From the IMG/VR virus record IMGVR_UViG_3300044626_000161, positions 1 to 25,147 of that record: DNA of 25,147 bases. One strand, written 5' to 3'. A program made the position numbers and the translations under genes. Positions 1 through 25,147 of the stretch are shown here, piece after piece. Position 1 is the stretch's first letter; each line of letters begins with the position of its first letter. The stretch comes from a virus. Below the pieces are notes generated by a model. The model did not search any database and was not told the origin of the DNA. It worked only from the letters and a program-made list of their open reading frames with translations.

Positions 1-12
1 GCGGTGTAATCG

Positions 13-609
13 TTACAGACCGCTTAACTCGTTTTCAAGTTCTTTCATTATCTTTTCAATCTCCTGCTGCGTCATATACTCATCTGATATCTCAGTAAAG
101 AATCCCTCCAATGAAAATCCTTTTACATCTCCTTGCTTAATTGATGCCCACACCTCATCGTTATCTATCTTCATACCAATGCACCACGTACCTTCAGGGA
201 AAGAAAATCCAAAGTTTTGACTCTTATCAAATTGCCCTTCAGTGATCCATGACTCGACAACGGTGCAACCCGCCACTGGAATTTCATGCTCTAAATTTGA
301 GTTGTGATGCATGTTTCTTTTGAGATATTCTTGCGCTATCTTATTGATTGTCTCTTTGGAATATTTGCAATAATACTCCCGCCCCACGGCATCAACTCGG
401 TATATCAATTGCTCGGGCAACATCACTGCACCATATACCATCTTTCTTTCGCCTTCCTCAACTGCAGCTTGTTGGACTTTGCGTGTTTTAGATAGTGCTA
501 CGAAATCCACTTCAATAGCAGGATTTTCAACAAGGCTCATTGCGTGTACACCTAAATAACCGCTATCATCAATGGTGTACTCAATTACTTTTACTTCTTC
601 TTCTTTCAT
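13..609 (-). CDS. XkdF-like prohead serine protease
   Basis: Predicted head maturation protease that would cleave scaffold or capsid precursors during prohead assembly. The 198-aa protein has the pattern of the PBSX XkdF-like serine protease family: an N-terminal part with a VENPAIEVDFVAL stretch, a conserved His in a SNLEHEIPV context (about H108), then GTWCIGMKI and a Ser in GFSLEGFF (about S166). His and Ser in this order and spacing fit the herpesvirus-like protease fold; the third residue was not assigned. It starts 1 nt after the tape measure stop and ends at TAA 12 nt from the window edge. In Bacteroidota phages, proteins of this family often carry a C-terminal domain like the one encoded at the opposite window edge; here the protease domain stands alone. 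Family assignment is by motif recognition only. Confidence 0.8.
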   Translation of the reverse strand: MKEEEVKVIEYTIDDSGYLGVHAMSLVENPAIEVDFVALSKTRKVQQAAVEEGERKMVYGAVMLPEQLIYRVDAVGREYYCKYSKETINKIAQEYLKRNMHHNSNLEHEIPVAGCTVVESWITEGQFDKSQNFGFSFPEGTWCIGMKIDNDEVWASIKQGDVKGFSLEGFFTEISDEYMTQQEIEKIMKELENELSGL

Positions 610-610
610 A

Positions 611-2359
611 TTACTTTATTAATTTTGATTGGTCAATAATCTTTTGTTGTGCGTCTTGTGCCGACGTTACATTAGTAGCTAAAACGTACGATTGTATCGG
701 TTGCGCTTTGGTTTGTCCGTTGTTCAAAAAGGAAAGGTCAAGAGATGGCGCAGCAGTTGAACCACCCATACCACCTCCACCCCTTGCACCGCCACCGCCA
801 CCCATACCCCCACCTGATGGAGCAGATGCGCCGCCACTTGGATTAAATTTAGTTGCTGCGATTTTGGCAACCTTCGCAAGACCTGCGGCAACTGCTATTC
901 CTGCCATCAATGCAGGATAACCCGGGAAGGCAATAGCAATAGGAGACTTTGAAGCTGTTGTAAATGCATTGGCAGCACCTTCATAAGTTGTTATGGATGC
1001 TTGTGCTATACCTAATGCCTTGTTAATTTGAAAAGACTTTTTAGCATTGACAATTCCTGCATCTGTAAGTATGCTATTTAAGTCAGTTAAACCGCCAAGG
1101 ACTTGTTGAGCAATTTGTAATCTTGCATTTTTTAATGCAATCTCCCCCTCTAAAATTGTTTGCCTTTTTTGTTCCTCAATTGCTATTTCAGTTGCTGCCC
1201 TTGACTTTGCTAAATCCTCCTGCATTTTAGAGATGTCAATAGCCGCAGTTCTTTCAAGTTCTAAACGTGTTAATCCTCTACTTTTAATAGTTTTTAATTG
1301 ATCATCCTCAATCTTCTTATTAGCCTCCTCATTTGCATTGGCTTTATCACTTGCAGTCTTTTGATCCATCGAACGTATTTGCAGCTGAATGCCTGCATAA
1401 TTGTTCTTCATTGCAAGGAGTGCATTTTCTTGCTCTTTTATTCCTGCATTTAATTCATTATTTATTTCTTCGGGATCAATAACAAGGTCACCAATCATAT
1501 CATTGAATCCTGCACGTAGATTAAAGTTTTGACCTAATGCATTTCCAACGGCATCTATTGTACCCAATAACACTTGTAATGGAGATGTGATAAACTGAAT
1601 TATTCCATCTAAAATTTTTCTATTCCTTTCCGCTGCTGCAATCTGTGATTCCGCTTGTTCTTTGCTGATACCTAAACGAGTTTCAGCTTCGGCAATTGCT
1701 GTTTTGAGTGCAGTTAATTTTAATTGAGCAATTTCTTTTTCGGTCTTGCCTTGTAACTTTAAGATGTTACTTTGCTTATCAATATTCTCAAATGCGTCTT
1801 GAGATGCTTTGGCTCTTGCCTCTGCGCTTTCTGCTAATTCACGCTCTTGCTCATTGATTCCAGTTAGACCAGCTTCAAGACCTGGAAACATTTTTAACAG
1901 CTTATCAAAATTCATAGCGATTAACGCTATTGTTCCAGCTATTAAAAAGAATGGATTTGTGAGTAATGCTTTACCTAAGTTAGCAAATGAATTCCCTACA
2001 TTTTTTACACCTTCAGCAACATCTTTGAATTTTATTTCTTTGACCGCCCCTGTTACTCCATTAAGACCAGTTATTGCACCGCCAAAATCAAGAGACATCA
2101 AAGATGAACCAATCATACCAAAGGAGTTGTTTAATCGCTCTAATGGATCTCCTGCAAGTGTATTAACTTCTCGACCTAAGTCACCGACTTTATCAGTCAG
2201 TTCACCTAATTGTTTTGCAACTTTGTTATATTCAGCAGTTCCTTCTGGTAACCTTCCAAGTTCTTCCCTTAATTGACGCATCTGCGCCCTTAATGACTGC
2301 GTTTTCTCAGGTGCATTTCCCTGCAGTTCAAATTCTACTACAACTTTATTATTAGCCAT
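611..2359 (-). CDS. tail tape measure protein
   Basis: Tape measure protein, which sets tail length and leaves the tail tube ahead of DNA. The 582-aa protein has the expected build: heptad-rich N-terminus (QSLRAQMRQLREELGRL), a hydrophobic helical segment around residues 130-160 (FFLIAGTIALIAMNF), long Ala/Glu/Lys coiled coil from about 170 to 410, a second small-residue hydrophobic stretch (about 450-500), then a Gly-rich linker and a C-terminal part with QSYVLATNVTSAQD, a type of ending I associate with Bacteroidota tape measures. At about 1.5 angstrom per residue it would suit a fairly short tail, under about 90 nm. It overlaps the small membrane protein upstream by 8 nt, and the prohead protease follows at once. 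Function is inferred from architecture and position in the tail module. Confidence 0.82.
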   Translation of the reverse strand: MANNKVVVEFELQGNAPEKTQSLRAQMRQLREELGRLPEGTAEYNKVAKQLGELTDKVGDLGREVNTLAGDPLERLNNSFGMIGSSLMSLDFGGAITGLNGVTGAVKEIKFKDVAEGVKNVGNSFANLGKALLTNPFFLIAGTIALIAMNFDKLLKMFPGLEAGLTGINEQERELAESAEARAKASQDAFENIDKQSNILKLQGKTEKEIAQLKLTALKTAIAEAETRLGISKEQAESQIAAAERNRKILDGIIQFITSPLQVLLGTIDAVGNALGQNFNLRAGFNDMIGDLVIDPEEINNELNAGIKEQENALLAMKNNYAGIQLQIRSMDQKTASDKANANEEANKKIEDDQLKTIKSRGLTRLELERTAAIDISKMQEDLAKSRAATEIAIEEQKRQTILEGEIALKNARLQIAQQVLGGLTDLNSILTDAGIVNAKKSFQINKALGIAQASITTYEGAANAFTTASKSPIAIAFPGYPALMAGIAVAAGLAKVAKIAATKFNPSGGASAPSGGGMGGGGGARGGGGMGGSTAAPSLDLSFLNNGQTKAQPIQSYVLATNVTSAQDAQQKIIDQSKLIK

Positions 2360-2534
2360 TGAAAATCATTTTTATTAAATAAACAGTACCTATTAATAAA
2401 GTAGCAACAACGCTTAAATTGATGCCTTTGGTTAACCAATTTGGTAACTTATTTTCGCTTGATGGATGCGTTGACTTGATGCCCATTTTTTGCATCTCGC
2501 AAATGTTCTTAAAAGTCTGTTGTGGATTATTCAT
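2352..2534 (-). CDS. small single-pass membrane protein in tail module
   Basis: A 60-aa protein of unknown role. The N-terminal 35 residues are polar (MNNPQQTFKNICEMQKMG) and residues about 38-57 form one hydrophobic helix (LSVVATLLIGTVYLIKMIF). It overlaps the large tail protein upstream by 8 nt and the tape measure gene downstream by 8 nt, so the three are probably translationally coupled. A short protein with a transmembrane helix beside the tape measure could help DNA delivery or tail assembly, but nothing in the sequence proves this. Confidence 0.65.
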   Translation of the reverse strand: MNNPQQTFKNICEMQKMGIKSTHPSSENKLPNWLTKGINLSVVATLLIGTVYLIKMIFNG

Positions 2535-5500
2535 AATGGTATTGATTATAGATTAATTGACCGCCAACAAAGATATTGTCTTGTGGGTAGGTATCATTTT
2601 TAAGGAGCAAACGTGGTGCAAAAGTCAGTCCGATAATGTCCACATCGAATTCAAAATTGCCGCTAAATGTTTCTAAATTTTCGCTTACAATAATTGCATC
2701 TTTAACGGACAACACCCCTGCGCTAGATGCCAAATGTAAATTGAATTCAACAACTCCATTGCCGTCAATACCGAGATTGATTTGTCCAATAGTTAGCATA
2801 AGTTTTGCATACCACACGCAATCATCTGGCATTGTTATGTAATTACCAAAATTGGTTAGTGTTATTGGTGTGGTGTTATTGGTGAAATCTCCACTACCAA
2901 AAAGCTGAATCATACCGCTTTGGTATTCACCTGCATACGTTCCACCACTACCAATGGTCACCTCTCGGTTAATAGTCTTTGCTGAATCTCCAAGAACGGT
3001 AACCGAACCTAATCCATCCTCCACATAGTTTCTATTTCCACTTACAAATGAGCCGTTGTTATTTGAGCCAAGATAACTTGTATCACTTATCACAATAGAT
3101 CTATCATTTCCCTCTTTAACTACTGAATTATTGACTTGAATTAATCCATTCTTTGAGTTGTTTACGTCTGAGGTAGGTTTACTCGTATCGTTAAGTATGG
3201 ATGGCTCTTTTCCACCTGCACCTTTTCCATCTCTTATGATTGCATAGCAGTCATCATTCACCCAAAAATAACCGTACTTATTACAACAGGCCTCAGTTGC
3301 GGCTGCAGCATCATCATTGCTGTCTAAGAATGGCACGCTACCATCTACATTGATAACAGCATCTGGATGTAATAAACAATCGGGAGTAGCGCTTACCATT
3401 TTAATCAGTCGCACCTTAACAGTGTCTTGCATTCCAACAACGTAATCACTTATTTCAAGAATTCTCCAGTATGAATCTTTGATAAAGATTTTATCATTGA
3501 ACTTGAACTGATAAATGTCGGCAAATTCTAACGCAAAGAATCCTTCTAATATTCTCGCATCAGGCGCATAAATATCAGCTATGTAATCGTTCCAATAACG
3601 TGCGTATAATGTTTGCCAAGGTGTTGACTCAATTGGGTGTAATGGTATCTCCTGCCCAAAGTTCAAATCTTCATCTGCAATAGATGGTATTGCAGTCGTA
3701 TAATGACTAAAAATATCCAACGTTTCGGATACTATTGTACCCGCATCATTATTGAATAAATTAATAGTTAATTGACTTTCACTTTTGTATAATATTTTCG
3801 CCCCTCCATTAACATATTGTCCTGTATTATTGATGAATTTCGGTATAGGAAATTCTGTTCCTTTGATTAGTGCCAAAGGTGTAGGGCTAAACATCAATTC
3901 CGTTTTCATTTCTTTGGTTGCAAAGTCATTTTCGGGATCAATCAATAACAACCTACCATAGACACGATTACCTTGAGAGTTGTAAAGACTGTTGATGTAG
4001 TCGGTAGACGCCTTGTAAGTCCAAAGATTTTCTTGAGATTGACTGTCAGCAGTTGACATTAATGTAATGTCTTTCAATAAATCTAATTTATTTGACCAAT
4101 CCTTTGTAATACCTTGTGATAAGTATTCCTGAATGGGTATAAATGTCAACAGCTTTGGGTTCACATCGTCTGCAATAACTACCAAATTGAACATCTTGAA
4201 AATAGATGAGATAAACTCATTACATTTCATTATTGGTGCGTTTGCATCCCAATCAATTGGATTTCCGAAATATGGTTTAGTGATGGAGTTAGACTTGAAT
4301 AGCGTATTAAACGAACCGCCTGCATTATTTCTTAAAGTAATTGTGCCACCCCAAGATAATATAGCAGAACTTCCAAATAAAATATAAGGCTCTACCGTTG
4401 CGCCTTCTGGAATGTAGTTATCTGCTATTGTTGTTGGACTCCAAGATGAATATGCGCTCGCAATTTTAGGAGTATTCAGCTCATCTGTTCCAGCTTGGAC
4501 ATCGTAAAAATTAAATGGTGATGTATATGGATATAATTGTTTTTGTCCTGCATACGTGCGAACTAATCCAAATAATAATTGAAAGCCAGTTGGTAAATTA
4601 GTATCTATTTCAGCTACACAATTGGCCTGCAATACATAACGCGCTGAAATAGGCGCAGTATACTCATTGCCAGTTACGTTATTGCCATAGTCAAAGACTT
4701 CAGTAATTGCCGAAAGTGGTGCGCCATAAATGGTTATACCATTGTCCAAAGTAATTGCGCTAAAATCCCCACTTGTTATGGTATCACCTTCAACACCGTT
4801 TTCTAATTTGAATTGAGCAGTCTCGGGATTTCCAACAGTTTGGATATATCCCGCTTCACCACTCCAAGGTATCCACATCTTATCCAATTGCTCCACCAAT
4901 GTAGAACTATCGGTATCATTGAATTGAAAACCACTCAAAGAAAAAATCTTATCGAATATGTAACGTGCTGACACCATTGGTGTAAGTTCACCAATAGCAG
5001 GGACAGTGGATTGATTAGTTGAATAGATTGAACGTGTACCCGTTTCATTGATTTCACCAACCCAATTTTGACCTCTATCAGCAAAACCAAGATAAACTTC
5101 ATTTGATGCGTTTAATGTAGCTAAGTTATCATAGGTTAAAACTACATCGTAATCAATTTGAAGTTCAGCACCAATATAATTCTTAAAGTCTGCGTCTCCA
5201 ATAGTCTTGAAAAAGTCCACCACGTTACCAAAGAAAACTATTTCCAAATCGGACACCTCACCATTACTCGTATATGCCGCCTTAAATTGTACATATCCAT
5301 CAATGATTGGAATGGTATCAACTGTGATGGATGCATTGATTTTGCGCTTGGGATTGAACCCACTGAATTGAAACGTATTCTCTTGGATAAATCCAAATAT
5401 CTTGGCATTGGTTTCAGTAAATGGAATTCTAAAAGTCCTTGAATAGTTGCCACGAGGTGTGAGGTCTTTGATGTCATTAAATGAGTAGTTCAAAGAGATA

Positions 5501-5574
5501 TTCTCATTTTCGTAAAGGTCAACTAAATAAGGTGTATTGTCACCTTGTGTGTATAATATTAATGCTGTTTCCAT
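2527..5574 (-). CDS. large tail/baseplate protein with C-terminal beta-repeat region
   Basis: A 1015-aa virion protein, probably at the tail tip or hub. The first ~120 residues (LNYSFNDIKDLTPRGNYSRTFRIPFTET-type context) have the look of the opening of large Bacteroidota phage tail proteins. The middle is beta-rich without a motif I can name. At about 750-780 there is a Cys cluster (EACCNKYGYFWVNDDCY), followed by a low-complexity linker and a repeat-like stretch (SIVISDTSYLGSNNNG, GSVTVLGDS, REVTIGSGG) resembling head repeats of trimeric adhesins, then a C-terminal beta domain. That layout suggests a structural tail-hub part joined to a receptor-contacting tip. It lies between another large tail protein and the tape measure. 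Structural role is inferred from size, position and style; no catalytic motif was seen. Confidence 0.7.
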   Translation of the reverse strand: METALILYTQGDNTPYLVDLYENENISLNYSFNDIKDLTPRGNYSRTFRIPFTETNAKIFGFIQENTFQFSGFNPKRKINASITVDTIPIIDGYVQFKAAYTSNGEVSDLEIVFFGNVVDFFKTIGDADFKNYIGAELQIDYDVVLTYDNLATLNASNEVYLGFADRGQNWVGEINETGTRSIYSTNQSTVPAIGELTPMVSARYIFDKIFSLSGFQFNDTDSSTLVEQLDKMWIPWSGEAGYIQTVGNPETAQFKLENGVEGDTITSGDFSAITLDNGITIYGAPLSAITEVFDYGNNVTGNEYTAPISARYVLQANCVAEIDTNLPTGFQLLFGLVRTYAGQKQLYPYTSPFNFYDVQAGTDELNTPKIASAYSSWSPTTIADNYIPEGATVEPYILFGSSAILSWGGTITLRNNAGGSFNTLFKSNSITKPYFGNPIDWDANAPIMKCNEFISSIFKMFNLVVIADDVNPKLLTFIPIQEYLSQGITKDWSNKLDLLKDITLMSTADSQSQENLWTYKASTDYINSLYNSQGNRVYGRLLLIDPENDFATKEMKTELMFSPTPLALIKGTEFPIPKFINNTGQYVNGGAKILYKSESQLTINLFNNDAGTIVSETLDIFSHYTTAIPSIADEDLNFGQEIPLHPIESTPWQTLYARYWNDYIADIYAPDARILEGFFALEFADIYQFKFNDKIFIKDSYWRILEISDYVVGMQDTVKVRLIKMVSATPDCLLHPDAVINVDGSVPFLDSNDDAAAATEACCNKYGYFWVNDDCYAIIRDGKGAGGKEPSILNDTSKPTSDVNNSKNGLIQVNNSVVKEGNDRSIVISDTSYLGSNNNGSFVSGNRNYVEDGLGSVTVLGDSAKTINREVTIGSGGTYAGEYQSGMIQLFGSGDFTNNTTPITLTNFGNYITMPDDCVWYAKLMLTIGQINLGIDGNGVVEFNLHLASSAGVLSVKDAIIVSENLETFSGNFEFDVDIIGLTFAPRLLLKNDTYPQDNIFVGGQLIYNQYHYE

Positions 5575-5583
5575 TTCTTAAAT

Positions 5584-7407
5584 TTATGGGCAGTTACCAA
5601 AACCAATAGTTATGTAAATATTCCCTTCATATTTTCCAGTGCCATACCACTGCGGAATCTGAAATCTAAAAGATACAGGAACACCTGTACCCCATACCCC
5701 TGAAGCAATAATTGGAGTTCCTGCTGTTTGCATTGAAAAATATGTTCTCGTTCCTCCACCTGTTAAAACATTGCCCAAATCTATCGTACCCGGTTTTAAT
5801 TCGATGTAAGGAATATTTGTATCATAATCAATTTGAACGTAGTAATTTTGACCAGCTGTAATTGGACTGACACCCACATATAAATAAGCTTTACTCGGAC
5901 AATTGATAGCTTCTATGTGACAACTATTATCAACAATACCTTGTATAACTAAATTTGCGCCATAACCAGTTAAAGCAGAATAAGTTGTAACAAATTCACA
6001 AGGCTCAGGAGCTGGGATTGGATATTGGGATAGTGTGCTATTTATAGTATCATATTCGTTAGCTAATTGCAATCTTAATTGTTGGTTGTATTTGCGACTA
6101 TTGCGCTCCCTTCTCATCAAGAAATTATTGTCCTCAACAACAACTGGCAAGATATTGTAACCATCCACGTTATCATCTACCATCCAAACTGATTTCGATT
6201 GAAACAAGTCCTTCATAAATTTGAACTCCGACTCAGTTACCCAATCACTTGTTAAGTTGATGAATGTTTTAACGATTGGTTCACGCTCAGTGAGTGACCT
6301 TGAATAGTTCTTTGTGTCAAATGGATTTTCTACACTTGCCCCATTGTAATCCCCTAAGTATTGCTTATATCTTTTCTTTTCGACTTCAATAGATCTTTCA
6401 TTTTTCTTTATGAAAGAGTAGCTATCCCATCCACCTTTTTGGTTTAACCAGTAAACGTGAACTGGATTATGTTTGCAGTCCTCATCAATGTAAAATCCAT
6501 ATTTGGCAGTGACTTCTTCTTCTGCTTCATCTATTCCAACCACTGTCCAAAATGCTGTATTGTTTGCTATTGCATCATCAACATATACACTATTTACTAA
6601 ATTTTTTAGACCTACTGGAATATGAAACAATCCACCTCTTAAAAATTGCATTGGTATATCAAAACTCAATAATTCAGTATATGTATTATCATATAATATA
6701 TATCTAAAATTTGCTATTGTAAAATAGGGATAATTTTGATTAATATGTGTATCATCATCTGCTATCCAACTAAGTATTTTAAATGCACTATATTCTGCGC
6801 CTGTCACGTTTGACCTTGAAATACGTTGCCAATTGATAACCTCTTGTTGTAATGTCAAAGGAATGTTGATGCGTGACGCAATGGTCTCAGCATTGAATCC
6901 TATTGTGTTATCAAAGCATTCGGATAGTGCAAGTGGTTTAGTGTCATTGCTACCCATTACAAGAAAGTTGCTTTTGCCCTTACCATAAACACACATCAAA
7001 CGATAATCAACAGTTACTGAATCATCTTCAGTGAATACCCCTGCGACATCGTAACCTTCATAAAGATCAACAAAAAATTGATTAGTCATACTTGTATTAC
7101 TAACCAATGGCTCACTTATTTGAATTAAAATATCATCACTATCTGGAATAACCAAAGATGTTGGTACAAGTTGATTGAAAATAGTTTTAGCATTGAACAC
7201 ACCACTACCAACGGCATTGGGAGAAATGTAGAATTTATACGACTCAGATGTATTTCCATCAGTTATTACAACTACATACTTAAATCCACTATTAGCGAAC
7301 TCAGTTGAAGTCATTGTAAATGAGACATCATTATTTGAATAACACATCCCCCTGAATTCATTTGCGCCTTGTGCTGACAATCCTGTTATTGCTGTTGTAT
7401 ATGCCAT
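5584..7407 (-). CDS. Bacteroidota phage tail protein, unknown precise role
   Basis: A 607-aa, Asn/Thr/Tyr-rich, beta-strand-type protein without signal peptide or transmembrane helix. It carries a segment (about residues 300-345) with HNPVHVYWLNQKGGWDSYSF and a following KKRYKQYLGDYNG that recalls a tail protein family of Bacteroidota phages. The C-terminal ~130 residues after PIPAPEPCEFVTTYSAL look like a separate small beta-sandwich domain. It overlaps the gp10-like gene upstream by one base and precedes the 1015-aa tail protein by 9 nt, so these genes are likely one transcription unit. I infer a distal-tail or baseplate component. A major capsid protein seems unlikely from the architecture, but this cannot be excluded without structure prediction. 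Confidence 0.6.
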   Translation of the reverse strand: MAYTTAITGLSAQGANEFRGMCYSNNDVSFTMTSTEFANSGFKYVVVITDGNTSESYKFYISPNAVGSGVFNAKTIFNQLVPTSLVIPDSDDILIQISEPLVSNTSMTNQFFVDLYEGYDVAGVFTEDDSVTVDYRLMCVYGKGKSNFLVMGSNDTKPLALSECFDNTIGFNAETIASRINIPLTLQQEVINWQRISRSNVTGAEYSAFKILSWIADDDTHINQNYPYFTIANFRYILYDNTYTELLSFDIPMQFLRGGLFHIPVGLKNLVNSVYVDDAIANNTAFWTVVGIDEAEEEVTAKYGFYIDEDCKHNPVHVYWLNQKGGWDSYSFIKKNERSIEVEKKRYKQYLGDYNGASVENPFDTKNYSRSLTEREPIVKTFINLTSDWVTESEFKFMKDLFQSKSVWMVDDNVDGYNILPVVVEDNNFLMRRERNSRKYNQQLRLQLANEYDTINSTLSQYPIPAPEPCEFVTTYSALTGYGANLVIQGIVDNSCHIEAINCPSKAYLYVGVSPITAGQNYYVQIDYDTNIPYIELKPGTIDLGNVLTGGGTRTYFSMQTAGTPIIASGVWGTGVPVSFRFQIPQWYGTGKYEGNIYITIGFGNCP

Positions 7408-7982
7408 TATATTTTTATTTTACCTTGTAAATTTTCTTCGATTGCTATTGTTATCTCACCCTTCAATGCCGCCATAAATCTATCGTTAAATTCCACCACC
7501 GTTTCATTGACTGCATCCCGAAAATAAAATAGTGGTTTGATACCTCTACGTGCTATTGACCTCGCTATCTTGCTTGCCATCCAATCGGTAGCATCTTCCT
7601 TTGCTTTTGGTGTGGCGAATTTCTTAAATGAACCATTTGGTTCACGTGGTTGAATGCGTTTAATCTTCATCCAGTTGCGAATTGCATCCACATCAACTGA
7701 CTTTTTTCTAAATGAAAATCGAGAGTTGTTATTAACCTGATAACCATTCACACCTTCCTCAACAAATACTGAATATTCGGATGCAGTTCCTTTCGCAAAG
7801 AAATCAATGCGCTTGTATTTATTGTCATATCGGTAAGTCAATGACTTACGTAAGTTATCGGATGCTACTGCTCTTCTTTTCTTTCCATTCACTGTGCGAT
7901 AGACTCCGAGATTGAGCATAGCACGCTCAACAACCTCCTGTCCAAACTCGTTCATCAATGCGGTGATTGGATTAGTAGCCAT
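7407..7982 (-). CDS. HK97 gp10-like head-tail joining / tail completion protein
   Basis: A 191-aa protein fitting the HK97 gp10-like neck family. Visible signs are an N-terminal helix (ALMNEFGQEVVERAMLNL), basic residues leading to DNLRKSLTYRY, then the family-like YSVFVEEGVNGY segment near residue 73, and a C-terminal IKPLFYFRDAVNETV helix (about 148-162) typical of the end of these proteins. Members sit at the head-tail interface and are needed for tail joining. It overlaps the small gene upstream by 11 nt and touches the tail protein gene downstream. The length is somewhat above the usual 120-150 aa because of a basic middle insertion (about 95-140). Confidence 0.6.
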   Translation of the reverse strand: MATNPITALMNEFGQEVVERAMLNLGVYRTVNGKKRRAVASDNLRKSLTYRYDNKYKRIDFFAKGTASEYSVFVEEGVNGYQVNNNSRFSFRKKSVDVDAIRNWMKIKRIQPREPNGSFKKFATPKAKEDATDWMASKIARSIARRGIKPLFYFRDAVNETVVEFNDRFMAALKGEITIAIEENLQGKIKI

Positions 7983-8169
7983 TGGTAAAGATTGTAAAAG
8001 CAGTGTTTGAATCTTCTATCAATAAGTCAACAAAGGCATCAATACCTTTCTCAATTAGTGCGTTGCGAAATGGTGCGTAGTTATCACTACCATCGAATCC
8101 AAAAAAGATATTGTGATTTAATACGTGAATAGTTGTCACGCCATTATTTTCCGTTATATTATACCTCAT
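7972..8169 (-). CDS. small hypothetical protein in tail module
   Basis: A 65-aa protein I do not recognise. It is acidic to neutral, with a beta-type N-terminus (YNITENNGVTTIHVLNHNIFFGF) and a helical middle (APFRNALIEKGIDAFVDLLIED). It overlaps the fibre-like gene upstream by 11 nt and the gp10-like gene downstream by 11 nt, which supports translation of the frame. A small tail-associated or chaperone-like role is possible from position alone. Confidence 0.6.
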   Translation of the reverse strand: MRYNITENNGVTTIHVLNHNIFFGFDGSDNYAPFRNALIEKGIDAFVDLLIEDSNTAFTIFTNGY

Positions 8170-9421
8170 ACATTATTGAATTACCTACAAGTGCATTAGC
8201 TGCAGATGCATTATTTACAACTTTGAAAGTTATTAAATCACCTTTAACAACTGATATATTAGATGAGTTGTTGTAATATTTATTAGTTGCGCTACCCGCA
8301 GCAATTGTAATAGTCATTGATGTATCAACTGTATTGACTCGCAATGTAAAAACAAGACTTCCGCTTGCAGGTTGTGCGTTTACATTCACTGCCCAATTAT
8401 TAATAGTTCCGTTTAACGGAATTATGGTATTGCGAGAAAATTCACTCGCTAAAATGACAAAAGTCGTAGCTCCTGACCAACCACCATAAGTTGTGGTTAC
8501 TGCATTAATAGCCACACCTCCATGATTTTGATTCAAAATTGATTTTGAAACTGATGTTGTTGGTGTTTGATTTTCCCATAAGTCAGTTGATGAATTATAG
8601 GTTAATACTTGACCATTGGTAGGTGATGACAAAGCTACATCGTGAAGCTCTCCCAATTCATATCCATTCTGCACCCTAACATACATACGACCTGCACTCC
8701 CATTACTGGCAGTGGTAACGAATCCAAGATAAACCAAATGATTTGGTGCTGTAGGTTTGGTGTGACTAAATGAACCTGCAGTTGCGCCAAGATAAACAGC
8801 ATCCCCATCAGACCAAGTTGAAGTTGGAAATAAATTAAGACCATCAATTTGGCCTTGCATTATTATCAATCCCTTTTGATTTGCACCTATTGAAGTAGAC
8901 AACACAACACCAATAGTCTGCGCCGAAAGTGCATCCGTTGTATTACTAGCTAACTTTACTTTGAGACGGTCACCCTGTCCACCAAATGCATAGACCGCTT
9001 GGCCTTTTGTTATGGTAGTAGATTCCGCATTGGTCACATAACTAAGCAATGTATTTGGAGCAGTTCCAATAACTTGGAATCGGTTAGTAGTTGAGTTGTA
9101 AACGCATAGCATTTCAGCACCACTAATAATATCACCACCAATCACCTCACCATCATTATTTCGGTACAATGGAATCGCACCAAGTGAGTTGATGTTTAGC
9201 GTTGCTGAAGTTGTATTGCCAATAACAAACCTAATCAAAAATGCATCCGCATCATTGTAAGCTGTCACCCCACTTATTGTGGTTGTGTAAGTATCGGTAC
9301 CTGAAGTATTGCCGTGAGGAATACCACCCCCACCGCTTGGAATAGTTTTCCAAGTATTGTCCGCAGCTAAATAATCAGTAGTTGCAGCAGGTTGGTTGGT
9401 TGTGTATTGAAGTTTTTTCAT
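8159..9421 (-). CDS. tail fibre / receptor-binding-like protein
   Basis: A 420-aa, Gly/Thr/Ser/Asn-rich protein. A Gly patch (SGGGGIPHG, near residue 33) is followed by short beta repeats. A middle module (about residues 130-255: ITKGQAVYAFGG, TIGVVLST, GLIIMQGQIDGLNL, GDAVYLGATAGSF, MYVRVQNGYELGELHDV) resembles a capping module seen in many phage tail-fibre proteins. A further linker (LTYNSSTDLWENQTP) leads to a C-terminal beta domain. It is probably a fibre-like or virion decoration protein that contacts the host surface. It lies between the tail-terminator-like gene (adjacent, sharing base 9421) and the small gene at 7972. No endosialidase or peptidase motif was seen. Confidence 0.65.
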   Translation of the reverse strand: MKKLQYTTNQPAATTDYLAADNTWKTIPSGGGGIPHGNTSGTDTYTTTISGVTAYNDADAFLIRFVIGNTTSATLNINSLGAIPLYRNNDGEVIGGDIISGAEMLCVYNSTTNRFQVIGTAPNTLLSYVTNAESTTITKGQAVYAFGGQGDRLKVKLASNTTDALSAQTIGVVLSTSIGANQKGLIIMQGQIDGLNLFPTSTWSDGDAVYLGATAGSFSHTKPTAPNHLVYLGFVTTASNGSAGRMYVRVQNGYELGELHDVALSSPTNGQVLTYNSSTDLWENQTPTTSVSKSILNQNHGGVAINAVTTTYGGWSGATTFVILASEFSRNTIIPLNGTINNWAVNVNAQPASGSLVFTLRVNTVDTSMTITIAAGSATNKYYNNSSNISVVKGDLITFKVVNNASAANALVGNSIMYEV

Positions 9422-9891
9422 TACTCTCCGATAAATGGTATCTCACACGCATTCCATTCGTAATCTACTGTGATGTCAATGGACAATTGCACACCCGTTA
9501 AGACGTGGCTAAATTCTTCTATAAATGGCTGCGCTGAAATTGGTTTACCCAATACAACTGACTCATCAAAGATGCTCCCATTTTCCAACATCGCCACAAA
9601 GTCACCAGCCAACTGAATGCACTCGCTCATTGATTGCCTTTGGTATTCCGTTTTTTCTTCCTTATCTCTTGGAAGGTCAGCAAAGTAAACATCAAAAGAA
9701 TACGTTAACGCACCCGCATCAAAGCTAAATGAAGTTGGTGTAACGTGCATCCAAGGCCACTCACCCTCTTTCTCTAAATCAGCTTGTGATATTTGTCCGT
9801 GTGTGAACCTGCGAAGTAGTGCGTGGCTATTTGAGAATTGCTCAAATTTACCAATGACTACATTGTATGTATAAAGAGATGAATCGCTCAT
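9421..9891 (-). CDS. tail terminator / minor tail protein-like
   Basis: A 156-aa protein without membrane segments or catalytic motifs. Features are an N-terminal NVVIGKFEQFSNSHALLRRF helix-loop, a central beta region (HVTPTSFSFDAGALTYSFDVYF), a polar helix (EYQRQSMSECIQLAGDFVAML) and a C-terminal beta segment (LTGVQLSIDITVDYEWNACEIPF). The alternating alpha/beta pattern and the location directly after the tail assembly chaperone fit a tail terminator or tail completion protein, but no family match can be made by eye. It ends where the fibre-like gene begins. Confidence 0.5.
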   Translation of the reverse strand: MSDSSLYTYNVVIGKFEQFSNSHALLRRFTHGQISQADLEKEGEWPWMHVTPTSFSFDAGALTYSFDVYFADLPRDKEEKTEYQRQSMSECIQLAGDFVAMLENGSIFDESVVLGKPISAQPFIEEFSHVLTGVQLSIDITVDYEWNACEIPFIGE

Positions 9892-9905
9892 ATTAGTTAG
9901 TAGCT

Positions 9906-10190
9906 TTAATGTTCATTTTTAGACATCAATTGTTTCTGATAGTTGTAATAATCTAACCGATAAGATAAATGCGCAAATATGGTAGACGCTTGCGTATCTG
10001 TGATTGCGTCAAATTTAGTGATGTCTCTATCCGCTAATTCTTCGATTACGTGAAACCATCCATAGCGTTCTGCTAGTTCGCTTGTTGCAACTGTTCCTCC
10101 ATCATCTCCATCGCCTTCGTCAAGTTCGTCTGTATCTGGGATTCTAAAAACGAGAGGGAAGTGGTCACTAATTCGCTTTCGATAGTCGAA
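9906..10190 (-). CDS. T-part of tail assembly chaperone, made by -1 frameshift
   Basis: An open -1 frame extension of the gene at 10073-10651. Slippage on T_TTT_TTT at 10196-10190 would add 94 residues after residue 154, giving about 248 aa and ending at TAA 9908-9906. The extension reads FDYRKRISDHFPL, an acidic Gly/Asp linker, then a helical end (SELAERYGWFHVIEELADR, DAITDTQASTIFAHLSYRL). No good independent start or Shine-Dalgarno precedes it, and without the frameshift it would leave an otherwise unexplained 180-nt gap between genes. By analogy with GT proteins, the T-part would recruit tube subunits to the chaperone-coated tape measure. Confidence 0.65.
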   Translation of the reverse strand, partial: FDYRKRISDHFPLVFRIPDTDELDEGDGDDGGTVATSELAERYGWFHVIEELADRDITKFDAITDTQASTIFAHLSYRLDYYNYQKQLMSKNEH

Positions 10191-10651
10191 AAAAAAAGCA
10201 GCGCACCATTCGCAACTGATAAAGGCATTTGCTCAAAGTCTTTCGCATTACTCAAGTGATCCGATGTGTACTGCTCAATCTTATATTTAGTTCCAATCTC
10301 CGAACTAATGGGACGGTATAGTATGGAAAGTAACTTGGGAAGGTTCTTTGGAAAGTCTTTGCAATTAGTATCCAAGTCCAACCATTCACCAAATGAAATC
10401 TTATTGATGTCGGGGATGAATCCGTACCCATTCCACTTATGTTGATGGTTAGCTAATGGGTTAGTGATGACCTCTCTAAATGCAGTGATTGCTTTCTCCA
10501 TATCTTCGGGAGTGAGCTGCCTAACGAAGTCTTTTGATTGTCCGAGAATAGCGGACACTTGACCGATGTCGTTACCTTCATTATTAAGGAAGTCAACGTA
10601 CTGCTTTACCGTTATGGTATTATAGTCAATGGATACTTTAATCTTTTGCAT
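10073..10651 (-). CDS. tail assembly chaperone, short (G-like) form
   Basis: A 192-aa predicted tail assembly chaperone that would bind the tape measure during tail formation. The start at 10651 is chosen because a strong GGAGGAGG Shine-Dalgarno lies 5 nt upstream, unusual here, while the earlier in-frame ATG at 10687 would put that site inside the coding region. The protein begins MQKIKVSIDYNTITVKQYVDF and is helical. At codons 152-154 (CTT TTT TTT) lies a perfect T_TTT_TTT slippery site, and the -1 frame beyond it is open for 94 codons, as expected for lambda/HK97-type G/GT genes. Position just before the tail terminator-like gene and upstream of the tape measure agrees. The N-terminus overlaps the preceding small gene by 14 nt. 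Confidence 0.7.
   Translation of the reverse strand: MQKIKVSIDYNTITVKQYVDFLNNEGNDIGQVSAILGQSKDFVRQLTPEDMEKAITAFREVITNPLANHQHKWNGYGFIPDINKISFGEWLDLDTNCKDFPKNLPKLLSILYRPISSEIGTKYKIEQYTSDHLSNAKDFEQMPLSVANGALLFFSTIESELVTTSLSFLESQIQTNLTKAMEMMEEQLQQAN
10190..10196 (-). promoter_or_regulatory. -1 ribosomal frameshift slippery heptamer T_TTT_TTT
   Basis: Nine consecutive T on the coding strand (10197-10189) follow C, giving codons CTT TTT TTT TCG in the zero frame. The heptamer T_TTT_TTT is in the correct X_XXY_YYZ register. Re-pairing by -1 leads into the 94-codon open extension ending at 9906. No stimulatory pseudoknot was worked out. Confidence 0.65.
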
Positions 10652-10814
10652 TCTGCACCTCCTCCAATACTTTATTAATCCATTCATCGAATAGGTTACT
10701 CATCTCAGTTTTTGCAAGGCGTTTGCGTTGCTCCTTTTGCTGTAGCCATAAGCCGAATAATACACACATAGTGTAAGTATGTTTGGCAGTTTCTTGCGAT
10801 TGTTCTTGATCCAT
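10638..10814 (-). CDS. small hypothetical protein upstream of tail chaperone
   Basis: A 58-aa frame starting MDQEQSQETAKHTY and ending EEVQNAKD. The start ATG overlaps the stop of the gene before it (TAATG), and its last 14 nt overlap the chaperone start; the Shine-Dalgarno of the chaperone lies inside it. This tight double coupling is the main support. It is a polar, helical protein (FGLWLQQKEQRKRLAK; NLFDEWINKVLEEVQ) of unknown function, plausibly part of the tail assembly group. Confidence 0.6.
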   Translation of the reverse strand: MDQEQSQETAKHTYTMCVLFGLWLQQKEQRKRLAKTEMSNLFDEWINKVLEEVQNAKD

Positions 10815-11020
10815 TACATTTTTAATATTTCATTTTTAACTTGACTCAAATAAATAACGTGCAATGCAGCACCATCTTCATCCGCCCATTCAGCTAAGTA
10901 GTCAATCATTTCATCAATGAAAATAGTGGCGCATTTGAGTGCGTATTTCTTTGGCACACCATTACCCATTCCATCGTAAATCTTATCATAGATATCTTGC
11001 GCCTTATCTTTCGCAGTCAT
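10814..11020 (-). CDS. small conserved-type phage protein, unknown function
   Basis: A 68-aa acidic helical protein (AQDIYDKIYDGM, KKYALKCATIFIDEMIDYLAEW, YLSQVKNEILKM). The pattern AK-CA-I-IDEMI followed by VKNEI recurs in small phage proteins of unknown function, in my experience. Stop and start codons are shared with neighbours on both sides (TGATG at 11020, TAATG at 10814), so it is expressed as part of a coupled run of small genes from 11459 to 10638. Confidence 0.6.
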   Translation of the reverse strand: MTAKDKAQDIYDKIYDGMGNGVPKKYALKCATIFIDEMIDYLAEWADEDGAALHVIYLSQVKNEILKM

Positions 11021-11250
11021 CAGTCTATCTTGATTTGGTTGTCGTTTAAGATTTCATAGAACTTATCCCGAAGTTTATCCAGTGCATCAAGTTGCTCACC
11101 ATTATACCCTTCGGTATTATACTTGATTTGACTACGCATCAATTGGTCAAAATCCCAAAGTGCAACATACACCCCATTAAGATTAGTGAAACGCTTATGG
11201 GCCTCAATGTCGGTAGGTTCATCAAGGTCGAATTCGATAATGGCTCTCAT
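11020..11250 (-). CDS. small conserved-type phage protein, unknown function
   Basis: A 76-aa protein starting MRAIIEFDLDEPTDIEAH with a middle VYVALWDFDQLMRSQIKYN and C-terminal LDKLRDKFYEILNDNQ. The combination of an N-terminal (K/R)AIIEF strand and WDFDQ-LR--IKY is a pattern I recall from many phage small proteins without known role. It starts within the stop of the upstream gene (ATGA overlap) and its own stop overlaps the next start. Confidence 0.62.
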   Translation of the reverse strand: MRAIIEFDLDEPTDIEAHKRFTNLNGVYVALWDFDQLMRSQIKYNTEGYNGEQLDALDKLRDKFYEILNDNQIKID

Positions 11251-11459
11251 TCCGTTAAAATTAAATTATATAAATGACGACTTTTTGCAAAATCAATCCA
11301 TTGTTCCAAAGTAATGTGTGGTCTATTGTACCCATCAGTTGTATACATGTGTTTATCATTACCAATAAAACAACTGTAACGTATCACATCGGATAAATCA
11401 ATATCATACATGACTATGCGCTTGGCATCTTTAACCTCTATTTCTTCTTTTGTTTTCAT
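11247..11459 (-). CDS. small hypothetical protein
   Basis: A 70-aa protein not recognised. N-terminal KTKEEIEVKDAKRIV is charged; the remainder has alternating strands and a short helix (TLEQWIDFAKSRHLYNLIL). It begins the coupled run of small genes leading to the tail chaperone and overlaps the next start by 4 nt. Confidence 0.55.
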   Translation of the reverse strand: MKTKEEIEVKDAKRIVMYDIDLSDVIRYSCFIGNDKHMYTTDGYNRPHITLEQWIDFAKSRHLYNLILTE

Positions 11460-11478
11460 AATTTGTTCAGTATTTTGC

Positions 11479-11778
11479 TTATAATTTGTCAGATATGATT
11501 ATTTGCACTGGGTTGTCGGTATCTCCGACAATGGTATTCCTTGCTTGCTTAGGTTTGAAGTATTCCAATGTCTTGAGATACAACTCAGATGCTATCATCT
11601 TATCTTCATCATTCCTGCTACTCCATAGCTTATCCAAGAACGCATTGAACTGTTCAGCTTGTTGACCTGTGATTGATTCACCAAGTGCCTCCCATTGGAG
11701 TGACTTTTGAGACTTAGCACCTACTGGTTTAAGACCTCCGTGACCTTTCTTTAATCTTCCTTGTTCATCTCTTTCCAT
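11479..11778 (-). CDS. possible terminase small subunit-like protein
   Basis: A 99-aa protein with a basic, Gly-rich N-terminus (QGRLKKGHGGLKPVGAKS), a helical core (EALGESITGQQAEQFNAFLDKLW; DKMIASELYLKTLEYFKPK) and a C-terminal strand TIVGDTDNPVQIIISDKL. The basic start and the GDTDNPVQI ending recall small proteins annotated near terminases in Bacteroidota phages, which may bind packaging-site DNA. There is no clear helix-turn-helix, and the large subunit is encoded nearly 8 kb away on the other strand, so this call is tentative. It stands alone between short gaps at the start of the late leftward genes. Confidence 0.4.
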   Translation of the reverse strand: MERDEQGRLKKGHGGLKPVGAKSQKSLQWEALGESITGQQAEQFNAFLDKLWSSRNDEDKMIASELYLKTLEYFKPKQARNTIVGDTDNPVQIIISDKL

Positions 11779-11799
11779 AACTGACTATAATTTATGGTG

Positions 11800-11934
11800 T
11801 TAGCAATTCCAAGACCATTTCACAAATCTAATTACTCCATAGATTGTTAATGCAATTAAACTTATTTTAATAGTGAAAGCAATGATCCACATAATAGCAT
11901 CAAAAATTTCACCTTTCAATCTTTCTTTATTCAT
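11800..11934 (-). CDS. 44-aa single-pass membrane protein
   Basis: A short frame starting MNKERLKGEIFDAIMW, then a hydrophobic helix (IIAFTIKISLIALTIYGVI) and a basic/aromatic end (RFVKWSWNC). It sits 5 nt after the stop of the gene at 11940-12170, in the same direction. The N-terminal charged segment and single helix look real, but at this length a chance frame cannot be excluded. Function unknown. Confidence 0.45.
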   Translation of the reverse strand: MNKERLKGEIFDAIMWIIAFTIKISLIALTIYGVIRFVKWSWNC

Positions 11935-11939
11935 AAATT

Positions 11940-12170
11940 TTAACTTAATACTTTTTTTAATACCGCCCACCTACTTTCAAATGTAATCTTTTCAAATTTA
12001 CGACTAATAAAATTGAACTTCCAAACCTCTCGCACCTGATTCCATCTTTTGTATTCACACACACGGCACACCTTCACTCTTCCCTTATCACTTTCACGCT
12101 GGTATCTCATTCCATCTTTACCAAATAGGAATAAAGGTAACCGCCATTCACACCTAAAGCATTTCTTCAC
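11940..12170 (-). CDS. small zinc-ribbon-type protein (two CxxC pairs)
   Basis: A 76-aa basic protein with MKKCFRCEWRLPLFLFGKD and, about 30 residues later, VKVCRVCEYKRW, giving two CxxC knuckles for one Zn ion. The remainder (NQVREVWKFNFISRKFEKITF) is a typical tail for a family of small phage proteins I have seen in Bacteroidota phages, function unknown. DNA or RNA binding is plausible. Its start overlaps the end of the upstream gene by 4 nt. Confidence 0.6.
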   Translation of the reverse strand: MKKCFRCEWRLPLFLFGKDGMRYQRESDKGRVKVCRVCEYKRWNQVREVWKFNFISRKFEKITFESRWAVLKKVLS

Positions 12171-12523
12171 AGTTCTAATTTAGTTTTGAAGTGGTTAATC
12201 AATTGTTCCATCTTATGGTCGTAATATTTAGTAAAGGTCAAGAATCCCTCCTTATCTTGTTCATATAACTTGTAAAGGACATTCCTTAACCTTTGACCAT
12301 TGCTTTTCTTTTCAATTTCAAAGTCGGCCTTTAAGTCATTCAGCACATCCCTTTCATTAGTAGCGAATTCCTCTTCTTTTAGAGCGCAATAGACAAACGA
12401 ATTTTGAAGACTGAATATTTGCCCAGCTTGGGTAGGAGTTAATTCATTAGTGCCAATGACAATGGCAGTAGTCCTATCCTTACGACTTTTAATTGATTCG
12501 ATTTGAGCAGGTAGTATTATCAT
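12167..12523 (-). CDS. conserved phage protein, unknown function
   Basis: A 118-aa protein (MIILPAQIESIKSRKDRTTAI) with a middle PTQAGQIFSLQNSFVYCAL and a C-terminal NGQRLRNVLYKLYEQDKEGF-F--YYDHKMEQLINHFKTKL. The RLRNVLY-L-EQ and KMEQ-I-H-K-KL blocks recur in phage proteins found near replication/recombination genes; I know no function. I chose ATG 12523 over the TTG two codons earlier. It is the first gene after the non-coding island, and a TAAATTTG box (like the Bacteroidota -7 element) lies just upstream of the start, without a clear TTG partner. Confidence 0.6.
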   Translation of the reverse strand: MIILPAQIESIKSRKDRTTAIVIGTNELTPTQAGQIFSLQNSFVYCALKEEEFATNERDVLNDLKADFEIEKKSNGQRLRNVLYKLYEQDKEGFLTFTKYYDHKMEQLINHFKTKLEL

Positions 12524-12593
12524 ATTCAAATTTACTAATTTTTTTAATATAAAACTATTTATTATTTATTATATAAAGTAATAACTATAACTC

Positions 12594-12651
12594 AAAAGAA
12601 AAGAAAGAAAAAGAAAAAAAGGTAAAAAAGAAAAAGAAAGAAAAGAAAAAG
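12594..12651 (+). repeat. 58-nt polypurine (GAAA-type) tract
   Basis: A run of A and G broken only by one T at 12623, made of irregular GAAA/GAAAA units. Upstream (12530-12593) is almost pure A/T. On the leftward RNA strand this reads as a C/U tract. Such tracts can form triplex DNA, slow polymerase or be assembly-prone; no coding function is credible. Confidence 0.75.
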
Positions 12652-12661
12652 CTCCCCCAAG

Positions 12662-12688
12662 AAAAACAAACAATTTCGCATAAGCGAA
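12662..12688 (-). terminator. possible rho-independent terminator after tRNA-like gene
   Basis: A TTCGC/GCGAA stem (12675-12679 with 12684-12688) and a 4-nt loop, followed on the minus strand by a T-rich tract with TTTGTTTTTC (12671-12662). It lies about 90 nt downstream of the tRNA-like sequence and could end its transcript. The stem is short, with a T-T mismatch before further pairing. Confidence 0.45.
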
Positions 12689-12778
12689 TTTACCTGAACC
12701 AAGCAGTGATGTTCTGCAAGTTTGCCGTTTGCATCTCCCATTGGCAATGGAGAATTCTTTGTATGTATTCATTCTTCG

Positions 12779-12870
12779 CAGTCAGGACAGGATTCGAACC
12801 TGTACGCAAGGATCAACGTGTAGCCTTGCTCTCTTATTCGTTATAGCGTCTACCATTCCGCCACCTGACT
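12779..12870 (-). tRNA. degenerate class II (Leu-like) tRNA gene, anticodon not assignable
   Basis: The acceptor stem is a perfect 7 bp (AGTCAGG with CCTGACT), followed by T8, a Leu-like D-arm (GCG, GAATGGTAGA, CGC) and a perfect T-arm (ACAGG TTCGAAT CCTGT). Before the T-arm a 6-bp stem (GCAAGG/CCTTGC) with a 12-nt loop can serve as the long variable arm of a Leu/Ser-type tRNA. The roughly 16 nt left for the anticodon arm do not make a 5-bp stem with a U33-containing 7-nt loop; putting the only usable T at position 33 gives AAG (Leu) but no stem pairs. CCA is not encoded. It may be a decayed tRNA, a tRNA mimic, or a sequence needing another fold. Confidence 0.55.
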
Positions 12871-12918
12871 AAAAACGCTCACCCTATGCGCCCTGTTCTA
12901 ATGGGAAGGGGGATGAGC
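12871..12918 (-). terminator. terminator-like hairpin just before the tRNA-like gene
   Basis: GCTCAcCC at 12877 pairs with GGaTGAGC ending at 12918 (one C-A mismatch), with further CCC/GGG pairing possible inside. On the minus strand the stem is followed by CG and TTTTT (12875-12871), immediately before the tRNA-like acceptor stem. It could terminate transcripts or direct 5'-end processing. Confidence 0.5.
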
Positions 12919-12921
12919 AAT

Positions 12922-12975
12922 AAAAAAAAACTCCCCCAATCGTATTAACTTGTTGAGGGTTATAACGAAAGGGGG
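12922..12975 (-). terminator. strong rho-independent terminator
   Basis: On the minus strand CCCCC (12975-12971) pairs with GGGGG (12937-12933). Inside, TCGT/ACGA and TAAC/GTTA form two more helices separated by small internal loops, with a 9-nt apical loop; the stem is followed after AG by nine T (12930-12922). It lies downstream of the gene at 13037-13234 and should end the leftward regulatory operon from 14574. The remaining bases of the 12530-13036 gap hold no credible gene. Confidence 0.75.
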
Positions 12976-13036
12976 AAAACGTGTAACCACTCAACACTAC
13001 AAAGATAGTAATTAAGGTCAATGGTTGCCTTATTAA

Positions 13037-13234
13037 TTATTCACTACTTTTGAACAATTCCACAATTGTCATTGCTAACACTACTGGCCAACAAAATGCA
13101 GTAAATACCATACCAATGAGATTCTCAATTGAAGTAGGTAGGGTTCGCCTTAGCATCATCACTGCCATCAACCCAATAAGTAACAATGCGATCAGTCCAT
13201 AGGACATAAAAAAGAAATGAAGCAGACTCATCAT
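13037..13234 (-). CDS. small two-helix membrane protein
   Basis: A 65-aa protein with two likely transmembrane helices: residues about 6-28 (HFFFMSYGLIALLLIGLMAVMM) and about 39-60 (LIGMVFTAFCWPVVLAMTIVEL), separated by a short basic loop (RRTLPTS). Its start overlaps the stop of the Cys-rich gene by 4 nt (ATGA). Two-helix small membrane proteins in phages may be holin-like, superinfection-exclusion or host-takeover factors. A separate holin candidate is present in the lysis region, so lysis is not the first guess. It is the last gene before the strong terminator at 12922-12975. Confidence 0.6.
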   Translation of the reverse strand: MMSLLHFFFMSYGLIALLLIGLMAVMMLRRTLPTSIENLIGMVFTAFCWPVVLAMTIVELFKSSE

Positions 13235-13725
13235 ATTGCTGATTTTCTTGATTTTCTTCCACGTTTTTTGGGTTGTGGGGTTTGTTCTTCACTAAGTAGC
13301 ACTTCCTCACTTTTTAATTGATTGTGAAGGTCGTCAATCATCTTATTCACGCACGGAACGCAACTACTCACCTTGCCCTTACTACCCTTCATCAACTCAT
13401 CGAATTCCGCTAATAATCTACGCTGTGCATCAGTTAGCATATTGGTAGCCTTAACGGATTGAACTAACTCTTTCGCCTGCGCTTTCTTTTCGCTATCCAC
13501 TACAATGGGCCACTTTCCTGCAGGGCAATCTTGGAATGTCATTTTAGTTTTCAAATCCAAGAAACATCCGCACGGCTTAAAGGTCACACCATCTAAAGTT
13601 ACAGGTGTAGCGAATGGGTTTAATTTGTTGAGTGGTGTTCCACAAGTTCGGGTTGTCGAATTGTATACTGGACATTCTCGACAAATAGCCATCCGCATAT
13701 TTGCCATTTCTAAAATCTTATTCAT
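13231..13725 (-). CDS. Cys-rich zinc-binding protein with AT-hook-like tail
   Basis: A 164-aa protein. The N-terminal half carries CRECPVYNSTTRTCG (residues about 15-29), then KPCGCFLDLK and QDCPAGKWP (about 51-74), giving at least six Cys in zinc-site spacing. A second pair, SCVPCVNKM, follows near residue 122. The C-terminus is PKKRGRKSRKS, an RGRK core flanked by basic residues like an AT-hook. The arrangement points to a nucleic-acid-binding protein. It follows the sigma-like gene with an ATGA overlap and precedes a membrane protein, so the three are probably co-translated. A regulatory or replication role is inferred only. Confidence 0.6.
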   Translation of the reverse strand: MNKILEMANMRMAICRECPVYNSTTRTCGTPLNKLNPFATPVTLDGVTFKPCGCFLDLKTKMTFQDCPAGKWPIVVDSEKKAQAKELVQSVKATNMLTDAQRRLLAEFDELMKGSKGKVSSCVPCVNKMIDDLHNQLKSEEVLLSEEQTPQPKKRGRKSRKSAI

Positions 13726-14207
13726 ATCACAATAGCTTTTTTAATTTCATTTTTAGCGTATTTAACAGCGTTGTAAAGGACTTTCTTTGGTATGCCAGTA
13801 TCAATGCTCAGGTCATTGTAACTAAAGTCATTTAATGCGTATAAGTAAAAGACTTCACGCTCAAAAAATGGAAGGCGGGAAATCAAGATATCAAGTTGCT
13901 CATTGGTTATACGGTCACCTAACCACACGGTCACACTCTCGTAATCTCGCAGTTGCGATTCCGTTGGCTCATCACTCATCTGATTGAACTTCCTGATTGT
14001 GTTATGGTAGTGACTGCGATTAGACCAGTGCGCAATCTTTAGTGCGTGGTTAATGTAGTGTTCGCTGTTCCTTATCTCATTGCCATTTTCAAAGATGCAT
14101 AAAAGAGTATCGTGCAGAAGATCATCTGCCTCATAGACATTGCCACCGCACAAGTTAATGGCTAACCTACGATGCTGGTCATATTGCGTTGGTGAAATAT
14201 GCATCAA
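13722..14207 (-). CDS. sigma-70/ECF-like RNA polymerase sigma factor
   Basis: A 161-aa protein with the size and two-domain plan of small sigma factors. The region 2-like part has GGNVYEADDLLHDTLLCIFE (about residues 21-40), matching the acidic A-DL-QD-F-- core helix. The region 4-like part at the C-terminus has ISRLPFFEREVFYLYALNDF followed by SYNDLSIDTGIPKKVLYNAV (about 108-150), the L---ER-VF-L and helix-turn-helix pattern that binds the -35 element. It would redirect host RNA polymerase to phage promoters, probably for the late leftward genes. It overlaps the VRR-NUC gene by 29 nt. Divergence means it may be a sigma-like regulator and not a full sigma factor. Confidence 0.65.
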   Translation of the reverse strand: MMHISPTQYDQHRRLAINLCGGNVYEADDLLHDTLLCIFENGNEIRNSEHYINHALKIAHWSNRSHYHNTIRKFNQMSDEPTESQLRDYESVTVWLGDRITNEQLDILISRLPFFEREVFYLYALNDFSYNDLSIDTGIPKKVLYNAVKYAKNEIKKAIVI

Positions 14208-14574
14208 TTACTTTTATGGCCTCTTCAGAACCTTTCACATAAGTAGCGTAATAACCTCTTTTGTTCAACTGCTTAATCCATTCTTTCTGCTCTTTGCTCA
14301 CAACTCCTTTGTCCGTCTTGACTTCAATAAAAAGTCCGTGGTATTTCTCATTAGGTTCGCAGATTTGAAGGTCGGGGAATCCTTTTACGTATCCAGTCAT
14401 TTTCATTTTAATAGCCTGCTTCATACTTGTAAACATACCCCCCGCAGATGCGCAATACAACGCATTTGGATACATTACTTTGATGTATTGGACAATCGCA
14501 AACTGCACACCCGCCTCCCCTGCCAATGGTTTCTTTGCACGTGGCTTCATTGATTGGATAATTTTCCCTTTCAT
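14179..14574 (-). CDS. VRR-NUC domain nuclease
   Basis: A 131-aa PD-(D/E)XK-type nuclease of the VRR-NUC family. Visible catalytic pattern: Glu in the N-terminal helix (AGEAGVQFAIVQY, about E20), a GFPDL motif (D68), FIEVK (E84, K86) and Q96 in KEQKEWIKQL. A standalone VRR-NUC is common in phage replication or recombination regions and probably resolves branched DNA or trims ends. It is the first gene of the leftward block, with the divergent promoter region upstream. ATG 14574 is listed; the internal Met 9 (MKPRAKKPLAG) is also a possible start. Confidence 0.8.
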   Translation of the reverse strand: MKGKIIQSMKPRAKKPLAGEAGVQFAIVQYIKVMYPNALYCASAGGMFTSMKQAIKMKMTGYVKGFPDLQICEPNEKYHGLFIEVKTDKGVVSKEQKEWIKQLNKRGYYATYVKGSEEAIKVIDAYFTNAI

Positions 14575-14673
14575 TGGACTAATTTAAGATGAAATTTAAT
14601 AGGATGGACAAAAAAAAATGCATCTTGAAACCCTCATAAACATTGGAAAACTAAAAATATTTTAATTTTTTTC

Positions 14674-14703
14674 TTGACATATTAAAATTTATTTCTATAT
14701 TTG
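14674..14703 (+). promoter_or_regulatory. Bacteroidota-type promoter for rightward early genes
   Basis: TTGACA at 14674-14679 gives the -33 TTG, and TATATTTG at 14696-14703 matches the Bacteroidota TAnnTTTG -7 element, with 19 nt between TTG and the -7 box. Flanks are very A/T-rich. Transcription would start near 14709, about 20 nt before the first ATG at 14731. It should drive the genes 14731-21579. Confidence 0.8.
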
Positions 14704-14730
14704 CCAAACAAACAACGAAACAAAAACAAA

Positions 14731-14913
14731 ATGAAAACAGCAAACAAAATCTTTTGGAATCTTAGAAAGTTTGAAGTGGAATATCTTTACACTGAGAACG
14801 GTAACTTCGCATCTATCAAAGAAGATGGAAAAGAAATCTGGAGTTTATATGCTCACACTGAAAGAACCTTAAATTCACAAGTGACCAAATGGTGCAAAGC
14901 TAATTGGTTCTAA
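14731..14913 (+). CDS. small early protein, unknown function
   Basis: A 60-aa protein, MKTANKIFWNLRKFEVEYLY onward, with a beta-type middle (NGNFASIKEDGKEIWSLYAH). It is the first gene after the early promoter. I chose ATG 14731, behind an A/C-rich leader, over the upstream TTG that falls within the -7 box. Basic and aromatic residues are frequent. No family recognised; position suggests an early host-directed role. Confidence 0.6.
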   Translation: MKTANKIFWNLRKFEVEYLYTENGNFASIKEDGKEIWSLYAHTERTLNSQVTKWCKANWF

Positions 14914-14929
14914 AAAATAAAAATGGGGG

Positions 14930-14948
14930 GTGCGCATCCACAACGCAC
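14930..14948 (+). other. small RNA hairpin between early genes
   Basis: GTGCG (14930-14934) and CGCAC (14944-14948) form a perfect 5-bp stem with a 9-nt loop, directly after a GGGGG run in the short gap between two early genes. There is no T tract, so it is not a simple terminator; RNA processing or stability control is possible. Confidence 0.35.
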
Positions 14949-14973
14949 AAACAAACAACAAAAATAAAACACT

Positions 14974-15174
14974 ATGTATCAAGTTCACATTTTCAAAGGC
15001 TTTCATCAACAAGCCATCAATTGCGAATCATTGGAGCAGGCAAACGCCACCGTAATTGATTACGCTCACAACAATGGTATTAAGTACCATATGGATGAAC
15101 ACGGTTACTGCCACGCTTATTCAGGCAAGTATCACGTGAATGGAGTTGAAGCATTTATCTTTCAAATTATCTGA
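14974..15174 (+). CDS. small hypothetical early protein
   Basis: A 66-aa protein (MYQVHIFKGFHQQAINCESL) with a helix of the type LEQANATVIDYAHNNGI and a His/Tyr-rich end (HMDEHGYCHAYSGKYHVNG). Cys and His are plentiful but do not make a standard zinc motif. It lies 3 nt before the next gene in the early operon. Not recognised. Confidence 0.55.
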   Translation: MYQVHIFKGFHQQAINCESLEQANATVIDYAHNNGIKYHMDEHGYCHAYSGKYHVNGVEAFIFQII

Positions 15175-15177
15175 GTT

Positions 15178-15405
15178 ATGAGAAACAAAGTAATTGAAAT
15201 TTACGGCAGTGATTTAAGTCAGTTTGAATCTGCAAAATCCAATTTAGAAACAGTGCATCTGTTAAATGTAAGCGAACGTGCAGCAATTCTTAACTTGTTG
15301 GATTGGTATAACAAACCTGATAGATTCCCAACTTTGTTGAGTGATGAAGAATTCATTGAGTTAAAAAAGAAAATCAATACATTTTGCGGATATGAAAAAC
15401 CTTAA
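15178..15405 (+). CDS. small hypothetical early protein
   Basis: A 75-aa acidic helical protein (MRNKVIEIYGSDLSQFESAK; NVSERAAILNLLDWYNKP; LSDEEFIELKKKINTF). The C-terminal coding region overlaps the next start by 14 nt. Not recognised. Confidence 0.55.
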   Translation: MRNKVIEIYGSDLSQFESAKSNLETVHLLNVSERAAILNLLDWYNKPDRFPTLLSDEEFIELKKKINTFCGYEKP

Positions 15406-15565
15406 CCTAACCTACCCACGCAAGTACATCTGTGTGATGTCTTCCAGTCTACCGAGTGAGCAGTTAGATTTTAACGCAATTGCTCAACACATTGCGGACT
15501 CATCACCTCGCAAACCATTTGAAAGAATGGAGGCACTCTTGAAAGAAAAAACTTATAAGCGATGA
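15392..15565 (+). CDS. 57-aa hypothetical early protein
   Basis: A short frame, MKNLNLTYPRKYICVMSSSL onward, ending LLKEKTYKR. It overlaps the preceding gene by 14 nt and shares ATGA with the SSB-like gene after it, which supports it as a real coupled gene. Polar, with SEQLDFNAIAQHIADSS as a helix. Not recognised. Confidence 0.55.
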   Translation: MKNLNLTYPRKYICVMSSSLPSEQLDFNAIAQHIADSSPRKPFERMEALLKEKTYKR

Positions 15566-16209
15566 CTTGGGAATATTGGGATGAATTCAAAACTGGCAAA
15601 CCGCTTTCATATCGTGAACGCAAAAGGCAAGAATACGAATTTAGTCAAGGCAGGCTCATCACAGTTGCTTACAGAGGTGTGATGATGCACATAGACTTTG
15701 AAACAGATTTAGAAAAAAAATATCAAGAAATCATTAAAAATCAAAATAAAATGAAAACATCAAAAATCAAGTCCATTCAGAATAATGGCACATGGAACGA
15801 CCTCTTTAAATTTGAGGTTGAAATGGAAAACGGAGACGTTGGTGGATGCTTCGCTAAGACTCAAGTACCCACTTGGAAAGTAGGGGATGAGAAAAACTAC
15901 GAATACACGCAAAACGGAAAGTATTGGAACATCAAATGGGCAAAAGATGAAAGACCTGCGTGGAATGGTGGCGGTGGTGCAAAGTCATTTGGTAAGTCAC
16001 CTGAGGACAAAACTGATATCGCACGTGCAGTAGCTTTGAAGGCAGCAGTTGACTTGCACAAAGGCGAAGGTCAACACATCAATCAACAGATTGGAGTTAT
16101 ATGCGCAACTGCTCAGGCTTTTGAAATCTATTTGACCACAGGCGAAAATCCATATAAGGATGCAATCGCTGACGGCAAATCTAACAACGCTGATGACCTC
16201 CCTTTTTAA
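15562..16209 (+). CDS. SSB-like single-stranded DNA-binding protein
   Basis: A 215-aa protein. Residues from about 64 (MKTSKIKSIQNNGTWNDL) have a beta pattern compatible with an OB-fold (FKFEVEMENGDVGGCFAK, TWKVGDEKNYEYTQNGKYWNI), then a Gly-rich linker, a helix (IARAVALKAAVDL) and an acidic end NADDLPF. A terminal DD-PF motif is the classic SSB tip that contacts replication partners. The N-terminal ~63 residues are a charged extension (SYRERKRQEYEFSQGR); an A-rich leader before Met 64 (15751) allows a second, shorter product. It belongs with the replication genes downstream. Confidence 0.6.
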   Translation: MTWEYWDEFKTGKPLSYRERKRQEYEFSQGRLITVAYRGVMMHIDFETDLEKKYQEIIKNQNKMKTSKIKSIQNNGTWNDLFKFEVEMENGDVGGCFAKTQVPTWKVGDEKNYEYTQNGKYWNIKWAKDERPAWNGGGGAKSFGKSPEDKTDIARAVALKAAVDLHKGEGQHINQQIGVICATAQAFEIYLTTGENPYKDAIADGKSNNADDLPF

Positions 16210-16210
16210 A

Positions 16211-16236
16211 GGGGGACATCACGTTTGAAAGTCCCC
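16211..16236 (+). other. hairpin after the SSB-like gene
   Basis: GGGGAC (16212-16217) pairs with GTCCCC (16231-16236) around a 13-nt loop, right after the SSB-like stop codon. No T tract follows on the plus strand, so it may attenuate or protect RNA rather than terminate fully. Confidence 0.4.
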
Positions 16237-16266
16237 AAGATTTATTCAACTATTTAAAAAAAAATT

Positions 16267-16629
16267 ATGCAACGTAGAAAAATGACAAAGGAACGAATCA
16301 ATGCTATGTGCAAAGATTTGAATGCTCATAATTATACAAATATTGGTCAAGTGATGGTGCGCCATAAAATGGGTAAGCATAGTCCAGTGTATTTCCAACA
16401 AGCTGGAATCATTTGGAAAAAAGATGGTTATTGGAAAGGTCTTGAAAGAATACACGATGATAGATTTTTTAAGTATCAAAAATTTCAATCCAATTATTTT
16501 ACTCCATCGCAACCAACTTTATTCACTAAAACAAAAGTCAAGGTTGAGCCAAGAAAGGTAACACATCGCAAAAAACCAACGCTTGGAATTGTCCAACGCT
16601 TAAAAGTATTATTCACTGGTAAATTATAA
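16267..16629 (+). CDS. basic hypothetical protein, possibly DNA-binding
   Basis: A 120-aa strongly basic protein (MQRRKMTKERINAMCKDLNA; GQVMVRHKMGKHSPVYF). The N-terminal ~60 residues could hold a helix-turn-helix-like fold; the C-terminus is Lys/Arg-rich (KTKVKVEPRKVTHRKKPT). It lies 4 nt before the Cro-like gene. More A/T-rich than its neighbours. Not recognised; nucleic-acid binding is an inference from charge. Confidence 0.5.
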   Translation: MQRRKMTKERINAMCKDLNAHNYTNIGQVMVRHKMGKHSPVYFQQAGIIWKKDGYWKGLERIHDDRFFKYQKFQSNYFTPSQPTLFTKTKVKVEPRKVTHRKKPTLGIVQRLKVLFTGKL

Positions 16630-16633
16630 AAAA

Positions 16634-16861
16634 ATGAAATTTAGAACTTTAATAAGAACCCACTACCCATCTACCTACGAATTTGCGAAAGCAATGGGTG
16701 TAACGTGGCCAACTGGTCGCAAGTACGAAAACTACCCAATCACTATGTCGATTCAGCACATTGACAAACTATCTAAAATGATAAACGTTGACAAATGCGA
16801 ATTGATCTCATTGGCAGTAGCTGAGAATGAAAACGAATACGAACCTGTAAATTATTTGTAA
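16634..16861 (+). CDS. small Cro/XRE-like HTH protein
   Basis: A 75-aa protein with TYEFAKAMGVTWPTGRKYEN (about residues 14-33), resembling the turn and recognition helix of Cro/C1-type domains, followed by IQHIDKLSKMINVDKCELIS as the later helices. It may regulate early phage transcription. The C-terminal tail is acidic. It could instead be a small unrelated helical protein; the HTH is read by eye. Confidence 0.5.
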   Translation: MKFRTLIRTHYPSTYEFAKAMGVTWPTGRKYENYPITMSIQHIDKLSKMINVDKCELISLAVAENENEYEPVNYL

Positions 16862-16863
16862 CT

Positions 16864-17076
16864 ATGGAAACTAAACAAACGGCAACTAAATATCTTATTC
16901 AAGAGATAAAAAATGATTCATTAATACAATCTAAGAGTACTCAAGAATGGAATAAGGTATTTCAAATAGCCTTACAAATGGAACGTGAGCAGATTGAAGA
17001 TGCGTTTTATGAAGGAGTTGATGGTGGCTCGGGAGAACTATACTACAACGAAACATACGGAGGTCAAGATGAATAA
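16864..17076 (+). CDS. small hypothetical protein
   Basis: A 70-aa protein (METKQTATKYLIQEIKNDSL) with an acidic helix (FQIALQMEREQIEDAFYEGV) and an end ELYYNETYGG. The FYEG----YYNETY pattern occurs in small phage proteins of unknown function, in my recollection. It overlaps the DnaA-like gene by 8 nt and contains that gene's Shine-Dalgarno. Confidence 0.55.
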   Translation: METKQTATKYLIQEIKNDSLIQSKSTQEWNKVFQIALQMEREQIEDAFYEGVDGGSGELYYNETYGGQDE

Positions 17077-17662
17077 AGATTTGATAAAGGTTATTGATAA
17101 CTTAAAGGTGAGCAGTGTAATGCATTTGACTAATCTCAAAGATTTAATGATGCACGAACAAAAGGATGAAATTATAGAAGACCTTGAAACACTTATACAA
17201 CATGCTGGAGAATTCCGAACCGTTCCAGAAATCTTAGACGAATGTTGTTCTGATGTCCTTGGAATTTCAGTTGAAAAGTTAAAGCAAAAGATACGCACCC
17301 GCCCAATTGCAGACGCTCGAAGCTATTACATTGCGCTTTATTATTTTGCAACTGACCACACTTGGCAGTATATCGGATCACTCTTTAACTTAGACCATGC
17401 ATCTGCTATTAGCAACGCTAAAAAGTTCATTGAATTGTACACAAATGATATGAGTTACCGAACTATTGCGCAGGAGTGTTTTGATAAATTCGAGAAATAT
17501 GGCTATAATTGCAGCGAACTAAAACAACAACTTAATGGAAAACAACTACCAATCTTTATGTTCAAAAATATCATATCTCGAAGAGAGATTGAACCAGTTG
17601 GAAAGTCAATTGAACCAACAAACAAAATTGAAAGAATGTCGTTTCATTGCGCCATCACTTGA
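17069..17662 (+). CDS. DnaA domain IV-like DNA-binding protein
   Basis: A 197-aa protein. I chose ATG 17069 because GGAGG lies 5 nt upstream, one of few strong ribosome sites here. Residues about 52-130 look like the C-terminal DNA-binding domain of DnaA: a helix (PEILDECCSDVLGISVEKLK), ADARSYYIALYYFATDHTW (the R--a-YL-re-t segment) and YIGSLFNLDHASAISNAKKF, close to the DnaA signature (IG--F--RDHTTV-HA). No AAA+ ATPase domain is present. It may bind phage origin sequences. The last 128 nt overlap the next gene in another frame. Confidence 0.65.
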   Translation: MNKDLIKVIDNLKVSSVMHLTNLKDLMMHEQKDEIIEDLETLIQHAGEFRTVPEILDECCSDVLGISVEKLKQKIRTRPIADARSYYIALYYFATDHTWQYIGSLFNLDHASAISNAKKFIELYTNDMSYRTIAQECFDKFEKYGYNCSELKQQLNGKQLPIFMFKNIISRREIEPVGKSIEPTNKIERMSFHCAIT

Positions 17663-17912
17663 AGATGTAGCCGACTACTTTCTCGAAAGAATGCCCAATG
17701 CAAATAGCGAAGATGCGCTTCATTTCGCTGATGTCTTTATCTCGCACTATACCAACACAGGTTGGAAGTATGGCAAAAACAAAATGAAAGACTGGAAAGC
17801 TGCGGTAAGGTCAGCTTGGGATTTGAATAAATTTGTAACAACTAAAAACAACCACAATGAAACAATTGGTAGAATTCAAAGAGATAGCCTACAACAGTGG
17901 GTTAACGGCTAA
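17535..17912 (+). CDS. Bacteroidota replication protein-like C-terminal domain protein
   Basis: A 125-aa protein. N-terminal coiled coil (SKISYLEERLNQLESQLNQQ, about residues 10-29), then PSLEDVADYFLERM, FADVFISHYTNTGWKYGKNK and MKDWKAAVRSAWDL (about 40-97). The order E(E/D)V--YF, GW--GKNKMKDWKAAVR is what I know from the C-terminal domain of many Bacteroidota phage and plasmid replication proteins (DUF7833-like). Here it stands alone with a coiled coil in place of the usual longer N-terminal part. It overlaps the DnaA-like gene by 128 nt and the next gene by 56 nt. Confidence 0.6.
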   Translation: MENNYQSLCSKISYLEERLNQLESQLNQQTKLKECRFIAPSLEDVADYFLERMPNANSEDALHFADVFISHYTNTGWKYGKNKMKDWKAAVRSAWDLNKFVTTKNNHNETIGRIQRDSLQQWVNG

Positions 17913-18624
17913 CGAAAAGGCATACATAACCAGTCTCGAATCTTCGAAGATTTGTGACATAACGCTCTCCATTTTTAAACAATCAATCGCATATGGGATA
18001 GTCCTTTATGGCATCAAGAATTTACCCTCGGATGAGGAAACGAATCTTCTGTACGTCACAATGCAAACGCACTACCCATACCTCACAACTGGAGAGATGG
18101 CATTGGCCTTTCAACTCAATGCGGTTGGTCAAGAATGGACACGTATCGAATCATTTAATATGATGTCGGTTGCTTTCCTTTCTGATGTGCTGAAGGCATA
18201 CAATGATTTTAAGATGAAAACGAATTTAGCCCTTGATAAAAAGAAAGCAAAGATTGAATTGCCATCTAATACAACAGATGAACCAGTTGATTGGACTGAG
18301 ACCTTTAATGAGGACATCCGACTATGGCGCGAAAACAAAAGAGACTTTGTGTTGATGTTAGCACCAATGAAGGTTCGTACTTTTTATGATAAGAAAGTTA
18401 TTAAGGATGAAATGTGGAGCGATGAGGATTGGAAGAAATGGCAATTTATGGCATATAAAAAGACCTTAGACGCTCAATCGATTAGCGCATACAAGGCAAA
18501 GAGACTTGACAAGCTGAGCCGCCAAAAGTTCAAAGATGATTATCAATGCGAATTATCTCGCCTTATCTACTCCGACATTATGGATAGCCATATCCTGCAA
18601 CAAAAGATAAAGGATGGGTTATGA
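17857..18624 (+). CDS. putative replication-associated protein, unknown family
   Basis: A 255-aa helical protein. It has YLTTGEMALAFQLNAVGQEW near residue 75-95 followed by SVAFLSDVLKAYNDFKMK, a pattern I have seen in Bacteroidota phage replication regions, with no assigned function. The rest is polar and helical with an aromatic patch (KKWQFMAYKKTLDAQ). It overlaps the gene before by 56 nt and the methyltransferase by 4 nt. Position among the DnaA-like, replication-domain and methyltransferase genes suggests a primosome or helicase-loader role; this is inference. Confidence 0.5.
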   Translation: MKQLVEFKEIAYNSGLTANEKAYITSLESSKICDITLSIFKQSIAYGIVLYGIKNLPSDEETNLLYVTMQTHYPYLTTGEMALAFQLNAVGQEWTRIESFNMMSVAFLSDVLKAYNDFKMKTNLALDKKKAKIELPSNTTDEPVDWTETFNEDIRLWRENKRDFVLMLAPMKVRTFYDKKVIKDEMWSDEDWKKWQFMAYKKTLDAQSISAYKAKRLDKLSRQKFKDDYQCELSRLIYSDIMDSHILQQKIKDGL

Positions 18625-19247
18625 TAAGTGAAGTGTATAATATTGATTGCATGGAATATATCAAACAATTTCCAGACAAGTATTTTGAATTGGCTATTGT
18701 GGATCCTCCGTATGGTTTAGGAAAAAGATTATCTCAAAGAGGAGGTAAACATAAAAATACAAAGTTTGCCGTATTATATGAAAATAGTTCACAATGGGAT
18801 AATGAAATACCAAATGAAGAATATTTTAATCAGTTATTTAGAATATCTAAAAATCAAATCATTTGGGGGGCAAATTATTATTTAGAATTTTTATCAAGTA
18901 CGAGAGGTATTATTTGTTGGGATAAAAAACAATTTATGCCTACTTTTAGCCGAATTGAATTTGCTTGGACTTCATTTGATGCAGTAGCAAGATTATATGA
19001 AGGTAGAAGTACTGATTTAAATAGATTTCACCCAACTCAAAAACCAGTTGAGCTTTATAGATGGATTTTGCAAAATTATGCAAAGGAAGGAGATAAGATT
19101 TTAGATACTCATCTTGGTAGTGGATCTTCAAGAATTGCAGCAGATATGGAAGGTTTTGATTTCTATGGTTGTGAATTAGACAAAGATTATTTTGAAGCCA
19201 GTTGCAAACGCTTTGATGATTATAAATCTCAACTAACTTTATTCTAA
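18621..19247 (+). CDS. site-specific DNA methyltransferase (N6-adenine/N4-cytosine type)
   Basis: A 208-aa amino-methyltransferase. Catalytic motif IV is IVDPPYG (D28-P-P-Y31); the SAM-binding motif I is ILDTHLGSGSS (about 160-170), preceded by HPTQKPVEL (137-145). Motif IV before motif I is the beta-class order. At 208 aa it has a small recognition region, as in solitary phage methylases. No restriction partner is next to it, so protection of phage DNA from host restriction or marking of DNA is likely. The gene is visibly more A/T-rich than the terminase gene after it, suggesting separate acquisition. It shares its last base with the terminase start. Confidence 0.85.
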   Translation: MISEVYNIDCMEYIKQFPDKYFELAIVDPPYGLGKRLSQRGGKHKNTKFAVLYENSSQWDNEIPNEEYFNQLFRISKNQIIWGANYYLEFLSSTRGIICWDKKQFMPTFSRIEFAWTSFDAVARLYEGRSTDLNRFHPTQKPVELYRWILQNYAKEGDKILDTHLGSGSSRIAADMEGFDFYGCELDKDYFEASCKRFDDYKSQLTLF

Positions 19248-20533
19248 TGATTCAATTTCACGATAAGCAAAAAGAGGCTCTATCCTATCTTGCAATAGAT
19301 AACGAATGTCGGCAGTTGTTATATGGCGGATCTGCAGGTAGTGGAAAGTCATTTCTTGGTTGCGATTGGCAAATAAAAAGACGGTTAAAGTATCCCGGCA
19401 CACGTGGACTCATTGGTAGAGCTGAATTAAAAAAGTTACGACTATCCACTCTCGCCACGTTCTTTGAATTATGCACAAAATATAATCTCATTGCAGGAAA
19501 ACATTTCACCTACAATGGCCAAGACCACGTTATCAATTGGTATAATGGCTCACAAATAATCTTAATGGACTTGGCTGATATGCCTTCAGATCCTGATTTT
19601 GGGCGGTTTGGTTCGCTTGAAATCACAGACTACTTTGTGGATGAGGCAAGCGAAGTGAGCGAAAAGTGCGTTAATATTTTGAATTCACGTGTGAGGTTTA
19701 AGCTAATCAATGACAATCCAAAAGGACTATTGACCTGCAATCCCCACAAAGGATGGTTATATAGAGAGTTCTTTGATGCGCAACGTAATAACTCAATAAG
19801 GAAAGATAGAAGATTCATTCAGGCTTTACCTACTGACAACCCACACATCTCACCAGTGTACATTGAGTCATTACAGATGCTACCCGATATTGACCGTAAA
19901 AGATTATTGGAGGGCGATTGGGATTACGATGAAACGAAAGACCGCCTTTATGAATATGATGACTTACTAAGATGCTTCCGACCTTCAACTACATTGGGAG
20001 ACAAATTCATCACTGCGGACATCGCACGTATGGGAGACGATAGGACAGTGATAGTTGTATGGAATAACCTGCACGCTGAAAAGTTCGTTATCTTGAAACA
20101 CAAACCAATTAACGAAGTGGTAGATACCATCAATGAACTTATTAAAAATCACTCAGTAAGACTTTCCAACGTACTGGTGGATGAGGATGGGATTGGCGGT
20201 GGAGTGGTTGACTTTATCAGATGCAAAGGATTTCTTAATGGATCAAAGGCGGTGCGTGACAATTATATGAATTTAAAATCCGATTGTTATTTCAAACTTG
20301 GTGAATTGATATCCAGTAACGCAATCACATTTGAGTCAACGCATAAGGACACCATTGTCAAAGAATTGGAGATGATACGTAGGGAGAAAATAGATAGTGA
20401 TGGAAAGCTGAGAGTGACCAATAAGGAAGATTTGAAAAAGAGGCACGGAATATCTCCCGACTTTGCAGATGCAATAATGATGAGGGCGTTCTATGAACTA
20501 AAAAAGAATTTTGGCAAATACGCATTTGCTTAA
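19247..20533 (+). CDS. terL: terminase large subunit
   Basis: A 428-aa packaging motor. The ATPase has Walker A GGSAGSGKS (27-35) and Walker B YFVDEAS (D132, E133); the C-terminal RNase H-like nuclease has ITADIARMGDDRT (D258), VLVDEDGIGGG (D312) and SPDFADAIMM (D405/D408). Full length for the PBSX/XtmB-like terminase group. It drives DNA into proheads and cuts concatemers. Notably it lies inside the rightward replication operon, immediately after the methyltransferase (1-base overlap) and far from head and tail genes on the opposite strand. All key residues appear present, so it should be active. Confidence 0.92.
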   Translation: MIQFHDKQKEALSYLAIDNECRQLLYGGSAGSGKSFLGCDWQIKRRLKYPGTRGLIGRAELKKLRLSTLATFFELCTKYNLIAGKHFTYNGQDHVINWYNGSQIILMDLADMPSDPDFGRFGSLEITDYFVDEASEVSEKCVNILNSRVRFKLINDNPKGLLTCNPHKGWLYREFFDAQRNNSIRKDRRFIQALPTDNPHISPVYIESLQMLPDIDRKRLLEGDWDYDETKDRLYEYDDLLRCFRPSTTLGDKFITADIARMGDDRTVIVVWNNLHAEKFVILKHKPINEVVDTINELIKNHSVRLSNVLVDEDGIGGGVVDFIRCKGFLNGSKAVRDNYMNLKSDCYFKLGELISSNAITFESTHKDTIVKELEMIRREKIDSDGKLRVTNKEDLKKRHGISPDFADAIMMRAFYELKKNFGKYAFA

Positions 20534-20566
20534 TAAATTAGCAATCTAATAACTAAATAAATAACT

Positions 20567-20728
20567 ATGGCAGACATCACTAAATGTAAAGGCACTAATT
20601 GCCCAATGAAGCAGAATTGCTACCGGTACACAGCAAAAGAAGATGAGTTTTATCAAGCTTACTTTGTTAAAGTTCCAATCAAAAACAATGAGTGCGATAT
20701 GTACTGGCACACAAATAAAACTAAATAA
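20567..20728 (+). CDS. 53-aa Cys-rich zinc-binding-type protein
   Basis: Short frame MADITKCKGTNCPMKQNCYR onward with Cys at 7, 12 and 18 and a fourth at 43 (NNECDMYW), a plausible single zinc site. It begins 33 nt after the terminase stop and ends one base before the next gene. Small proteins with CxGxxCPxxxxCxR are common in Bacteroidota phages. Function unknown. Confidence 0.6.
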   Translation: MADITKCKGTNCPMKQNCYRYTAKEDEFYQAYFVKVPIKNNECDMYWHTNKTK

Positions 20729-20729
20729 A

Positions 20730-21077
20730 ATGAAAACAGAAATCAGTCAAGACGAGTTAGAAAAAATCAAGGTGCTTAACCTACTTATGTGGCTTCAGGC
20801 ATCCATCTACGCAGGGGATGAATGCGAAGATATCAAATGGTTCTATAATCATCAGACTAAGATGCTATTAAAGAGGCTCAATGAATCTATTCAGCGTGAA
20901 CATGGCAAGACAATCACAGCGTTATGGGATGCGGATGGTGCTTTACTCCCTGATATAACTCGCCAAATGTCGGAATTTACAGCAGTTTTGGCGAAATATG
21001 GCTATTGGATGCTACCCGAACTTACTGAATATATCCGTACGCAACAAGAAACACAACCTAAATTAACTATCAAATGA
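20730..21077 (+). CDS. hypothetical protein
   Basis: A 115-aa helical protein (MKTEISQDELEKIKVLNLLM; KMLLKRLNESIQREHGK; PELTEYIRTQQETQPK). ATG 20730 directly follows the preceding stop and fits the AAAATG-type start used by neighbours; longer upstream extension would overrun the Cys-rich gene. Ends with a 4-nt overlap to the next gene. Not recognised. Confidence 0.55.
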   Translation: MKTEISQDELEKIKVLNLLMWLQASIYAGDECEDIKWFYNHQTKMLLKRLNESIQREHGKTITALWDADGALLPDITRQMSEFTAVLAKYGYWMLPELTEYIRTQQETQPKLTIK

Positions 21078-21373
21078 TTAAAGAAATCAATGTAATGATT
21101 AATAATGTCAATGAGTACATTATTAAAATCGAAAGAGGTGAGCCACATCAAACAACTTACCGACTATTCACAACTCCTGCCGAATGTTGGGACACAAATT
21201 ATCGCAATGTTGAATTATTATCAGTATTTGACGATGGAGATGGTATCAAAATAAGTGAAATTAATCATCAATTAGATTATTCCGAAATGCATTATTTATA
21301 CTTATTGCTTGAATGTATTTTGAAAATGGATCCTAACTATGAATCTCACAAATACCACGTTGAATTATTATGA
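21074..21373 (+). CDS. hypothetical protein, A/T-rich gene
   Basis: A 99-aa acidic protein with beta-type N-terminus (INVMINNVNEYIIKIERGEP), a middle with VELLSVFDDGDGIKIS, and a helical end (EMHYLYLLLECILKM). Coupled by 4-nt overlaps to both neighbours. Not recognised. Confidence 0.55.
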   Translation: MIKEINVMINNVNEYIIKIERGEPHQTTYRLFTTPAECWDTNYRNVELLSVFDDGDGIKISEINHQLDYSEMHYLYLLLECILKMDPNYESHKYHVELL

Positions 21374-21579
21374 ATATAACCCACGATTTTGATAACTGCC
21401 AGTCGGACATCTACAAAGAGGTCATTACTGATCTAATCTCACGCGAAAAAATGGGTAGGGCTAAGTATGGCACAACGGTAGATAAGGCGAATCTATCCGA
21501 AAAGGAATGGATGCAACACGCATACGAAGAGGCTCTTGATTTTGCTATCTACTTAAAAAGATTGATGTCAAAAAAATGA
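21370..21579 (+). CDS. small MazG/dATP-dGTP diphosphohydrolase-like phage protein
   Basis: A 69-aa protein with EVITDLISREKMGRAKYGTT, then LSEKEWMQHAYEEALDFAIYLKRLM. The R---G--KYGTTVD-A-LS---W-QHAYEEALD-A-YLKR pattern is widespread in phages and is often annotated as a nucleotide pyrophosphohydrolase-like domain; the EE--D helix would fit a metal site, but the protein is only half the length of true MazG domains, so activity is uncertain. Last gene before the rightward terminator; its end overlaps the convergent membrane protein gene by 35 nt. Confidence 0.6.
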   Translation: MNITHDFDNCQSDIYKEVITDLISREKMGRAKYGTTVDKANLSEKEWMQHAYEEALDFAIYLKRLMSKK

Positions 21580-21940
21580 CATTAGCACCAACTATCAAAA
21601 GAGTGGCATTGCGCCACTTTTTTTTTGCCCTTAATCCCTCATTTAATTCCTCACTTAATCCCTCATTAACTTGTTTTAAATGGGACAAATCACGCTGTAA
21701 TTGTACGATATATGACTCATTACGCAGGTTAATGGTCTTTAATGTTTGATTCTCCAAACAAAGATTGGCATTCATTTGCTTGTGATATTCAAGTGATGTA
21801 ACTGCTAACACAACCAATCGTCTTTCAGTGCGTAAAGAATCCAGCTCCTTCCATCTCAATGAGTCTTTCGATAGCCTTTGAGTATGCGCTATCAATGGCA
21901 GTGCTATCCATAAGATAGATAGTATCAATGTCTTTTTCAT
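21545..21940 (-). CDS. secreted/membrane coiled-coil protein, spanin candidate
   Basis: A 131-aa protein with an N-terminal signal-type helix (MKKTLILSILWIALPLIAHT), a long polar coiled coil (about residues 25-105, with LRWKELDSLRTERRL; IVQLQRDLSHLKQVNEGL) and a C-terminal hydrophobic segment (ATLLIVGANVIFLTSIFL). No lipobox Cys follows the signal, so it is not a standard lipoprotein. ATG 21940 is preferred to the upstream TTG at 21967. It overlaps the preceding gene by 116 nt in a different frame, like nested Rz/Rz1 pairs, and lies at the end of the lysis region; a role in disrupting the outer membrane is an inference. Confidence 0.5.
   Translation of the reverse strand: MKKTLILSILWIALPLIAHTQRLSKDSLRWKELDSLRTERRLVVLAVTSLEYHKQMNANLCLENQTLKTINLRNESYIVQLQRDLSHLKQVNEGLSEELNEGLRAKKKWRNATLLIVGANVIFLTSIFLSR
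21602..21626 (+). terminator. rho-independent terminator ending the rightward operon
   Basis: AGTGGC (21602-21607) pairs perfectly with GCCACT (21613-21618) around ATTGC, followed by nine T (21618-21626). It lies 22 nt past the last rightward stop codon. The same bases encode KKKWRNAT in the opposite-strand gene, so the terminator is overprinted on coding sequence. Confidence 0.85.
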
Positions 21941-22139
21941 AAATGCTTTTGATTTTAATGCGTTCAAGTTTCAGCGTGTCAACTGTTGCTTTTAATACAA
22001 CAATTGTATCGTTATGGTAAACCGATTTTGTGATTGGTTTATAGTTGTTTTCACATATCAATATACCAATGGCAATACCAATGCTAATAGATATTGCCTT
22101 GATTAATACGATAGTTTTTAACGTGAAATTCTTTTCCAT
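21825..22139 (-). CDS. N-anchored periplasmic protein, i-spanin (Rz)-like candidate
   Basis: A 104-aa protein with one N-terminal transmembrane helix (LKTIVLIKAISISIGIAIGIL, about residues 7-27) and a polar, probably periplasmic helical domain (VVLKATVDTLKLERIKIKSI; AIDSAYSKAIERLIEMEG). This is the plan of inner-membrane spanins. It overlaps the metallophosphoesterase gene by 56 nt at its start and the coiled-coil gene by 116 nt at its end. Location after holin and endolysin supports a lysis role, but spanins have no reliable motif and this could be another small membrane protein. Confidence 0.5.
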   Translation of the reverse strand: MEKNFTLKTIVLIKAISISIGIAIGILICENNYKPITKSVYHNDTIVVLKATVDTLKLERIKIKSIYEKDIDTIYLMDSTAIDSAYSKAIERLIEMEGAGFFTH

Positions 22140-23070
22140 TGCCTTTAGTTATTATTGCAAATCCATGATTGTACTTTGAGTAAGGGTTGTAATCAGGTGA
22201 CAATTCAGATAAACACCCCACACCCCAGCACGTGATCACTTTACCGTTAACATCCCTCTCAGTGTGTTCAGCAGTTTGGTGATGATGTCCGCACATTGCG
22301 TTGGCCTTTGTCTTCAAGAATAGACCTCTCGCCACGTTTACAGATGGTATAAATTGCTTTCCGAATTCGTGACCGTGAAAGATGGATAGACCGCCAACGT
22401 TCAATTTGTTCTTGCCTTCAATCCATTGTACGTTGTGTTTATCAAGATGGCACAATGAGGCGAAATCAAATGCATCTATATCAAAAAGTTCGGGTGCTTT
22501 CACACGCATATACCTCCAATACCTTTCCTCGTGGTTGCCTTCTTTATAGATTATTTCAGCATCCGGAAATGTTTGCCTCAATTCGTAAATGAAAGTCCGC
22601 ATTGCATACAACTCATCCTTAAATTTTCTTTTCTTTGGATCTTTCACAAAGTCAGAAATCATATGGCAGTCAAGTGCGTCACCATTTAATACAACCGTGT
22701 CTACTCCTTCATCAATACCGCACTGGATAGCTGTTGACAATGCATCGATGTCGTGGTATGGGATATGAATATCGGATAGAATGAGAATCTTTTTGCCTTT
22801 AATGTCAATGTGTTTACGACCTTTTGCATAAGACTTTGGCAACTTGAAAGGATTGCGAGGTCTATCCTCAGTGCGAACAAGTGATTTATCTTTTAGATTT
22901 TTACGACCTACTTTACCTTCAATTCTACGGAGTGCATCTCTTGCATCTTCAACACCCAGAAAGGTCTCAAAATGTTCTTTGCTTAATTTCTTAGCCAACG
23001 TCAATGTTGGTGTGTCGGGAAAACGCTCACGCACTTCACGTGCGATTTTTGTCTTTTGACTTTCTGGCAT
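22084..23070 (-). CDS. calcineurin-type metallophosphoesterase with N-terminal helical domain
   Basis: A 328-aa protein with the complete metallophosphoesterase metal set: SDIHIPY (D100, H102), LNGDALD (D131), EGNHEERY (N179, H180), FHGHE (H232, H234) and GHHHQT (about 262-264). Residues 1-60 are helical and basic (KIAREVRERFPD, TLTLAKKLSKEHF, DARDALRRIEGKVGR), and may bind DNA or recognise a partner. Related phage enzymes are phosphatases or nucleases acting on nucleic acids or nucleotides; the substrate cannot be told here. It lies between endolysin and spanin candidates, an odd place for a nucleic-acid enzyme. Confidence 0.85.
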   Translation of the reverse strand: MPESQKTKIAREVRERFPDTPTLTLAKKLSKEHFETFLGVEDARDALRRIEGKVGRKNLKDKSLVRTEDRPRNPFKLPKSYAKGRKHIDIKGKKILILSDIHIPYHDIDALSTAIQCGIDEGVDTVVLNGDALDCHMISDFVKDPKKRKFKDELYAMRTFIYELRQTFPDAEIIYKEGNHEERYWRYMRVKAPELFDIDAFDFASLCHLDKHNVQWIEGKNKLNVGGLSIFHGHEFGKQFIPSVNVARGLFLKTKANAMCGHHHQTAEHTERDVNGKVITCWGVGCLSELSPDYNPYSKYNHGFAIITKGNGKEFHVKNYRINQGNIY

Positions 23071-23079
23071 ATGTTATTT

Positions 23080-23541
23080 TTAGAATGGTTGGTAAACAGT
23101 TCTACCACCATTCTTGACCGCACGTAACACTTGACCTCTATTCCCATTCTTATTCCAACTTACGTGTACCCAAGATGGTGCGTTCTCACTTCCAAATTCC
23201 CAAATCAGTTGGTCAAAAGTACAATTTTTTTTGATGTAATCAAATATATCTTTATTGCTTATACCACCGTGAATATCTCCATCCACATCAATCGCTTTTC
23301 CCTCCATATGCTGTGAACTTTTTGAACCACCTATGCGTTGATTTAATTCATAGCTTCTGTAGGCAGATGAGATTCCAATTGGCTTTCTAAAATGCTCACG
23401 TACTTTATCATAGATGTTGGTACATACGAGCTTCAGATTCCCCAATTGTTCAGCGTTTGGGATATTCCCAATCTTCAACGCTTTAGCCTGATTGCTGTGG
23501 GTTACTTCAAAGTAACTTACATATTTACTTACCTTTTCCAT
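23080..23541 (-). CDS. endolysin, peptidase M15 (D-Ala-D-Ala carboxypeptidase-like)
   Basis: A 153-aa zinc peptidase that would cut peptidoglycan cross-links at lysis. Core motif SSQHMEGKAIDVD supplies H78 and D85; WVHVSW supplies the third zinc ligand H126; IWEFG (E115) precedes it. ISSAYRSYELN (58-68) is the conserved strand and Arg of the family. No signal peptide, so holin-dependent export is expected, and a holin gene overlaps its start by 17 nt. Length is normal for single-domain phage M15 lysins; no cell-wall binding domain is present. Confidence 0.88.
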   Translation of the reverse strand: MEKVSKYVSYFEVTHSNQAKALKIGNIPNAEQLGNLKLVCTNIYDKVREHFRKPIGISSAYRSYELNQRIGGSKSSQHMEGKAIDVDGDIHGGISNKDIFDYIKKNCTFDQLIWEFGSENAPSWVHVSWNKNGNRGQVLRAVKNGGRTVYQPF

Positions 23542-23932
23542 CAGTCATTGCGTCTGTTAAATCTTCACTCTTTCTACCTATGATAGCTTTAATCTTTGAC
23601 CACAAATCTTTACCAGTTACTGACTCAATACTTTCAATAATTGATTTGAATTCAATGATTGCAACAACGGTAGCTATTAACTTTGTAATGGGGATAAATT
23701 GCGCTATTACATATTGCTCAATGAGGAATCCGCTAACTATTGCGATTTGGTACAACATCAATTTTGTGATGGTATCACTCATGCGTCTTGACCTAATTCT
23801 TTGACCTAACTTAATAGCTTTCCATATCCCAACAACCATATCCATAGCAACCAAAAAACCTATGGTTATCATCAATTCTTTGATTGGCAAAAAGACGGTT
23901 GCAATACCTAACAACCAAAACTTTACTTTCAT
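23525..23932 (-). CDS. holin (Bacteroidota phage holin type)
   Basis: A 135-aa protein with hydrophobic helices at about residues 4-35 (WLLGIATVFLPIKELMITIGFLVAMDMVVG, possibly two), 58-75 (MLYQIAIVSGFLIEQYVI) and 78-95 (FIPITKLIATVVAIIEF), a basic loop with RIRSRRMSDT between them and a charged C-terminus ending DAMTDGKGK. The KLGQRI-SRRMSDTI-K sequence after the first helices is typical of the phage holin family paired with M15 lysins. It would open the inner membrane at lysis. Its start overlaps a tiny upstream frame (ATGA) and its end overlaps the endolysin start. Confidence 0.75.
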   Translation of the reverse strand: MKVKFWLLGIATVFLPIKELMITIGFLVAMDMVVGIWKAIKLGQRIRSRRMSDTITKLMLYQIAIVSGFLIEQYVIAQFIPITKLIATVVAIIEFKSIIESIESVTGKDLWSKIKAIIGRKSEDLTDAMTDGKGK

Positions 23933-24024
23933 CTTTTCTCTTGTTTTTTAAGGTATTGTTTCAAAAGTTTTTCGTACTCCTTTCGCTTTAGTACGATGGG
24001 GGGAGAAAGTCTCTTATTGACCAT
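23929..24024 (-). CDS. 31-aa basic coupled leader frame
   Basis: A short frame MVNKRLSPPIVLKRKEYEKL ending KKQEKR, whose TGA overlaps the holin ATG (ATGA) and whose 5' part overlaps the connector gene by 37 nt. It fills the only gap between connector and holin and might set holin translation by coupling. Very short; could be chance. Confidence 0.35.
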   Translation of the reverse strand: MVNKRLSPPIVLKRKEYEKLLKQYLKKQEKR

Positions 24025-24563
24025 TGGTTGCGCCATTGTCTATATGAATTTGATATTAGAAAATTACTTTTTCCGTATGGGTTTCTATCTGGGAAGATGT
24101 TGTTGTCCGTGTTATTGGTATACTCGGGGAACAATGTTGAATTAAAACACAAATAATCAACCATTCTTTTGGTGTACCATCTCGCATTCTGACGTGCAGC
24201 CTCTTTCAAAGATTCCATTTCGAACTTTGTAACTGGAGTAGTATCTTCACTTTGTCTACTCACTAAGTTACCATTGTCGTGTTTGTATAAAAGTGATGGG
24301 TAAAGTTCAACCATTGTCCACCACAACACAACCTTCAACACATACTCATTGAGTAATGTCTCATAGTCACCTGATAAAGTAGAATTTGCTACATCGTCTT
24401 TCAATCTTACCGTCAAATTTGTCCCCAAAAAGTTGGTCAAATACTTATCCTGCGCAAGATAGATGGCAGGTCTGATAAGATTGGGATCAACTGCATCAGT
24501 TAATGGAGTAAACTTTTTGATGTAGTCCTCGTTTATTAAAAGTATTTCTTGTGGTATAGGCAT
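23988..24563 (-). CDS. head-tail connector / adaptor-like protein
   Basis: A 191-aa helical protein. It opens with INEDYIKKFTPLTDAVDPNL, then RPAIYLAQDKYLTNFLGTNL, YETLLNEYVLKVVLWWTMVE and, near residue 115, FEMESLKEAARQNARWYTKR. The combination of an early D--L--AI--AQ--YL---LG segment and a later WW helix is what I associate with Bacteroidota phage head-tail adaptor-type proteins. It lies 11 nt after the partial head protein and before the lysis genes. Family membership is by style, not by firm motif. Confidence 0.55.
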   Translation of the reverse strand: MPIPQEILLINEDYIKKFTPLTDAVDPNLIRPAIYLAQDKYLTNFLGTNLTVRLKDDVANSTLSGDYETLLNEYVLKVVLWWTMVELYPSLLYKHDNGNLVSRQSEDTTPVTKFEMESLKEAARQNARWYTKRMVDYLCFNSTLFPEYTNNTDNNIFPDRNPYGKSNFLISNSYRQWRNQWSIRDFLPPSY

Positions 24564-24574
24564 TTTCTTAAATT

Positions 24575-25147
24575 TTATTTGTTTCCAAAACGTGGATTGG
24601 TTGGTAGAAATCCATTGTATGGCATATCAATAGGTCTTTTTTCTACTAAGTAGTTATTGCGGACTTTATAGCCAGCTTTTTCTGCTTTTGACCAAGCCTG
24701 AGTGCGGACATTTGGACTGTTCAAATCTAATCCAAATCCTTTTGCACTAATATACAACTGTTTTTTCCAAATGTGATGGCAGTTACCGCCACCTTTATAC
24801 AACCAACATGAGTAAGTATCAGCACCATTAGGCCCCCATCCTGGGTTAACTGCTCTATTGTTCATCGCCATTATATCTTCCTTGCGATATAGCTTATCCG
24901 CTTGTAGCATTTTAGTACAAAATGGGCGTGTCACATCTGTGATTCTACCGCTGTATCTGTAACGTGTGTAATACTTACGCTCATCGATAGTAGCATCTTG
25001 GTCACTTACTGCGTTTGGTCTAGCAGTTCCAGTACTAACTTGATGAATTTCGACCGCATCAAAGATGTGTGATATAGCTTCATTCTCCGCATCATCCTCA
25101 TCGTAATCTACATCGTACTCATCAATCAAAATCCAATCTTCGTTTGC
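24575..25147 (-). CDS. C-terminal part of a head protein (XkdF/minor-head C-terminal domain), cut by window edge
   Basis: The reading frame is open to the right edge; the visible part is 190 aa and reads ANEDWILIDEYDVDYDEDD at the edge, so a TTG at 25129 is not a convincing start. It has an acidic N-terminal stretch, then KYYTRYRYSGRITDVTRPFC, KLYRKEDIMAM, NPGWGPNGADTYSCWLYKGG and NCHHIWKKQLYI. The FC...YR-EDI...NC-H-W pattern resembles the Cys/His domain at the end of minor head proteins, and in some Bacteroidota phages it follows an XkdF protease domain in the same polypeptide. It precedes the connector gene by 11 nt. Joined to the left edge, it would lie in frame just after the protease stop. 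Confidence 0.6.
   Translation of the reverse strand, partial: ANEDWILIDEYDVDYDEDDAENEAISHIFDAVEIHQVSTGTARPNAVSDQDATIDERKYYTRYRYSGRITDVTRPFCTKMLQADKLYRKEDIMAMNNRAVNPGWGPNGADTYSCWLYKGGGNCHHIWKKQLYISAKGFGLDLNSPNVRTQAWSKAEKAGYKVRNNYLVEKRPIDMPYNGFLPTNPRFGNK

Follow-up and report, generated by a model that had tools for sequence, protein, structure and literature searches.

A predicted G/GT-type tail chaperone of Bacteroidota phages whose long form is probably made by transcriptional slippage at nine T

The window analysed here is the whole 25,147-nucleotide stretch at positions 1 to 25,147 of IMG/VR virus record IMGVR_UViG_3300044626_000161. An initial annotation, made from the sequence of this DNA, proposed that a tail assembly chaperone gene within it yields two products by a programmed -1 frameshift at a run of nine T. 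The features of the window that bear on this proposal are as follows.

10073..10651, minus strand: G-like 0-frame gene of 192 aa, with its ATG at 10651 and its stop at 10075-10073
10189..10197, minus strand: run of nine T read from the sequence, the proposed slippage site
10190..10196, minus strand: T_TTT_TTT heptamer in 0-frame register, the site of the ribosomal alternative
9906..10190, minus strand: T-like -1-frame extension of 94 codons plus a stop at 9908-9906, with the motif YGWFHVIEELADRDITKFD
10073..10188, minus strand: region read in both the 0 and -1 frames, in which variation is suppressed
9421..9891, minus strand: next gene, 156 aa, function unknown, with its ATG at 9891, 15 nt past the -1 stop
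7407..7982, minus strand: tail completion/Neck1-like gene (phrog_29822, 8e-7; phrog_5, 7e-4), with a counterpart in Nonlabens phage P12024S
611..2359, minus strand: tape-measure-like gene (phrog_1506, 5.9e-11), about 7.7 kb downstream on the same strand

The 0-frame codons across the run are CTT TTT TTT TCG. An in-frame ATG lies upstream at 10687 (0-frame ORF 10687-10073), and relatives begin at the ATG at 10651. Residues 1-154 make up the shared N-domain, which is followed by a 38-aa tail found in the short product only; a -1 shift at the run would join the same N-domain to the 94-residue extension, for a predicted fusion of 248 aa (154+94). All coordinates that the initial annotation gave for the nine T, and for T_TTT_TTT in exact register at 10196-10190, are right. 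The -1 frame is also open for 94 codons to 9906 and fills the gap before the next gene, as had been claimed, and the sizes of 192 and about 248 aa agree with the 192 and 248 aa that we computed from the two frames. A T9 run is not rare in the window, where five are found on both strands compared with 3.6 expected; thus, the window alone is weak evidence. Immediately upstream, a small ORF on the minus strand (10638-10814; MDQEQSQETAKH...) shares 14 nt with the start of the chaperone gene and is possibly translationally coupled to it.

Relatives of the gene were collected in a first scan of viral contigs, which produced 79 with 45-100% identity. In all 79, the homologous place is occupied by nine T, no more and no fewer, the -1 frame is open, and the total length is divisible by three only after a -1 shift. 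Relatives without the slippery run, or with stops in the -1 frame, were what the initial annotation had expected to find if it was wrong; the run was kept and the frame was open. Codon-position variation was computed among 19 distinct close relatives. Upstream of the run, variable sites accounted for 123/151 of 0-frame third positions compared with 33/152 and 15/151 at the other positions, whereas past the 0-frame stop they accounted for 46/55 of -1 third positions compared with 2/55 and 12/54. This last pattern is that of a coding -1 frame and backs the claim of a -1 fusion. Within the overlap (10073-10188), mean entropy was 0.13, 0.22, and 0.31 at 0-frame positions 1, 2, and 3, whereas third-position entropy outside the overlap was 0.80 upstream and 0.85 downstream. 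The variation thus indicates constraint on both frames from the T9 to the 0-frame stop. Consistent with a coding -1 frame, a WGW-type C-domain follows the run in that frame in nearly all homologues.

In the window's -1 frame, neither ATG, GTG, nor TTG precedes residue 88; TTG and ATG occur only at residues 88 and 89. An independent start for this frame in the window, which the initial annotation had named as the other way in which the extension might be made, was therefore rejected. Among relatives, an ATG, GTG, or TTG codon occurs in the first 40 residues of 85/241 extensions, a count that takes in the junction codon itself where this is TTG; the argument from the absence of a -1 start holds for the window but is not universal. 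The G/GT-type architecture, a coding -1 frame that lacks its own start, is thus found here, with both products predicted. We consider the -1 fusion to be well supported by these patterns, with one shared N-terminal domain and a second, longer product that would be extended at the T run.

Protein-level evidence was sought for both domains, which were folded separately with AlphaFold2. The N-domain model was good (pLDDT 94) and the C-domain model was poor (pLDDT 68). All 46 N-domain rows of alignment A7 matched phrog_32199, a family of unknown function, and 3/46 matched phrog_166, annotated as "tail protein." Searches of Pfam gave no match. NCBIfam likewise had nothing for the window, and the weak matches of other rows to this database were scattered and unrelated. 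The viral Foldseek matches of the N-domain were uncharacterised phage proteins, with a weak match to a "Tail assembly chaperone protein" at rank 41 (E 0.08). Among solved structures, a second-look alignment ranked the HK97 tail assembly chaperone first (PDB 2OB9; Z 2.8, 64 residues aligned, 11% identity), a similarity too slight to establish a relationship. In the window as in P12024S, the chaperone gene is followed on its strand, though not immediately, by the tail completion- and tape-measure-like genes; in P12024S, it comes after the large terminase. Taken together, the pair architecture and the fold, profile, and neighbour hints make it likely that the gene is a tail chaperone of the G/GT type. 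The identity assumed by the initial annotation is thus probable on indirect support, although no known chaperone family or fold was matched firmly.

A weak fold match was also obtained for gp10 of Flavobacterium phage 6H (10352-10927, minus strand), which has T_TTT_TTC near its end followed by an early -1 stop; a C-terminal coding stretch occurs further down, in the gap ahead of the next gene.

To see which features of the site are kept, we used a wider set of homologues found by protein-level searches that made no use of the T run. The set comprises 265 homologues of about 20-100% aa identity: a first set of 253, which form 55 clusters at 70% and 33 at 50% identity, and 12 copies from cellular contigs. 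Its members include the window and its IMG/VR relatives, the Nonlabens phages P12024S and P12024L, and contigs binned to Winogradskyella, Psychroflexus, and others of the same class. A DNA search of a phage collection with the window region gave no match, and a scan of genome contigs with the close-relative alignment A1 gave none that was confirmed. A second scan of genome contigs, with alignment A4, gave three matches, one of which (L374) was rejected as spurious because it is a 942-aa unrelated ORF.

The length of the run hardly varies across this set. It is T9 in 254/265 homologues and T10 in 11/265 (242 and 11, respectively, among the first 253), and is never shorter; the count excludes one locus in which the site is deleted (L221) and one whose contig stops ahead of it (L388). 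The codon phase, in contrast, takes all three values. Most homologues have phase 1 (NTT TTT TTT TNN), some have phase 2 (GCT/AGT/GGT/TAT/ACT TTT TTT TTR, as in GCT TTT TTT TTG of L380 and ACT TTT TTT TTG of L382), and L387 has phase 0 (TTT TTT TTT CAG). The residue ahead of the two phenylalanines is accordingly L, V, I, F, A, S, T, G, or Y. In L306 and L322, a first codon of AGT loses the usual first T and the other end of the run is lengthened to T10. This compensation, together with the three phases, shows that length is kept while register and residues vary. Thus, the alignments point to a run of at least nine T, and not a heptamer, as the conserved object, and its conservation at the homologous place is far beyond chance. 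In phase-1 sites, T0 and T8 each occupy the middle position of a hydrophobic codon, in the 0 and -1 frames, and a need for these residues could account for part of the constancy; as a pure protein constraint, however, the T9 is made less plausible by the A, S, T, G, or Y ahead of FF in phase 2 and by a doubly silent position described below.

Few recoding events in tailed phages are as widely conserved as the G/GT frameshift, which is assumed to occur on the ribosome. Published accounts treat tail-chaperone shifts as the classical ribosomal case, some of them operating without a stimulator (PMC5009743). By analogy, the shift here could be classical -1 programmed ribosomal frameshifting at T_TTT_TTT, stimulator-free and of low efficiency as in lambda G/GT, which we regard as unlikely. 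An X_XXY_YYZ heptamer does lie in 0-frame register in the window, although by arithmetic one is unavoidable within any T9; ribosomal slippage could accordingly play a part or even be enough. A ribosomal site of the form T_TTT_TTY needs only seven bases, so T7, T8, or T_TTT_TTC would be expected among so many lineages; yet T7 or T8 was found in 0/265 homologues, and runs of at least nine occur in three phases. In addition, U_UUU_UUU reportedly shifts far less readily than A_AAA_AAG does in E. coli (PMC5009743).

The doubly silent position provides a further argument. In 27/55 lineages, the first -1 codon is TTA or TTG, such that ending the second Phe codon in C would alter neither protein and would leave T_TTT_TTC. 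This alternative was used in 0/27 lineages, T being kept in 27/27, compared with a TTC share of 35% among the other Phe codons of those ORFs. The probability of this outcome is about 1e-5 for the 27 lineages, 6e-4 for 16 lineages at 50% identity, and 3e-3 for 11 lineages at 40% identity, figures that are rough because the calculation treats clusters as independent and the lineages are not.

The elements that usually, though not obligatorily, accompany a ribosomal shift were also rare or not detected. In a calculation that does not treat pseudoknots as such, RNA structure 5' or 3' of the run gave no signal in 55 lineages (mean z between -0.05 and +0.18), including downstream of 10190, where the initial annotation had suggested that a pseudoknot be sought. 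No Shine-Dalgarno-like AGGAG, GGAGG, or AAGGA was found upstream, and GGAG was found in 4/55 lineages. The window's clade has a hairpin at the T run (TTTCGA-NTA-TCGAAA), which was considered and rejected: its pairs never covary, two sequences break the pairing, and many lineages lack it. We judge it to be a by-product of the codons for F-D/E-Y-R-K-R. Thus, of the programmed -1 frameshift that was originally proposed, the long -1-frame product stands, but a ribosomal shift at a T7 heptamer fits poorly with at least nine T in three phases and with the invariance of the silent site.

The slip is more probably made by RNA polymerase at the obligate T9 than by the ribosome at T7, judging from what the sequences keep. 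Runs of 9 A/T slip efficiently in vivo, and the polymerase has an RNA:DNA hybrid of 9-10 bp (PMC5009743). What is expected of a slippage site, an A/T run of about nine or more with length rather than register kept, is found here (254 T9, 11 T10). The threshold for avoidance of such runs in many bacterial genomes is also nine (PMC1088944). Elsewhere in the coding sequence of these loci (187 kb), no T run reaches nine, compared with 3.4 expected from synonymous shuffling, and A and T runs of this length together numbered 4 compared with about 14 expected. Such runs are thus avoided outside the chaperone gene, although T7 and T8 runs are depleted as well, so the avoidance is graded and not specific to nine. 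One of the four A/T runs elsewhere is in the window itself, an A9 on the minus strand (21618-21626, ORF 21545-21967) that forms three AAA Lys codons, with a hydrophobic C-terminus following. The +1 frame, into which eight or eleven U would lead, has its first stop after a mean of 4.8 codons, compared with about 12 at background positions; this is only suggestive, because a common TTTAG motif underlies many of the early stops.

We think it likely that this is a G/GT-type tail assembly chaperone whose long form arises by programmed transcriptional slippage. As the polymerase copies the T9, the nine-base RNA:DNA hybrid would be all U:dA and could realign by one base. A share of the mRNAs would thereby gain one U (ten instead of nine), putting the remaining message in the -1 frame, and normal translation of the ten-U mRNA would give the 248-aa fusion of N-domain, acidic linker, and WGW-type C-domain. 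The unslipped nine-U mRNA would give the 192-aa short form, and translation of mRNAs with eight or eleven U would terminate within a few codons. The ratio of short to long forms would then serve tail assembly as it does in lambda. In pairs of the G/GT type, the tape measure is bound by the short form and the major tail protein by the extension, and the ratio is important. There is also a reasonable likelihood that this holds for a large lineage of Bacteroidota phages and prophages, in which obligate polymerase slippage at nine, rarely ten, T would replace ribosomal frameshifting for the chaperone pair, with run length fixed at the size of the RNA:DNA hybrid and codon register drifting freely.

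Two further explanations were weighed. Polymerase and ribosome might both slip at the run, or a ribosome sliding on a long U run might itself need about nine U. Reviews allow that a site may do both (PMC5009743), and ribosome sliding on A runs is known (PMC4363877); no support specific to the T9 site was found, and we consider this improbable. The other explanation is switching at the DNA level by replication slippage or phase variation, with T9 giving the short form and T10 the fusion, or else a sequencing artefact, homopolymers of this length being prone to errors and mutation. In one contig (L300:2555-3298), a T10 does make the DNA encode the fusion in frame. This is the only such case, however: the remaining T10 copies keep the -1 arrangement, T9 occurs in hundreds of independent assemblies and in the isolates P12024S and P12024L, and the stretch from the T9 to the 0-frame stop is constrained in both frames. 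We therefore give the DNA-level explanation hardly any weight. The nearest relative of L300 (L362, 58% identity) has T9. Another contig (L221:2481-3134) has lost the slip site through a deletion that fuses the N- and C-domains in frame. Each of L300 and L221 is a single metagenome contig, and either could be a genuine variant or an error of assembly.

Polymerase slippage of the kind favoured here has precedents outside phage tails. Like dnaX of Thermus thermophilus, mxiE, spa13, and spa33 of Shigella, tssM1 of Citrobacter rodentium, and IS transposases, the gene has an A/T run of at least nine, two protein forms (here predicted), and no ribosomal stimulators (PMC5009743, PMC1088944, PMC4256274). 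Unlike them, it is a predicted phage tail chaperone, which none of those genes is, and its proposed slippage, deduced from sequence, is a conserved trait of a large phage family. In the open-access literature that we searched, no report of a tail chaperone that uses transcriptional slippage was found.

The predicted pair resembles lambda G/GT and its relatives (architecture from PMC5009743) in a shared N-domain, which would be made in excess, and a rarer -1 extension; its gene also lies upstream of a tape-measure-like gene, possibly as part of a tail gene cluster. The pair differs in that no common sequence family was found and in that the slip site is an obligate T9/T10, not a GGGAAAG-type heptamer. 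A further difference is that almost every lineage has 24-86 more 0-frame codons (median 52) after the slip site. This 0-frame tail is constrained together with the -1 frame in the window's clade, and the tail of the short product may have a function of its own.

Isolated members of the family are Nonlabens phages P12024S and P12024L, whose genes _38 and _39 have a run of exactly nine T in register, followed by a -1 extension of 81 residues; their proteins share about 25% aa identity with the window's. In P12024S (L081:12004-12698), the two are annotated as unrelated hypothetical proteins, and they are predicted here to be two halves of one slippage gene. If slippage is the mechanism, annotation would split or truncate the chaperone protein elsewhere as it has these two genes. 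The sequences indicate that the T9 site is conserved across a large and mostly uncharacterised lineage of Bacteroidota phages. If true, the same product logic would have evolved on another machine, as reported for dnaX of Thermus compared with that of E. coli, and the mRNA itself would contain ten U. Published slippage sites yield about 15-55% (PMC4256274), and the ratio of long to short forms would probably differ from lambda's 30:1.

Under polymerase slippage, the properties of the host polymerase could also matter for tail assembly. The window encodes a gene resembling a sigma factor of RNA polymerase (13722-14207, minus strand; phrog_1740, 4e-9), and the phage may steer the host polymerase to its late genes via this sigma-factor-like protein.
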